Below, one piece after another: positions 1-64,000 of a DNA stretch of 64,000 bases; the stretch's first letter is position 1, and each line of letters begins with the position of its first letter. The translations under genes and the position numbers were made by a program. Origin of the DNA: Chromatiaceae bacterium (lineage in GTDB: Bacteria; Pseudomonadota; Gammaproteobacteria; Chromatiales; Chromatiaceae); the NCBI GenBank assembly GCA_019356535.1, contig CP037918.1, forward strand, positions 868,001-932,000, written 5' to 3'. A model generated the notes under the pieces. The model was not told where the DNA came from and did not search any database. It saw nothing but the letters and a program-made list of their open reading frames with translations.

Positions 1-6
1 TCTTCG

Positions 7-1098
7 ATGTCGGTCCCGAACTCGGCTTCTGACGGCCCGGCGGGGCGAGCGCTGTCCGGTGCCTGGTATCCGCCGGGCAGTGCGGCGCGGCGCCCCGCCA
101 TCCTGCACAGCAATGGTCTGTACTACCGACTGGAGGTGGAAGGCGGCACCCGCCGCGAAGGCGATTTCCGACAGGTGCAGGTGAGCGACCGGGTGGGCGA
201 TATCCCGCGCCGCCTGGTGCTGCCTGATGGTTCGCTGTTCGAGACCTCGGACAATGCTGCCGTCGATACCCTGCTGCAGCGGGGAAGCCACCGTGACGGG
301 CGCGGAGGCATCGTGCATCGGCTGGAGTCCCGGCGTTCGTGGATCGTTCTTGCCCTGTTGCTGACGCTGGCGGTGGCCTTCGGTGCGGTGTGGTGGGGTG
401 TTCCCTGGGCCAGTCGTGCCCTGGCCCAGGCCCTGCCGGCTTCGGTCAACCAGTCGCTTTCCCAAGGGGTGCTCGAACTGCTCGACCAGTGGGTGTTCGA
501 GCCGAGTGCCCTGCCTGATGCAAGGCGCGATGCCATTCGCCAGCGTTTTCGCGAACGCCTGGTTCCCGCCGACACCGGGGGGTTGCGCTATCGGCTGCAT
601 TTCCGCCAGGCCGGGGGCATGGCCAATGCGCTGGCGCTGCCCTCGGGCGACATCGTGTTGACCGATGCCCTGGTGGCGTTGGCCGACGACCCGGCCGAGG
701 TCGACGCCGTGCTGCTGCACGAGATCGGACACGTGGTGCAGCGGCACGGTCTGCAGTCGGTGATTCGCGGTTCTTTCATCAGCATCGGCCTGTTGCTGGT
801 GGTCGGTGACGTGAACGTCATCAACAGCCTGGCGGCGGCCTTGCCCGCCTTCCTGCTCGAGGGACATCACTCGCGGCAGGCCGAGAGCGAGGCCGACGAC
901 TACGCGCTGACGCACATGCTGAAACTGGGTGAGGATCCCGAGGCCTATGCACGTATCCTCGAAAAACTGGAGGCAGTCGCCGGTGACGCGGCAGGCGAGA
1001 AGGATCAGGCCCGCTTGCGGAGTTACCTGTCCACCCATCCGTTGACCGAGGAGCGGGTGGCCCATGCCCGTGCCCTGGCCCGGGGCGCGCAGCACTGA
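7..1098 (+). CDS. M48 family metalloprotease, membrane anchored
   Basis: Predicted zinc endopeptidase of the M48 (Ste24/HtpX-like) family, probably involved in envelope protein quality control. The zinc motif HEIGH is at residues 238-242, and the third ligand is probably the first Glu of the ESEADDYA segment about 55 residues later. A single hydrophobic stretch at about residues 115-137 should anchor it. The N-terminal ~110 residues look like a soluble domain of unknown role. The ATG at position 7 is the first visible start, but the window begins just before it, so a ribosome site or an upstream start cannot be judged. It ends 52 bases before the riboflavin operon and is probably a separate unit. 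Confidence 0.85.
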
Positions 1099-1150
1099 GC
1101 GGCCGGATTTCGGTGTACAATAACCGGCTTCCCCAACCCGATGTCCTGTC

Positions 1151-2289
1151 ATGTCACTGAACACCACAGAAGAAATCATCGAAGACCTGCGGCAGGGCCG
1201 GATGGTCATCATCATGGACGACGAGGATCGCGAGAACGAGGGCGACCTGGTGATGGCTTCCGAGAAGGTCACGCCCGAGGCGATCAACTTCATGGCGCGT
1301 TACGGGCGCGGTCTGATCTGCATGACCATGACCCCGGAGCGTTGCCGGCAGCTGCGCCTGCCGCTGATGGTCAACACCGATAACCAGCTCGAGGCGACTA
1401 ACTTCACCATCTCCATCGAGGCGGCCAAGGGTGTGACCACCGGCATTTCGGCGGCCGACCGTGCGACCACGGTGCTGGCGGCGGTGGCGCCCAACGCCAG
1501 ACCCGAAGACCTGGTGCAGCCGGGACACATCTTTCCGCTGATGGCCCAGCCCGGCGGGGTGCTGGTGCGCGCCGGGCACACCGAGGCGGGCTGTGACCTG
1601 GCGCGGCTGGCAGGGCTGGAACCGTCCTCGGTCATCGTCGAGATCCTCAACGAGGACGGCAGCATGGCGCGCCGCCCCGACCTGGAAAAGTTTGCCGCAG
1701 AGCATGGGCTGAAGATCGGCACCATCGCCGATCTCATCCAGTACCGGATCAGGCACGAGAAGACCGTCGAGCTGGTCAGCGACTGCCTGTTGCCTACCCG
1801 CCACGGCGATTTCCACCTGTATGCCTACCAGGACATCGTGGGCAACGATATCCACCTGGCGTTGGTGAAAGGCAAGGTTCATCCCGATGAGCCGGTGCTG
1901 GTGCGGGTGCATGTGCAGAACAGCCTGTGCGACCTGTTCGAGAGCTCCCGCGACTGCGGTTGGCCGTTGCGTTCGGCCATGGATCATATCGCCGCCGAGG
2001 GCGCGGGGGTGATCGTGGTGCTGCGCAACTACGACACCGCGCGTGACATCGTCAACCGTATCGAGGAATACAAGCACGGCATCAAGCCCGAGCCGCGTGC
2101 CGACGGCAAGTGCTCGAAGAACGACGAGGAGCTGCGTACCATCGGCGTGGGCGCGCAGATACTGACCGATCTGGGTGTGCGCAAGATGCGCGTGATGAGC
2201 GCGCCCAAGCATCTGCATGCCCTGGCCGGCTTCGACCTGGAAGTCACCGAATTCGTGAATACCGATGAGCACCAGGAGGCTCCCGAGAC

Positions 2290-2293
<4 letters not shown>
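1151..2293 (+). CDS. ribBX: RibBX: 3,4-dihydroxy-2-butanone 4-phosphate synthase with degenerate GTP cyclohydrolase II-like domain
   Basis: The N-terminal ~205 residues are a complete RibB domain ([10 protein letters not shown] at 23-32; [13 protein letters not shown]), which converts ribulose 5-phosphate to the four-carbon riboflavin precursor. The C-terminal half resembles GTP cyclohydrolase II, but the zinc-binding pattern C-x10-C-x-C is broken: the segment reads [14 protein letters not shown] with only two cysteines. The GRGIGL catalytic motif is also missing. This matches the RibBX variant described in Proteobacteria, in which the second domain lacks cyclohydrolase activity. The start at 1151 follows a TACAAT -10-like box at 1116-1121. 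The stop overlaps ribH by 4 bases (ATGA), so translation is probably coupled. Confidence 0.9.
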
Positions 2294-2757
<464 letters not shown>

Positions 2758-2764
2758 GGGGCTC

Positions 2765-3199
2765 GTGAGCCGGCAACGCAGCAAGGCCCGTGCGCTCGCG
2801 CTCCAGGCCCTCTACCAGTGGCAGATGGCCGGGCAGCCGGTGCCCGATATCGTGCAGCAGTTTCTGCTCGAGCACGCCGAAAAGCGTTTCGACCGTGACT
2901 ATTTTCGCGACCTGTTCGAGGGGGTGACCGGGCAGCTCGAGGCCGTGGACGCTGCGCTGGGCGAGGCACTGGACCGCGACATCGAGCGAGTCGACCCGGT
3001 AGAACGCGCCGTCCTGCGCCTCGGTGCCTACGAACTTCTCCGGCACCCCGAGATCCCTTACCGGGTGGCCATCAACGAGGCGGTCGAACTGGCCAAGACC
3101 TTCGGCTCCGAGCAGGGCCACCGCTACGTGAACGGCGTGCTCGACAAGGCGGCGCGCAGCCTGCGCGCGCTGGAGATCGGCGCCGCCGGGCGCGACTGA
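2765..3199 (+). CDS. nusB: transcription antitermination factor NusB
   Basis: NusB binds boxA RNA together with S10 and promotes antitermination of rRNA operons. The 144-residue protein begins SRQRSKARALALQALYQW, the standard NusB N-terminus. The reading frame stays open further upstream, but that part overlaps ribH and has no family similarity. The GTG at 2765 is chosen because it is preceded by GAGGGG at a good spacing and gives the normal length. It is third in the riboflavin operon and is followed 4 bases later by thiL. Confidence 0.95.
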   Translation: MSRQRSKARALALQALYQWQMAGQPVPDIVQQFLLEHAEKRFDRDYFRDLFEGVTGQLEAVDAALGEALDRDIERVDPVERAVLRLGAYELLRHPEIPYRVAINEAVELAKTFGSEQGHRYVNGVLDKAARSLRALEIGAAGRD

Positions 3200-3203
3200 G
3201 CGC

Positions 3204-4169
3204 ATGCCCGGCGAGTTCGACCTGATAAGGCGCTATTTCGCCCAGGCCACCCCATCGCGCGAGGACGTCCCCCTGGGCATTGGTGACGACTGCGCCCTGC
3301 TGAGGGTGCCACCGGAGCGCTGGCTGGCGGTGAGCAGCGATACCCTGGTGGCCGGTCGGCATTTTCTCCCCACCGTCGACCCCGAGAGCCTGGGGCACAA
3401 GGCCCTGGCGGTGAATCTCTCCGACTTGGCAGCGATGGGTGCCCAGCCGGCCTGGGCCAGCCTCTGCCTGACCTTGCCCGAGGCCGACGAGGCCTGGCTG
3501 GCAGCCTTCATGCGCGGCTTCTCGGCGCTGGCCGCACGCTACGGCGTGCAACTGGTCGGTGGAGACACCACGCGCGGGCCATTGTCGATCAGTGTCACCA
3601 TCCAGGGCCTTGCCGATCCGGCACACACCTTGCGTCGCGATGCCGCACGGCCGGGTGACCTCGTCTATGTCTCGGGTACCCTGGGCGATGCCGGACTGGC
3701 GCTGCTGGCGCAGCAGGGGCTGTACACCCGCGCCGGCAGCCTGCCGTTCCTGCGCCAGCGCCTGGACCGACCCGAGCCGCGTGTCGAGCTCGGCCTGGCC
3801 GCCGCTCCGTTGGCGCATGCCGCCATCGATCTGTCCGACGGCCTGGGAGGTGACCTGGCGCATGTGTGCACGGCCAGCGGCGTGGGGGCCATGTTGTATC
3901 TCGAGCGCCTGCCGCTCTCGCCCGCGGTGCGCGACTACGTGGACGAGACCGGTGATTGGTCGCTGCCACTCTCGGCCGGTGACGACTATGAGCTGCTGTT
4001 CACCGTGCCCGGCGAGCGCCAGGCGGCCTTCGAGGCGGTCATGTGCGAACAGGCGGTGCCGGTGACCTGGGTGGGCATGATCGAGAGTGGTGCGGGTGTG
4101 CGCGCGCAATATCCCGACGGACAGATCGATGAAGGGGTGGCGAAGGGGCATGACCACTTTGCGAGCTGA
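3204..4169 (+). CDS. thiL: thiamine-monophosphate kinase
   Basis: ThiL phosphorylates thiamine phosphate to the active cofactor thiamine diphosphate. At 321 aa it has the family features GEFDLIRRYF at the start, the metal/ATP-binding GIGDDCALL near residue 27, VGGDTTRG in the middle and LSDGLGGDL in the ATP-binding half. The start is 4 bases after the nusB stop. Its last 20 bases overlap the start of pgpA, indicating translational coupling in the same operon. Confidence 0.95.
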   Translation: MPGEFDLIRRYFAQATPSREDVPLGIGDDCALLRVPPERWLAVSSDTLVAGRHFLPTVDPESLGHKALAVNLSDLAAMGAQPAWASLCLTLPEADEAWLAAFMRGFSALAARYGVQLVGGDTTRGPLSISVTIQGLADPAHTLRRDAARPGDLVYVSGTLGDAGLALLAQQGLYTRAGSLPFLRQRLDRPEPRVELGLAAAPLAHAAIDLSDGLGGDLAHVCTASGVGAMLYLERLPLSPAVRDYVDETGDWSLPLSAGDDYELLFTVPGERQAAFEAVMCEQAVPVTWVGMIESGAGVRAQYPDGQIDEGVAKGHDHFAS

Positions 4170-4644
4170 CGGATTGCCGAAGCCGGACATGCGCCGGCCC
4201 TTGCATTTTCTCGCCTTCGGTTTCGGTGCGGGCTGTTCGCCGAAGGCGCCTGGCACCATGGGCACGCTGATGGCGCTGGCCCTCTATCTGCCGCTGTCGC
4301 GCCTGCCGGACTGGGCTTACCTGGGAGTGACCCTGGCGGTCGCGGCGAGCGGGGTGTTCATCTGCGGCTGGTCGGCGCGCCGGCTGGGGGTGCACGACCA
4401 CCCGGGCATCGTCTGGGACGAGATCGCGGGTTACCTGGTGACCATGCTGTGGGCACCCCCGGGCTTGATCTGGATGCTGCTCGGCTTTGTGCTGTTCCGC
4501 TTCTTCGATATCCTCAAGCCGTGGCCGATAGGCTGGCTTGATCGCCGCGTCGGTGGTGGCCTGGGTATCATGCTCGATGATCTGGCTGCCGGGCTCGCCG
4601 CACTGGGCCTGTTGCAGCTGCTGGCGCACGGGTTGGCGCTCTGA
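4150..4644 (+). CDS. pgpA: phosphatidylglycerophosphatase A
   Basis: PgpA dephosphorylates phosphatidylglycerophosphate to phosphatidylglycerol in the inner membrane. The sequence shows the family signature GAGCSPKAPGTMGTL near the N-terminus, WDEIAGYLV in the middle and FRFFDILKPWPI before a conserved aspartate pair (MLDDLAAG). The protein is hydrophobic. The frame is open upstream, but ATG 4150 is preceded by GAAGGGGC and gives a normal length of 164 aa. It overlaps thiL by 20 bases and ends the riboflavin-thiamine operon, or possibly continues it into the next gene. Confidence 0.93.
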   Translation: MTTLRADGLPKPDMRRPLHFLAFGFGAGCSPKAPGTMGTLMALALYLPLSRLPDWAYLGVTLAVAASGVFICGWSARRLGVHDHPGIVWDEIAGYLVTMLWAPPGLIWMLLGFVLFRFFDILKPWPIGWLDRRVGGGLGIMLDDLAAGLAALGLLQLLAHGLAL

Positions 4645-4660
4645 GTTCGAGGAGACCGCG

Positions 4661-5296
4661 ATGTCGCGCGTCCTGTTTGGGTTGTGCCTTTCCCTGCTGC
4701 TCCCTGTGGCCTCGCTGGCGGCGCAGGTGCACGTACTGGCGCTGTTTCCGGGCAAGGCCCTGCTCGAGGTGGACGGTCAGCGCAAGGTGCTGGCGGTGGG
4801 GCAGGAACTGCATGGCGTGAAGCTGGTCGCTGCTGACCCGCACGAGGCGCGGGTGATGGTCGACGGGCGGGTGGAAAGCCTGCGACTGGGCAACGCGGTG
4901 AGCGACCACTATGCCAGGCCACAGCGCCAGGAGATCCGTCTGCTGCGGCGCGGTGACGCCTTTCACCTCGACGGTCTCATCAATGGGCAGTTGGTGCGCA
5001 TGCTGGTGGATACCGGCGCCAACACCATGGCACTGAGCGGGCGCGATGCGCGCCGCCTGGGGATCCACTATGTGCAGGAGGGGCAGACCGCTGCGGCGCG
5101 TACTGCCTCGGGCGTGTCACCTGGCTATGTTGTGCGCCTGCGCTCGGTCAAGGTCGGCAGTCGCACCTTCCACGATGTGCAGGCCATGGTGATCGAGGGC
5201 GACTATCCACAAGAGGTGCTGCTGGGCATGAACGTGCTGCGCCACTTCGAGATGGACCACCGTGACAATCTGATGATCCTGCGCAGCCGTCCCTAG
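4661..5296 (+). CDS. periplasmic retropepsin-like aspartic protease
   Basis: A 211-residue exported protein with signal peptide MSRVLFGLCLSLLLPVASLAA and a C-terminal single-lobe aspartic protease domain. The catalytic motif is VDTGANTMALSG, and the second hydrophobic motif is LLGMNVLRHFEM. Families of this type (clan AA, TIGR02281-like) are common in Proteobacteria, and their substrates are unknown. The ~90 residues between the signal peptide and the protease form a small beta-rich segment. The ATG at 4661 follows a CGAGGAGA ribosome site. It lies 16 bases after pgpA and faces folE2 convergently. Confidence 0.8.
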   Translation: MSRVLFGLCLSLLLPVASLAAQVHVLALFPGKALLEVDGQRKVLAVGQELHGVKLVAADPHEARVMVDGRVESLRLGNAVSDHYARPQRQEIRLLRRGDAFHLDGLINGQLVRMLVDTGANTMALSGRDARRLGIHYVQEGQTAAARTASGVSPGYVVRLRSVKVGSRTFHDVQAMVIEGDYPQEVLLGMNVLRHFEMDHRDNLMILRSRP

Positions 5297-5311
5297 AGAA
5301 AGCGCCGTTGT

Positions 5312-6139
5312 TCAGCCCGAAGCGGCCTCCTTGTCGTGCTCGATCAGCGCGTAGGCGGAGTGGTTGTGAATGGACTCGAAGTTCTCCGATTCCACCACGT
5401 AGGCGCAGATGCGGTCATCACTGTTCAGGCGCGCGGCCACGTCGCGCACCATGTCCTCGACGAACTTGGGATTGTCGTAGGCACGCTCGGTGACGTACTT
5501 CTCGTCCGGTCGCTTGAGCAGGCCATACAGCTCGCAGGAGGCCTCCTGCTCGACCATCTCGATGATCTCCTCGATCCAGACGAACTCGCGGGTGCGCACG
5601 GTCACGGTGACGTGCGAACGCTGGTTGTGTGCGCCGTAGTCGGAGATCGACTTGGAGCAGGGGCACAGGCTGGTCACCGGTACCACCACCTTGATGTACA
5701 TCTTGGGCTCGCCGTCACTGATCTCGCCAATCAGGGTCACCTGATAGTCGAGCAGGCTCTCCACGCCAGAGACCGGCGCCTTCTTGTTGATGAAGTAGGG
5801 AAAGGTCATCTCGATATGACCCTGCCTGGACTCCAGGCGCTCGGCCATCTCTACCAGCATCTGCTTGAAGGTATCGACCGAGATCTCGCGCTCGTGGGCA
5901 TTGAGGATCTCCACGAAGCGCGACATGTGCGTGCCCTTGAAGTTGTGCGGCAGGTACACGTACATGTTGAAGGTGGCGACGGTGTGCTGCTCACCCTCGC
6001 TGCGGTCGGCCACGCGCACCGGGTGACGAATGTCCTTGATGCCTACCTTGTTGATCGCGATTTGGCGGGTGTCGAGACTGGACTGGACGTCTTCGATTTC
6101 GGCCGCATTGACCGGCTTGGGGGTGGAACTGGCTGTCAT
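5312..6139 (-). CDS. folE2: GTP cyclohydrolase FolE2 (type IB)
   Basis: FolE2 makes 7,8-dihydroneopterin triphosphate from GTP, the first step of folate and queuosine-type pterin synthesis. Unlike FolE, it does not strictly require zinc. The 275-residue protein has the family pattern: N-terminal DIRHPV, catalytic-site [20 protein letters not shown] (C159, C161) and C-terminal [10 protein letters not shown]. The frame is open far upstream, but the ATG at 6139 gives the usual N-terminus and lies about 48 bases after a strong sigma70-type promoter. FolE2 genes are often zinc (Zur) controlled; I see no convincing Zur palindrome here. Confidence 0.95.
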
Positions 6140-6193
6140 GGGCGATCCGGGCGGGCGAAGCCGCACCTCGAGAAGTTGACTAATTTGCTTGGG

Positions 6194-6222
6194 ATTATAC
6201 CGGCCCGCCGATAGATGGCCAA
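6194..6222 (-). promoter_or_regulatory. sigma70-type promoter of folE2
   Basis: Read on the minus strand, TTGGCC (6222-6217) and a perfect TATAAT (6199-6194) are separated by 17 bases. The transcription start is predicted near 6187, giving a leader of about 48 bases before the folE2 ATG. Confidence 0.7.
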
Positions 6223-6303
6223 GCGGCCAATCACCGGGACGAAGCTCGGTATTATGCCGGTCCCGGCTTGTGGGCGCCAGCCGCAACAGTTCGAGAGAAG
6301 ATC

Positions 6304-8304
6304 TCACAACGACCGCGACAAGGGCGAATGGGGGTTGTCGGGGCTGGCCTTGAGGCGATTGCGACCTTGGGTATCGAACACCAGCACCCCGTAACTGCCG
6401 TAGTGGGGCAGCTTGCGTGCCAGGGCGTCGATCAGGGCGGGTCCGTGTGCGCCGATGAAGCCGGTGCCGCGCCCCTCGTGATCGATGTTCACCCGCACCA
6501 CGGCAAAGCGGTCGGCTGCCCAGTGGTGGCCGTTGGCGCTCAGGCCAGTGTGCTCGAGGCGGTACTGCGCATTCGTCAGCGGTGCCGGGTCGAGCAGGCG
6601 GTTGCCCCAGCCGAGCAGCAGGCGGTGCGCCGAGTCCGGGATTTGGTCGGCGGCGCGGTCGTCGATCACCTGCAGGCCCGGATAACGCTTGCGCCAGGCG
6701 TCGGCCAGACGCTGCCAGGCGGCGCGCTCGGCGGCCGGGGCATCCGACGGCAGTACCAGCCAGGTCGGGCCGCCGAACAGCAGGTTCAGCGCTGGTGGCT
6801 GCTCGCGCGGGTCGAGCCGGCGCAGCACATCGTAGTCGGGGTCCACGTGCAGTCGCTGTGGACGCGAGGGCAGGCGCAGGGTAAAGGGCTTTTGACGGCA
6901 GTCGAGGCGCAGGGTCTGGCGCACGACCTGTCCATCGGCGAGCGTGATCGCCACCGGCACATCCAGGTCGAAGGGGAGATCGGTATCCTGCGCCAGCTGG
7001 AGTTCCAGCCGGTAGCCGTCGCCGTCGTGCTGTACCCGGGTCTCGCCGAGTTGCAGGCGCGGCGCTCCCTCGCGCGCCAGCCAGGGCAGCAGGCGTGCGA
7101 GCAGGTCGGGACGGCCGCCCACCAGGGTACGCAGCGCAGTCTCGAAGCCGATGTGCTCGAAGTGATGGCGGCTCCAGAGGCGGCGCAGGCCGGCCGTGAA
7201 GGCGGCATCGCCCAGCAGGCGGCGGGTCATGTGGAACAGCATCAGTGACTTGCTGTAGCCCACCGACTGGGTGGCCGCGTCGTGGCGGCTGACGAAGGCG
7301 CGCAGCGGCAGGTCTCGGCCCTGCGCGGCATGGTTGCTGTAGCGTTGCAGGGCGCGCAGGCGGTATTGCGCATCCTTGCCCCGGCGTTCCTGCATCCAGT
7401 GATCGGCCAGGTAGCTGGTCAGTCCTTCGCTCCAGTTGCCCCGTGCGAAGTCCACCCAGACGCCATTGCCCCACCAGTTGTGCAGCAGCTCGTGGGGCAG
7501 CGAGGTGTAGGGGATAAAGGGCAGGCGCAGGACCTGGCCGCCGATCAGGGTGAAGGCCGGCATGCCCAGGCCGGTGGGCCAGCGGTTCTCGACCACCGTG
7601 AAGCGTGCATAGGGGTAGGGGCCGATCAGCGCCTGGTAATGCCGCAGGTAGTCGCTCAGCAGCGTGAGGTAGCGTTCGGCCAACGCGGGATCGTCGTGCA
7701 GCAGCCAGACCGCCAGGGTGGTCTCGCCCGCGCGTCTTTCGTGCCGGGTGTAGGGCCCGGCGACCAGGTACAGGGCCTCCAGGGGATGCGGGGTATTCCA
7801 GGTGACGATGCCGTCACCTGGTTCCCGTCGGCCCACGGCCAGCGCCTCCCAGCCCTGGGGCAGGCGGATGGCGAGGCGTGCGCCATGCACCGGTTCGCCG
7901 GTCTGTGGATACCAGACCGAAGTGCCGTCCAGCCAGACCCCGGCCGGAGAGATCTCGCCCGCCGGCATGCCGCCATGACCCCGGTCGGCGGGAAAGCGTG
8001 GCTGCCCGGCGTAGTGGAGCGCGAACTGTCGTGCGGGTTCGCTCAGCGTCAGGCGGTAGCGGGCCAGCACCCCGTCGGTGCCCAGATGCTCGAGCTGTCC
8101 CGGATGGGTTTCGATGCGCAGCCCGGCGTTCAGGCGAAACGCGAACTGCCGGACTGGTTCGTCAAGGACGATACGGTCGGTTACGATCAGGCGACCCGAA
8201 TCCGGTTGCAGGGTGATGGCCATGTCGTGCGCAGGGCCGTCGGCCGCGACAGCGACAGCAAGCCACGAAAGGCATAGCATGAAACCGTACAGAACCCGCT
8301 GCAT
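6304..8304 (-). CDS. exported M1-family metallopeptidase
   Basis: A 666-residue protein with a signal peptide ([20 protein letters not shown]) and a gluzincin active site: [10 protein letters not shown] with H271, E272 and H275, and the third ligand Glu in WSEGLTSY about 18 residues later. It lacks a GAMEN exopeptidase motif; the corresponding region reads [10 protein letters not shown]. Substrate preference is therefore uncertain. A C-terminal ~200-residue region has no fold I recognise. The start at 8304 is supported by a strong AAGGAGAAAGGGG upstream. Its first 26 bases overlap the start of the divergent ChaN-like gene. Confidence 0.8.
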
Positions 8305-9460
8305 TTTCCCCTTTCTCCTTGCCCTGATGCTGGCCGGGTGCGGCAGTTCACCGGTGCGTTCGCCGCTGCCGTCGAACCATCCGTCGCCGCCGTCGGCGGA
8401 TGATGCCCTGGTGATCGAGCCCGCGCTCAGCCCCGGCCTGCCGCAGCTGCTGGCGCGTCTGCGCGACCAGCGCCTGATCTATGTCGGCGAGGTCCACGAC
8501 CGCAATGCCGACCACCGGCTGCAGCTGGCGGTGTTGCAGGCCTTGCCGCCGGATCGGGTCGCGCTGGGTGTCGAGTGGTTCCAGGCGCGTTTCCAGCCGG
8601 CGCTGGACGATTACATCGCCGGTCGCATCGCAGAGGAGGAGATGCTGCGGCGCACCGAGTACTTCACCCGCTGGCGCTTCGATTACCGGCTGTACCGGCC
8701 GATCATCCGCTATGCGCGCGAGCACCATATACCGATCATTGCCCTGAATGCGAGTCGCGAACTGACCGATGCGATCCGTGCTCGCGGCATCGCGGGGCTG
8801 CCGCCCGGCCTGCGCGACGAGCTGCCGGATAGCTACGACTTCAGCAATCGCGAATACGACCGCATCCTGCGCAAGGTATTCTCGCAGCATCCCCGCGAGG
8901 AGCAGGAGTTTCCACGCTTCCGCGAGGTGCAGCTCACCTGGGACGAGAGCATGGCGCAGCGTATCGCTGCCTATCTGAAGGTCCATCCCGAACGCCAGAT
9001 GGTGGTGATGGCCGGGCGCGGGCATATCGCCGGACGGCATGGCATCCCCAACCGGGTGACCCGGCGCAGCGGCATCCGCGGCGTGGTGGTCTTGCGTCCG
9101 GTGGACGACGAGCCGCCGCGCGGCCAGGCCGACTACCTGGTGCTCAGCGAGGAACAGCCCCTGCCGCCGCGTGGCCTGATCGGCGCCCTGCTGGACACTG
9201 CCGACGGCCGGGTGGTGATCAAGGGCTTCACCCCGGGCAGTGCCGGGCGCGCTGCCGGCCTGCGCGAGGGAGACCACATTGTCGCGGTGAATGGCCGGGA
9301 GGTCACCGATTACACGAGCTTCAAGCTGGGCACACTCGGGCTTGGTCCGGGCGAGCGGCTGCGCCTTACCGTGCTGCGTCAGGGGAAGGACGGTGAAGCG
9401 CACCGGCAGACCCTGGTGGTGACGCTCAAGGTGCCCCGAGGCCGGGGGGTGCATCGTTGA
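8279..9460 (+). CDS. ChaN-family lipoprotein with C-terminal PDZ domain
   Basis: A 393-residue lipoprotein: [21 protein letters not shown] ends in an LAGC lipobox. Residues ~45-280 are a ChaN/DUF399 domain (LIYVGEVHDRNADH, VALGVEWFQ, MAGRGHIAGRHG), a family reported to bind haem and related to TIKI proteases. Residues ~290-385 are a PDZ domain (IKGFTPGSAGRAAGLREGD). The frame is open upstream, but ATG 8279 is the one giving a proper lipoprotein signal. Its start lies inside the 5' end of the divergent metallopeptidase gene. The two may share a function in the envelope. Confidence 0.82.
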   Translation: MKPYRTRCIFPFLLALMLAGCGSSPVRSPLPSNHPSPPSADDALVIEPALSPGLPQLLARLRDQRLIYVGEVHDRNADHRLQLAVLQALPPDRVALGVEWFQARFQPALDDYIAGRIAEEEMLRRTEYFTRWRFDYRLYRPIIRYAREHHIPIIALNASRELTDAIRARGIAGLPPGLRDELPDSYDFSNREYDRILRKVFSQHPREEQEFPRFREVQLTWDESMAQRIAAYLKVHPERQMVVMAGRGHIAGRHGIPNRVTRRSGIRGVVVLRPVDDEPPRGQADYLVLSEEQPLPPRGLIGALLDTADGRVVIKGFTPGSAGRAAGLREGDHIVAVNGREVTDYTSFKLGTLGLGPGERLRLTVLRQGKDGEAHRQTLVVTLKVPRGRGVHR

Positions 9461-9496
9461 TCAAGAGGCCCGCCGACTATTCGCGGCGAGGGCCAT

Positions 9497-9594
9497 CGAT
9501 GGGCACGGCGCGATGCGCCTTTGCCCATCCTACCCACCATTCAACAAGCCTGACACCGTAGGATGGGCAAAGGCCCGAAGGGCCGTGCCCATCG
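9497..9594. repeat. 98-bp palindromic intergenic repeat
   Basis: Two arms, each containing GATGGGCA and TGCCCATC, form one long inverted repeat; each arm can also fold on its own. The right arm contains GTAGGATGGGCAAAGGC and the left its near-exact complement. It sits between two convergent genes (the ChaN-like gene and ispA) and may serve as a bidirectional terminator. I recall similar GTAGGATGGGCA elements as dispersed repeats in gammaproteobacteria. Confidence 0.7.
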
Positions 9595-9620
9595 AGAGAC
9601 TTCCCGCCCTCTATCAGGTT

Positions 9621-10523
9621 TTAGCGCTGCCGGTCTACCACGAAGCGGGCCAGGGCGCGCAGGGTGGCCGCGCGCTCGCCAAAGGGCGAAAGGGTCTCCA
9701 GCGCGTCCTCGAGCAGGCGGTCGGCCATCTCGCGTGCCTCCTCCAGGCCGACCAGGGAGGGATAGGTGGGTTTGCCGTCGGCTGCGTCCTTGCCCCGGGT
9801 CTTGCCGATGTGCGCCGTCTCGCCCTCCACGTCGAGGATGTCGTCGCGGATCTGGAAGGCCAGTCCGATGCACTTGGCATAGTGATCGAGGGCGCGCAGT
9901 TGCGACTCGTCCGCCTGGTCGGCGCAGAAGGCCCCCAGGCGCACGCTGACGCGGATCAGCGCGCCGGTCTTGTGGATGTGCATGTTCTCCAGTTCGGCCA
10001 GGCTCAGCTCATGGCCCACCGCGTCGATGTCCAGTGCCTGGCCGCCGACCATGCCGCGCGAGCCGGCGGCGTGGGCCAGTTCGGCGAGCATGCGCAGTCG
10101 GGTGGCCGCGGGCAGGGCATCCAGCCGCGGGTCTTCGGCGATGATCTGGAAGGCCAGGGCCTGCAGGGCGTCACCGACCAGGATGGCCGTGGCCTCGTCA
10201 TAGGCCTTGTGGCAGGTGGGGCGACCGCGGCGCAGTTCATCGTCGTCCATCGCCGGCAGGTCGTCGTGCACCAGTGAATAGGCGTGGATCAGCTCGATGG
10301 CGCAGGCGGGCACATCGAGACGTTCGGGCGGTGCCCCCAGCAGCTCGCCAGCGGCATGCAGCAGGACGGGACGGAAGCGCTTGCCATCGCCCAGCACCAC
10401 ATAGCGCATGGCCTCGTGCAGGCGGCCGGGGGCGACCCGGGGGGCGGGCAGGCAGGCATCCAGCGCTCGGTCGGTGCGCTGGGCCACCTGCTCGATGAAG
10501 TCTGCCAGCGGGAGCTCAGTCAC
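9621..10523 (-). CDS. ispA: farnesyl diphosphate synthase
   Basis: IspA condenses isopentenyl diphosphate with DMAPP and geranyl diphosphate to make C15 farnesyl diphosphate. The 300-residue protein contains GKRFRP (47-52), the first Asp-rich motif [17 protein letters not shown] (87 onward, with two residues between the aspartate clusters as in bacterial short-chain enzymes) and the second Asp-rich motif DDILD near 225. It overlaps xseB by 8 bases, the common xseB-ispA arrangement. The usual next gene, dxs, is absent; the cluster ends at a convergent gene. Confidence 0.95.
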
Positions 10524-10752
10524 CGTCGAAGGGCTCCGTGGCGGCGTCGGGTGTGTTGGCGGTGAGGACCTTTACCTTCTGCTCGGCCTGCTCCAGCGCC
10601 TGCTGGCAGCGACGGGTCAGGGCAATGCCCTGCTCGAACGATGCCAACGACTCTTCCAGCGAGAGCTCGCCCGATTCCATGCGCTCGACCAGGGCTTCAA
10701 GTTCGCCCAGGGCCTGTTCGAAGGAGATGTCGTCGTTGTCTGTCTTGCTCAC
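10516..10752 (-). CDS. xseB: exodeoxyribonuclease VII small subunit
   Basis: XseB is the small subunit of exonuclease VII. The 78-residue helical protein has the family core [20 protein letters not shown] followed by [19 protein letters not shown]. The frame is open upstream to 10899, but the GTG at 10752, preceded by AAAGGA, gives the usual length and N-terminus. It overlaps ispA by 8 bases and lies divergent from the CNP1-like gene. Confidence 0.93.
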
Positions 10753-10844
10753 GACTGTTGTCCTTTGGGATTTTCGCCATTCTAACGGGCCGTTGCCGAA
10801 AACGGTAAACTCTCCGCCGGTTCGTCCCCAATCGAGGAGGCAGG

Positions 10845-13302
<2,458 letters not shown>

Positions 13303-13363
13303 TCCGTCCGGCGTTGCCGAGCCCTCTCGCGGCCGACATGTTCTATCTTGATCTGGCAGGAGC

Positions 13364-13377
13364 TTGATCCCGATCAA
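13364..13377. promoter_or_regulatory. FNR/Anr box upstream of dihaem cytochrome c operon
   Basis: TTGATCCCGATCAA is a perfect match to the FNR consensus TTGAT-N4-ATCAA. A TAATAT -10-like box lies at 13399-13404. With transcription starting near 13411, the box centre is at about -41, the geometry of a class II FNR-activated promoter. This suggests oxygen-responsive activation of the next two genes. Confidence 0.75.
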
Positions 13378-13435
13378 TCCATGTTAATTAGAAAATGTTA
13401 ATATTCTTTTTGAATCCGCACTGCCGCGAGGAAAC

Positions 13436-14479
13436 ATGATGCGAATCCATCGCCTGTTGGGGGTATGGCTGTTGTTGCTGTCCGTTCAGGCCAGCGCCCT
13501 CCCGGACGGCCGGCAGCTTTATATCGACCATTGCGCCGCCTGCCATCAGTTCGAGGGGTCGGGCGGGATCGGCCTGCCCCTGACCGCCGAGAAATTCGTC
13601 GATTACAGTGACGACTATCTGGTAAAGACCATTCGCAACGGCCGGCCGGGGCGCATCATGCCGGCCTTCCAGGAACTGAGCGAGGCGCAGGTGAGTGCCA
13701 TCGTGCGCTTCCTGCGCAAACGGACGAACACCAGGGATCGTCATTATGATCCAGCCCCGCTCGCGGGTGATCCCCAGCGAGGCAAGGTGCTCTACGAGAA
13801 GCATTGTGTGGCCTGCCACGCGCAAGACGGCAAGGGGGCGGGCGAGGGGACCGGGGTGAGCATCGCGCGCAAGCGCTCCTTCCTGGTCATGCCCGCGGCG
13901 ATTGCCAATCCCGGTTTCCAGGCGGCGGCGACCGACCGCATGATCCGCCGCATTATCACCGTGGGGCGGCCGCAGTCGGGCATGCCGGCCTTCGGCAAGC
14001 AGTTGTCGCAGGCGCAGATCACCGACATTGTGGCCTGGGTGCGTGAGCTGGGCCGGCAGGTATCGGTGCGTGAGGCGCTGGCGGCCGACGAGGAGCCGTC
14101 GCACGTCTACGAGTCACCCTACGATTTCGAGACCACGGTGCGCAATGTCAAGCAGGCGCTGGTCGGCAACAATTTCCGCACCTTTCCCGATCGTTTCCTC
14201 GAGCAGGGGCTGACTGACGAGTTCAGCGTCAACCAGCGGCAGGTGGGCATCCGCTTCTGCAACTTCAACGAGCTCTACGGCATGCTCAACATCGAGCCGC
14301 GCCTGGGCGTGGTGCTGCCTTGTCGGGTGACCATCTTGGAGCGGCCGGATGGCAAGGTGCTGCTGATCATCCCCAACCTGCGCGTGGCCGCGCGCTGGTT
14401 CAACAACGACCAGTTGATCCGCCTGTGGGACCACATGGAAGAGACCTTCGCCGAGATCATCGAGGAGGTGACCCTGTGA
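13436..14479 (+). CDS. periplasmic dihaem cytochrome c with C-terminal DUF302 domain
   Basis: A 347-residue exported protein with two class I cytochrome c domains. The haem motifs are CAACH near residue 31 and CVACH near residue 125, each with a downstream candidate axial Met. From about residue 220 it continues into a DUF302 domain (NVKQALVGNNF, PCRVTILERPDG). A signal peptide ends near SVQASA. It should act in periplasmic electron transfer; the partner is unknown. The next gene encodes a free DUF302 protein and overlaps its stop, so the pair probably works together. A perfect FNR box and AT-rich promoter precede it. DUF302 is frequent in sulfur-oxidising bacteria. Confidence 0.85.
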   Translation: MMRIHRLLGVWLLLLSVQASALPDGRQLYIDHCAACHQFEGSGGIGLPLTAEKFVDYSDDYLVKTIRNGRPGRIMPAFQELSEAQVSAIVRFLRKRTNTRDRHYDPAPLAGDPQRGKVLYEKHCVACHAQDGKGAGEGTGVSIARKRSFLVMPAAIANPGFQAAATDRMIRRIITVGRPQSGMPAFGKQLSQAQITDIVAWVRELGRQVSVREALAADEEPSHVYESPYDFETTVRNVKQALVGNNFRTFPDRFLEQGLTDEFSVNQRQVGIRFCNFNELYGMLNIEPRLGVVLPCRVTILERPDGKVLLIIPNLRVAARWFNNDQLIRLWDHMEETFAEIIEEVTL

Positions 14480-14970
14480 AGCGCGTACTGTTGCTGGTGC
14501 TGTTACTGATCGCAGGCGCCGCCCCGGCCGATGGCATGCTCATGAGCCGGGTGGCCATGAAGGCCGACCTGGCGATCGAGTATCTCAAGACCGCCATCGA
14601 GGAACACGGCTATGCGCTGGCGCATATCCAGAAGTGCGACAGCGGTCTGGCCGGTTTCGGCTTCCATTCCGACACCTACCGGGTGCTGTTCTTCGGCAAG
14701 GTCAACGAGGTGCGTCGCATCAGCGAGCATCATCCCGAGTTCACGCCCTACCTGCCGCTGAAGATCGCGGTCGAGGCCGAGCGTGACGAGACCCTGATGG
14801 TGGCCGTCGATCCGACGACCTTCGAGCCTTACTTTGCCGGCGATCCCGGAATGGTCATCCAGTTCCGTCGCTGGAAGAACGACATCCTCTCCATCTTCGC
14901 CGACGTGCAAAAGGCCGCCGGCGGGCCGGTGGCGGCCCTGGACGCCGGCGAGCTGCAGGCGGCGCGATAG
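14476..14970 (+). CDS. exported DUF302 protein
   Basis: A 164-residue protein with a signal peptide (KRVLLLVLLLIAGAAPADG) and a DUF302-type fold (DLAIEYLKTAIEEHGYAL; YLPLKIAVEAERDE). The biochemical role of DUF302 is not established. The start is GTG 14476, whose GTGA overlaps the stop of the cytochrome c gene and which follows the strong site GAGGAGGTG. The overlap and the DUF302 domain in the preceding protein suggest a two-protein periplasmic system induced at low oxygen. Confidence 0.78.
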   Translation: MKRVLLLVLLLIAGAAPADGMLMSRVAMKADLAIEYLKTAIEEHGYALAHIQKCDSGLAGFGFHSDTYRVLFFGKVNEVRRISEHHPEFTPYLPLKIAVEAERDETLMVAVDPTTFEPYFAGDPGMVIQFRRWKNDILSIFADVQKAAGGPVAALDAGELQAAR

Positions 14971-15038
14971 GGCGGCCCGGCGGGGTGTAGGGGGTGTAGA
15001 ATCCCCGCCTTTGCAGCAGTTCCGGAGACACCCCGTCA

Positions 15039-17287
<2,249 letters not shown>

Positions 17288-17291
<4 letters not shown>

Positions 17292-17320
17292 GAGGTTCGG
17301 CCCGAGGACGGACCTCCTAC
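17288..17320. repeat. hairpin at the parC stop codon
   Basis: GTAGGAGGT (17288-17296) and ACCTCCTAC (17312-17320) form a 9-bp stem starting one base before the parC stop. No T-tract follows, so it is more like a REP hairpin than an intrinsic terminator. The rest of the gap to 17475 contains related GC-rich segments (TTCGGCC-GGGGA units). Confidence 0.5.
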
Positions 17321-17475
17321 AAGTAGGAGCGGCGTCCCTGCCGAGAACCTTCGGCCGGGGATGGGTTCGGCCCGGGGACGGGCCTCCTGCGAACCTGTGG
17401 GAGTCCTCGCCGTGAACCTTCCGGGCTGTACCATCTGCACCATTTGCCTCTTGCCGAACGCGACGAGATCTCTGA

Positions 17476-19827
17476 ATGGCCAGACAATCCAAGGGCCGGC
17501 GCAAGCCGGCCACCCGCAAAAAGTCCGTCCGCCAGCGCAAGGTCAACGCCCGTGCTCCTCGCCGGCGCGCCTGGTGGCGCTGGCTGCTCGGCGGGCTGGT
17601 GCTGGGCGCGTTGCTGTTCGGCGGCTACCTGCTCTACCTTTCGCAGCAGGTGCGGGTGGCCTTCGAGGGCAAGCGCTGGGCAGTGCCGGCACGGGTCTAT
17701 GCGCGACCGCTGGAACTCTACGAGGGCGCGCGGGTGTCGGTGGCCCAGTTGCGCTATGAACTGACGGTGTTGGGCTATCGCAAGGTACGCCATCCTCGCA
17801 AGGGCGCGGAGTGGAGCCAGGCGCGGGGGCACTTCATCATTCACACCCGGCCCTTCGTGTTCTGGGACGGTGAGCAGCCCGCCCGCCGCCTGACGGTGCG
17901 CATCGCCTCCGGCCGGGTGATCGCCCTGAACGATGCCGCCGGCCGGCCGCTGGACCTGGTGCGCCTGGAGCCGGTGGAGATTGGCAGCATCTATCCCGCG
18001 CACAAGGAAGACCGTGTGCTGGTGCGCCGCGAGGACCTGCCCGAGCACCTGGTGCAGGCCCTGCTGGCCGTGGAAGACCGGCGCTTTTTCACACACCACG
18101 GGGTCGATCCGCGCGGCATCGCCCGAGCCTTGTGGGCCAACCTGCGCGCGGGGCGCACGGTGCAGGGCGGCAGCACGCTCACCCAGCAGTTGGTGAAGAA
18201 CTTCTTCCTCACCCCCGAGCGCAGCCTGTGGCGCAAGGTCAACGAGGCGCTGATGGCGCTGATCGTCGAGGCGCGCTACAGCAAGGACGAGATCCTCGAG
18301 GCGTATGCCAACGAGATCTTCCTGGGACAGGACGGCGATCGGGCCATCCACGGCTTCGGCCTGGCGGCACTGTTCTATTTCAATCGTCCGCTCTCCGAAT
18401 TGCAGCCCCACGAGACGGCCTTGCTGGTGGGGCTGGTCAAGGGGGCGTCCTATTACAATCCGCGACGTCATCCCGAGCGCGCGCGCAAGCGCCGCAACCT
18501 GGTGCTCGAGCAGATGCACCGGCTGGGATTCCTCGATGCGCGGCAACTGCGTGTCTACCAGGCGCGCCCGCTGGGCGTGGGGCGGCGTGGCCAGGGGCCG
18601 CAGCACCGCTATCCCGCCTTCATCCAACTGGTGCGCCGGCAGCTGGCGCGCGACTACCGCGAGGAGGACCTGACCTCCGAGGGGCTGCGCATCTTCACCA
18701 CCCTGGACCCCTGGGCGCAGAAGGTCGCGGCCGAGGCGGTGGCCAAGGGGTTGGCACGCATCGAGAAGACACGGCGCCTGCCGGCCGGCAGCCTGCAGGC
18801 GGCGATGGTGATGGTGACGCCCGACCAGGGCGAGGTGCACGTCCTGGTCGGCGGGCGCCGCGCCGCTTACGCGGGTTTCAACCGGGCGCTGGATGCGCAC
18901 CGGCCTATCGGCTCGCTGGTCAAGCCCGCGCTCTACCTGGCGGCGTTGTCCGAGCCGCAGCGCTATACCCTGGCGACCCTGGTGGACGACAGCCCGGTAC
19001 GTATCGAGCTGCCCAATGGGGACTTGTGGTCACCCGACAACTTCGATCACCAGGCGCATGGCCGGGTGCCGCTGCACCGGGCGCTGGCGCATTCCTACAA
19101 CCTGGCGGCGGTGCATGTCGGCATGGACATCGGCGTGCAACGGGTGGTCGATACCCTGCATGCACTGGGCGTGGAGCGCGAGATCTCGCCTTATCCCTCG
19201 GTACTGCTGGGGGCCGTGCCGCTGGCGCCGATCGAGGTGGCGCAGGTCTACCAGACGATCGCCGCCGGCGGTTTCCGTGCGCCGCTGCGTGCCATCCGCG
19301 AGGTGCTCGGCGCCGACGGACAACCCTTGCAGCGTTACCCGCTGGCGGTGCGCCGCACGGTCGATCCGGTGGCCACCTTCCTGGTGAGCGAGGCCCTGCA
19401 GGAGGTCGTGCGCGAGGGCACGGCGAAATCCTTGCAACATTGGCTGGGTGAGGGCTTCGCGGTGGCCGGCAAGACCGGCACCACCAACGACCTGCGTGAC
19501 AGCTGGTTTGCCGGCTTCGGTGCCGATCGCCTGGCCGTGGTCTGGGTGGGTCGGGACGACAACCGACCGATCCGACTGACCGGCTCACGCGGCGCGCTGC
19601 CGCTGTTCGGCCGTGCGATGCGTGCGCTGCACCTGCAGGCGCTTGATCCGCTGCCGCCCGCAGGCATCGAGTATCACTGGGTCGAGGCCGACAGTGGCAT
19701 GCTCTCGGCCGAAGGCTGCAAGGGCGCAATTCGCCTGCCCTTTGCCGCCGGCTCCCAGCCGCACCTGCGCTCCGCCTGCGGCGAGCGTGGCGGGCCGGGG
19801 CTGCTGGACTGGCTGCTGGAGCGGTGA
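17476..19827 (+). CDS. mrcB: penicillin-binding protein 1B (bifunctional transglycosylase/transpeptidase)
   Basis: Class A PBP that polymerises and cross-links peptidoglycan. The 783-residue protein has a basic cytoplasmic tail, one membrane segment (~37-57), a UB2H-like region, a GT51 transglycosylase domain (EDRRFFTHHG at 200, GGSTLTQQLVKN at 232) and a penicillin-binding domain with SLVK (480-483), SYN (540) and KTG (666). The UB2H-like segment and the order of domains favour PBP1B over PBP1A. The accessory restriction island begins after it. Confidence 0.93.
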   Translation: MARQSKGRRKPATRKKSVRQRKVNARAPRRRAWWRWLLGGLVLGALLFGGYLLYLSQQVRVAFEGKRWAVPARVYARPLELYEGARVSVAQLRYELTVLGYRKVRHPRKGAEWSQARGHFIIHTRPFVFWDGEQPARRLTVRIASGRVIALNDAAGRPLDLVRLEPVEIGSIYPAHKEDRVLVRREDLPEHLVQALLAVEDRRFFTHHGVDPRGIARALWANLRAGRTVQGGSTLTQQLVKNFFLTPERSLWRKVNEALMALIVEARYSKDEILEAYANEIFLGQDGDRAIHGFGLAALFYFNRPLSELQPHETALLVGLVKGASYYNPRRHPERARKRRNLVLEQMHRLGFLDARQLRVYQARPLGVGRRGQGPQHRYPAFIQLVRRQLARDYREEDLTSEGLRIFTTLDPWAQKVAAEAVAKGLARIEKTRRLPAGSLQAAMVMVTPDQGEVHVLVGGRRAAYAGFNRALDAHRPIGSLVKPALYLAALSEPQRYTLATLVDDSPVRIELPNGDLWSPDNFDHQAHGRVPLHRALAHSYNLAAVHVGMDIGVQRVVDTLHALGVEREISPYPSVLLGAVPLAPIEVAQVYQTIAAGGFRAPLRAIREVLGADGQPLQRYPLAVRRTVDPVATFLVSEALQEVVREGTAKSLQHWLGEGFAVAGKTGTTNDLRDSWFAGFGADRLAVVWVGRDDNRPIRLTGSRGALPLFGRAMRALHLQALDPLPPAGIEYHWVEADSGMLSAEGCKGAIRLPFAAGSQPHLRSACGERGGPGLLDWLLER

Positions 19828-20004
19828 GCGTCTCGGGCGCGGACCGCGGCAAACAGCAACCTGAGGCTTTCCCTGCCTGTCCTCGGGGGAGATCTGGTAT
19901 CTTCGGTTCCTGGACAAGCGGGTTCCGTACCCTTGCGTCACCGCGGGCAGTGCTGGTGTGGGACTTGTCTGACGGGAAGTTATTGAGCCAGGAAGGCGGA
20001 GAAC

Positions 20005-23000
20005 ATGGACGACTCCTTTTTCGATCATCCGATCCTCAACTCGCCTTACGAGTACCCCACGCGGCATTGGGAGTTGGATGAAACCGGGCAGCCGACCCAG
20101 AAAATCGTCAATGCCCGGCGTCCGGCACAGTTCATCACACCGATTCCCAAACCCAAAAAGCGCAAGGGTAGCCCGAAGCAGGACGATCTCCTGTTCGATG
20201 ACCTCTCTACCCAGAGCCAGCAGTACAGTCATACCGCCATCATCAATGGGGTCCGCCAGGAGGTGGATCGCTGGCGACAGCTGCCACAACACCAGTGGCG
20301 GGTGACCGCAGAGACCGCCCGCCTGCTGCAACACTGGCGGCACCACAACTTCAGCGGCATCCGACCGTTCTTCTGCCAGGTGGAGGCAGTGGAAACCGCG
20401 ATCTGGCTGACCGAGGTTGCCCCCCAGTCGGGCAAGGCCGGCCAGAAATACCTGGAGCACCTGGCCAATGCCAATGCCGAGGCCAATCCGGAACTGATGC
20501 GTCTGGCACTCAAGCTGGCCACCGGTGCGGGCAAGACCACGGTGATGGCCATGCTCATCGCCTGGCAGACCATCAACGCCGTTCGCCACCCCCAGAGCAG
20601 GCGCTTCACGCGCGGTTTCCTGATCGTGGCACCCGGCCTGACCATTCGCGACCGTCTCCGCGTGTTGCAGCCCAACGATCCGGACAGCTACTACCAGAGC
20701 CGCGAGCTGGTGCCCAGCGACATGCTGCCCGACCTGGAACGGGCCAAGATCGTCATCACCAACTATCACGCTTTCAAGTTGCGCGAACGCATGGCGCTTT
20801 CCAAGGGAGGGCGGGCGCTGCTCCAGGGGCATGGTGAACCCTTGCGGACCACCGAGACCGAGGGCCAGATGCTGCAACGGGTGATGCCCGAGCTGATGGG
20901 CATGAAGAACATCCTGGTCATCAACGACGAGGCGCACCATTGTTACCGCGAAAAACCCGGTGATCCGGACGAGGAGCAGAAAAAGGGCGAAGAGAAGAAA
21001 GAGGCCGAGAAGAACAAGGAGGCGGCTCGGCTCTGGATCTCCGGCCTGGAGGCGGTCAACCGCAAGCTCGGCGTGGCCCGTGTGATCGACCTGTCGGCCA
21101 CGCCCTTTTTCCTCAGCGGTTCCGGCTATGCCGAAGGCACCCTGTTTCCGTGGACCATGAGCGACTTCTCGCTGATGGATGCCATCGAATGCGGCATCGT
21201 CAAGCTGCCGCGGGTGCCGGTGGCAGACAACCTGATCAACCGGGACGAGATGCCGATGTTCCGCAACCTATGGGAACACATCCGCAAGGACATGCCCAAG
21301 AAGGGGCGGGGCAGGGCCAAGACCCTGGACCCACTGGCGTTGCCCACACCGCTCAAGACGGCACTCGACGCACTCTATGGCCACTACAAGCAGACCTTCG
21401 ACCTCTGGCAGAAGGCCGGCATTCGCGTACCGCCCTGCTTCATCGTGGTCTGCAACAACACCTCCACTTCCAAGCTGGTGTACGACTACATCTCCGGGTT
21501 CTACCGCAAGCACGAGGACGGTTCCAGCACCCTGGAAAATGGCCGTCTGGAACTGTTCCGCAATTTCGACGAGTACGACAACCCATTGCCCCGTCCCCGA
21601 ACCCTGCTGATCGACAGTGAGCAGCTTGAATCGGGAGAATCCCTGGACAAGGACTTTCGCACCATGGCCGCCGACGAGATCAAGCGCTTCAAGCGCGAGG
21701 TCATGGAACGTGGCGGCGAACTGGCCAACCAGCTTCGTGCCGGCAAGGAGATCGACGACGCCACCTTGTTGCGCGAGGTCATGAACACTGTCGGCAAGCC
21801 GGGCACCCTGGGCGAATCCATCCGCTGTGTCGTCTCCGTCTCCATGCTCACCGAGGGATGGGACGCCAACAATGTCACCCACATCCTCGGCGTGCGCGCC
21901 TTCGGCACCCAGTTGCTGTGCGAGCAGGTCATCGGCCGGGCATTGCGCCGCCAGTCCTATGAGCTGAATGAAGAAGGGCTGTTCAACGTCGAGTACGCCG
22001 ACGTGCTGGGCATTCCCTTCGATTTCACCGCCAGGCCGGTTGTCTCCCCGCCGCAACCGCCGTGCGAGACCATCCAGGTCAAGGCGGTTCGCCCGGATCG
22101 GGACGCGCTGGAGGTCCGCTTCCCCAGGGTGGCCGGCTATCGTGTGGAACTGCCGGAGGAGCGTCTTACGGCGCAATTCGACGACGATTCCGTGTTGGTA
22201 CTGACGCCGAAACTGGTAGGTCCCTCTGTTATCAAGAACCAGGGCATCATCGGCGAGGAGGTCGATCTCAGCCTGAAACATCTGCAAGGCATGCGCCGCT
22301 CCACCTTGCTGATGCACCTGACCAGACACTTGCTCTACACCAAGTGGCGCGACCCGGGCGAGGAACCCAGGCTCCATCTCTTCGGCCAGCTCAAGCGTAT
22401 CACCCGGCAGTGGCTCGACAACTGCCTGGTCTGCAAGGGCGGCACCTACCCGGCCCAGCTCATGTACCAGGAACTGGCCGACATGGCCTGCGAGCGCATC
22501 ACCGCCGCCATCACCCGTGCCGAGCAGGGCAAGGAGCGCCCGGTCAAGGCGGTGCTCGACCCCTACAACCCGCTCGGCTCCACGGTACACGTCAACTTCA
22601 ACACCTCGAAAACGGAGCGCCACGAGACGGATGCCCGCAAGTGCCACATCAACTGGGCGATTCTCGACAGCGACTGGGAGGCGGAATTCTGCCGCGTGGC
22701 AGAAAGCCACCCGAAGGTGCTGGCCTATGTGAAAAACCACAATCTGGGCCTCGAAGTGCCCTACCGCTACGGCTCCGAGAGCCGAACCTACATCCCCGAT
22801 TTCATCGTCCAGATCGATGACGGCCGGGGCAGGGAAGACCCCCTCAACCTCATCGTCGAGATCAAGGGCTACCGGGGCGAGGATGCCAAGGACAAGAAGG
22901 CCACCATGGAGAACTACTGGGTGCCGGGCGTGAACAACCACGGACAATTTGGCCGCTGGGCGTTTGCAGAATTTTGCGATGTGTATGAAATGGAAGAAGA

Positions 23001-23088
23001 GTTTTCCCGGAAAGTGGCAGCCGAGTTCGATCGGATGATCGACGCCGCAACGGCAATGGAGGTGCGCGGTGATGCCCGCTCCGGGTAA
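20005..23088 (+). CDS. type III-like restriction endonuclease subunit (SF2 helicase-nuclease)
   Basis: A 1027-residue SF2 helicase with Walker A TGAGKT (173-178), a DEAH box (NDEAHH, D309) and late helicase motifs (SVSMLTEGWDANNV, QVIGRALRR). A C-terminal PD-(D/E)xK nuclease has D932 in YIPDF and E952-x-K954 in VEIKG. This is the layout of Res subunits of type III systems; as I recall, databases call this group the BPTD_3080 family. It should translocate on and cut unmodified DNA together with the methyltransferase encoded at 24071. The order res-NYN-mod is unlike the usual mod-res. Promoter elements in the 177-base gap upstream are not obvious. Confidence 0.85.
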   Translation: MDDSFFDHPILNSPYEYPTRHWELDETGQPTQKIVNARRPAQFITPIPKPKKRKGSPKQDDLLFDDLSTQSQQYSHTAIINGVRQEVDRWRQLPQHQWRVTAETARLLQHWRHHNFSGIRPFFCQVEAVETAIWLTEVAPQSGKAGQKYLEHLANANAEANPELMRLALKLATGAGKTTVMAMLIAWQTINAVRHPQSRRFTRGFLIVAPGLTIRDRLRVLQPNDPDSYYQSRELVPSDMLPDLERAKIVITNYHAFKLRERMALSKGGRALLQGHGEPLRTTETEGQMLQRVMPELMGMKNILVINDEAHHCYREKPGDPDEEQKKGEEKKEAEKNKEAARLWISGLEAVNRKLGVARVIDLSATPFFLSGSGYAEGTLFPWTMSDFSLMDAIECGIVKLPRVPVADNLINRDEMPMFRNLWEHIRKDMPKKGRGRAKTLDPLALPTPLKTALDALYGHYKQTFDLWQKAGIRVPPCFIVVCNNTSTSKLVYDYISGFYRKHEDGSSTLENGRLELFRNFDEYDNPLPRPRTLLIDSEQLESGESLDKDFRTMAADEIKRFKREVMERGGELANQLRAGKEIDDATLLREVMNTVGKPGTLGESIRCVVSVSMLTEGWDANNVTHILGVRAFGTQLLCEQVIGRALRRQSYELNEEGLFNVEYADVLGIPFDFTARPVVSPPQPPCETIQVKAVRPDRDALEVRFPRVAGYRVELPEERLTAQFDDDSVLVLTPKLVGPSVIKNQGIIGEEVDLSLKHLQGMRRSTLLMHLTRHLLYTKWRDPGEEPRLHLFGQLKRITRQWLDNCLVCKGGTYPAQLMYQELADMACERITAAITRAEQGKERPVKAVLDPYNPLGSTVHVNFNTSKTERHETDARKCHINWAILDSDWEAEFCRVAESHPKVLAYVKNHNLGLEVPYRYGSESRTYIPDFIVQIDDGRGREDPLNLIVEIKGYRGEDAKDKKATMENYWVPGVNNHGQFGRWAFAEFCDVYEMEEEFSRKVAAEFDRMIDAATAMEVRGDARSG

Positions 23089-23253
23089 CGACGCGTTTGA
23101 CGCAGTAGGGACTATTGTCCATACTTGCCTGCACATCCGCCCCATGGCAGTACGCCCGCTCACTCATCCCGAGCGCGTGCCGAACCCTTGGGGCTTTTTC
23201 ATGTCCGGGGGGCGCGGGCCGGAGGCTGTCCCTGCGTTTTCGGGGGGCTGGGC

Positions 23254-24069
23254 ATGAACCAGGCCCGCATCGCCATCCTCATCGACGGTGGTTTTTTCCT
23301 GAAGCGTCTGCCCAGACTGGTAGAGGCCAGGCACTGCAACAGCCCGGGCCGGATCGTGGCCTGCATCCGTCGTCTGTGCCGTAACCACATCAAGATCCTG
23401 ACCGGCGACAATGACTCCCGCTGGCACCGTCACGTTTACCGCATCTTTTTCTACGACGCCGTACCCTACGAAGGCAAAGCGCACCATCCCATCGACAACC
23501 GGGCTATTGATTTCGCCAAATCCGACCTGGCCCGGGAGCGCAAGGAACTCCACCAATTGTTACGCAGAGAGCGCAAGGTAGCGCTGCGTTTGGGCAAGGT
23601 GGTGCGCGAACACGACTGGGCGATCCAGCCCGGGCTCACCAAGAAGCTGCTGAAAAGCCGAAGTCTTCTTGCAGCGCTGGAAGCTTTGCCCGAGGAGAGA
23701 GAGGGTGCTTCGCTGGAACTTCAATTCACGCCTCAGCAGGTAAAGGAACTGCGATCACTGCGTGATCTGTGGCGTTCACTGGATGGGGGTTCGGTGCGTC
23801 TGGGTTTGCGTCAGAAGGGGGTCGATATGCGTATCGGTGTCGATATCACCTCGCTGGCGCTCAAGCGGCAGGTGGACACACTCATCCTGGTGGCGGGTGA
23901 CAGCGACTTTGTTCCCGCCGCCAAGCTGGCCCGCCGGGAGGGCCTGGAAATCATCCTCGATCCACTGTGGCAACAGGTCAAGGCGGACCTGTTCGAACAC
24001 ATCGACGGCCTCCAGTCCGGCCTGCCGAACCCCAACAACCGTGCTGACATGAATTCGCAAAACAGCTGA
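23254..24069 (+). CDS. NYN (PIN-like) domain protein
   Basis: A 271-residue protein with NYN-domain hallmarks: IAILIDGGFFLKR (acidic D11) and VAGDSDFVPAAKLARREG (D216, D218). NYN proteins are PIN-fold metal-dependent nucleases, usually acting on RNA; the acidic residues appear intact. The frame is open to 23125, but ATG 23254 starts exactly at the conserved domain. It lies between the restriction and methyltransferase genes, with only 1 base before mod, so it is probably cotranscribed with mod. A role in the restriction system is inferred from position only. Confidence 0.75.
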   Translation: MNQARIAILIDGGFFLKRLPRLVEARHCNSPGRIVACIRRLCRNHIKILTGDNDSRWHRHVYRIFFYDAVPYEGKAHHPIDNRAIDFAKSDLARERKELHQLLRRERKVALRLGKVVREHDWAIQPGLTKKLLKSRSLLAALEALPEEREGASLELQFTPQQVKELRSLRDLWRSLDGGSVRLGLRQKGVDMRIGVDITSLALKRQVDTLILVAGDSDFVPAAKLARREGLEIILDPLWQQVKADLFEHIDGLQSGLPNPNNRADMNSQNS

Positions 24070-24070
24070 T

Positions 24071-27000
24071 ATGGCCAGAAAACCCAAGCAGAAAAAGCAG
24101 ATCGAAGCCCTTGTCCACGACGAAGCGACACGCAGGAACATCCCCACCGCCGAGTACCAATCGGTGGTGCCCGAAGAGGTGGAGGCGCCGAAAGCCGTGC
24201 ATTACCCGCGCGGAGGCAACGGGCTGGAAGAGGAGAAGACCACCTGCAACCGTGATCTGGACCCGCAACTGGTCTGGCGCGGCAAGGACGAGCAGGACTG
24301 GTCCGATCTGGTCGTCCACGCCCCGCCGCTCTACATCCAGGAGAAGGTGCATCCCAAGGCGCTCATCGATGACCTGCGGCGGCAGACAGAAGCCAATGAG
24401 CAGGCCGACGATCCGCAGGCCGATCTGTTTGCTGATTTCAACGGTATTCCGGATGAGGCTGCCAAGACCGAGTTCTACCAGCACGAGGCCAACTGGACCA
24501 ACCGCATGATTCTGGGCGACAGCCTGGCGGTGATGGCCAGCCTCGCCGAACGCGAGGGGCTGCGCGGCAAGGTGCAGTGTATCTATTTCGATCCGCCCTA
24601 CGGCATCAAATTCAATTCCAACTTCCAGTGGTCCACCACCAGCCGCGATGTGAAAGACGGCAAGGCCGAACACATCACCCGCGAGCCGGAGCAGGTCAAG
24701 GCCTTCCGCGACACCTGGCGGGACGGCATCCATTCTTATCTGACCTACCTGCGCGACCGGCTGACGGTGTGCCGGGATCTGCTCACTGACTCAGGTTCGA
24801 TCTTTGTGCAGATTGGGGAAGAGAATGTGCATCGGGTAAGGGCGTTGATGGATGAGGTTTTTGGTGCCGAAAATTTTGTTCGACTTATAACTTTCGTCAA
24901 AACAACTGGGCAAACAGATAATCTCCTGGCTTCTGTGTCAGATTACATCTTATGGTTCTCAAAAGAACGAACAAAGGTGAAATTTCGCCAGCCTTTGAAA
25001 TTAAAGATGCTCCAAGGCGAGGGAGGTAGCGCATATAATAATGCAAGAGGTATCGGGGGGAGTGTTAGGCCTCTAAAAATTGAAGAGCAAAATGGGGCGC
25101 AACTTCCATGCGGCGAGCGCGTTTACCGCATTGATAACCTGACAAGCCAAAGTCCTGGTACTCGCTATGTTGTAAATTTTCAGGGGAGAGCTTTCTTTCC
25201 CAAAGGATATTGGAAAACCCAAGAATCATCTATGCATCGGTTACTTAAAGCCGATCGTGTGCAAGATACATCAATAAACCTCTACTATGTCAGGTATTTT
25301 GATGATTATTTGGCATTTCCAATGTCAGATAATTGGAGTGACACCGGTATCGCGGGCTTCGCTTCCGACAAGCGTTATGTTGTGGAAACCTCGCCAAAGG
25401 TTATTGAGCGCTGCATCCACATGACCACCGACCCCGGCGACCTCGTCCTCGACCCGACCTGCGGCTCCGGTACGACCGCTTATGTCGCTGAGCAATGGGG
25501 CCGCCGCTGGATCACCATCGACACTTCCCGTGTTGCCCTGGCCCTGGCCCGCGCCCGCATCATGGGTGCCCGCTATCCCTACTATCTGCTGGCCGACAGC
25601 CCGGAGGGGCAGCAGAAGGAGGCGGAGATCTCCCGCACCGCGCCGTCCAGCCAGCCGACTCACGGTGACATCCGTCACGGTTTCGTCTATCAGCGCGTGC
25701 CCCACATCACCCTGAAGTCCATCGCCAACAACGCCGAGATCGATGTGATCTGGGAGCGCTTCGAGCAGCAGCTCGAACCCCTGCGTGAGCAGCTCACCGA
25801 GGCCATCGCCGCCATCGCCCCCGACTGGCTGGCCAACTTCCGTGCCACGCAGAACTACGATGTGGAGCTGCCCGATGTGATCCAGGACTGGGAAGTCCCC
25901 CGCGAGCCCGGCTTTCCCTGGCCGGAAAAGGCCGCCAAGGCGCTGGAAAAATGCCATGCCGCCGATACCGAAAGGAAAAAACTCACCCAGCTCAAGACCA
26001 TCAACCAGGCGCTGGGCCGAGACCTCACCCTCGACGACCTGCCGGACAAGCCCTTCGATCTTTGGGATGACGAACAGGCCATCGAGCTGCACCGCCAGTT
26101 CTGGGAGCTGCGCATCGAGCGCCAGAAGGAGATCGATGCCTCCATCGCCGCCAAGGCCGATTTCGAATACCTCTACGACAAGCCCTACGAGGACAACAGC
26201 CGTGTGCGCGTGGCTGGCCCCTTCACTGTGGAGAGCCTCTCGCCCCATCGCGTGCTGGCGGTGGACGAGAACGACGAGCTGATCGATAGCGTCCAGGAAG
26301 GCCGCGGCGCCTACGGCGAAGAGGTCGGGTTCGTGGAGATGATCCTCGACAACCTGCGTACCGCCGGCGTGCAGCAGGCCCACAAGGAAGACAAGATCGA
26401 TTTCATCTCCCTCACCCCCTGGCCCGGCGATCTGATCTGTGCCGAGGGCCGCTATGAGGACAGCGAAGGGGATAAGCGCGCCGCCATCTTCATCGGTCCT
26501 GAATTCGGCACCGTCTCCCGCCCCGACCTGGTGGCCGCCGCCCGCGAGGCGGGTGATGCCGGTTTCGATGTGCTCATCGCCTGCGCCTTCAACTACGACG
26601 CACACTCATCGGACTTCGAAAAGCTTGGTCGCATCCCGGTACTCAAGGCGCGCATGAACGCGGACCTGCACATGGCCGGTGACCTGGCCAATACCGGCAA
26701 GGGCAACCTCTTCGTCATCTTCGGCGAGCCGGATATCGACATTCTGGAAACAGACGACAGCCGCATCCAGGTCAAGGTCAACGGCGTGGACGTCTTTCAC
26801 CCCCAGACCGGCGAAGTCCGCTCCGACGGCCCCGAAGGCATCGCCTGCTGGTTCATCGACACCGACTACAACGAAGAGAGCTTCTTCGTCCGCCATGCCT
26901 ACTTCCTCGGCGCCAACGACCCCTACAAGGCCCTCAAGACCACCCTCAAGGCCGAAATCGACGAAGAAGCTTGGGCCAGCCTCAACAGCGATACCTCACG

Positions 27001-27088
27001 GCCATTCCCGAAACCCTCATCCGGGCGCATTGCCGTGAAGGTCATCAACCACCTGGGGGATGAGGTGATGAAGGTGTTCAGAGTATGA
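24071..27088 (+). CDS. site-specific DNA methyltransferase (type III Mod-like, beta class)
   Basis: A 1005-residue methyltransferase. Motif IV DPPY (in YFDPPYGIKFNSN, ~173) precedes the SAM-binding motif I DPTCGSGTT (~461), the order of beta-class N6-adenine/N4-cytosine enzymes. The region between them should hold the target recognition domain. Within 24835-25390 base composition falls sharply to AT-rich and codon use changes, while the flanks are GC-rich, suggesting that the recognition segment was replaced by recombination. The ~500 residues after motif I are an extension present in Mod subunits paired with large Res subunits. It probably protects host DNA against the nuclease at 20005. Confidence 0.85.
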   Translation: MARKPKQKKQIEALVHDEATRRNIPTAEYQSVVPEEVEAPKAVHYPRGGNGLEEEKTTCNRDLDPQLVWRGKDEQDWSDLVVHAPPLYIQEKVHPKALIDDLRRQTEANEQADDPQADLFADFNGIPDEAAKTEFYQHEANWTNRMILGDSLAVMASLAEREGLRGKVQCIYFDPPYGIKFNSNFQWSTTSRDVKDGKAEHITREPEQVKAFRDTWRDGIHSYLTYLRDRLTVCRDLLTDSGSIFVQIGEENVHRVRALMDEVFGAENFVRLITFVKTTGQTDNLLASVSDYILWFSKERTKVKFRQPLKLKMLQGEGGSAYNNARGIGGSVRPLKIEEQNGAQLPCGERVYRIDNLTSQSPGTRYVVNFQGRAFFPKGYWKTQESSMHRLLKADRVQDTSINLYYVRYFDDYLAFPMSDNWSDTGIAGFASDKRYVVETSPKVIERCIHMTTDPGDLVLDPTCGSGTTAYVAEQWGRRWITIDTSRVALALARARIMGARYPYYLLADSPEGQQKEAEISRTAPSSQPTHGDIRHGFVYQRVPHITLKSIANNAEIDVIWERFEQQLEPLREQLTEAIAAIAPDWLANFRATQNYDVELPDVIQDWEVPREPGFPWPEKAAKALEKCHAADTERKKLTQLKTINQALGRDLTLDDLPDKPFDLWDDEQAIELHRQFWELRIERQKEIDASIAAKADFEYLYDKPYEDNSRVRVAGPFTVESLSPHRVLAVDENDELIDSVQEGRGAYGEEVGFVEMILDNLRTAGVQQAHKEDKIDFISLTPWPGDLICAEGRYEDSEGDKRAAIFIGPEFGTVSRPDLVAAAREAGDAGFDVLIACAFNYDAHSSDFEKLGRIPVLKARMNADLHMAGDLANTGKGNLFVIFGEPDIDILETDDSRIQVKVNGVDVFHPQTGEVRSDGPEGIACWFIDTDYNEESFFVRHAYFLGANDPYKALKTTLKAEIDEEAWASLNSDTSRPFPKPSSGRIAVKVINHLGDEVMKVFRV

Positions 27089-27349
27089 GGGGCATTCGGA
27101 GAGGGAACGGTATCCCGAGATCAAGCCGGTCTATGTCAAGAAAGTGGTCAGCTTGTTGCGTCAGTACGAGACGGAACTGATCGCATATCTGAGGGAAAAA
27201 GAAGATGATTGATCCTCGTGCCTATCTGGCCCTACTGGCGGGACTTTCTGAGTATGCACTGCCTGCGCATGAACCTGCCAAAGCGGGTTCTGCCGGTGCA
27301 GTTTGCCAGCAACCATGATGGACGGCTTCACGAGACGGGATAGCATTTC
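27072..27349 (+). other. gap between mod and helicase with possible coding remnants
   Basis: Codons 27072-27212 are open and read like protein (EIKPVYVKKVVSLLRQYETE... ending at TGA 27212) but have no good start codon. An overlapping ATG frame at 27205-27318 would encode 37 residues of no known family. These may be the tail of a deleted gene of the island. I see no clear promoter or terminator. Confidence 0.25.
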
Positions 27350-29422
27350 GTGAATTTCCTCATCGCCGACACCTTCACCGACAGCCTCGCCAGGCTCAGC
27401 GGTGATGAACAGAAGGCCGTCAAGACCACGGTCTTCGATCTGCAAATGAACCCGGCCAATCCCGGGCTCAGCTTTCACAAGCTGGATCGCGCCCGCGACA
27501 AGCATTTCTGGTCGGTGCGGGTGAGCCGGGATATCCGCATCATCGTCCACAAGACGGAATCCAGCCTGCTGTTGTGCTATGTCGATCACCACGACAAGGC
27601 CTATCAATGGGCGGAGCGGCGCAAGCTGGAGACGCATCCGAAGACCGGTGCCGCACAGATCGTGGAGATTCGCGAGACGGTGCGGGAGATCGAGATTCCG
27701 CTCTATGCGCCCACGGTGCAAGCAGCGCCCGAGAAGCCACCCTTGTTTGCCGGTGTGGCCGAAGAGACCTTGCTTGGCTACGGCGTTCCGGCCGAATGGC
27801 TGGACGATGTGCGCCGGGCCGATGAGGACAGTTTGCTGGAGTTGGCCGATCACCTGCCGGGTGAGGCGGCAGAGGCGCTGCTCGAACTGGCGACCGGGGG
27901 GCAGCCACAGGTCAGTGTCCCCGTGGCGCGATCGGTCGACCCCTTCGAACACCCGGATGCGCAGCGGCGTTTCCGCATCATGGCCAATGCCGACGAGCTG
28001 GCCCTGGCGCTCGATTATCCGTGGGAGAAGTGGACGATCTTCCTGCATCCGACGCAGCGAGAACTGGTGGAAAGGCACTACAAGGGGCCGGCACGTGTTG
28101 CGGGTTCCGCGGGAACGGGCAAGACCATCGTCGCCTTGCACCGGGCGGTGCATCTTGCGAAGACAAACCCCGATGCACGCATCTTGCTCACGACCTTTTC
28201 TGAAACACTGGCCAGTGCCTTGCGTATCAAGTTGCGGCGGTTGATCGGCAATGCGCCCCGTATCGGTGAGCGGCTGGAGGTTCATGCCATCGATGCCATC
28301 GGTGTCCGGCTGTACGAAGCGCACTTCGGGGCGGTAAGGATGGCGACGCCGGAGCAGATACAGTCGCTGATTGCTGAAGCAGCCACCCGGGTGGACGGGC
28401 TGAAGTTCAACGAGCGTTTCTTGTGGGGCGAGTGGCACGATGTCGTCGATGCCTGGCAGTTGCAGGATTGGGAGGCGTATCGGGACATCAAGCGGCTGGG
28501 GCGCAAGACCCGCTTGTCCGAGCAGCAGCGTGCCCTGTTGTGGGCCGTGTTCGAGCAGGTAAGACAGGGCTTGCGTGATGAGGGCCTGGTGACGCAGGCG
28601 GCGCTGTTCAGCCGTCTTGCCGAAAAACTGGGTGAGCGCGGGACGCCTCCCTTCGAGTTTGCCGTGGTGGACGAGGCGCAGGACATCGGTGTTGCGCAGC
28701 TGCGGTTTCTGGCCGCTCTGGCCGGGGGGCGTCCGGATGGTCTCTTCTTTGCAGGCGACCAGGGACAGCGGATCTTTCAGGCCCCCTTCTCCTGGAAATC
28801 ACTGGGTGTCGATATCCGCGGACGCTCCCGAACCTTGCGCATCAATTACCGGACCAGCCACCAGATCCGCATGCAGGCCGATCGCCTGTTGGGTCCGCAG
28901 GTGTCCGATGTGGATGGCAATGTCGAGGATCGGCGCGGCACCCTGTCGGTCTTCAATGGGCCGAGCCCCCATATCGTGGTTCTGGAGAGCGTCGAAGAGG
29001 AGATCGGCGAAGTGGTGACCTGGCTCTCTGCCTTGTCGAAGGAGGGGTTCCTTCCTCACGAGATCGGTATCTTCGTGCGTTCGTCGGCGCAATTCGAGCG
29101 CGCTCGCGAGGTCGCTCGACAATCGGGCCTGCCTTTCGTCGTGCTGGATGAAAGGATAACGCTCACCAACGGCAAGATGTCCATCAGCACCATGCATTTG
29201 GCGAAAGGCCTGGAGTTCCGGGCGGTCGCTGTGATGGCCTGCGATGATGAAGTGATCCCTTCGCAGGACAGGATAGAGCTCGTCGCCGATGAGGCCGATC
29301 TGGAGGAGGTTTACGCAACGGAGCGTCACCTGCTGTACGTCGCCTGCACCCGGGCGAGAGACCGCCTGTTGGTGACGGGCGTTGATCCGGCATCCGAGTT
29401 TCTTGAAGATTTGCAGGGATGA
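27350..29422 (+). CDS. RelE/ParE-like domain fused to UvrD-type SF1 helicase
   Basis: A 690-residue fusion. Residues 1-~95 resemble a RelE/ParE-type toxin fold (FHKLDRARDKHFWSVRVSRD then IRIIVHK and VDHHDKAYQWAERRKLE). The rest is an SF1 helicase: Walker A GSAGTGKT (252-259), DEAQD (441-445), GDQGQRIF, INYRTSHQIR, STMHLAKGLEF and VACTRARDRLL. This resembles the COG3972-type superfamily I helicases. The start is GTG 27350; the RelE-like domain begins at its second residue. Its place after mod suggests membership of the restriction island. Whether the toxin-like domain is an active RNase, an RNA-binding module or a regulator is not decidable from sequence. Confidence 0.8.
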   Translation: MNFLIADTFTDSLARLSGDEQKAVKTTVFDLQMNPANPGLSFHKLDRARDKHFWSVRVSRDIRIIVHKTESSLLLCYVDHHDKAYQWAERRKLETHPKTGAAQIVEIRETVREIEIPLYAPTVQAAPEKPPLFAGVAEETLLGYGVPAEWLDDVRRADEDSLLELADHLPGEAAEALLELATGGQPQVSVPVARSVDPFEHPDAQRRFRIMANADELALALDYPWEKWTIFLHPTQRELVERHYKGPARVAGSAGTGKTIVALHRAVHLAKTNPDARILLTTFSETLASALRIKLRRLIGNAPRIGERLEVHAIDAIGVRLYEAHFGAVRMATPEQIQSLIAEAATRVDGLKFNERFLWGEWHDVVDAWQLQDWEAYRDIKRLGRKTRLSEQQRALLWAVFEQVRQGLRDEGLVTQAALFSRLAEKLGERGTPPFEFAVVDEAQDIGVAQLRFLAALAGGRPDGLFFAGDQGQRIFQAPFSWKSLGVDIRGRSRTLRINYRTSHQIRMQADRLLGPQVSDVDGNVEDRRGTLSVFNGPSPHIVVLESVEEEIGEVVTWLSALSKEGFLPHEIGIFVRSSAQFERAREVARQSGLPFVVLDERITLTNGKMSISTMHLAKGLEFRAVAVMACDDEVIPSQDRIELVADEADLEEVYATERHLLYVACTRARDRLLVTGVDPASEFLEDLQG

Positions 29423-29456
29423 GCCCGGGCAGTTCCTCGTGGCGCAACACCACCGT

Positions 29457-29483
29457 CCCCTGCTCCTGCTGGAGGAGCAGGGG
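29457..29483. terminator. GC-rich hairpin between convergent genes
   Basis: CCCCTGCTCCT and AGGAGCAGGGG form an 11-bp stem with a 5-base loop in the gap between the helicase gene and the convergent CBS gene. No T-run follows on either strand, so terminator function is plausible but unproven. Confidence 0.45.
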
Positions 29484-29518
29484 CGAGGGGGAGGGGAACG
29501 CCGGTCGCCCGGGGCCGT

Positions 29519-29977
29519 TCAGAGCCGGCGCTTGGCGTATTCGCGGTAGATGGCCTTGTGCACGTCGCCGAGGCTGAGCATGCCGACCAGGCGTTCGCCC
29601 TCGGCCACCGGGATGCGGCGGAAGCGACGGCCGACCATGCGCGCGGCGGCCTTCAGGATCTCCATGTCCGGCGACACGCTGATCACGCCCGGGGTCATCA
29701 GGTCGGCCACCTTCTTGGTGGTCATGTCGGCGTACTTGTTGAGCGCGCTCTCCAGATCCATGGTGGCGGTGCCGCTCTCGGTCATCACCTCTTCGACGGT
29801 GGGGAACAGCGAGTCGAGCACATCCTTTTCGGCGATGATGCCGACCAGCCGGTTGTCCTCTTCGACCACCGGGATGCCGCTGACGCGGAACAGGCACATG
29901 GTGGTGACCACCTCTGCGAGCGGGGTATCGGGGCCCACGGTCTTGAGCGAGGTGGACATGACATCTTTGACCAGCAT
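29519..29977 (-). CDS. CBS-domain protein
   Basis: A 152-residue cytosolic protein made of two CBS modules: LVKDVMSTSLKTVGPDTPL with ...FRVSGIPVVEEDNRLVG, and DLMTPGVISVSPDMEIL with ...RRIPVAEGERLVG. CBS pairs usually bind adenine nucleotides. Stand-alone forms are regulators with no assigned target in most Proteobacteria. The ATG at 29977 has a strong AAGGAGATG site. It marks the return to the core genome after the restriction island. Confidence 0.85.
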   Translation of the reverse strand: MLVKDVMSTSLKTVGPDTPLAEVVTTMCLFRVSGIPVVEEDNRLVGIIAEKDVLDSLFPTVEEVMTESGTATMDLESALNKYADMTTKKVADLMTPGVISVSPDMEILKAAARMVGRRFRRIPVAEGERLVGMLSLGDVHKAIYREYAKRRL

Positions 29978-30181
29978 GGTACATCTCCTTTTGTGGTATG
30001 AGCGCGGCCGGTTCCTTCTGCTGGGATGGCTCGGCGCATGGGGGGCGAATGCATTATATGGCAGGGTTTCAGGCGGATTGAAAGTGCCGGGTCCGGACGA
30101 TGGCCGATGTCGCCTTGCCGTCTGTCGCTATTCGGCAATTCCATTACAATGCGCGCATCGTTCTGCATGCTAGGACTGGTG

Positions 30182-30709
30182 ATGCCTCTCAAGCGTTTGT
30201 CGATTGCTGCCTTGGGCCTGTTGCTGGGCGCCTGCGGCTCGCCTTACCGCCTGGATGCGCCACCGGCCCCGGTGGAATCGGTCGGCGGCGGGTCGCCGGC
30301 GGATACCGGTGCGGCTGCGGCCGGTGGCGGCCTCGAGGTCCGACCCTATCGACCGCCGACGCAGGTGGTGCGCGTGCGCCCGAGCGCCTCGCCGGCGGTG
30401 CGCAAGCTGTTGCGCAAGGCCGCAGCACAACGGCGTGCTGGCGACTATGCCGCCGCCCAGGCCAGCATCGAGCGGGCGCTGCGCATCGAGCCGCGCAACC
30501 CGCGTCTGTGGAACCGTCTGGCGCATCTGTATGCCGACCAGGGCCAGTACGCTCGGGTCGAGTCCTTTGCCGCCAAATCCAATGCCCTGGCCGGCGGCGA
30601 TCCCATCTTGCAGGCCGACAACTGGCAGTTGATCGCCACCGCGCGCGAGACGCTGGGCGACCGGCGCGGGGCCGAACAGGCGCGCCGCAGGGCCCGCATC
30701 ATTCAATGA
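30182..30709 (+). CDS. TPR-containing lipoprotein
   Basis: A 175-residue lipoprotein: MPLKRLSIAALGLLLGAC contains an LGAC lipobox. A Pro/Ala/Gly-rich linker leads to ~95 residues of TPR-like helices (AAAQRRAGDYAAAQASIERA, RLWNRLAHLYADQGQY). A promoter with TACAAT at 30145-30150 and a weak -35 lies 32 bases before the ATG. It heads a close run of four genes ending with yoaA. Small TPR lipoproteins often work as scaffolds in envelope complexes; no partner is identified here. Confidence 0.75.
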   Translation: MPLKRLSIAALGLLLGACGSPYRLDAPPAPVESVGGGSPADTGAAAAGGGLEVRPYRPPTQVVRVRPSASPAVRKLLRKAAAQRRAGDYAAAQASIERALRIEPRNPRLWNRLAHLYADQGQYARVESFAAKSNALAGGDPILQADNWQLIATARETLGDRRGAEQARRRARIIQ

Positions 30710-30723
30710 CCGAGGAGGGCCCC

Positions 30724-31011
30724 ATGGCCGAGATCCAGTTATCCAACGAACTCTTTCAGGACATCATGCAGGCGGTGGACCGGCAGCATCCCGGGGCCGA
30801 CAACGGCCTGGTGCTGCAATACCTGGCCGCCGTAACCGGCTACCTGCTGGGCAGCGAGCGCAACCTGCCGGCGGAAGAGAAGGAGACCTATTTCCAGCAG
30901 CTGTGCGAATTTGCCGAGCGCGTGTACCGCGATGTGCAGGCCCAACAGCAGCAGCCCCCGCGCCCGCCGGCGGGCGAGGCCTTCGGTTACTGGGAACCGC
31001 CGCAGAAGTGA
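30724..31011 (+). CDS. small conserved hypothetical protein
   Basis: A 95-residue, mostly helical, soluble protein (AEIQLSNELFQDIMQAVDRQ; FQQLCEFAERVYRDVQ) with a Gln/Pro-rich C-terminal tail. I do not recognise a family. The ATG at 30724 follows GAGGAGGGCCC. It lies 14 bases after the lipoprotein gene and 7 bases before the next, so an operon is likely. Codon use matches the neighbours. Confidence 0.6.
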   Translation: MAEIQLSNELFQDIMQAVDRQHPGADNGLVLQYLAAVTGYLLGSERNLPAEEKETYFQQLCEFAERVYRDVQAQQQQPPRPPAGEAFGYWEPPQK

Positions 31012-31018
31012 TCCGGCC

Positions 31019-31504
31019 GTGCCCACGCCCTATGCCCCGGACAAGCTGATCGCCCAGGCGCGTTCCCTGGCTGCCGAGTATCGCCGCGCCCTGGGCAAGC
31101 CGCTGCCTGGGGTGAGCAGCGAGATCGCCGAGCACGATGCCATCCGCCTGCTAGGGCTCGAACCGCGGCCGGCAGGCGAGGCCGGCGGCTGGGATGCGCG
31201 TGATCCGCGCACTGGCGAACGCTTCCAGATCAAGTCGCGCCTGATCGCCGACGACAGCCGCGGCGGCGAGCGCATCGGCCAGCTCAAGCTCAACCAGTCG
31301 TGGGACGCAGTGCTGCTGGTGCTCATGGACGAGGACTACCAGCCGCAGGAGATCTGGTGCGCCCGCCGCGACGACCTGCTCGAATACATCGACAGTGGCA
31401 GCGCACGGGCCCGGCGCGGCGCCATGTCGGTGGCGCGTTTCCGCATCCTCGGCGAGCTGGTATGGGACGCGGTCGGTGGGCGTGCGGAAGACGGCGAAGA
31501 CTGA
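31019..31504 (+). CDS. hypothetical protein, DUF6998-like
   Basis: A 161-residue protein that starts at GTG 31019, just after the upstream stop. The central part (GWDARDPRTGERFQIKSRL, then LKLNQSWDAVLLVLMDEDY and EIWCARRDDLLEYI) looks like a restriction-endonuclease-like fold of the DUF6998 type: a Gln-x-Lys strand followed by a hydrophobic strand and a DD pair. This resemblance is from memory and tentative. It is packed directly against yoaA, suggesting a DNA repair or DNA-binding context. Confidence 0.55.
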   Translation: MPTPYAPDKLIAQARSLAAEYRRALGKPLPGVSSEIAEHDAIRLLGLEPRPAGEAGGWDARDPRTGERFQIKSRLIADDSRGGERIGQLKLNQSWDAVLLVLMDEDYQPQEIWCARRDDLLEYIDSGSARARRGAMSVARFRILGELVWDAVGGRAEDGED

Positions 31505-31505
31505 G

Positions 31506-33425
31506 GTGTTGTCCGATATCGAGGATGTGCTGGGGGCAGATGGCCTGCTCTCGCGTGCCATAGAAGGCTTTGCGCATCGTCCGCAACAACTGGCCATGGC
31601 CGAGGCGGTGGCCGCGGCGATCGAAGAGGGTGAGCACCTGATCGCCGAGGCTGGCACCGGTACCGGCAAGACCTACGCCTACCTGGTGCCGGCCCTGCTG
31701 TCGGGTCGCAAGGTGGTGATCTCCACCGGCACCCGCAACCTGCAGGACCAGCTCTTTCTGCGTGACCTGCCGCGCCTGCGCGAGGTGATGGCCAGCCCGG
31801 CGAAAGTGGCCCTGCTCAAGGGGCGCGCCAACTACCTGTGCCTGCACCGCCTGGAGCTGACGCTGCAGGATGTGCGCGGCTACCCGAAAGAGCAGATGCG
31901 TTGGCTGCTCAAGGTGCGTGACTGGTCGCTGCACACCGAGCGTGGCGACATCGGCGAGATCCGCGATGTGCCCGAGGACGCCCCCATCTGGCCACTGGTC
32001 ACCTCGACCGCCGACAATTGCCTGGGGCAGGAGTGCCCGTCGTGGAGCAAGTGTCACCTGGTCGAGGCACGGAGGCAGGCCCAGGAGGCCGACCTGGTGG
32101 TCATCAACCACCACCTGCTGTGCGCCGATTTCGCCATTCGCGACACCGGCTTCGCTGAGCTGCTGCCCACGGCCGACGTGTTCGTCATCGACGAGGCGCA
32201 CCAGCTGCCCGAGGTGGCGAGCAACTTCTTCGGCGAGACCCTGAGCACCCGTCAGGTCACCGAACTGGTGACCGACACCCGCGCCGAGTACCACCGCGAG
32301 GCCGGCGACCTGCCGAAGATCCTCGACCAGCTCGACCGCCTCGACAAGGCGGCGAAGGACCTGCGCCTGGCCTTCGAGGGGCGGCCGGGACGAGGCGCCT
32401 GGGCTGAGATCGAGGACGACGCCAGGATCGGCACGGCCCTCGACACCCTGGCGCGCGAGCTGGAGACCCTGCATGGCCTGCTCGAGAGCATCGAAGGGCG
32501 TGGCAAGGGGCTGGATGCCTGCCTCGCGCGCTGTGCCTCGCAGCAACAGACCCTGGCCGACCTGCGCGAGCCCGAGGCGCCCGAGGAGGTGGTGCGCTGG
32601 TTCGAGGTGTTCGATCGCAGTCTGCGGCTCAACAGCACGCCCATCGACATCGCCGAGGTGTTCAGCGGGCAGATGCGCCAGAGCCCGGCCACCTGGATCT
32701 TCACCTCGGCCACCCTGGCGGTGGGTGACAGCTTCGCGCACTTCCAGCACCAGCTTGGCCTGTTCAAAGCACGCACCGCACGCTGGGACAGTCCCTTCGA
32801 CTTTCAGCAACAGGCCTTGTGGTACGTGCCGCGTGGCCTGCCGCCGCCCAGCGACCGCGGCTATGTGCAGGCGGTGATGAATGAGGCGCTGCCCTTGATT
32901 CGCGCCGCGCGCGGCCGCGCCTTCCTGCTGTTCACCAGCTATCGCGCGCTCAACGAGGCGGCCGACTGGCTGGAAGAGCAGGAACTGGACTACCCACTGC
33001 TGGTGCAGGGCGATCAGCCCAAGGCCGAGCTGTTGCGTCGTTTCGTCGAGCACGGCAATGCGGTGTTGCTGGGCACCGCCAGCTTCTGGGAAGGCGTGGA
33101 TGTGCGCGGCGATGCCCTCTCTCTGGTGATCATCGACAAGCTGCCCTTCGCCTCGCCGGGCGACCCGGTGCTGCAGGCCCGGCTGGACGCCATCCGCGCG
33201 CGTGGTGGCAACCCCTTCATGCACTACCAGGTGCCGCAAGCCGCCATCGCCCTCAAACAGGGCGCCGGTCGCCTGATCCGCGATGCCAGCGACCGCGGTG
33301 TGCTGGTGGTCTGCGACCCGCGGATGCTGAAGAAATCCTACGGCCATACCTTCCTGGCGGCCATGCCCGACTTCGCCCGCACCCGCGACCCCGAGACCGC
33401 ACGCGCCTTCCTCGAGGAGCTGTAG
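31506..33425 (+). CDS. yoaA: ATP-dependent DNA helicase YoaA (DinG/XPD family)
   Basis: An XPD-like 5'-3' helicase with an iron-sulfur cluster; in E. coli, YoaA works with the HolC subunit of DNA polymerase III in repair. Walker A is GTGTGKT (K55), with cluster cysteines C172, C177 and C183 (CLGQECPSWSKC) plus one near 112. The DEAH box is in VIDEAHQLPEVAS, and late motifs include ASFWEGVDVRGDALSLVIID and QGAGRLIRD. The match to E. coli YoaA is strong along the whole length. The GTG at 31506 gives 639 aa, close to the E. coli length; GTG 31479 is an alternative. The related genome order yoaA-tsaB is interrupted here by the cassette array. Confidence 0.9.
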   Translation: MLSDIEDVLGADGLLSRAIEGFAHRPQQLAMAEAVAAAIEEGEHLIAEAGTGTGKTYAYLVPALLSGRKVVISTGTRNLQDQLFLRDLPRLREVMASPAKVALLKGRANYLCLHRLELTLQDVRGYPKEQMRWLLKVRDWSLHTERGDIGEIRDVPEDAPIWPLVTSTADNCLGQECPSWSKCHLVEARRQAQEADLVVINHHLLCADFAIRDTGFAELLPTADVFVIDEAHQLPEVASNFFGETLSTRQVTELVTDTRAEYHREAGDLPKILDQLDRLDKAAKDLRLAFEGRPGRGAWAEIEDDARIGTALDTLARELETLHGLLESIEGRGKGLDACLARCASQQQTLADLREPEAPEEVVRWFEVFDRSLRLNSTPIDIAEVFSGQMRQSPATWIFTSATLAVGDSFAHFQHQLGLFKARTARWDSPFDFQQQALWYVPRGLPPPSDRGYVQAVMNEALPLIRAARGRAFLLFTSYRALNEAADWLEEQELDYPLLVQGDQPKAELLRRFVEHGNAVLLGTASFWEGVDVRGDALSLVIIDKLPFASPGDPVLQARLDAIRARGGNPFMHYQVPQAAIALKQGAGRLIRDASDRGVLVVCDPRMLKKSYGHTFLAAMPDFARTRDPETARAFLEEL

Positions 33426-33448
33426 CCTGGAGCAGGCTCGATCATGAG

Positions 33449-33567
33449 CTCCTCCCCCACGTCGGTGGGGGAGGTCGGGAGGGGACACATTCTCCTCCCC
33501 CACGTCAGTGGGGGAGGTTGGGAGGGGGCATATTCTCCTCCTCCCGGCCTCTCCACAAGCGAGGGAA
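33449..33567. repeat. GC-rich double-hairpin repeat, copy 1
   Basis: Two successive copies of a hairpin of the form CTCCCCCAC-GTCGG-TGGGGGAG, each followed by GGGAGGGG, and then a degenerate CTCCTCCCGGCC segment. It is related to the copies at 39402, 44918 and 48430 and lies just after the yoaA stop. Confidence 0.75.
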
Positions 33568-34312
33568 GATTTCCCGAAGGACGCAAAGCGCGTGGGGTAT
33601 TTGCGCGCCAAGGCGCGTGGGATATAGACTGGCACCAAGCCGGAATGGAGATCCAGCTCATGGAAGGTGCAAACACGGTCGACCGGGACTCGCAGGGATG
33701 CCTCGAACGCGTCCGGCAGCACTCTGCGCCCGCCCCGGATCTCCCCTCTATCGACATCCACGTTCCCGATCTGCGACCACGAGCAACCCCTCGGACGCCG
33801 CCCCGTGCCATAGAGCAGGGTGCTTTTCCGATGCGCCGGCAGGCGCGGAGGCGCGCTTTCAGTCGATACCACAGACAGACGGAACGGCTTCCAGGCATTC
33901 GTGATCTCCTTCGGCAACGGGCGCGCGATCCCCAGCCCGTCCCGCCAATCCCGGTGATGGACAGAATCTGCCTATCACGATGGCCGCAGATGCCGTCTAT
34001 CACCAGAAGCATGCGGTGAGAGTACCGCCGATCGACCGGGGTACGGGGCCCCGGGAAACACGGCGTGTCATCTCCGATCAGAGCGTCCGTGGTCAGCGAA
34101 TGGGAATGTGGTGTTGGCGTAACTTATGGAATCGACAAGATTTTTTCCATGCGTGCAGATTCCAGCCGCGTCGAGGAAAGGCGTATCTTCAGAAAGCGAA
34201 CCCCATGCAACAGGCAGGGAAAGAAGAAAAGGGCGAACGATAGAGGGGAGAATGACCCGTGATATACAGCATCCGTCTATCACGCTAGACAAGGATGCTG
34301 TTGAATACGACT
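33568..34312. other. long gap before the cassette array, no convincing gene
   Basis: About 750 bases without a gene I can support. The longest open frame on the minus strand runs from about 33980 down past 33550 (it includes GIARPLPKEITNAWKPFRL and VCTFHELDLHSGLVPVY), but it has no ribosome site, no recognisable family and runs on into the yoaA antisense strand. It may be a decayed gene. GC content drops gradually toward the cassette array. No integron integrase is found here. Confidence 0.3.
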
Positions 34313-34319
34313 GTTGGGC
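34313..34319 (+). other. probable left boundary of the cassette array (GTTRRRY core)
   Basis: GTTGGGC fits the GTTRRRY integron recombination core and lies 16 bases before the first cassette gene, the usual spacing. I could not identify the matching RYYYAAC core of a full attC upstream, so this may be an attI-type or truncated site. Confidence 0.4.
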
Positions 34320-34334
34320 GTTATAGGAGAAAGC

Positions 34335-35861
34335 ATGCCGCTTTACGAAAACTTAGGATTTAAGGCGCATCCATTCGCAAAAACAAATGCCGATGAGGAA
34401 CCCAACCTTGCGGATTATTTTGTCCCGCCTCCATTCTACGACGGAGTTTTGGGAGATCCGTCGGTGCCCACTGCAAGCGTTGTACTTGCTCCGCGAGGTG
34501 GCGGTAAGACAGCCCTTCGTAGAATGCTTGAGGAAACGGCAGAAGAGAGGCACTACCTTCCAGTCTCCTATGATCGGTTCGAGTTTTCGGCAGGCCAAGG
34601 CATTGGCGATATTAACCTCCAGTACCACCTACGAAACATCATCAGCAGGCTACTAGTCGCCTATCTTTCTCACCTCGCTGACGATCCCAACCTTCTGAAA
34701 AACCTGCCATCAGATGACAGACGGCGTATCTCCCTATTCGTGCATTCCTACCTAGGAGATGTAACCGGCGACGGATTGCAAAATCTTCTAAAGGAACTTA
34801 AGGGTCTTCCCGAGCGCTTTCGCGAATTTTGGCGAGAAAAGGTTGGATTTCTGGAATCGGTAATAAATTTGTTGCTTAAAAGTTATGACTTAGAAAGTAT
34901 TGATCTGCCAACACTAAAGCAGGAAGAAAAGTCGCTCGTCGAAACATACAAGTATCAGTTGGAATATCTAGGGCGGCTTGCACGCTCTATTGGGTTTCGC
35001 TCAGTCTACGTTCTTATTGACAAGCCAGACGAAACTGAGTTGACGGGCAACGATGCGGCCGCCACTTACAGATTAATTCAACCTCTCATTCGTGATCTCG
35101 AGCTTCTTGGGCTTGATGGCTTCGCTTTCAAGTTTTTTCTCTGGGACCAGATTGAAAGTTTCTACAGAACAGACGCCCGGCCAGACAGAGTGCAGGAATA
35201 CCAATTAAGCTGGTCGCGGCAAGGCTTGGAGCGCTTGCTTTCTGAACGGCTTAAGTCCTTTAGTGATGGTCGCGTCACGTCTTTCCGTGACCTCTGCGTG
35301 TTGGGCTTGCCCTACGATCCAGATAGTGCGATCTGCCTAATGGCAAATCATTCTCCACGCAATGTAATTCGCATTTGTGAGAGAATTTTTGCCGCACAGG
35401 CTGAGCGCAATTCTGAGAGCAATGCGGTTCAGCCAGAGGCAATTGATCAAGGGGTTATGGCTTACTGCACCCAGGTGGCTCGCGATCATTACCCTGAGGA
35501 CTATATTCGAGATCTACAAAGAGTTGGTAGGGAACTATTTACGATTAACTTCCTGGCTAACGATGTATTTAAAGTTCAAACTAATGCCGTGCGCAATAAA
35601 ATCACGAACTGGAGTAATGCTGGGTTAGTGAAGCAAGTTGGAACTGTAAGTGTCGAATCCTCCAAGCGGCCACTGAATTTTTACTACGTTAGCGATCCAG
35701 CTATCGTTCGTCTCATCCATAGAAACATCGCACTAGAGCAATTTCTGAAGGATCGTTGGGTGCCTTGTGATTCTTGCGGTACCGATAATCTTGCAAGTAT
35801 CGAACTTTATCCGGATGGAAATCCGCCTACGTGTTCCAGCTGTGGACGAGAACTGTTTTGA
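34335..35861 (+). CDS. P-loop ATPase with C-terminal zinc ribbon, integron cassette
   Basis: A 508-residue protein with an early Walker A, APRGGGKTALRR (K58), preceded by a YENLGFKAHPFAKTNADEE segment. A Walker B-like strand is probably VYVLIDKPDE. A winged-helix-like region precedes a C-terminal zinc ribbon (C478, C481, C500, C503). The architecture recalls STAND/AAA-type ATPases seen in defence genes, but I do not recognise the exact family. The ATG at 34335 follows TAGGAGAAAGC. Base composition is much lower in GC than the core genome, and the gene ends 9 bases before an attC, so it is the first cassette. Confidence 0.75.
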   Translation: MPLYENLGFKAHPFAKTNADEEPNLADYFVPPPFYDGVLGDPSVPTASVVLAPRGGGKTALRRMLEETAEERHYLPVSYDRFEFSAGQGIGDINLQYHLRNIISRLLVAYLSHLADDPNLLKNLPSDDRRRISLFVHSYLGDVTGDGLQNLLKELKGLPERFREFWREKVGFLESVINLLLKSYDLESIDLPTLKQEEKSLVETYKYQLEYLGRLARSIGFRSVYVLIDKPDETELTGNDAAATYRLIQPLIRDLELLGLDGFAFKFFLWDQIESFYRTDARPDRVQEYQLSWSRQGLERLLSERLKSFSDGRVTSFRDLCVLGLPYDPDSAICLMANHSPRNVIRICERIFAAQAERNSESNAVQPEAIDQGVMAYCTQVARDHYPEDYIRDLQRVGRELFTINFLANDVFKVQTNAVRNKITNWSNAGLVKQVGTVSVESSKRPLNFYYVSDPAIVRLIHRNIALEQFLKDRWVPCDSCGTDNLASIELYPDGNPPTCSSCGRELF

Positions 35862-35870
35862 CAGGGTAGC

Positions 35871-35942
35871 GCCCAACAAAGCGTTGCAGGTGACAACTGG
35901 CCCGCCAGGCGTGCCAGCCGCACCTGAACGCAGGCGTTGGGT
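35871..35942 (+). repeat. attC site 1
   Basis: A 72-base integron recombination site. Outer cores are GCCCAAC (RYYYAAC) and GTTGGGT (GTTRRRY). The inner arms GCGTTGCAGGTG and CACCTGAACGC pair with one unpaired G, the extrahelical base typical of attC. Confidence 0.85.
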
Positions 35943-35960
35943 TTTTAATGAGGATATATT

Positions 35961-36437
35961 ATGAAAGATGGATTTGAGTTAAGGAAGTCTTCCGGGAGGG
36001 GAGAAGGTGTTTTTGCCATCAAATCATTTAAGGTTGGTGACATAGTAATGGTTGGTGTTATTAAAGAAGTGCTGAATGGAAATCACTCTCATGCTTCGCA
36101 GATAGGAGAAAATAAGTTTGTACTTCACGATGGATTAATAACCAAGGTTAATCATTCCTGTGACCCGAATTGTGGCATTAAAGTAAATGAAACTGGTGCA
36201 CATGACTTCGTTGCAATAAAGGGCATCAGTGTTAATGAGGAAATAACTTTCGATTATGCTATGAGAAACTATATTGTCGACTACTTCCCGAGGAAGTGTG
36301 TGTGTGGATCTAATAAATGTCGCGGTAGGATTACAGGATGGAAAGATTTGCCAGACGAGAAGAAGAAAGAGTATGAAGGCTTTGCAGCTCCTTACCTGCT
36401 TGAGATGGATGCCAAGCATTCTTGCGAGAAAGTTTAG
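35961..36437 (+). CDS. SET-domain protein methyltransferase, integron cassette
   Basis: A 158-residue stand-alone SET domain. It shows N-terminal GRGEGVFAIKSF, the SAM-binding NHSCDPNC (64-71), EEITFDY (93-99, catalytic Tyr) and a post-SET-like zinc cluster C113-x-C115-x4-C120. All core catalytic motifs are present, so an active lysine methyltransferase is likely; the substrate is unknown. Bacterial SET proteins are uncommon and often acquired. The gene is AT-rich, starts 18 bases after attC1 with only GAGG as ribosome site, and ends 17 bases before attC2. Confidence 0.85.
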   Translation: MKDGFELRKSSGRGEGVFAIKSFKVGDIVMVGVIKEVLNGNHSHASQIGENKFVLHDGLITKVNHSCDPNCGIKVNETGAHDFVAIKGISVNEEITFDYAMRNYIVDYFPRKCVCGSNKCRGRITGWKDLPDEKKKEYEGFAAPYLLEMDAKHSCEKV

Positions 36438-36454
36438 GGTGTGCAGAACGAAAA

Positions 36455-36543
36455 GCCTAACAAGGCAAATTCACTCGGACACTCAAAAAGTGTCGTTCGT
36501 TACTCACTCTGCTTTTTGCCGCCGGTGATTTGCGACGTTAGGT
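36455..36543 (+). repeat. attC site 2
   Basis: An 89-base site with cores GCCTAAC and GTTAGGT. The start GCCTAACAAGGCAAATTCAC is nearly the same as in sites 3 and 4, pointing to a common chromosomal integron origin. Confidence 0.9.
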
Positions 36544-36565
36544 TTGATACAGCCGTCATTTGTAC

Positions 36566-36588
36566 AGTGTTTCACTTTCTGAAACACT
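36566..36588. promoter_or_regulatory. stem-loop in leader of the third cassette
   Basis: AGTGTTTC and GAAACACT form an 8-bp stem with a 7-base loop in the 160-base leader (36544-36703), long for a cassette. The leader may carry the cassette's own promoter. No T-run follows the stem. Confidence 0.4.
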
Positions 36589-36703
36589 GAAACTCTGGAA
36601 CGCTTGCGACAGACCAAAGCATAAAAAAGCAGGCCTATTGTCGAAGCTGATAATTCGTTCATGAAGTAGCGCGTATTGATTTGTTTAATAAAAAGGAAAC
36701 GGC

Positions 36704-37885
36704 ATGAGTAAATTAACACTGGGAGTCATTGGGACTTCAAAAAAAGAAGATGAGCGACGGCTTCCAATCCATCCAGAGCATTTGCCGCGCATTCCTGAAG
36801 ACATTCGCCGCCAGCTGATATTTGAGGAGGGTTATGGAGCACCATTCGGTATCGCAGACTCGGAAATTGCTGCTCAGACGGGTGGCATTGCCACACGCCA
36901 CGATTTATTGGCCGACATTGGCACGGTTATCATTACCAAGCCAGTATTAGCTGATTTACAAGAACTTCGCGAAGGAGGAACACTTTGGGGCTATGTGCAT
37001 TGTGTACAGCAACGGGATATCACCCAAGCTGCACTCGATCGTAAGCTGACGCTCATTGCCTTTGAGGAAATGTTTGTTTGGACTCCCAACGGTCAGATTG
37101 GCCGCCACACGTTCTATAAGAACAACGAAATGGCTGGCTATTGCGCAGTAATACATGCCTTACAACTCAAAGGTATCGATGGGCATTACGGCAACCAACG
37201 CAAAACGATCATTTTCGGTTTTGGTGCCGTCAGCCGTGGGGCGATATGCGCCCTCAAGGCGCATGGTTTTAGAGATATCACAATCTGCATTCAGCGCCCC
37301 GACCACGAAGTACGTGAAGAGGTACTTGATTGTCACTATGTCCGGATTCGGTCAGGCAATGAGGGCGAGGCACGCATGTTGGTGGTGGAACACGATGGAA
37401 CTACGCGGCCGTTGACTGATCTGATCAGTGAAGCAGATATCATCATAAACGGAACCTTTCAAGAAATAGAAAATCCCACCCACTTTGTGACCGAAGCGGA
37501 AAGTTCATACCTCAAGCCCAACAGCCTGATTATTGATGTCAGTTGCGACGAGGGTATGGGATTCTTTTTTGCCAAACCAACCACATTCAAGAATCCGATG
37601 TTTAAATATGAAACCATAGATTACTACGCAGTGGATCATACTCCAAGCTATCTCTGGGAAAGTGCAACGCGCTCAATCTCTGCCGCTCTCATTTTTTATT
37701 TACCGACTGTGGTGGCGGGCCGTGATGGTTGGCAGCAAAATGAGACTATTCGACGGGCTATAAATATTGATGGTGGCGTGATTCAGGACCCCTCTATTCT
37801 GTCGTTTCAAAAGCGTGATCCGCACTACCCCCACGCCCACATCAATCCGGTTGGAAATGCTGTCTCGAATAAGGTTAATGCCTAA
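36704..37885 (+). CDS. alanine dehydrogenase/carboxyethyl-ornithine synthase-like enzyme, integron cassette
   Basis: A 393-residue NAD(P)-dependent dehydrogenase of the alanine dehydrogenase/transhydrogenase fold. The N-terminus LGVIGTSKKEDERRLPIHPEHL resembles N5-(carboxyethyl)ornithine synthase. A Rossmann motif, IIFGFGAVSRGAI (~169), is followed by IIDVSCDEGMGF. Such enzymes reduce a pyruvate-amine adduct or an imino acid; the actual substrate is unknown. It is longer than lactococcal carboxyethyl-ornithine synthase (about 313 aa). The ATG has an AAAGGAAACGGC site. The TAA stop lies inside the first core of attC3, typical of a cassette. Confidence 0.7.
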   Translation: MSKLTLGVIGTSKKEDERRLPIHPEHLPRIPEDIRRQLIFEEGYGAPFGIADSEIAAQTGGIATRHDLLADIGTVIITKPVLADLQELREGGTLWGYVHCVQQRDITQAALDRKLTLIAFEEMFVWTPNGQIGRHTFYKNNEMAGYCAVIHALQLKGIDGHYGNQRKTIIFGFGAVSRGAICALKAHGFRDITICIQRPDHEVREEVLDCHYVRIRSGNEGEARMLVVEHDGTTRPLTDLISEADIIINGTFQEIENPTHFVTEAESSYLKPNSLIIDVSCDEGMGFFFAKPTTFKNPMFKYETIDYYAVDHTPSYLWESATRSISAALIFYLPTVVAGRDGWQQNETIRRAINIDGGVIQDPSILSFQKRDPHYPHAHINPVGNAVSNKVNA

Positions 37886-37961
37886 CAAGGCAAATCCACT
37901 CGGACAGTAAAAAGCGCCGCTTCGCTCTGCTTTTTACTGCCGGTGATTCGCGGCGTTAGGT
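37880..37961 (+). repeat. attC site 3
   Basis: An 82-base site with cores GCCTAAC and GTTAGGT. It closely resembles sites 2 and 4 (AAGGCAAATCCACTCGGAC on the left, TGATTCGCGGC before the right core). The inner part CAGTAAAAAGC/GCTTTTTACTG folds into the central stem. Confidence 0.9.
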
Positions 37962-37976
37962 TCCAAAGGAGGACTG

Positions 37977-38342
37977 ATGTTTAGATTATTGACAACGATT
38001 CTGTTTCTGTTTTCAGCTGCCTGCAGCTTTCAAAGCGACGAAAGTGATCTGCGAGATACCATTTCAGAGATGGTGGCCCTGATTGACGCTGGCCAAGACA
38101 AGAAACTGATTTCTGAATATGTCTACTTTGGTGTTGGAGGTAACGTTCCCTCAGAAATACCGGGCACCAAACGCCAAGAATTAAGGTCTGTGTTGATTAG
38201 AGCTCAAGAGTTGATTCCTAAATTCTCTGAAAATAACACCTTGGCTGTGTATGAAAGCGCACTGTTTGATAAACCTATATGGTTCATCAAACAACAAGAC
38301 AAATGGCGCATGATGAATAAAGGGCCTAACAAGGCAAATTAA
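37977..38342 (+). CDS. small lipoprotein of unknown function, integron cassette
   Basis: A 121-residue protein with a lipoprotein-like signal (MFRLLTTILFLFSAAC) and no family I recognise. The mature part has an acidic helical start (DESDLRDTISEMVALIDAGQ) and ends with a strand-rich segment (PIWFIKQQDKWRMM). It could be a small NTF2-like domain, but that is a guess. The ribosome site is AAAGGAGGACTG. The coding frame runs 19 bases into attC4 before stopping at 38342, so its last residues are dictated by the recombination site. Confidence 0.65.
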   Translation: MFRLLTTILFLFSAACSFQSDESDLRDTISEMVALIDAGQDKKLISEYVYFGVGGNVPSEIPGTKRQELRSVLIRAQELIPKFSENNTLAVYESALFDKPIWFIKQQDKWRMMNKGPNKAN

Positions 38343-38397
38343 CTCGGATGCAAATTCCGCCGCGCTCCATTTGCATCGGTTATTCGCGGCGTTAGGC
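38324..38397 (+). repeat. attC site 4
   Basis: A 74-base site with cores GCCTAAC and GTTAGGC. The central stem is formed by GATGCAAAT and ATTTGCATC. Its left end overlaps the last codons of the lipoprotein cassette gene. Confidence 0.9.
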
Positions 38398-38453
38398 AAA
38401 GAAGATATTGATTGCGGCAAAAAAACCTATCGCTTGATATTGAGGGTTATGCA

Positions 38454-38699
38454 ATGGGAATTATTGATGTAGCTTATATAAAACTCTCATGTGATAAATG
38501 TGGCGTGAGCGAAGAAAAAAGATACAGTGATAAGGGGTCTATGTGGAGTGGGTCGTGGTGGAGCAATATACCTCCTTTTGAAGACTTTGATGTCGATGCT
38601 ACAGAAGGAGGAAAGCAGGAACCTCAGATCAAGTCTGCCAAATGCAAAAAATGTGGTTCAGAAGCAAATATAGAACATAAATATACTCCGTTTGGATAA
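38454..38699 (+). CDS. small zinc-ribbon protein, integron cassette
   Basis: An 81-residue protein with CDKCG near residue 11 and CKKCG near residue 63, a four-cysteine zinc ribbon split by a Trp/Gly-rich insert (MWSGSWWSNIPPF). I recognise no family. A TTG start at 38412 is possible, but ATG 38454 has a GAGGG ribosome site and begins at the folded part. It lies 56 bases after attC4 and 20 bases before attC5. AT-rich. Confidence 0.6.
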   Translation: MGIIDVAYIKLSCDKCGVSEEKRYSDKGSMWSGSWWSNIPPFEDFDVDATEGGKQEPQIKSAKCKKCGSEANIEHKYTPFG

Positions 38700-38719
38700 C
38701 ATAAAATAGTAGCTGGCTT

Positions 38720-38794
38720 GCCTAACAAGGCGTTCGTTCGGACGCAAACTACGCTGCGCTTCACTTTTGGCGCCGGTTGTGGATGGCGTTGGTG
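38720..38794 (+). repeat. attC site 5, right core degenerate
   Basis: A 75-base site with left core GCCTAAC and right core GTTGGTG, which departs from GTTRRRY in the last two bases. The inner arms (TTCGGACGCAAA and TTTTGGCGCCGG) pair imperfectly. It may recombine poorly. Confidence 0.65.
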
Positions 38795-38811
38795 CTACGG
38801 GAGGTTTATTT

Positions 38812-39099
38812 GTGAAAAGTTGGGAGGTAGATATAGTTTGTCCGCTGTGTAGTGCAAAAGTAAGGATGAATAAACTACAACGGCACAGAAATAGAAGGCA
38901 TCCAGAGTATTCTTTAAAAGAGTATGAATCAATTATAGTAAAGGCAGCGGAGGAGGGGGGTGTGGTTGATACCAGGAGAGTGGTAACTGGTAATGCAGAT
39001 GCGGTAGCAACTAAAGCGCTAACGAGCAGAAAAAGATATACTAATAAAATCACCAGTATTGTTTCTGGTGGTGCAGTTGGGCTTGGCAGAAAACGTTAA
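38812..39099 (+). CDS. small C2H2-like zinc-finger protein, integron cassette
   Basis: A 95-residue basic protein. Near the N-terminus CPLCSAKVRMNKLQRHRNRRH has the spacing C-x2-C-x11-H-x4-H of a single zinc finger. The rest is basic and Val/Ala/Gly-rich with no recognised family. The start is GTG 38812 after GGGAGG. A nucleic-acid-binding role is plausible from charge and finger type. It is the last cassette gene and is followed by attC6. Confidence 0.55.
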   Translation: MKSWEVDIVCPLCSAKVRMNKLQRHRNRRHPEYSLKEYESIIVKAAEEGGVVDTRRVVTGNADAVATKALTSRKRYTNKITSIVSGGAVGLGRKR

Positions 39100-39101
39100 A
39101 T

Positions 39102-39176
39102 ACCTAACAGGTTGGTCAGCATGGGGTGGCAATTCCTCAGCGTTTCATTGCCAGCGAGTTACCCTTGTCGTTAGGT
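39102..39176 (+). repeat. attC site 6, right end of the array
   Basis: A 75-base site with cores ACCTAAC and GTTAGGT, both consistent with consensus. The interior (GGTGGCAATTCC / ATTGCCAGCGAG) differs from sites 2-4, so the last cassette may have a different origin. Confidence 0.8.
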
Positions 39177-39401
39177 GAAGATCACAAGGGAATATGCGGC
39201 AGACATACAGCTCCCACCGAGGTAGTCTGTCAAGGCTGAAATTGTCGTTTTCGCAAGCGCTTGCAAGCGGAGAACCCATTTCCTTCAGGCCCATCCGCCA
39301 CTTCTCCCCGTCGTAGTGCCAGTGATTCTGCCAGCATCGCCAGAGGATAAGTATCCTCTGGCCCCTTCGCTGTTCTCGACATAAAAACCTTCGTGTCCTC
39401 T
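39177..39401. other. gap after the array with a perfect inverted repeat
   Basis: No gene is supported here. The segment holds GCAAGCGCTTGC (39253-39264), a perfect palindrome, and CCAGAGGATA (39340-39349) facing TATCCTCTGG (39352-39361), a 10-bp stem with a 2-base loop. The open frame on the minus strand has no family match and no ribosome site. Confidence 0.4.
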
Positions 39402-39510
39402 GGGAATCCCTGAAAAAATCCATATTCTCCTCCCCCAGACAACAGGGGTGAAGTTGTGCCCCCTTCTGGCCTCCCCGCAAGCGGGGGAGGAACGGGTTCG
39501 GAGGTTCCTT
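39402..39510. repeat. GC-rich double-hairpin repeat, copy 2
   Basis: About 109 bases, from GGGAATCCCTGAA to TTCGGAGGTTCCTT, containing CTCCTCCCCCAG and CTCCCCGCAAGCGGGGGAG hairpins. The right end is identical to that of the copy at 48430. Confidence 0.75.
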
Positions 39511-39567
39511 AGCGCCCCTTGTGGTGATTCCCCCGAGCACACAAGCCTGACTCCCCCGCCCGCCGTG

Positions 39568-39573
39568 TACAAT
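39568..39573 (+). promoter_or_regulatory. -10 box close to the tsaB start
   Basis: TACAAT ends 7 bases before the tsaB ATG, with CTGACT (39547-39552) as a poor -35 at 15 bases. If used, transcription would start at or next to the ATG, giving a leaderless message. Confidence 0.4.
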
Positions 39574-39580
39574 CCCGGGC

Positions 39581-40258
39581 ATGAAGATTCTCTCGCTGGA
39601 TACCACCGAGCAGGCCTGTTCGGCGGCCTTGTTGCTGGATGACGAGCTCGTGGAGCGCTTCGAGATAGCGCCGCGTCAGCATTCGCGCCTGCTGCTGCCC
39701 ATGGTCGAGTCCCTGCTGGCCGAGGCGGGCCTGGCGCTGGCCCAGCTCGATGCCCTGGCCTTTGCGCGCGGGCCGGGCTCGTTCACCGGGGTGCGCATTG
39801 CCACGGCGGTGGTGCAGGGTCTGGCGCTGGGGGTCGATCTGCCGGTGGCGCCGGTCTCCAGCCTGCTGGCGCTGGCGCAGGGGGCGGCGCGCGAGAGCGG
39901 TGCCCGGCAAGTGCTGGCATTGCTGGATGCGCGCATGCAGGAGGTCTATGCCCTGGCCTGCGTGCGGGGCGAAGATGGCCTGATGCAACCGCAGGGCGCC
40001 GAGACAGTAGGCCCCCCTGCGGCCGTGAGCCTGCCCGGCGGCGGAGACTGGGTGCTGGCGGGCAGTGGGGTGGCGACCTATGGCGAGGTGCTGGCGCACC
40101 TGGGCGGAACGCGGCTGCCCGAGTGGCAGGTGCATGCGGCGGATGTGGCGCGGTTGGCGGTCGCCCTGGTACGCCGTGGCGAGACGGTGGCGGCCGAGGC
40201 GGCCTTGCCGGTGTATCTGCGTGACCAGGTGGCGCAGAAGATGACGCCGCTCAACTGA
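39581..40258 (+). CDS. tsaB: tRNA threonylcarbamoyladenosine biosynthesis protein TsaB
   Basis: TsaB is the dimerising partner of TsaD in making t6A37 of tRNAs. The 225-residue protein has the ASKHA-fold start KILSLDTTEQACSAAL, the family motif ARGPGSFTGVRI near 65 and QGLALG. It lacks the metal-binding His pair of TsaD, as expected. Its 3' end overlaps the convergent GTPase gene by 8 bases. Its usual neighbour yoaA lies about 6 kb upstream, beyond the cassette array. Confidence 0.93.
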   Translation: MKILSLDTTEQACSAALLLDDELVERFEIAPRQHSRLLLPMVESLLAEAGLALAQLDALAFARGPGSFTGVRIATAVVQGLALGVDLPVAPVSSLLALAQGAARESGARQVLALLDARMQEVYALACVRGEDGLMQPQGAETVGPPAAVSLPGGGDWVLAGSGVATYGEVLAHLGGTRLPEWQVHAADVARLAVALVRRGETVAAEAALPVYLRDQVAQKMTPLN

Positions 40259-41228
40259 GCAGGCAGCGGCGCAGCGCCGTTTCCAGCGCCTCGGCCTCCA
40301 GCGGGGCCGGGTCGATCAATTGCAGGCGCGAGGCCGTCTGCTCATCCGTTTTCCCGTCACGCACCGCTGCCGCATCGGCGCCGGCCCGATTGTATTCGAG
40401 TAGCCCCTCGGTGGTGTGCAATACCCCCTTGATGCGTTCGCAGGGCAGGGCGTTCAGCCAATCGAGCAGCGCCCTGCGTTCGAAACGCCAGTCGGGGCCG
40501 ATGTGCCAGCCGAGGCGGTGGAAGCCATCGGCCTCGCCTTCGTAACGCTGCCAGCGCCGGGCGTCGGACACCGGTTCTGGCGCCGCTTCGTCGGCGAGCA
40601 GGAAGGCATGGGCCTCGGGGAAGCTGGCCGTGCGCGGGCTGGCGTCCAGGCACAGCAGCTGCGGGTCGATGCGTCCCTGTTCGGTGATCGCCAGGCGTGC
40701 CGGCGGGGGTTGCAGCTCGGCGGCAAAGTCGAGGAACGCCTGCTGTTGCTGCGTGTCGCACAGGTCGGCCTTGTTGGCGATCAGCACGTCGGCTAGGTGG
40801 ATCTGGTCGCGGAACACGGGGTGGGCCAGGTGGCGGGGCGAGTCCAGGTGCCGGGGATCGACCAGGCAGAGGGTAGCTTCCAGGTGCAGCACCTCGCGGT
40901 AGAGCGGCGAGCGCAGGCGCTCCAGGATCTGCGCCGGGTGACCCAGTCCGCTGGGCTCGATGAGGATGCGTTCGGGGCGGTGAGCGCGGATCAGGCGGTT
41001 GAGTCCGACCTCGAAGGCCGGTGCGGCGACGCAGCACAGGCAGCCGCCGGCGACTTCCTCGATGGCCACACCCGTCTCGTCGAGCAGGGCGCCGTCGATG
41101 CCGACCTCGCCGAACTCGTTGACCAGTACGGCCCAGGTCTCGTTCTCGGGGTGGTGCGCCAGCAGGTGCCGGACCAGGGTGGTCTTGCCGGTGCCGAGGA
41201 AGCCGGTGACCAGGTTGACCGCGATCAT
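40251..41228 (-). CDS. CobW/YjiA-family GTPase (G3E metallochaperone)
   Basis: A 325-residue G3E GTPase: Walker A GFLGTGKTTL near residue 9, the metal-binding GCLCC (CxCC motif) near 63, and the G4 motif NKAD. The C-terminal half is the CobW-C domain. The family delivers zinc or other metals to client enzymes at the expense of GTP. It starts at 41228, overlapping the stop of the MotB/ZorB-like gene by 4 bases, so it is the third gene of that operon. Why a metallochaperone is coupled to a motor-like pair is not evident. Confidence 0.88.
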   Translation of the reverse strand: MIAVNLVTGFLGTGKTTLVRHLLAHHPENETWAVLVNEFGEVGIDGALLDETGVAIEEVAGGCLCCVAAPAFEVGLNRLIRAHRPERILIEPSGLGHPAQILERLRSPLYREVLHLEATLCLVDPRHLDSPRHLAHPVFRDQIHLADVLIANKADLCDTQQQQAFLDFAAELQPPPARLAITEQGRIDPQLLCLDASPRTASFPEAHAFLLADEAAPEPVSDARRWQRYEGEADGFHRLGWHIGPDWRFERRALLDWLNALPCERIKGVLHTTEGLLEYNRAGADAAAVRDGKTDEQTASRLQLIDPAPLEAEALETALRRCLLS

Positions 41229-42274
41229 TTGTCGCCTGTGACGTCGGCCCGGGGGGCGTCCTTTGCCGCCTGGCCGTCGTCGCGGAAGTAGTAGTCGTAG
41301 TTGCGGTGCAGGTGGTTGGTGAACTCCCAGGCCTCGTTGTAGGACAGACCGCTGTTCTCGGGGAAGATCACCTTCACGTACAGGCCGTTGGGATACTGCT
41401 TGAGCAGGCGGCTCAGTACCAGATCCAGGTGTTTGCGGCTGATCGGCTGGAATTCGCCCTTGTTGCCCTCGTGCCAGGCGATGCGGTATTGGCCGCCTTC
41501 CTTCCAGTACCGTACCTCGACCACGTGGCGGCCGGCCGGCGAGCGCGCCGGGCGTATCAGCTTGTCGTACTTGACCTTGAGGTTGTCATAGTCGCCGGCC
41601 AGCACCAGGTACTTGCGCTCGACCTCCTGCGCCGCCTGGCGCGCGGCCTCGAGCGCGCGGCTGCGCTCGTCGAGGTCCTCTTGCAGGCGGTCGGCGCGGG
41701 TTTGGGCGTCGCGCAGGCTGGCTTGCAGGCTGTCGATGTTGGCTCTCAGGCTGTCCACGTCGCTGCGGCTGGCCTGGAGTTCGAGCTCGCGGTTCTTCAG
41801 CGATTGCTCGAGCATGGTCAGGCGTGCCTGTTGGTCCTTGAGTCGGCCCTCGAGTCGCTGCCGGTCGACGGCGAGTCGATCAGCCTTGCGCTCGAGCGCG
41901 TCGCGCGCCTCTGTCAGGCGGTTGATGGTCGCGATCTGGTCGGTGATGACCTTTTCACGGTCCACGGCCTTCTCGCGCAGGCGCAGGATCTCAAGCCGGG
42001 CCTGGCGCAGCTCGGCCTCGGTGCGGTGCAGGGCCATGGAGAGGCTGTCCTTTTCCTCGCCGGTGGCGCGCGCCAGCTCGGCGGCGATGCGTTCGGCTTC
42101 CATGGTGGCGCGCAGTTGGCGTACCAGCTCCATGTTGCGCACCAGCAGCACCACCAGGGCGATCAGGAAGATCATGACCACGGTGGTCATGATGTCGGTG
42201 AACGAGGGCCAGAAGCTCTCGTTGACCTGGCCTTCCTGGCGGTTCAGCCGCAGATCGGTGAAGCCGTCGTTCAT
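41225..42274 (-). CDS. MotB/ZorB-like membrane protein with long coiled coil
   Basis: A 349-residue protein with one N-terminal membrane helix that carries a central acidic residue (FTDIMTTVVMIFLIALVVLL, D27), as in MotB, ExbD and ZorB where this Asp carries protons. Residues ~50-235 are a continuous predicted coiled coil (repeated Leu/Arg/Glu heptads). The last ~100 residues (VVEVRYWKEGGQYRIAWHE; SGLSYNEAWEF) could be a divergent OmpA-like or unrelated globular domain. It is the second gene of an operon, overlapping its MotA-like partner by 4 bases. I do not recognise the exact family. Confidence 0.72.
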   Translation of the reverse strand: MNDGFTDLRLNRQEGQVNESFWPSFTDIMTTVVMIFLIALVVLLVRNMELVRQLRATMEAERIAAELARATGEEKDSLSMALHRTEAELRQARLEILRLREKAVDREKVITDQIATINRLTEARDALERKADRLAVDRQRLEGRLKDQQARLTMLEQSLKNRELELQASRSDVDSLRANIDSLQASLRDAQTRADRLQEDLDERSRALEAARQAAQEVERKYLVLAGDYDNLKVKYDKLIRPARSPAGRHVVEVRYWKEGGQYRIAWHEGNKGEFQPISRKHLDLVLSRLLKQYPNGLYVKVIFPENSGLSYNEAWEFTNHLHRNYDYYFRDDGQAAKDAPRADVTGDK

Positions 42275-43248
42275 TCGTCGTCACGCAGGCGGAAGCCCAG
42301 GCGCAGCATGCGCAGGATATCCGTCATGTGGTCCTCGAGATTGTCCACCTTGCCGCGATAGTGCTCCAGGGTCTCGACGATTTGCTGCTCGGTCTCCCTG
42401 AAGGCCTTCTGCGAGTTGGCCATCTCGGCGACCAGGGATTGCAGCGAGCGGATCAAACCGGTGAACTCGTAGAGCACGGTGTCGGTTTCGACCTGGAAGC
42501 GCGGCATCAGGTAATTGGTGGTGACCTGTTCGATGGCGCTCACCAGGTTGGTCTGGGCGTCGTTCAGCCGCAGGTAGAAATAGCCGAAGAACACGTAGCA
42601 GACGATGGCGGTGATGGTGGTGGACAGCGCGGTGGACATGCCATGGATCACCATGCCCATGCCCGAGGCCGAGACGGCGTTCTCGAGTACGTCGGAGGCG
42701 CCGATCAGCGCGATCGACAGCGACACGATGGTGCCGAATACCCCGGTGAGGATGAGGATGTTGTTGACAAACTTCGCCAGGCTGCTGCGCGTGCTCTCGG
42801 TAGCCACCAGGGTGGAGGCCAGTGCGTTCTGGTTGATCGGGGTATGGGTCTCGTGCAGCTTGAGCAGGGTGCGGTAGCGTTGCGCGATCAGGCTGCGCTT
42901 CGGCACGCCGCGTAGCGCATCGTCGGGGCGCTTGTGCAGGTTGCGCACGAAGCGCGTCAGGGCGGCTTCTTCTCGCGCATAGCCCATCAGGCTGATAGCC
43001 ATGCGCAACATGCCGATCAGAAACAGGACCACGATGGCGCCATTGATCACCCAGCCCAGTTCGGTGAGCTGATCCTTGAAGTAGATGGTGTTGATCAGGC
43101 TCCACTTCCAGTAGAGCAGGCCGGTGGCTACGACGATCAGCACGAACATGCGCAACAGGGTGTTGCGGCTGTAGTGGCGATGGAAGTTGATGTTGTCCAA
43201 GTCCTTGGTCCTCGTGCGCGGGCCATTGGAGACCGGCGATTCTAGCAT
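42271..43248 (-). CDS. MotA/TolQ/ExbB-like proton channel protein
   Basis: A 325-residue protein with four predicted membrane helices: ~32-52, ~66-88, ~160-183 (NNILILTGVFGTIVSLSIAL) and ~207-228 (STTITAIVCYVFFGYFY). The last two, with GTIVSL and a polar Thr/Ser-rich face, match the MotA/TolQ/ExbB channel core. The C-terminal ~90 residues are helical. With the next gene it should form an ion-driven motor of the 5:2 type. It heads a three-gene operon transcribed from the shared gap at 43249-43376. Confidence 0.78.
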   Translation of the reverse strand: MLESPVSNGPRTRTKDLDNINFHRHYSRNTLLRMFVLIVVATGLLYWKWSLINTIYFKDQLTELGWVINGAIVVLFLIGMLRMAISLMGYAREEAALTRFVRNLHKRPDDALRGVPKRSLIAQRYRTLLKLHETHTPINQNALASTLVATESTRSSLAKFVNNILILTGVFGTIVSLSIALIGASDVLENAVSASGMGMVIHGMSTALSTTITAIVCYVFFGYFYLRLNDAQTNLVSAIEQVTTNYLMPRFQVETDTVLYEFTGLIRSLQSLVAEMANSQKAFRETEQQIVETLEHYRGKVDNLEDHMTDILRMLRLGFRLRDDE

Positions 43249-43376
43249 TGCCCCGTTGGGGCTTCCGGGAATAGTAATATATCGCGCAACATCTTTTGTT
43301 AACCTTCACGGCCTGCAGGAGCGGCGTGCCCGCCGCGAATATTCGGTATCTTGCCAGCGACAGATCCAGGAGCCCC

Positions 43377-44180
43377 ATGCCTCGCAATCTCCATGCTGCA
43401 GCACATGAGTGCCTGCTCACCGCGGACATCGACAGCAAGCTGAAACAGGCACGCGCCCTGGATGCCGAGTGGCGCGCCGGGCGCTTGCATTGTGCACCGG
43501 TAGCACTGCCCGATGTGAGCGAGCCGGGGCGCCCCTCTCGGCCCGAGCTGGTGCCGCCCTCGCAGGTGCCGCAGCGGCGCATCGGCACGCCGGAGGGCCA
43601 CGCGGCCTTGATCCACGCGGTGGCGCACATCGAGTTCAACGCCATCAATCTGGCCTGCGATGCGGCCTGGCGCTTCCAGGGGCTGCCGGAAGCCTACTAT
43701 GCCGACTGGTTGCGGGTGGCCGCCGAAGAGGCGCATCACTTCACCCTGCTGCGCGACCGCCTGCGCGCGCTGGGCTACGATTACGGCGACTTTGCCGCAC
43801 ACGATGGCCTCTGGGAGCTGGCGCGCAAGACCGCCGACGATCCGCTGCGGCGCATGGCCCTGGTGCCGCGGGTGATGGAGGCGCGCGGGCTGGACGTGAC
43901 CCCTGGCATGATGAAACGCTTTGCGCGCATCGGCGATCAGGAGACCGTCGCGATACTCGAGGTCATCCTGCGCGACGAGGTCGGCCACGTGGAAGCGGGT
44001 ACGCGCTGGTTCCGGCACCTGTGCCGTGAGCGCGGGCTGGACCCCGAGAAACACTATTTCGAATTGCTCGAGGCCGCCTTCGGCGAGCGCATGCGCTGTC
44101 CCCTGCACAAGGCAGCGCGGCGCCAGGCGGGCTTCAGCGAGACCGAGCTGCAACGTCTGGAGGCAATGTGCAAAGACTGA
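43377..44180 (+). CDS. ferritin-like DUF455 family protein
   Basis: A 267-residue helical protein matching DUF455. The ferritin-like acidic/His motifs are AHIEFNAINLACDAAWRF, AAEEAHHFTLLRDRL and LRDEVGHVEAGTRWF, which could build a di-metal site. Function is unknown; family members lie near fatty-acid or tRNA-modification genes in other bacteria. The frame is open upstream, but ATG 43377 follows CCAGGAGCCCC. Its end overlaps the next gene by 13 bases. Confidence 0.82.
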   Translation: MPRNLHAAAHECLLTADIDSKLKQARALDAEWRAGRLHCAPVALPDVSEPGRPSRPELVPPSQVPQRRIGTPEGHAALIHAVAHIEFNAINLACDAAWRFQGLPEAYYADWLRVAAEEAHHFTLLRDRLRALGYDYGDFAAHDGLWELARKTADDPLRRMALVPRVMEARGLDVTPGMMKRFARIGDQETVAILEVILRDEVGHVEAGTRWFRHLCRERGLDPEKHYFELLEAAFGERMRCPLHKAARRQAGFSETELQRLEAMCKD

Positions 44181-44860
44181 TTCCCTGGCTGTTGTTGCTG
44201 GCCGTGACCCCGGCGTTCGCCGAGTCGGCTGCCTTGCTGGTGTACAAGGTGTGGGAGCAGGGCAGCGATCCCTACATCAGTCGTATCCTGGTCACCCCGA
44301 CCCATGTGCGTCTGGACGAGGGGCAGGATACGGGTGACTACACCCTGCTCGATCGCACCGCGGGCGTGGTCTACAACGTGTCGGCCGAGGACCACAGCGT
44401 GCTGGTGATGGCGCCTGGCGAGGTGTCCCCGCCGGCGCAGCCCGCGCTGATGCTCGATGCCACCGATGAGCCCGACACACAGGCCCCGAAGGTGGCCGGG
44501 CGTACCCCGCACCGGGTGGAACTGCTGGCCAATGGCGAGCGTTGCACGACGCTTACCGTGCTGCCGGGCACCATGGAGGCCGCGTTGGCGGGGTTGCGCG
44601 ACTTGCGCCGGGTGCTGGCGCGGGTGCAGGCCCGCTCGCTGGCGGCCATGCCGCAGGACTTGCAGACCGCCTGCGAGCTGGCCAGCACGGTGTACGCGCC
44701 GACCCGTTCGCTCGATCACGGCCTACCGCTGAGCGAGCAGAGTCCGGGACGGGTGCAGGTGCTGCTCGACTACATGCCGGATTTCGAGGTCGATGGCGGC
44801 CTGTTCGGTGTCCCGTCCGGCTATCAGCGGATCGAGATGTCCGAGTTGTCTGCGGGCTAG
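44168..44860 (+). CDS. exported protein of unknown function
   Basis: A 230-residue protein with a signal peptide (MQRLIPWLLLLAVTPAFA). No known domain is recognised. Segments such as HVRLDEGQDTGDYTLLDRTA and VVYNVSAEDHSVLVM suggest a beta-rich fold like that of periplasmic DUF4412-type proteins that report a redox or metal state. The start overlaps the DUF455 gene by 13 bases, so the two are probably coexpressed. Confidence 0.6.
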   Translation: MQRLIPWLLLLAVTPAFAESAALLVYKVWEQGSDPYISRILVTPTHVRLDEGQDTGDYTLLDRTAGVVYNVSAEDHSVLVMAPGEVSPPAQPALMLDATDEPDTQAPKVAGRTPHRVELLANGERCTTLTVLPGTMEAALAGLRDLRRVLARVQARSLAAMPQDLQTACELASTVYAPTRSLDHGLPLSEQSPGRVQVLLDYMPDFEVDGGLFGVPSGYQRIEMSELSAG

Positions 44861-44917
44861 CCCGGATATTTCACGCATACGGAATGGGGCCGGGCCGGGG
44901 CTGATTTTCCACCCTGT

Positions 44918-45078
44918 AAGGAACCTCTGAATCAGTTCACATGCTCCTCCCCCATGCAATGGGGGAGGCTGGGAGGGGGCTTTGTGAACAAGGCGTTATG
45001 CCCCCTCCCGGCCTCCCCCGCAAGCGGGGGAGGAGTTGAATGGGAGGCGTCTGCAAGCGGGGGAGGAGTTGAACGGGT
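44918..45078. repeat. GC-rich double-hairpin repeat, copy 3 (longest)
   Basis: It begins with AAGGAACCTCTGAA, the near-exact inverse of the right end of copies 2 and 4 (TTCGGAGGTTCCTT). It holds a CTCCCCCATGCAATGGGGGAG hairpin, a linker with GAACAAGG and GTTATGCC, then CCTCCCCCGCAAGCGGGGGA and a second partial copy of that hairpin. The right terminal repeat is lost. Confidence 0.75.
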
Positions 45079-45090
45079 GGCATCGCCGGT

Positions 45091-46529
45091 TCAGTCGGCG
45101 ATCTTCTCGCCCATGAGCACCCGGCGGCCGACCAGGCCGTTCACCGGGTCCACCGCATGCTGGGTGTTGAGCACGATCACGGTCGAGCCCATGTTGAAGC
45201 GGGCGATCTCCTCGCCTCGGGAAAAGCGCGGGGCCTCGTCGCCCTCGTAGGTCCAGCGCGCAATGCCGCCGTCGGGCGAGCGCACCTCGCCGTGCCAGAC
45301 CGTCTCCATGCTGCCGACGAAGATGGCGCCGACCAGTATCAGCGCCATGGGACCACGGTCGGTGTCGAACAGCAGGATCAGCCGCTCGTTGCGCGCGAAC
45401 AGGCCAGGCACGAGCTGGGTCGTGGTTTCGCTGACGCTGAACAGGTCGCCGGGCACGAACACCATCTCGCGCAGGGTGCCGTCCAGCGGCATGTGGATGC
45501 GGTGGTAGTCGCGTGGTGCCAGGTAGATGGTGGCGAAGGTGCCGGACTCGAACTGCGAGGCCATGAAGCCATCGCCGGCGAGCAGGGCATAGAGGCTGTA
45601 TTCGTGTCCCTTGGCCTGGATCAGGCGATCGTGGAGGATGCGCCCGGCCTGGCTCACCTTGCCGTCTACCGGGCTGGCCATGCCTTCCTCGGTGACCGGC
45701 CGTGCGCCGGGCTTGAGCGCGCGGGTGAAGAAGGCGTTGAAGCTGGGGTAGGCGTAGGGGTCCTCGACCAGCGCCTCGTGCATGTTCACCTCGTAGTGGG
45801 TGATCACGTAGCGGATCAGCAGGTCTTTCAGCCAGCCGATCTCGCTGCGAGCCAGGTGGTACATGCCGCGTGAGAGCAGGTGTTGCGGCAGGATGCGCAG
45901 CAGCGCGGTGTTGAGGCGGTCGCCCCAGTCCGGGGTGGTGTCGTCGATAGTCATGTCGTCGAGGTGGTAATACAGCAGGCGCAGACTTTCGGCCATTCGC
46001 GCCGGCTTGTCCAGCGGCAGCCAGGCGTACAGCCGCCGATCCGGGCCGAGCAGGGCGGCAGTGGCCTGTGCGCCGCGGCAGGAGCCGGCGGTGTCGGTAG
46101 GCAGGCGCAGCGCCTCGGCAAGGGTGGCGCGGCGACTGGGGGGCAATACCTGTACGGCGGCCCAGTCGAGATGCCGCCACAGGCTGTCGGGCGCGCTCTG
46201 CCAGGCAGCGAGCAGCACCAGGCGCAGTGCCCCTTGGAGCTTCGGGGTGTCGGCCAGGCGGTTCCAGGTCTCGATGTGAGCGCGCAGCAGGTCCTCGCAG
46301 GCCGGGCCGGGCTCGCCGACCAGCAGCAGGGTCCAGTGCCCGGCGGTGGCGCGCTCGAGCCCTTGGCCGAGCTGCCCCGGTGAGAGTGCGAGCGGTTGCG
46401 CGGGTAGCCGCAGGCCGGCCTCCTCCAGCTGGTGGCGCTGCCACTGCTTGCCCAGCCAGTAGCCGAGCAACAGCACCGCCCCCGCCAGCAGGACCAGCGG
46501 CAGGCGGCTTGGCCTGGCGCCTGGCCGCC

Positions 46530-46533
<4 letters not shown>
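45091..46533 (-). CDS. psd: phosphatidylserine decarboxylase with membrane-anchored N-terminal extension
   Basis: The C-terminal ~285 residues are a complete PSD domain, which makes phosphatidylethanolamine. It shows YPSFNAFFTR, the histidine-rich segment APRDYHRIHMP, VGSMETVW and the autocleavage site MGST (G449-S450) that generates the pyruvoyl group. The frame continues without a stop for 193 more residues upstream: a membrane helix (~11-28) and a ~150-residue domain that vaguely resembles thioredoxin/SCO-like proteins (HWTLLLVGEPGPACEDLLRA). The start is probably TTG 46533, overlapping the aminotransferase stop. If the extension is not translated in frame, PSD would start at ATG 45954, but no good ribosome site precedes it. 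Confidence 0.8.
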
Positions 46534-47720
<1,187 letters not shown>

Positions 47721-47817
47721 GCTGGAAACCTGACTGAAAATGTCGTGAACCGCGTAGTATAGGGAGGGCCCGATCCGGGCGGCAACCGAGAAAACCGCGC
47801 AAAAGATGCGGCAGGTG

Positions 47818-48378
47818 TCAGTCGCCTGTTGGCATCTGCAACAGCATCTCTACCTTGCGTCGGTTCCACAGGCCGCCACCGGGCGCGGGGCGGCGCATGT
47901 CGTTCCAGATATCGGCGGTCTGCTCTGGCAGGATCTTGTTGGTCGTGTATTCCCGGGCCTCCTTGCGCAGGGCATCCAGGTAAGGTCCCTCGCCGGCCAG
48001 CGCGACCAGACCCGCCAGGTCGATGTCCTGATCGTATTGTTTGCGAAGGATCTCGAGCACTGTTTCGGGCGGATGGCGGTGCAGCAGTTCGGTGGCGATG
48101 GCCTCCAGTTCGGGGGCGGTCTGCCGCCGGGGCATGCGCAAGGCGATGGTCTTCAGGCGCTGGCGGACCAGTGGCACGACCTCTCGGGTGACCGGAGTGC
48201 TCAACTCAGGAAAGCGCTGGTTGAAACGGTCGATGATTTCGGTGACCGCGGTGGCGGTCTCGAGCTTTTGCCAGGCCTCGTGCGCGGGCACCCAGTGCTC
48301 GCCGATTCGGATCAGCGGTTCTTCGGTCTGGGGTTCTTCGGTCAGTGCTGGGGAAGGGGTGTCGAGCGCCATGGGCAT
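47818..48378 (-). CDS. conserved hypothetical protein
   Basis: A 186-residue soluble, charged, largely helical protein (WQKLETATAVTEIIDRFNQR; LEAIATELLHRHPPETVLEI). I recognise no family. The frame is open to 48534 through a repeat, but ATG 48378, with AGGAGGACTGG directly before it, is a clear start. It is a single gene between a convergent-side gap and repeat copy 4; the downstream aminotransferase is about 100 bases away in the same direction. Confidence 0.6.
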   Translation of the reverse strand: MPMALDTPSPALTEEPQTEEPLIRIGEHWVPAHEAWQKLETATAVTEIIDRFNQRFPELSTPVTREVVPLVRQRLKTIALRMPRRQTAPELEAIATELLHRHPPETVLEILRKQYDQDIDLAGLVALAGEGPYLDALRKEAREYTTNKILPEQTADIWNDMRRPAPGGGLWNRRKVEMLLQMPTGD

Positions 48379-48429
48379 CCAGTCCTCCTGATTGTTGGGG
48401 GCTGTGGCGGCAGCCAGTCGCGGGACTTT

Positions 48430-48564
48430 AGGAAATCTGCGAAAAAGTACACATTCTCCTCCCCCACGGAATGGGGGAGGTTGGGAGGGGGCTTTCGAAC
48501 AAGGACTTATGCCCCCTCCTGACCTCCCCCGCAAGCGGGGGAGGAACGTGTTCGGAGGTTCCTT
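48430..48564. repeat. GC-rich double-hairpin repeat, copy 4 (most complete)
   Basis: 135 bases from AGGAAATCTGCGAA to TTCGGAGGTTCCTT, imperfect terminal inverted repeats. Inside are the CTCCCCCACGGAATGGGGGA hairpin, a GAACAAGGACTTATGCC linker and the CCTCCCCCGCAAGCGGGGGA hairpin. It lies just downstream of the histidine kinase operon. Confidence 0.8.
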
Positions 48565-48573
48565 GGGGTGGCC

Positions 48574-49893
48574 TCAGGGAAAGGTCAGCACGAAGCCCGC
48601 GCCACCCAGCGCCGAGCGACCGATGCGGATGCTGGCGCCGTATTGCTGGAGGATTTCGCGTACCACGGCCAGGCCGATGCCTTCGCCGGGATGGCGCTCG
48701 TCGCCGCGTACCCCGCGGGCAAGCAGGGCCTCGCCCATGCCGGGCGGCAGGCCGGGGCCGTCGTCGGCGATCTCCAGGCTCAGGGGGCGGCCTTCCAGGC
48801 GGCAGACCCGAACCTGTTTTCGGGCATGGCGGAAGGCGTTCTCCAAAAGGTTGCCGAACAGCTCCATCAGGTCGCCTTCGTCCATGCGCAGGTGGACCGA
48901 GTCGTCCAGGTCGATGCTCAGTCGGATATCGCGATCGGCGTGCAGCTTGGCCAGGCCGCGGCCCAGGCGTTCGAGCAGCGGTCGCAGGGCGACCGGGGCG
49001 GATAGCGCGGTGCTCCCGGCCACGGCGGCCCGCTGCCGCTGGTAGCTGACGATCTCGTCGATGCGCTGTACCTGTTCTTCGACCAGTGCCGAGAGTTCGG
49101 GGCAGCGCTCCGGGTCGGTAGCGCCGCGCAGCACCGTCAGCGGGGTTTTCAGGCTGTGGGCCAGGTCGGCCAGGCTGTGGCGTACCCGTTCCTGGCGCGT
49201 CTGCGCCTGGGTGAGCAGGGCGTCGAGGTTGTCGGTCAGCGGGCGCAGCTCCAACGGTACCTCGTCGGGCAAGCGCGAGGCCCGGCCCTGTTCGATTTGC
49301 TTGATCGCCCCGGCGAGCCGGTACAGGGGACGCAGGCCCCAGCGCACGGCGGCGAGTTGCACGCCAAGCAGGATCAGGCTGAGCAGGGCGAGCCAGCCCC
49401 AGAGGGTGGTGCGGAAGTCGGCCTGCTGGCGTTCCAGGTCGCGGGTATCGGCGGCGATGGTGAAGGTGTAGGGGATGGGGGCACCCGTGAAGTCCTCCCA
49501 GGCCACGGTTTGCTCGAGCACCAGCAGGTGACCCAGGTGGCGGATCCGTCTTTGCCCAACCGCCGGTGGCGGCGATGTCGGTAGGTCACGTCCGAGCAGC
49601 GAGGGCGACTGCCAGCGGTAGGCGCCGTTCTCGCCGACGACCCGGGCGTAGCGTCCCGAGTCGGGGCGGTTGAAGACGGGGTCGGGCAGTGCCTGCGGCA
49701 GGCGCGGGCGGCCGCGTGCGTCCTCCCGGGCGGTCGCCAGCAGGGTATAGACGTGGGCCTGGAGCTGCTCGATCAGCACGGTTTTGCTGGCATGCCGAAA
49801 GGCGGAGTCCAGCGACCAGCCCGCCAGGCCGGCAAAGGCCGCGACCAGGGTGGTGCTGACCAGCAGCAGGCGGCGGGTGATCGAGGATTGCAT
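48574..49893 (-). CDS. PhoQ-like sensor histidine kinase
   Basis: A 439-residue inner-membrane sensor kinase. Two membrane helices (~7-28 and ~163-183) flank a periplasmic domain of ~135 residues, then HAMP and the kinase core with H246 in LAHSLKTPLTVL, N-box NLLENAFRHA and G-box DDGPGLPPG. The best family match is PhoQ/QseC-type. It starts 3 bases after the response regulator stop and is last in a four-gene operon with a PepSY protein and a glycine-zipper lipoprotein. The signal is unknown. Confidence 0.88.
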   Translation of the reverse strand: MQSSITRRLLLVSTTLVAAFAGLAGWSLDSAFRHASKTVLIEQLQAHVYTLLATAREDARGRPRLPQALPDPVFNRPDSGRYARVVGENGAYRWQSPSLLGRDLPTSPPPAVGQRRIRHLGHLLVLEQTVAWEDFTGAPIPYTFTIAADTRDLERQQADFRTTLWGWLALLSLILLGVQLAAVRWGLRPLYRLAGAIKQIEQGRASRLPDEVPLELRPLTDNLDALLTQAQTRQERVRHSLADLAHSLKTPLTVLRGATDPERCPELSALVEEQVQRIDEIVSYQRQRAAVAGSTALSAPVALRPLLERLGRGLAKLHADRDIRLSIDLDDSVHLRMDEGDLMELFGNLLENAFRHARKQVRVCRLEGRPLSLEIADDGPGLPPGMGEALLARGVRGDERHPGEGIGLAVVREILQQYGASIRIGRSALGGAGFVLTFP

Positions 49894-49896
49894 GGC

Positions 49897-50568
49897 CTAT
49901 TCGGTGCGGAAGCGATAGCCGCGGCCGCGCAGGGTCTCGATGGGCTTGTGCCGGCCGTCGGGGTCGAGTTTGCGCCGCAGGCGCCCGATGAACACTTCCA
50001 GCACGTTGCTGTCGCGGTCGAAGTCCTGGTCGTAGAGGTGTTCGGTCAGTTCGGTCTTGGAGATCACCTTGCCGGCGTGCAGCATCAGGTATTCGAGCAC
50101 GCGGTATTCGTGGCCGGTGAGTTCCACCGCCTGACCCTCGACCTCCACGGTCTGCCGCGCGGTATCGAGGCGGATGCCGCAGCCGCTGATGACCGGGCTG
50201 GCATGTCCGGCCGCGCGACGCAGCAGGGCCTTGATGCGGGCCACCAGTTCCTCGACATGGAAAGGCTTGGTGAGATAGTCGTCCGCGCCGGCCTCCAGCC
50301 CCTCGACCTTGTCCTGCCAGCTGTCGCGCGCCGTGAGGATGAGGATGGGGAAGTGGCGTTCGAGTTCACGCAAGCGGCGGATCAGCTCGATGCCCGAGAG
50401 CCTGGGCAGGCCGAGGTCGATGATGGCCAGGTCCACGGGATATTCGCGCCCCAGGAACAGTCCCTCCTCGCCGTCGGCTGCGGCATCGACCGGAAAGCCC
50501 CGTTGCGCCAGTTCGCGGGCGAGCTGTTCGCGCAGCGGGGCCTCGTCTTCGACCAGCAGGATGCGCAT
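49897..50568 (-). CDS. OmpR/PhoP-family response regulator
   Basis: A 223-residue regulator. The receiver domain has the acidic pocket VEDEA, phospho-acceptor D51 (IIDLGLPRLSG) and K101 (LTKPFH). The C-terminal winged helix has ELTGHEYRVLEYLM and SNVLEVFIGRLRRKLD, typical of OmpR-type DNA binding. The frame is open upstream, but ATG 50568 is the standard start of the receiver. It sits 1 base after the PepSY gene and 3 bases before the kinase. The PhoP/QseB group is the nearest resemblance. Confidence 0.92.
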   Translation of the reverse strand: MRILLVEDEAPLREQLARELAQRGFPVDAAADGEEGLFLGREYPVDLAIIDLGLPRLSGIELIRRLRELERHFPILILTARDSWQDKVEGLEAGADDYLTKPFHVEELVARIKALLRRAAGHASPVISGCGIRLDTARQTVEVEGQAVELTGHEYRVLEYLMLHAGKVISKTELTEHLYDQDFDRDSNVLEVFIGRLRRKLDPDGRHKPIETLRGRGYRFRTE

Positions 50569-50569
50569 C

Positions 50570-50833
50570 TCAGTGCCGGGGGGTTCTGTGCCGCCGGCGT
50601 TGCTCCTCGCCGGCGCGTACCCGGTAGCGCTTGACCCGGCCCTCGGGGGTGAGGATGCGGATGTTGTAGGTCTCGCGGCCGTGCGCGTCGAGCAGGGTCT
50701 CGGCGGAGATGACCCGGCCTTGGTAGCGTTCGCGGGCCTCGGAGACGGCCTCGTCGAGCGAGCTCCGCTGCAGCCAGCCCGCGTGAGCGGTGGTCGTCGC
50801 AAGCAACAGGGCTGCACAGGCGATGGAGCGCAT
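50570..50833 (-). CDS. small exported PepSY-like protein
   Basis: An 87-residue protein with signal peptide MRSIACAALLLATTTAHA and a single PepSY-type module (SLDEAVSEARERYQGRVISA then LTPEGRVKRYRVRAGEEQ). Small PepSY proteins are common next to PhoPQ-like systems and may modulate the sensor, but this is not shown. The C-terminal tail is strongly basic. It is the second gene of the two-component operon. Confidence 0.75.
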   Translation of the reverse strand: MRSIACAALLLATTTAHAGWLQRSSLDEAVSEARERYQGRVISAETLLDAHGRETYNIRILTPEGRVKRYRVRAGEEQRRRHRTPRH

Positions 50834-50848
50834 CGGGTTCTCTCTTGC

Positions 50849-51412
50849 TCAGTCGATGGGCTGGACCGCTACCCGGACCTGGATGTGTTTTCCCGGATGA
50901 TGGTTCATGCGGGTGTGAAACACGTGGCCCCGGTAACGGTATTTTACACGGTAGGCGACGATCTCCTCGTGCTCTTCCACGCGCTCGGTGACCTCGCACC
51001 GTCGACGCTGTCGTGGGCGATAGTCGACCGGTTGCTCGCTGCGGCTCAGGTCGCGCGCGATCGAAGCGCCCAGCAGGGAGCCGGCCACGGTCATTGCCGT
51101 CTTGCCGCTGCCTCGCCCGAACTGGTTGCCGACCACGCCGCCGACGATGGCGCCGACGATGGGCGGGGTGTAGGAGTCGTCGTGCCCGTAGTCCGATCGC
51201 TGATAATACTGCTCCTTCCAGCAACGCTCCTCGGGGATCGAGACCCGCACGGTTTCGTAGATGGGGGTGACGCGGATCACCCGTGCAGTGTCCTCGAAGG
51301 CGCGGCGATGCTTGTGCTCGTCGCGTGCGTCATCCCAGTGCGGGCTGGCAGTGGCGCAACCGCTCAGGGCAATGCCCAGGGTGAGGGTGGTGATCTGGAT
51401 CAGCTTGTTCAT
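50849..51412 (-). CDS. glycine-zipper outer-membrane lipoprotein
   Basis: A 187-residue lipoprotein with lipobox LSGC (MNKLIQITTLTLGIALSGC). A glycine-zipper membrane segment, PPIVGAIVGGVVGNQFGRGS, is followed by GSLLGASIA, typical of 17-kDa-antigen/SlyB-like proteins. The rest is rich in charged and aromatic residues. It is the first gene of the two-component operon, 15 bases before the PepSY gene, and so may be part of the envelope-stress response that the pair controls. Confidence 0.78.
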   Translation of the reverse strand: MNKLIQITTLTLGIALSGCATASPHWDDARDEHKHRRAFEDTARVIRVTPIYETVRVSIPEERCWKEQYYQRSDYGHDDSYTPPIVGAIVGGVVGNQFGRGSGKTAMTVAGSLLGASIARDLSRSEQPVDYRPRQRRRCEVTERVEEHEEIVAYRVKYRYRGHVFHTRMNHHPGKHIQVRVAVQPID

Positions 51413-51507
51413 GGTGTTTCTCCCTGGTTGAAGAAAACTTTCCGACTGTCAGGGAGAAGTTTGCCGGCGTATTCCTGAACCGAAGCTGAATGCCGGCCGA
51501 TCGTGAT

Positions 51508-52989
51508 TCAATCGAAGAGATGGGCGTTGATCCAGAAGTGCACCGCAATGCTGGCGGCATAGCCCAGGGCGATGACAGGTGTCCATTTCAGGTGCCCGAA
51601 AAAGGTGTAAATGCCACGGGCCTGGCCCATCAGCGCCACGCCGGCGGCCGAGCCGATCGACAACAGCGAGCCACCCACGCCTGCGGTCAGGGTGACCAGC
51701 AGCCACTGGCCCTCGGACATGTCGGGCAGCATGGTGAGTACCGCGAACATGACCGGGATGTTGTCGATGACCGAAGAGAGCAGTCCCACGGCGATGTTGG
51801 CCTCGGTTGGCCCCCAGCCGGTGTACATCACCTGCGACACCAGGGCCAGGTAGCCGATGAAGCCCAGTCCGCCCACGCACACCACCACGCCGTAGAAGAA
51901 CAGCAGGGTGTCCCATTCTGCGCGTGCCACGTGGCGGAACACGTCGAACGCCGCCCGGCTGCCGATCGTGTCGTTCTGCTCGAGCCTGCGACGCCGTTCG
52001 CGCATCTTGAGGTAGAAGCCGAAGAATTGCAGGTAGGACAGGCCGGTGAGCATGCCAACCACCGGAGGCAGGTGCAGGGCGCTGTGGAAACTCACGGCGG
52101 TGACGATGGTGGCCAGGAACAGGCCGATGATGATGCTGCCGCCGAACTTCATGCGCACCGGTGCCTCGTCGGTATCGGGCTTGTTGCGGCTGACCGTCAG
52201 CGACATGAGCAGGGCTGGCACGAGCCAGTTGACCAGCGCTGGTACGAACAGGCTGAAGAAGGCCCAGAAGTCGATGACGCCCTCGGGTGTCTGGATGTTC
52301 TTCTGCCAGACCATCAGGGTGGTGATGTCGCCGAATGGTGAGAAGGCCCCGCCCGCGTTGGCCGCCACCACGATGTTGATGCAGGCGACCAGCACGAAGC
52401 GCGGGTCCTTGCCGCCTACGGCCAGCACCACGGCGCACATCAGCAGTGCAGTGGTGAGGTTGTCGGCCACCGGCGAGATGAAGAAAGCCAGCAGGCCGGT
52501 GATCCAGAACAGCTGCCGCAGGCTGAAGCCCTTCTTGATGAGCCAGGAGCGCAGAGCGGCGAACACCTTGCGCTCGTCCATGGCGTTGATGTAGGTCATC
52601 GCCACCAGCAGGAACAGCATCAGCTCGGCGTACTCGAGCAGGTTGTGGCGGACTGCGGCCTCGACGATGTGGCTGTCCCCGGAGTCCCGGTAAGCCAGGG
52701 CAATCATCGCCCAGATCACGCCGGCGGCGAGGATCACCGGCTTGGACTTGCGCAGGTGGGTGAATTCCTCGGCCATCACCAGCAGGTAGGCAAGGACGAA
52801 GAGGCCCAGTGCGGTCAGGCCGGTGGCGGTGGCGGTCAGGTCGCGGGTGGCAGCCAGGGTCTCGCCGGCGAACGACAGTGCGGGAAACAGGCCGCTGCCC
52901 AGCAGAAGCACGAGGGACAGAGGGAACGCCGGTCCAGGGCGCATCAATGAAGGTACTCCCCGGGAAGTTGCCGTCTGAAAAGCTGCCAT
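51508..52989 (-). CDS. nhaD: NhaD-type Na+/H+ antiporter
   Basis: A 493-residue integral membrane protein with about 12-13 membrane helices, matching NhaD. Signature segments are FISPVADNLTTALLMCAVVL and ANAGGAFSPFGDITTLMVW. NhaD exports Na+ or Li+ in exchange for protons and is typical of marine and halophilic bacteria. The ATG at 52989 is preceded by GGAGGAGGCAC and gives a signal-like first helix; a later ATG (MRPGPAF) is possible. It is monocistronic and fits a saline habitat. Confidence 0.88.
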   Translation of the reverse strand: MAAFQTATSRGVPSLMRPGPAFPLSLVLLLGSGLFPALSFAGETLAATRDLTATATGLTALGLFVLAYLLVMAEEFTHLRKSKPVILAAGVIWAMIALAYRDSGDSHIVEAAVRHNLLEYAELMLFLLVAMTYINAMDERKVFAALRSWLIKKGFSLRQLFWITGLLAFFISPVADNLTTALLMCAVVLAVGGKDPRFVLVACINIVVAANAGGAFSPFGDITTLMVWQKNIQTPEGVIDFWAFFSLFVPALVNWLVPALLMSLTVSRNKPDTDEAPVRMKFGGSIIIGLFLATIVTAVSFHSALHLPPVVGMLTGLSYLQFFGFYLKMRERRRRLEQNDTIGSRAAFDVFRHVARAEWDTLLFFYGVVVCVGGLGFIGYLALVSQVMYTGWGPTEANIAVGLLSSVIDNIPVMFAVLTMLPDMSEGQWLLVTLTAGVGGSLLSIGSAAGVALMGQARGIYTFFGHLKWTPVIALGYAASIAVHFWINAHLFD

Positions 52990-53008
52990 GTGCCTCCTCC
53001 TGGCCTTT

Positions 53009-53040
53009 TCTCCCTGCAAGCGGGAGGGACTTGTTCACAG
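53009..53040. repeat. fragment of the GC-rich repeat family
   Basis: CTCCCTGCAAGCGGGAGGGA followed by CTTGTTCACAGG resembles the second hairpin and linker of the longer copies, but the outer parts are missing. It lies in the leader of nhaD. Confidence 0.45.
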
Positions 53041-53225
53041 GCCGCTTCAAGGTAGTGCAGTGCAGGATGCGGCACAAGTCGCGACAGCGCCGCCATCCGG
53101 CAGACCCTGCGCAACGACGGTAGCCTGGTGGCTGATTCCTGATCGAGGCAATGTGCGCCGGGCTTCGGCCCGGTAGTTTCCTGGCGGGATGACGCTTGGG
53201 CTCTGATCGCCCAAAGGGCAGACCG

Positions 53226-53690
53226 TCAGTGGTCCCGACGATGTTTGCGCCGTGGCCGGGGCTCGTAGGCCGCGATCCAGGGCATGATGCGTGAGAAAGG
53301 TAGCTGTTCGAGATTCTGGAATTGCTGCTCGGCCCGCGCCAGCAGCGCGTAAACATCGGGCACCGCCTTGGGGTCGTCAGCATCGGGTTCGATGAGTGCC
53401 CGGATGCCCTGCATGCCGCCCACCTGGATGCGCATGGCCTTGCCGTGGGGCAGGGTGGCGCGGTCCTCGTGAGTACGCAGGGCGAACCGGGCCTGTTCGC
53501 GCAGGATGGCGAGCGCGCGCTGGCAGCGGTCCTGACCTGCTTCCGACAGGCAGCGCACACCTTCCCGCTCGGCGATGCAGAAGCGTTCCGCACGCGAACA
53601 GGCACAGCGGTTGGTCAATACGCTTTTCTCGAAGACGCAGGCACGTTCGTTGACCTCACGGTAGGTCTCGCGGAATGCATCCTGGTCCAT
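53226..53690 (-). CDS. conserved hypothetical protein with Cys-rich N-terminus
   Basis: A 154-residue protein. The first 60 residues contain six cysteines (C18, C29, C31, C38, C47, C56) in CVFEKSVLTNRCACSRAERF and following, a spacing that could bind a metal cluster or form disulfides. The middle part is helical (ALAILREQARFALR), and the C-terminus is basic. I recognise no family. It overlaps the hslR stop by 1 base, so it is third in the grxC-hslR run. Confidence 0.6.
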   Translation of the reverse strand: MDQDAFRETYREVNERACVFEKSVLTNRCACSRAERFCIAEREGVRCLSEAGQDRCQRALAILREQARFALRTHEDRATLPHGKAMRIQVGGMQGIRALIEPDADDPKAVPDVYALLARAEQQFQNLEQLPFSRIMPWIAAYEPRPRRKHRRDH

Positions 53691-54085
53691 CAGTCTGCCT
53701 GCTTGAAGCGGTGGATCAGGCGACGCTCACGCTTGTTGGGGCGTCTTTCGCTGACGGGCATGGCTGCGCGTTCGGCACGGATCTGCTCGTTGAGCAATTG
53801 GCGGCGTTCGTGGCTTTCGGGTGTCTCGGTGTAGAAGTCCTTCGCCTCGCTGGCCGGACGTCGTTGGCGCGGCAGTTGCGTGATCTCGATGTCCCACTCG
53901 TAGGGCCCCTTGTGGATGCGCAGGCGGGAACCGATGCGCACCTCCTTGCCCGGCTTGGTGCGCTGACCGTTGAGGTGCACCTTGCCACCCTGCACGGCCT
54001 CGGCAGCCAGTTGCCGGGTCTTGAAGAAGCGCGCGCACCAGAGCCACTTGTCCAGGCGCATGCGTTGCGGGGCTTCGGTACTCAT
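53690..54085 (-). CDS. hslR: ribosome-associated heat shock protein 15 (S4 domain)
   Basis: Hsp15 recycles stalled 50S subunits carrying nascent chains. The 131-residue protein begins with an S4 RNA-binding domain (MRLDKWLWCARFFKTRQLA, VHLNGQRTKPGKEVRIGS) and ends in a basic tail (ERRPNKRERRLIHRFKQ). It is joined by 1-base overlaps to grxC upstream and to the Cys-rich gene downstream, so the three are probably one transcript. Confidence 0.9.
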   Translation of the reverse strand: MSTEAPQRMRLDKWLWCARFFKTRQLAAEAVQGGKVHLNGQRTKPGKEVRIGSRLRIHKGPYEWDIEITQLPRQRRPASEAKDFYTETPESHERRQLLNEQIRAERAAMPVSERRPNKRERRLIHRFKQAD

Positions 54086-54393
54086 CAGGTGGGGGCGTCC
54101 TCCGAGTGGTCGATGTCGTGCACCGGGGTGGCGTGTTCACCGATACCCAACAAGGGATCGAGCTCGCCGCGTGCATCCATGGCCGCCATGTCATCGAAGC
54201 CGCCGACGTGGAAATCGTCGATGAAGATCTGTGGCACGGTGCGCCGCTGGCTGCGCTGCATCATTTCCATCATGCGATCGCGGTCGATATCGACGCGGAT
54301 CTCTTCCCAGGTGACGCCCTTGCTCTGCAGCAGGGACTTGGCGCGCACACAATAGGGGCACATGGCGGTGGTGTAGATTTCGATTTTTGGCAT
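54085..54393 (-). CDS. grxC: glutaredoxin 3
   Basis: A 102-residue dithiol glutaredoxin with the CPYC active site (C12, C15), the TVPQIFIDD cis-Pro motif and VGGFDDMAAMDARGEL as glutathione-binding region, as in GrxC. The C-terminus has a ~15-residue extension (ATPVHDIDHSEDAPT). The frame is open for kilobases upstream as a shadow of pepN, but ATG 54393 starts the fold exactly. It reduces disulfides using glutathione. Confidence 0.94.
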   Translation of the reverse strand: MPKIEIYTTAMCPYCVRAKSLLQSKGVTWEEIRVDIDRDRMMEMMQRSQRRTVPQIFIDDFHVGGFDDMAAMDARGELDPLLGIGEHATPVHDIDHSEDAPT

Positions 54394-54505
54394 GGCAGTT
54401 TTATCCTCCTGAGGTACGGCAATCCTAGCAACTCGGGTACGCCCGGGCATTCGGCAAAACCCGTATTGACGCTGGGGTAGGCGTTGCGTTGCCGGCGCTT
54501 GGTGC

Positions 54506-54534
54506 TTGGAAGCTCCGAGCGGAATCCCTATGAT
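54506..54534 (+). promoter_or_regulatory. sigma70-type promoter of pepN
   Basis: TTGGAA (54506-54511) and TATGAT (54529-54534) are separated by 17 bases. The predicted transcription start is about 30 bases before the pepN ATG. Confidence 0.65.
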
Positions 54535-54573
54535 GCAGAGCAATGCTTTGCCAGCCTTGCCGGGATGTTGTAA

Positions 54574-57225
54574 ATGAAGGATTCCACGCCTAGGGCCATA
54601 CACTTGGCCGACTATCGTCCACCGCCGTACCTGATCGACCGTGTCTCGCTGCGGTTTGACCTGCGCGAGACCGGGACCCGGGTGTTGTCGTTCATGCGCC
54701 TGCGGCGCAACCCGGCGTCTGAAATCACCGAGTCGCTGTTGCTGCATGGCGAGGGGCTGGATCTGCAATGGCTCGCCATCGACGGCATGCGCCTCAATGA
54801 AGGTGAATACCGGGTCGATGACGAGGGCCTGCACCTGCCGGCCCCGCCGGAGCAGTTCGAGCTGTCCAGCGAGGTGATCATCGCTCCGGAGGCCAACACC
54901 GCGCTCGAGGGCTTGTATCGTTCCGGGGGCATGTTCTGCACCCAGTGCGAGGCCGAGGGTTTCCGGCGCATCACCTGGTTTCTCGACCGGCCCGACGTGA
55001 TGGCCGTCTTCGATGTGCGCATCGAGGCCGACCGTGAGCGCTACCCGGTGCTGTTGTCCAACGGCAACCCGGGGGCCACCGGCGAGCTGCCCGACGGCCG
55101 GCACTTTGCCGAGTGGCACGACCCGCACCCCAAGCCCTGTTACCTGTTCGCCCTGGTTGCGGGTGACCTGAAACACATCGAGGAACGCTTCACCACCGCC
55201 TCGGGGCGCGAGGTATTGCTGCGCATCCATGTCGAGCCGCACAACATCGACAAGTGCGAACACGCCATGCGCTCGTTGGTCGCGGCCATGCGCTGGGACG
55301 AGGAACACTACGGGCGTGAATACGACCTCGACGTGTTCAACATCGTCGCCGTGGACGATTTCAACATGGGCGCGATGGAGAACAAGGGTCTCAACATCTT
55401 CAACAGCAAGTACGTGCTGGCGCGCCCCGATACCGCTACCGACGCCGATTTCCAGGGCATCGAGGGCGTAGTGGCGCACGAGTACTTCCACAACTGGACG
55501 GGCAACCGCATCACCTGCCGTGACTGGTTCCAGCTCTCGCTCAAGGAGGGCCTGACCGTCTATCGCGACCAGGAATTCTCTGCCGACATGGGCTCGCGCC
55601 CGGTCAAGCGCATCGAGGACGTGCGTCTGCTGCGCACCCACCAGTTTGCCGAGGACGCAGGCCCCATGGCGCACCCGGTGCGGCCGCAGTCCTATATCGA
55701 GATCAACAATTTCTACACCCTGACCGTGTACGAGAAGGGCGCCGAGGTGGTGCGCATGCAGGCGCGCCTGCTGGGCCCGAAGCGGTTCCGCGAGGCCATG
55801 GACCGGTATTTCGAGCGCTTCGATGGCCAGGCGGTGACCACCGACGATTTCGTCGCCTGCATGGAGGCGGCCTCCGGGCGTGATCTGAGCCAGTTCAAAC
55901 ACTGGTATGACTATGCCGGCACGCCGGTGCTGCACGTACAGGACAGCTACGATGCGCGCAAGCGACGCTACACGCTGAAGATCCGCCAGGAAGTGCCTGA
56001 CACCCCGGGACAGCACGACAAGCCGCCTTTCCACATCCCGTTTGCCATTGGTCTGCTGGACGGCGAAGGGCGTGACATTCCCTTGCGCTACGGGGACAGC
56101 GATAGCGACGGGGGTAGCCTGCTGCTCGAACTGCGTGAGCGTGAGGAGGTCTTCGTCTTCGACGACATCGAGGAGCGGCCCACTCCCTCTCTGCTGCGCG
56201 GGTTCAGTGCCCCGGTCAAGATCGATTACGACTGGAGCGAGGAGCAGTTGCTGCACCTGATGGCCCACGACAGCGACGGCTTCAACCGCTGGGATGCCGG
56301 CCAGACCCTGCTGCGTCAGGTCATCCTGCGCATGGTCGCCCAGCGCCAGGAGGGTGCATCCATGAGCGTGCCCGAGGCGCTGGTCGGCGCCCTGCGCACT
56401 GCGCTGTTCGATGAACAGGCCGAACAGGCATTGATCGCCGAGGTGCTGGCCTTGCCGGCCATCGGCTATCTGGGCGACTTCATGGCGGTGGTGGATGTCG
56501 ATGGTCTGCATGCTGCGCGTGAGCACCTCAAGCGCACTGTGGCCGAGGCCCTGCGCGAAGATCTGCTCATGCGCTACGAGCAATTGCGCGAAACCGGTGA
56601 GTACCGCATCGACGCGGCGGCCATCGGTCGTCGGCGGCTCAAGAATACCCTGCTGGGCTGGCTGGCCAGCCTCGAGAATGACGATGCGGTGTTCCAGTTG
56701 CTGCTCGACCAGTACGGCGCGCAGCACAATATGACCGACGTGATGGCGGCGCTTTCGCTGATCGCTGACAGCGAACGCCCCGAGCGCGACGAGATATTGG
56801 CCGACTTCGCCAAGCGCTGGGCCAACGAGCCGTTGGTGATGGACAAGTGGTTCTCGGTGCAGGCCATGGCGGTGCGCCCCGACGCCCTGGCGCAGGTGCG
56901 TACGCTGATGGACCACCCGGCCTTCTCCCTGACCAATCCCAACCGGGTGCGTGCGCTCATCGGCGCCTTTGTCAATGGCAACCCGGTGGGCTTCCATGCC
57001 GCCGACGGCAGCGGTTATGCCTTTCTTGCCGAGCAGGTGCTGGCGCTCGACCCGCTCAACCCGCAGATCGCGGCGCGGCTGGCGCGTGCCCTGGCGCGCT
57101 GGCGGCGTTACGACGAGCAGCGCCAGCAGCATGCGCAAGAAGCGCTGCGGCGCATCATCTCGGCCGGGGTGTCGAAGGATGTCTACGAGGTCGCCAGCCG
57201 CAGCCTGCAAGAGGACACTGAATGA
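54574..57225 (+). CDS. pepN: aminopeptidase N (M1 family)
   Basis: A cytosolic zinc aminopeptidase of 883 residues. The exopeptidase motif is GAMEN (266-270), and the zinc site is HEYFHNWTGN (H302, E303, H306) with the third ligand Glu in LKEGLTVYRDQEFS. The N-terminal beta domain (RVSLRFDL) and C-terminal helical domain are complete, as in E. coli PepN. It releases N-terminal amino acids from peptides. The stop overlaps the next gene start (ATGA). Confidence 0.96.
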   Translation: MKDSTPRAIHLADYRPPPYLIDRVSLRFDLRETGTRVLSFMRLRRNPASEITESLLLHGEGLDLQWLAIDGMRLNEGEYRVDDEGLHLPAPPEQFELSSEVIIAPEANTALEGLYRSGGMFCTQCEAEGFRRITWFLDRPDVMAVFDVRIEADRERYPVLLSNGNPGATGELPDGRHFAEWHDPHPKPCYLFALVAGDLKHIEERFTTASGREVLLRIHVEPHNIDKCEHAMRSLVAAMRWDEEHYGREYDLDVFNIVAVDDFNMGAMENKGLNIFNSKYVLARPDTATDADFQGIEGVVAHEYFHNWTGNRITCRDWFQLSLKEGLTVYRDQEFSADMGSRPVKRIEDVRLLRTHQFAEDAGPMAHPVRPQSYIEINNFYTLTVYEKGAEVVRMQARLLGPKRFREAMDRYFERFDGQAVTTDDFVACMEAASGRDLSQFKHWYDYAGTPVLHVQDSYDARKRRYTLKIRQEVPDTPGQHDKPPFHIPFAIGLLDGEGRDIPLRYGDSDSDGGSLLLELREREEVFVFDDIEERPTPSLLRGFSAPVKIDYDWSEEQLLHLMAHDSDGFNRWDAGQTLLRQVILRMVAQRQEGASMSVPEALVGALRTALFDEQAEQALIAEVLALPAIGYLGDFMAVVDVDGLHAAREHLKRTVAEALREDLLMRYEQLRETGEYRIDAAAIGRRRLKNTLLGWLASLENDDAVFQLLLDQYGAQHNMTDVMAALSLIADSERPERDEILADFAKRWANEPLVMDKWFSVQAMAVRPDALAQVRTLMDHPAFSLTNPNRVRALIGAFVNGNPVGFHAADGSGYAFLAEQVLALDPLNPQIAARLARALARWRRYDEQRQQHAQEALRRIISAGVSKDVYEVASRSLQEDTE

Positions 57226-57605
57226 AGGCCCTGCTGATCGTCGCCCATGGCAGCCGGCGGGGCTCGTCGAATGACGAGGTGCGCGCTCTGGCGGCCCGGG
57301 TCGGCGAGCTGGCCGGCGGGCGCTTCGATCAGGTGCAGGCCGCTTTTCTCGAACTGGCCGAGCCATCCATTCCCGACGGCATCCAGGCCTGTATTGATGC
57401 CGGTGCCGACGAGGTGGTGGTGATGCCTTACTTCCTGTCGGCCGGACGGCACGTGAGCGAAGACATCCCCGCCGAAGTCGCGCGCAAGCAGCGTGAGCAC
57501 CCGCAGGTCACCATCCGCCTCGCTGACCACCTGGGGGCGCAACCCGGCATTGTCGAACTGGTCCTGGCTGGCGCCCAGGCCGGGGGTGGCAAGGTCAATG
57601 GGTGA
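57222..57605 (+). CDS. cbiX: CbiX/SirB-like sirohydrochlorin chelatase
   Basis: A 127-residue single-domain chelatase of the CbiX-small/SirB type. The N-terminal KALLIVAHGSRRGSSN holds the metal-binding His, and VVVMPYFLSAGRHVSEDIP holds the second. Such proteins insert Co, Fe or Ni into sirohydrochlorin. It is translationally coupled to pepN by a 4-base overlap; no other tetrapyrrole genes are nearby, so the metal cannot be inferred. Confidence 0.85.
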   Translation: MKALLIVAHGSRRGSSNDEVRALAARVGELAGGRFDQVQAAFLELAEPSIPDGIQACIDAGADEVVVMPYFLSAGRHVSEDIPAEVARKQREHPQVTIRLADHLGAQPGIVELVLAGAQAGGGKVNG

Positions 57606-57682
57606 ATCCGTGCGGGAACAGCACCTTTTGCAGCTGGGACCTTAGTCCGAGAAACCGCTTCCTGGGTCGGTGCGCCGGGTAC

Positions 57683-59470
57683 TCAGAGACCCAACCAGCG
57701 TGCGCCCTGGTAGAAGACGAAGCTCACCACCCAGGCCAGCAGCAGTGGCCAGCCGATGGCCAGCGCGGTGAAGCGCCAGCTCTTCGATTCCTGTTTCAGT
57801 ACCGCCACGGTGGACAGGCAGGGCGTGTAGATCAGGACGAACAGCATGAAGCTGTAGGCCTGTACCCAGTCGATGCGGCTGGAGACGATACCCGCCAACT
57901 CGCTCTCGCCGACGCCGTAGATCACCGCCAGGGCGCCCAGTACCACTTCCTTGGCGACGAAGCCGAACAACAGGGCGATGGTCATCAGGTGATCGATCCC
58001 CAGGGGCTGCATGAGGGGCTCGAACAAGGCGGCGAGCTGGCCGGCCAGGGTTTCGGGGCTGGCGACCGGCACATCCTTGGGGAAATGGGTGAGGATCCAC
58101 ACCAGCACCACGCCGAACAGGATGAAGCCGCTGGCCTCGCGCAGGAAGTGGGTCACCTCGCGCCAGCCGCGCAGCCACATCTGGCGCAGGGTAGGGAAGC
58201 GGTAGGGCGGCAGTTCCAGCAGCAATGGCTCGGCGTGCGCCAGGCGCCTGCGGTAGAGCACGGCGGTGAGGAAGGCGGCACCGAAGCTGAACAGGTACAG
58301 GCTGAACAGCACCAGGGGGGCGGCCCAGGGCTCGAAGATGGCGGTGGTGAAGAACACGAACACCTGCAGGCGCGCCGAGCACAGCGAAAAGGGGATGATC
58401 AGCATGGTCAGCAGGCGCAGTCCCCGCGAGCGCATCACCCGGGTGCCCATCAGTGCCGGGACATTGCAGCCGAAACCCATCAACTGCATCACGAAGGCGC
58501 GCCCGTCCAGCCCCAGGCGCGACATGAAGGCATCCATCAGGAAAGCCGCGCGCGACATGTAGCCGCTGTCCTCGATGATCGCCATGAACAGGAAGAACAG
58601 CACGATGATGGGCAGGAAGGACAGGATGGTGCCGATGCCATCGAACAGGCCATCGAGCACGAAGCTCTGCACCAGCGGCGGCCAGGCGGTGACCGCTGGG
58701 CTGACCGCCCCGGTCTTGACGCGCTCCAGCATCCAGGCCACACCATCCTGCAACGGTGCGCCCAGAGTGTAGACCGCCTCGAACATGCCCAGCATGGCCA
58801 CGAAGAACAGTGGCAAGCCCAGCCAGGGGTGTAGCAGCAGGCGGTCCAGGCGGTCGGTGAGCCGGTCGGTGGCACTCACCGGCACATCGACCGTGGCGGA
58901 AAAGATCGCGTCCAGGCGGGTTTGCAGGGCGCTGTCCTCGGCGAAAGTCCTTTCGATGTCCGCGGCACGGGGGGGGTGAGCCTCGTGCAGGGCCTGGGTG
59001 ATCGCCTGGCGCGCCTGTTCCATGCCCATGCCATGCTTGGCGCTGATTGCCACCACCGGCATACCCAGCTCCTGTGCCAGGCGTTGCTGGTCGATGTGGA
59101 TGCCCAGCGTGCGCGCCTCGTCGATCATGTTCAGGAGCAGCACCATGGGTTGGCCCAGTGCCTGCAATTGCAGCGCCAGGGCGAGCTGGCGGTCGAGCTG
59201 GGTGGCGTTGGTGATCACCACCAGCAGGTCTACCGGTTGTTCCTCGAGGAAGGTGCGGGCGACGCGCTCGTCCTCGGCGAAACCATGCAGGTTGTAGATC
59301 CCGGGCAGGTCCACCACCTCGACCATTTCGGTGCCCAGCAGGATCCTGGCCGAGAGCAGGTCGACTGTGATGCCTGGCCAGTTGCCCACCTTGGCAGAGG
59401 CACCGGTCAGCCGGTTGAAGAAGGTGGATTTGCCCGTGTTGGGCATGCCAAGGAGGGCAACGCGCTTCAT
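57683..59470 (-). CDS. feoB: ferrous iron transporter FeoB (short form)
   Basis: A 595-residue Fe(II) transporter. The N-terminal G domain has GMPNTGKSTFFNRLTG, then WPGITVDLLSA and the DLPGIYNL G3 motif. Two Gate domains follow (GFGCNVPALMGTRVMRSR; FGFVAKEVVLGALAVIYG; LIYTPCLSTVAVL). It is shorter than E. coli FeoB (773 aa) mainly in the cytosolic spacer and loops, but no core segment is lost. It follows feoA with a 4-base overlap and is controlled from the Fur box at 59741. Confidence 0.93.
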   Translation of the reverse strand: MKRVALLGMPNTGKSTFFNRLTGASAKVGNWPGITVDLLSARILLGTEMVEVVDLPGIYNLHGFAEDERVARTFLEEQPVDLLVVITNATQLDRQLALALQLQALGQPMVLLLNMIDEARTLGIHIDQQRLAQELGMPVVAISAKHGMGMEQARQAITQALHEAHPPRAADIERTFAEDSALQTRLDAIFSATVDVPVSATDRLTDRLDRLLLHPWLGLPLFFVAMLGMFEAVYTLGAPLQDGVAWMLERVKTGAVSPAVTAWPPLVQSFVLDGLFDGIGTILSFLPIIVLFFLFMAIIEDSGYMSRAAFLMDAFMSRLGLDGRAFVMQLMGFGCNVPALMGTRVMRSRGLRLLTMLIIPFSLCSARLQVFVFFTTAIFEPWAAPLVLFSLYLFSFGAAFLTAVLYRRRLAHAEPLLLELPPYRFPTLRQMWLRGWREVTHFLREASGFILFGVVLVWILTHFPKDVPVASPETLAGQLAALFEPLMQPLGIDHLMTIALLFGFVAKEVVLGALAVIYGVGESELAGIVSSRIDWVQAYSFMLFVLIYTPCLSTVAVLKQESKSWRFTALAIGWPLLLAWVVSFVFYQGARWLGL

Positions 59471-59715
59471 TTGATGAAAATGGTGCGGGCCTGTTGCGGA
59501 CGGATCAGCAGGTCGCTGGTACCGAGACGAATCTGGATGGGGCCGCCGAAGCGTGAACGACGCACCACGGTCACGCGGCGGCCGGGGCGTAGTCCCAGTG
59601 ACTGGAGGCGGGTGCGCAGTTCGGACTCGCCGCTCAGGCCGGTGATGGTGGCGTGCTGACCTGGCAACAGGTCGGCCAGGGTCGCCACCGGGGTGTCGTG
59701 TGCTCGCATGTCCAT
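59467..59715 (-). CDS. feoA: FeoA family protein
   Basis: An 82-residue SH3-like protein needed for full FeoB activity. It has LADLLPGQHATITGLSGE and LRTRLQSLGLRPGRRV, the FeoA pattern. It is first in the feoAB operon; no feoC is seen. The start at 59715 lies about 25 bases from the Fur box. Confidence 0.93.
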   Translation of the reverse strand: MDMRAHDTPVATLADLLPGQHATITGLSGESELRTRLQSLGLRPGRRVTVVRRSRFGGPIQIRLGTSDLLIRPQQARTIFIK

Positions 59716-59740
59716 CAGCAGTTCGTCACGTGCTTATCTA

Positions 59741-59759
59741 GAAAATGATAATCATTGTC
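59741..59759. promoter_or_regulatory. Fur box of feoAB
   Basis: GAAAATGATAATCATTGTC matches 17 of 19 positions of the Fur consensus GATAATGATAATCATTATC. It lies 26-44 bases before the feoA ATG, overlapping the expected promoter, so iron-dependent repression is very likely. Confidence 0.88.
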
Positions 59760-59917
59760 ATTTGTCGATGCAAGGGGAGAGCTGGCGGCATCCCCAGGCT
59801 GGGGAAGGAGCTTCCTGGTGTGTCGGATTGTTCCCATGCTGCCAGTGGGCGCAGGCAATAGGTTCCGACCCGGGTCATGCCGGTGTCGGAGGGAAGCACT
59901 GGGTCGTGCGGGGGGGG

Positions 59918-60286
59918 TCAGGGCTGTTCCGGGTACTCGTAGTGCTTGCTGTGGCGGCGCCCGGTAGGGCTCTGGTGGCGCAGCAGAGTACGCTGGGTGA
60001 TGATGCCCTCGACCTTCCATTCCAGGCCCTCGAGCGGGATCTCGGGGTAGAGGTCGTTGAGCGCCACCAGGCGTTCGCCCTGCTCGTCGTTCAGGTACTG
60101 GCGGAACCAGCGGGTGTCCTCGACCAGGCACATGATGTACATGCCGTGGCGGCAGGACTTGGCCGGTTCGATGATGACGATGCAACCGTCGGGGAATTCC
60201 GGCTCCATACTGTCGCCCAGCACCTGCAGGGCGAAGGGTTCGAGTTCGGAACAGGCGCTGCCGTCGTGGAAATCACCAGTGCTCAT
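59918..60286 (-). CDS. S24 (LexA/UmuD-like) peptidase-fold protein, catalytic Lys replaced
   Basis: A 122-residue protein that is almost only an S24 fold: FALQVLGDSMEPEFPDG carries the expected Ser (S26), but the Lys position is Arg (R62 in TRWFRQYL, where LexA has VTVKRL). There is no DNA-binding domain. It may therefore be an inactive relative, or Arg-type variants may have another role. The start is ATG 60286; it is divergent from the ABC exporter. Related short S24 proteins occur in many gammaproteobacteria without known function. Confidence 0.7.
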   Translation of the reverse strand: MSTGDFHDGSACSELEPFALQVLGDSMEPEFPDGCIVIIEPAKSCRHGMYIMCLVEDTRWFRQYLNDEQGERLVALNDLYPEIPLEGLEWKVEGIITQRTLLRHQSPTGRRHSKHYEYPEQP

Positions 60287-60371
60287 CGGGCTGCTCTCGT
60301 GCGGAATTTGCTATGCTCCCGGGCCTTCTTGCGTCCGGGACGGGCGCTCTGACAGAGGGAAACATCCTAAC

Positions 60372-62195
60372 ATGGTGCATGCTAGCGGGCCGCCGCCCCA
60401 AGTCCACAAGAATCGTCGGGATTGGCACAACCTGCGTTCCATGCTCCCCTTTCTGTGGGAGTTTCGCGGGCGCGCGCTGTTCGCGCTGGCCTGCCTGGTG
60501 CTCTCCAAGACGGCGAATGTCGGGGTGCCGGTGGCGCTCAAGGCCATCATCGACTACTACGAACAGGCCTCCAGGGCCGAGTTGACCGCCGCCATGCCGC
60601 TGTTGCTGCTGCTGGCATACGGCCTGCTCAAGCTGAGCGCCAGCCTGTTCAACGAGCTGCGCGATGTGGTCTTTGCCAAGGTGCGCTACCGCGCCATGCG
60701 CCGGCTCTCCACCCGGGTGCTCAATCACCTGCTGAAGCTGTCGTTGCGCTATCACCTCGAGCGCAAGACCGGAGCGATCAGCCGCGACCTCGAGCGCGGC
60801 ACCCGTTCGGTGAGCCAGATCCTCAACTACATGGCCTTCTCCATCCTGCCCATCGTGGTGGAGTTCAGCCTGGTGGCTACCATCATGCTGCACAACTATG
60901 ACCCGGTGTTCGCCGGCGCCATGTTCGGCTCGGTGGTGCTCTACATGGTGTTCACCTTCCTGGTGACCGAGTGGCGCATGGACTTCCGCCACCACATGAA
61001 CGAACTGGATTCGCGCGGCAACTCCATCGCCTTCGACAGCCTGATCAACTACGAGACGGTCAAGTACTTCGGCAACGAGCGGCTGCAGCTCCAGCGCTAT
61101 GACGACACCCTCGAGCAGTGGGAGTACTGGGCGGTAAAGAGCCAGAACTCGATGTCGCTGCTCAACTTCGGGCAGGGCGCCATCATCGCCCTGAGCGTGA
61201 CCCTGATGATGGTGCTGGCGGCGCGTTCGGTCTCGGCCGGGGAGATGCGCATCGGTGACCTGGTGATGGTCAACGCCTTCCTGTTGCAGCTGTTCATTCC
61301 GCTGGGCTTCCTGGGCGTCGTCTATCGCCAGATCAAGTACGCCCTGGCGGACATGGATCTGGTGTTCAAGCTGCTCGATACTGAACCGGAGATCCGCGAT
61401 GCCCCCGATGCCCGCCCCCTCGAGGTGAGCGAAGGGCGTATCACCTTCGAGCACGTGGATTTCAGCTACCAGCCTGAGCGTCAGATCCTGCACGACGTGA
61501 GCTTCGAGGTGCCGCCCGGACACAAGGTGGCGGTGGTGGGACACAGCGGTGCCGGCAAGTCCACGCTGTCACGGCTGATCTTCCGCTTCTACGACGTGCA
61601 GGCCGGTTGCGTGTGCATCGACGGACAGGATGTGCGCGAGGTCAGCCAGGAGAGCTTGCGCGCGGCCATCGGCATCGTCCCGCAGGACACGGTGCTGTTC
61701 AACGACAGCATCTACTTCAACATCGCCTATGGTCGTCCCGAGGCCAGCCGCGAGGAGGTGATCGAGGCGGCGCGCATGGCCTGCATCCTGGACTTCATCG
61801 AACGCCTGCCCGATGGCTGGGATACGGTGGTCGGCGAGCGTGGCCTGAAATTGTCGGGTGGCGAGAAGCAGCGTGTGGCCATTGCCCGCGCCATCCTCAA
61901 GCGTCCGCGCATCCTGATCTTCGACGAGGCGACCTCCTCGTTGGACAGCCATACCGAGCAGGCCATTCAGCAGACGCTCGAGGCGGTGGCTGCTGATCAC
62001 ACCACTCTGGTCATCGCCCATCGCCTGTCCACCGTGGTCGATGCCGACCAGATTCTGGTCATGGACCAGGGACGCATCGTCGAGCGCGGCACCCACACCG
62101 AGCTGCTGCGCGCTGGCGGCGCCTACAAGGCCATGTGGGAGTTGCAACAGCAGGAGGCCGACGAGCAGGGGGACGAAAACGCGGCAGAATCCTGA
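60372..62195 (+). CDS. Atm1-type ABC exporter (half transporter)
   Basis: A 607-residue fused permease-ATPase. Six membrane helices (residues ~20-320) include the HMT/Atm1-type segment NELRDVVFAKVRYRAMRRLS and YHLERKTGAISRDLERGTRS. The ATPase has GHSGAGKST (390-398, K396), LSGGEKQR and DEATSSLD. The permease signature and GNSIAFDSLINYETVKYFG favour the Atm1/HMT group, which exports glutathione-linked or persulfide compounds and supports Fe-S or heavy-metal homeostasis, rather than MsbA. The ATG at 60372 is chosen from the family N-terminus. Position next to feoAB fits an iron-sulfur role. Confidence 0.85.
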   Translation: MVHASGPPPQVHKNRRDWHNLRSMLPFLWEFRGRALFALACLVLSKTANVGVPVALKAIIDYYEQASRAELTAAMPLLLLLAYGLLKLSASLFNELRDVVFAKVRYRAMRRLSTRVLNHLLKLSLRYHLERKTGAISRDLERGTRSVSQILNYMAFSILPIVVEFSLVATIMLHNYDPVFAGAMFGSVVLYMVFTFLVTEWRMDFRHHMNELDSRGNSIAFDSLINYETVKYFGNERLQLQRYDDTLEQWEYWAVKSQNSMSLLNFGQGAIIALSVTLMMVLAARSVSAGEMRIGDLVMVNAFLLQLFIPLGFLGVVYRQIKYALADMDLVFKLLDTEPEIRDAPDARPLEVSEGRITFEHVDFSYQPERQILHDVSFEVPPGHKVAVVGHSGAGKSTLSRLIFRFYDVQAGCVCIDGQDVREVSQESLRAAIGIVPQDTVLFNDSIYFNIAYGRPEASREEVIEAARMACILDFIERLPDGWDTVVGERGLKLSGGEKQRVAIARAILKRPRILIFDEATSSLDSHTEQAIQQTLEAVAADHTTLVIAHRLSTVVDADQILVMDQGRIVERGTHTELLRAGGAYKAMWELQQQEADEQGDENAAES

Positions 62196-62210
62196 TTTTG
62201 TGGGGAGGCC

Positions 62211-62262
62211 TGGGGCAGGGAAGTACCCCATCCCCACTCGCGGGGAGGGTCGGGGAGGGGCG
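62211..62262. repeat. GC-rich inverted repeat after the ABC exporter
   Basis: CCCCATCCCCACTCGCGGGGAGGGTCGG and flanks form an imperfect hairpin (TCCCC-ACTCGC-GGGGA). It differs in sequence from the double-hairpin family and may act as terminator for the exporter gene. Confidence 0.4.
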
Positions 62263-62324
62263 CAAGACAAAGGCCCGCGCTGCCGGCTGGCAGGCGAGCC
62301 CTCTCCGAGGTCAGCGGTGCCGTG

Positions 62325-62573
62325 TCAGTGCGCGCAGGGGGAATTGCGGCACAGACGCTTGATCAGGCGCTCGTTGTGGGTTACCTGAGACAGTCGACAG
62401 GGCAGGCACCCCCAGGTCATGTTGATGGCCGAGACGGCTGCGCCGGCACCAATCAGGCTCCAGAAGACCACGTCGACCCACGCATGGGTCATGAGGCCTT
62501 CCGTGCCCAGCACCATCGTCGATACGATTCCGAATACCGAGGCCGCTACTACGCCAAGAATGATAGGTAACAT
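62325..62573 (-). CDS. small membrane protein of unknown function
   Basis: An 82-residue protein with two predicted membrane helices (IILGVVAASVFGIVSTMVLG; WVDVVFWSLIGAGAAVSAINM), then a C-terminal part with CLPC and a second Cys pair (LCRNSPC). I recognise no family. The ATG at 62573 is preceded by GAGGAC. A perfect 16-bp palindrome lies about 55 bases upstream in an AT-rich leader and may be its operator. The cysteines could bind a metal or haem, which would fit the nearby iron genes; this is only an inference. Confidence 0.55.
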   Translation of the reverse strand: MLPIILGVVAASVFGIVSTMVLGTEGLMTHAWVDVVFWSLIGAGAAVSAINMTWGCLPCRLSQVTHNERLIKRLCRNSPCAH

Positions 62574-62626
62574 GGTCTTGTCCTCGTGCTGATAAAAAAA
62601 GTTTATAAGCTACTCAATATTTTTAG

Positions 62627-62642
62627 ATTAGCATATGCTAAT
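62627..62642. promoter_or_regulatory. perfect 16-bp palindrome, probable operator
   Basis: ATTAGCATATGCTAAT is a perfect palindrome in an AT-rich stretch of the otherwise GC-rich region, 54 bases before the start of the small membrane protein. The half-site pattern recalls sites of dimeric repressors such as ArsR-family regulators. The rest of the 341-base gap (62574-62914) shows no supported gene. Confidence 0.55.
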
Positions 62643-62914
62643 AAAGTTTCAAGAAATTTAATCCCCCTGATTTGGCAAGGCATTGTCGTTCCATTCCGAC
62701 GTTTCTCGAGGGCTGTCGCATGGACGGGGCTGCCAGATGAGCCCAAAAAATGCCGAAAAAGTTCATGGATTCTGTAAGGTGCCGAAACAGAAGAGCTTTT
62801 TTTGTTGGTCCCGTGCGAGTCGGCGATGGACCATAGGCCGAGGCGGGGAATGGGCATGCCTTGCCCCACCAGAAATCCGGTACCTTGGTGAGTCTCTGCC
62901 GTTTGGGGAACGCG

Positions 62915-64000
62915 ATGCGGAATGAACGAGACACCTACCTGGTCGGTGGCGCGGTGCGCGACGAGCTTCTGGGGCTGTCGGTCGGAGAGCGTGACTGGGT
63001 AGTGGTTGGCAGCACCCCGGAGGCCATGCGCGCGGCGGGGTTTCGCCAGGCCGATCCCGAGTTTCCGGTGTTCCTGCATCCCGAGACCGGGGAGGAATAC
63101 GCTCTGGCGCGGCGCGAGACCAAGGTCGGCGAGGGTTACCGGGGCTTCGTGGTGGATGCCAGTCCCGATGTCAGCCTCGAGGAGGACCTCGCGCGGCGCG
63201 ATCTCACCATCAATGCCATGGCGCGCGATGCCGAGGGGCGCTTGATCGATCCCTTCGGTGGCGAAAAGGACCTGGCCGAAGGGCTGTTACGGCATGTCAC
63301 CCCGGCCTTCGTCGAAGACCCGGTGCGCCTGTTGCGCATCGCCCGTTTTGCCGCCCGCTTCGGTCCTTTCGGCTTTCGGGTGGCACATGACACGCACCGG
63401 CTGATGAAGCGCATGGTCGCCGACGGCTTGATGCGTGAACTGCGTCCGCAGCGGATCTGGCAAGAGTTGCACAAGGCGCTTGGCTACGCGCAACCCTGGC
63501 GTTTCTTCGAGGTGCTCGCTGCCTGCGGTGGCCTGGCCGAGTTGCTGCCGGGGCTGGCCGCACAGATGCGTCCCGGCCATGGTGCCCCGGTCGCGGCACC
63601 GGCAATCGAGGCGCTGAAGCGGGTCAGCGCGCTGAGCGAGGACCCCGATGAACGCGTGCTCGCCCTGTTGTTGGCCTCGGGGGATGCACCGGATGTCGCT
63701 GCGCAGCGCCTGGGCATGCCGCCACGCCTGCAGCAGCGCCTGACACAGGCGCGGGAATTATGGTCGCAGGTGCGCGAGCTCGATCGGTTGTCGGGCCGCG
63801 AAGTGGCCGATCTGCTCGAGCGCATGGGGAGCTGGCGAGGGGGTGGCAGTTTCGAGGCCCTGCTGCGGGTATTCCGTGCGCAGCCCGGTGCACCAGCGAG
63901 ACTGGACGACCTGGCGCGGGTGCGCGAACAGGCGCTGGCCGTCGATCCCCGGGCCTTGCAGGCACGCGGGCTGGCGGGCCGTGCCTTGGGGGAGGCGCTG
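62915..64000 (+). CDS. cca: CCA tRNA nucleotidyltransferase (3' end beyond the window)
   Basis: Adds or repairs the CCA end of tRNAs. The 362 visible residues begin at ATG 62915 ([20 protein letters not shown]), with the nucleotidyltransferase motif, [15 protein letters not shown] and the [17 protein letters not shown] segment of class II enzymes. The HD phosphohydrolase domain typical of gammaproteobacterial Cca should come near residues 220-330; I do not see a clear HD pair, and the frame is still open at 64000. It lies after a 341-base gap. Confidence 0.92.

What the first reader, a model, noticed from the sequence alone, without database searches (positions are those of the whole stretch)
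40251..43248. ZorAB-like motor pair in an operon with a CobW-type GTPase
A four-helix MotA/ExbB-like protein and a one-helix MotB/ZorB-like protein (Asp27 in the membrane helix, very long coiled coil) overlap by 4 bases, and the GTPase overlaps by 4 more. ZorC, ZorD or ZorE-like partners and flagellar or Tol genes are absent. The pair could be an ion-driven envelope motor of unknown purpose or a minimal relative of Zorya.
Basis: partly seen in the sequence, partly recalled or inferred. Interest (0 to 1): 0.55.

Follow-up and report, generated by a model that had tools for sequence, protein, structure and literature searches.

The report
Envelope motor with long coiled-coil stalk
Two neighbouring genes encode a stand-alone membrane motor, a distant cousin of the flagellar and Tol motors, whose central axle carries an unusually long coiled-coil rod; it is a conserved but unstudied machine, not a known phage-defence system.

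Summary
The genes are real and placed as stated, on the minus strand, with two 4-base overlaps. The A-B pair is a conserved two-gene family in Gammaproteobacteria, Zetaproteobacteria and Desulfuromonadales: B follows A in 45 of 45 named loci. The GTPase is a local neighbour, next to the pair in 11 of 96 testable loci. It is not Zorya: the B subunit's end domain matches TolR/ExbD in predicted fold (Z 7.7), Pfam finds no OmpA-type domain in 43 heads, and no Zorya partner lies beside it. Nor is it a plain TolQR/ExbBD: the A subunits branch away from TolQ/ExbB/MotA (UFBoot 99) and I recognised no TolA/TonB nearby. The distinctive feature is the rod between membrane helix and head: about 190 residues here, about 100 to 550 across the family. 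Of 47 inferred length changes 35 are whole heptads, 11 are of the 3/4-residue class, 1 is other. A near-identical B lacks exactly 13 heptads. A ends in a near-invariant GFRL motif (100 of 103). Best reading: an ion-driven 5:2 envelope motor whose axle is held far out in the periplasm. Its output partner is unknown.

The parts
42271..43248 (-). A subunit (MotA/TolQ/ExbB superfamily), 325 aa; four membrane helices by eye, cytosolic middle and C-terminal helices
   Evidence: PF01618 21.4 bits, just under its cut-off of 22.9, 23.7 bits and over it in the genome search; 35 of 46 family members match PF01618 at E<=0.01; fold ExbB/TolQ Z 11-13
42286..42297 (-). GFRL motif (residues 318-321) at the C-terminus of A, inferred cytosolic
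   Evidence: G318 F319 R320 L321 invariant in 46 of 46; GFRL in 100 of 103 non-identical pairs, GFRI in the other three
41225..42274 (-). B subunit (axle), 349 aa: short N-tail, one membrane helix, coiled-coil stalk, TolR/ExbD-like head
42137..42205 (-). B membrane helix (about residues 24-46) with the presumed ion-binding Asp27
   Evidence: D27 invariant in 44 of 44; extent judged by eye
41567..42136 (-). B coiled-coil stalk, about residues 47-236, roughly 28 nm if straight
   Evidence: period 3.50; family-wide peak 3.50; length changes mostly in heptads
41285..41533 (-). B head, residues 248-330, TolR/ExbD fold; conserved YDYY near its end
   Evidence: TolR 2jwk Z 7.7, 73 of 74 residues, 2.3 A; 5by4 Z 7.7; ExbD 8p9r Z 6.4, 8vgc Z 6.1
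40251..41228 (-). CobW/COG0523-type GTPase, 325 aa; co-operonic neighbour in this lineage, not part of the conserved motor
   Evidence: PF02492 E 4.1e-44; beside the pair in 11 of 96 testable loci

Best explanation
The two genes encode a stand-alone ion-driven motor of the 5:2 kind in the inner membrane. Inferred from the superfamily: five A subunits form a ring around the paired membrane helices of two B subunits, and ions pass between Asp27 of B and threonines of A (T173, T210, T211, invariant). Shown by sequence: after its membrane helix B is a long coiled coil with a conserved head. Shown by predicted fold: the head is TolR/ExbD-like. Inferred: stalk and head lie in the periplasm, the head holds the axle to the wall or the outer-membrane side, and ion flow turns the A ring against it. 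Output: I put 0.45 on a cytosolic client of the A tails (GFRL tips) and 0.35 on force sent outward through the stalk. The GTPase is not a motor part.
For: B follows A in 45 of 45 loci. In the wider fetch (132 loci, window included, chosen because A matched there) 127 hold A at E<=1e-20 and 125 of these hold B; the two without a neighbouring B carry a full-length B elsewhere in the genome. Invariant D27 and invariant T173, T210, T211. A core matches ExbB/TolQ above all unrelated rows. Head matches TolR and ExbD at ranks 1, 2, 3 and 5 of the listed entries, 994 chains aligned. After the membrane helix, 103 B proteins hold 4 cysteines in 29,468 residues against 222 in 35,559 residues of A, as expected for an exported part, though coiled coils are cysteine-poor anyway. 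Stalk lengths keep heptad phase. The best non-family profile hits have a B with a long coil and an OmpA head (Pfam on L116 only), which suggests an anchoring head.
Against: Stoichiometry, ion and rotation are untested. The head-TolR link is weak by sequence: hhalign probability 0.7% although the register agrees, ExbD in 3 of 43 heads at best E 0.003, and Foldseek's listed top 50 holds no TolR. Among the A fold matches, unrelated helical designs start at Z 11.1, so the ZorA (10-11) and MotA (8-9.5) rows do not stand clear of them. Stalks from about 100 to 550 residues do not fit a fixed reach to the outer membrane. The B N-tail is net negative in 92 of 101, unlike TolR/ExbD or MotB, so charge does not support the inferred orientation. 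Two zeta-type loci (L187, L188) have a B without the head. The OmpA-headed relatives group with ZorA-type sequences, not next to the family, in the tree.
Confidence: 0.58

Rival explanations
1. A plain ExbBD/TolQR-type energiser with a long linker that drives an unlinked TonB or TolA.
For: Head and A core have the TolR/ExbD and ExbB/TolQ folds.
Against: A branches outside TolQ/ExbB (UFBoot 99); the genome has its own TolQR and two ExbBD pairs, one beside a TonB-like gene (by eye); no transducer recognised among the neighbour proteins I read.
Confidence: 0.14
2. A minimal Zorya: the motor senses phage injection and signals to effectors encoded elsewhere.
For: A and B weakly match ZorA/ZorB models; the best PDB sequence matches of A are ZorA-type chains 8vvi (E 0.003) and 8vvn (E 0.017); the A tree puts the family nearer ZorA-type and other generic motors than TolQ/ExbB/MotA.
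Against: Far below the ZorA_2 cut-off; no OmpA head; short A tail; no Zorya model hit in 7 flanking proteins; neighbours read are mostly housekeeping genes; A not found in 72,556 plasmid or 50,697 phage records at E 1e-5.
Confidence: 0.07
3. A three-gene metal-handling system in which the COG0523 GTPase loads or regulates a metal for the motor or for envelope transport.
For: B-GTPase spacing of -11 to +3 bases in the nine named loci that have it; in the window's genus pair and GTPase sit side by side in 6 of 8 genomes (one GTPase broken) and both are missing in G752; G254 keeps only a GTPase end on another contig.
Against: Absent beside the pair in 85 of 96 testable loci, L008 of the same lineage included; frame broken in the near-identical relative G751 while A and B stay open, unless that is a sequencing error.
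Confidence: 0.07
4. Inverted axle: the B stalk and head lie in the cytosol, so the motor drives a cytosolic arm.
For: B N-tail net negative in 92 of 101; stalks up to 547 residues (about 80 nm) exceed the usual periplasm width (general knowledge).
Against: Near absence of cysteine after the membrane helix; D27 sits near the same end of the helix as in TolR/ExbD/MotB; TolR-type head.
Confidence: 0.05

Closest known systems
TolQR / ExbBD
   Same: Predicted fold of the A core and of the B head; Asp in the axle helix.
   Different: A has an extra N-terminal membrane helix and a GFRL tail; about 190-residue coiled coil between helix and head; separate branch; no TolA/TonB recognised nearby.
ZorAB (Zorya)
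   Same: Four-helix A with a cytosolic tail, similar axle signature, weak model hits, best PDB sequence matches.
   Different: ZorB carries a peptidoglycan-binding domain and ZorA a long cytosolic extension, both needed for defence (PMC11890865, passages); here a TolR-type head, a short tail and no effectors beside the pair.
GldLM (T9SS/gliding motor)
   Same: Axle with a long periplasmic shaft (18 nm for GldM; PMC9389320, passages).
   Different: GldM has four periplasmic domains; here a coiled coil plus one head. Homology to GldLM was not tested.
TolQ-like motors with a vWA axle
   Same: Two-gene motor with an output domain fused to the transpore helix (PMC12204202, passages).
   Different: vWA output there, TolR-like head on a long coil here.
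MotAB flagellar stator
   Same: Four-helix A; axle signature similar by eye to W-x-x-S-Y-A-D (hhalign only 28%).
   Different: No OmpA head, no flagellar neighbours recognised; the genome has two other stator pairs.

Membership tests
Zorya (ZorAB) | ZorA family score over curated cut-off | tested here: not met
   NF033915 10.5 bits, cut-off 100
Zorya (ZorAB) | OmpA-type peptidoglycan-binding domain on B | tested here: not met
   No OmpA among the 23 families matched by any of 43 heads at E<=1; the same library rings at 1e-17 on the OmpA-headed relative L116
Zorya (ZorAB) | Long cytosolic ZorA extension | tested here: not met
   A is 325 aa; L077, the one ZorA_2 hit over the cut-off, is 778 aa
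Zorya (ZorAB) | ZorC/ZorD, ZorE or type III partners beside the pair | tested here: not met
   No Zorya model hits in 7 flanking window proteins; neighbours elsewhere read by eye
Zorya (ZorAB) | ZorC (EH signature) anywhere in the genome | tested here: inconclusive
   PF15611 0 of 1, but no control genome rang
TolQR/ExbBD | ExbB/TolQ fold of the A core | tested here: met
   Z 13.4, 207 residues, 3.4 A to ExbB 5sv1; ExbB/TolQ entries fill ranks 1-18, unrelated rows start at Z 11.1; best Foldseek E 1.2e-3
TolQR/ExbBD | TolR/ExbD-type periplasmic domain on B | tested here: met
   Fold only: Z 7.7, 73 residues, 2.3 A. Sequence support marginal
TolQR/ExbBD | A branches within TolQ/ExbB | tested here: not met
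   Separated with UFBoot 99
TolQR/ExbBD | TolA/TonB (with TolB/Pal) adjacent | tested here: not met
   Not beside the pair in the window (Pfam of flanks); none recognised by eye among neighbours read elsewhere
MotAB flagellar stator | OmpA head; A within the MotA branch | tested here: not met
   No OmpA in 43 heads; A outside the MotA branch
GldLM | GldL/GldM homology | not tested
   No GldL or GldM profile was run
5:2 ion-driven motors | Adjacent A and B genes, Asp in the axle helix | tested here: met
5:2 ion-driven motors | A5B2 stoichiometry and ion-driven rotation | not testable with these tools
   Only single chains can be predicted here
CobW/COG0523 GTPase (third gene) | CobW domain with GxxGxGKT and CxCC motifs | tested here: met
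   PF02492 E 4.1e-44; GFLGTGKTT and GGCLCC read (motif names recalled)

The most novel reading that the evidence does not exclude
An undescribed family of two-gene 5:2 motors in which the axle itself is a phase-locked coiled-coil drive shaft ending in a TolR-like head. Torque or pull would be carried across the periplasm by the axle, without TolA or TonB. Shaft length evolves in whole heptads, while the GFRL tips of the ring engage a cytosolic partner.
Probability: 0.33. Interest if true: 0.75.

Novelty: new variant of a known kind. Interest (0 to 1): 0.5.

Why it matters
Known 5:2 motors pass their force on through a rotor, through TolA/TonB, or through a globular shaft (general knowledge and the passages). 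A family with a TolR-type head on a coiled coil of widely varying length but conserved heptad phase is a natural test of whether these axles work as rigid shafts, as tethers or as anchors. A near-identical pair of B proteins differing by exactly 13 heptads makes that directly testable. The GFRL tail motif gives a handle for finding a cytosolic client.

Tried and rejected
Minimal Zorya and three-gene CobW system: see the rivals. 'Strictly periplasm-spanning reach' was my first mechanism. I lowered it because stalk lengths run from about 100 to 550 residues, with one of about 100 in a close relative. Conserved neighbour: none found; clusters recur mainly within lineages. MlaC-type genes (PF05494 in the three tested) lie near the pair in 7 loci in two arrangements, too few to argue from. 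Foldseek on B gave no TolR in its listed top 50. hhalign of the whole B with TolR/ExbD found only the membrane helix (6.9%), with MotB 28% over helix and coil, and of the heads only 0.7% with TolR/ExbD and 0.1% with MotB. A profile of the A family found no motor chain in the PDB by sequence up to E 1, although the single window sequence found two ZorA-type chains; the head profile found nothing relevant. ZorC search was uninformative. Promoter and terminator scan: nothing. tRNA and Rfam scans: nothing.

Rows dropped: L017 and L019 from A2; L032, L036 and L040 from A6; 6 of 25 TolR/ExbD candidates from A4 and 2 of 9 MotB-type candidates from A5; in the tree, 17 of 46 family members plus two more were used, and of seven sequences labelled ZorA-type only L077 is over the ZorA_2 cut-off. 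Loci without A (L116-L119, L201) were left out of the pair counts, and 125 pairs were cut to 103 by identical last 150 B residues. L188 and L187 were left out of the final stalk count because they lack the head. Alignment A3 had the window row in a wrong frame and was replaced by A6. The script stopped after the alignment (thread setting); the tree was run.

Literature: 8 searches were run. I saw none in their listings that describes this family; the library is open-access only, so absence there is weak evidence.
Full report
Observation. The window holds three minus-strand genes with two 4-base overlaps: A (42271-43248), B (41225-42274) and a COG0523/CobW-type GTPase (40251-41228). A divergent DUF455 gene and a convergent tsaB-type gene flank them (tsaB is my reading of a TsaD-family hit). 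The window lies in a 2.75-Mb single-contig genome at C1:868001-932000.

Conservation. A scan of species genomes returned 45 loci, from gammaproteobacteria (records titled Sedimenticola, Chromatiaceae, Thiobius, Solemya velum gill symbiont and others), Zetaproteobacteria (Mariprofundus) and Desulfuromonadales. B follows A on the same strand in all 45, with gaps from -25 to +11 bases, most often -4 (19 of 45). In a sample of 369 genomes of the class, 65 match A at E<=1e-3; 55 of these are strong (E below 1e-70) and 10 are weak. Of 398 genomes of the phylum sample 31 match, 28 strongly, of which 24 are in family f207, 3 in f227 and 1 is the window's genome. f207 looks like Mariprofundaceae: one contig length equals that of M. 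ferrooxydans PV-1 (inference). Within families the pair is patchy: 50 of 116 strong in the window's family, 24 of 74 in f207. No match to A in plasmid or phage records. In the wider set (132 loci, window included, picked because A matched there) 127 hold A at E<=1e-20 and 125 of these hold B; in the two exceptions (G406, G556) a complete B lies elsewhere in the genome. In those two, A and B persist together though unlinked.

The GTPase. It stands next to B in 11 of 96 loci with at least 1.1 kb of DNA after B, all in the lineage around the window. In the window's genus, 6 of 8 genomes (G000, G747-G751) have the pair and the GTPase side by side. G752 lacks both. G254 has the pair at a contig end and only a GTPase end on another contig. 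In G751 the GTPase reading frame is broken, or misread. It is a lineage neighbour, not a conserved motor part.

What A is. PF01618 is borderline but 35 of 46 family members match it at E<=0.01. The best PDB matches by sequence are ZorA-type chains 8vvi and 8vvn (E 0.003, 0.017; that both are ZorA is for 8vvn and recalled for 8vvi). AlphaFold2 (46 rows, mean pLDDT 83.1) gives helices 16-19, 26-47, 49-58, 63-106, 120-133, 140-189 and 195-318. Structural alignment puts ExbB/TolQ entries at ranks 1-18 (Z 11-13). ZorA (10-11) and MotA (8-9.5) follow, but mixed with unrelated helical designs from Z 11.1 down, so those rows prove little alone. A maximum-likelihood tree of 49 A subunits over 202 columns (Q.pfam+R5) separates the family from everything else (UFBoot 100) and puts it, with ZorA-type and other generic motors, apart from TolQ, ExbB and MotA (UFBoot 99). 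Deeper order is unresolved (50). The last residues L-x-x-GFRL are the signature: GFRL in 100 of 103, GFRI in three, after a variable tail.

What B is. The axle helix has an invariant Asp27 (44 of 44). AlphaFold2 (44 rows, mean pLDDT 80.9, pTM 0.35) draws one helix 27-239 and then a beta-beta-alpha-beta-alpha head. Of 994 chains aligned, TolR 5by4 and 2jwk (Z 7.7) and ExbD 8p9r and 8vgc (Z 6.4, 6.1) are entries 1, 2, 3 and 5; the tool notes that a best Z of 7 to 8 is common for models without a clear match, but four entries of one fold family at the top is not what chance is likely to give. Sequence support is marginal: 3 of 43 heads match ExbD (best E 0.003), and hhalign gives 0.7% in the register expected. 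No head matches OmpA.

The stalk. From Asp27 to the P-A-R-S motif the distance is 215 residues in the window, with a median of 194 and a range of 124-572 over 101 non-identical B proteins; the coil itself is about 25 residues shorter. Modulo 7, 87 of 101 fall in one class, 13 in the class shifted by 4 (the stutter class of coiled coils; term recalled) and 1 elsewhere. On a tree of A subunits, parsimony gives 47 length changes: 35 multiples of 7, 11 of the 3/4 class, 1 other (binomial p about 2e-20 against 1/7; events are parsimony estimates). In sister pairs alone, 9 of 13 differences are multiples of 7 and the other 4 are of the 3/4 class. Control: the A tail shows 1 multiple of 7 in 16 changes. 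G751, same genus, has a B that aligns almost identically with the window's outside one gap of exactly 91 residues. Of 102 stalks, 98 have no proline, and the mean period is 3.50. This is strong evidence for a continuous coiled coil under register constraint. It does not by itself show torque transmission, since any coiled coil disfavours register shifts (general knowledge).

Topology. Homology (position of Asp27, TolR-type head) places stalk and head in the periplasm. Supporting: 4 cysteines in 29,468 residues after the membrane helix in 103 B proteins, against 222 in 35,559 residues of A (A frames taken stop to stop; coiled coils are cysteine-poor anyway). Against: the N-tail is net negative in 92 of 101, whereas TolR/ExbD and MotB tails are positive and two ZorB-like tails are neutral.

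Mechanism. By homology with 5:2 motors (PMC9389320, passages), ion flow through Asp27 and the A threonines should turn ring and axle against each other. In most such models the axle is held by the wall and the ring turns; in GldLM the shaft is thought to turn. The best non-family profile hits (L116, L117) have a long coil with an OmpA head (Pfam on L116), which suggests that the head is an anchor, although in the tree they group with ZorA-type sequences. With the near-invariant GFRL tips this makes a cytosolic output slightly more likely (0.45) than an outward one (0.35). I found no partner encoded nearby: the neighbour proteins read are mostly housekeeping enzymes such as ferrochelatase, GlnE, DnaB, ProA/ProB and TsaD (named by eye).

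Known or new. The 2025 survey of MotAB relatives describes diverse generic ion transporters with a compact fold in place of the OmpA motif (PMC12505986, abstract, passages and two sections). A 2025 study reports vWA-fused axles (PMC12204202, passages). The eight literature searches listed in Tried and rejected did not show this architecture. I call it a new variant of a known kind.

Noticed in passing
L200 (G751), compared with window 41225-42274: B lacks exactly 91 residues (13 heptads) of stalk and is otherwise nearly identical; the neighbouring GTPase frame is broken or misread.
   Followed up: partly
L192, L193 (G556, G406) and L221, L222: A and B are unlinked; A is followed directly by a NadD-like gene (named by eye) and a full B lies elsewhere.
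   Followed up: partly
L187, L188: Zeta-type B variants whose coil ends without the TolR-like head.
   Followed up: no
L088:1123-2934, L087: Another small motor: a MotA/ExbB-type A (PF01618 for L088) followed by a B that looks like membrane helix plus vWA-like domain (by eye for L088; no Pfam hit), like the vWA axles of PMC12204202.
   Followed up: partly
L118, L119 (4747-8813): A-type subunit with a GMSTALNTT motif; in L119 a vWA-FHA protein (PF13519, PF00498) lies nearby.
   Followed up: partly
L116, L117: A-B pair with long coil and OmpA head beside an SDR-type gene; the own-genome stator L050 also has an SDR-type neighbour (by eye).
   Followed up: partly
L129, L131, L140, L151; L020, L023, L025: MlaC-type gene (PF05494 in the three tested) just upstream of A in four loci and a few genes downstream in three.
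   Followed up: partly
L019, L156, L160: B stalks of about 400-550 residues that look grown by short tandem repeats (by eye).
   Followed up: no
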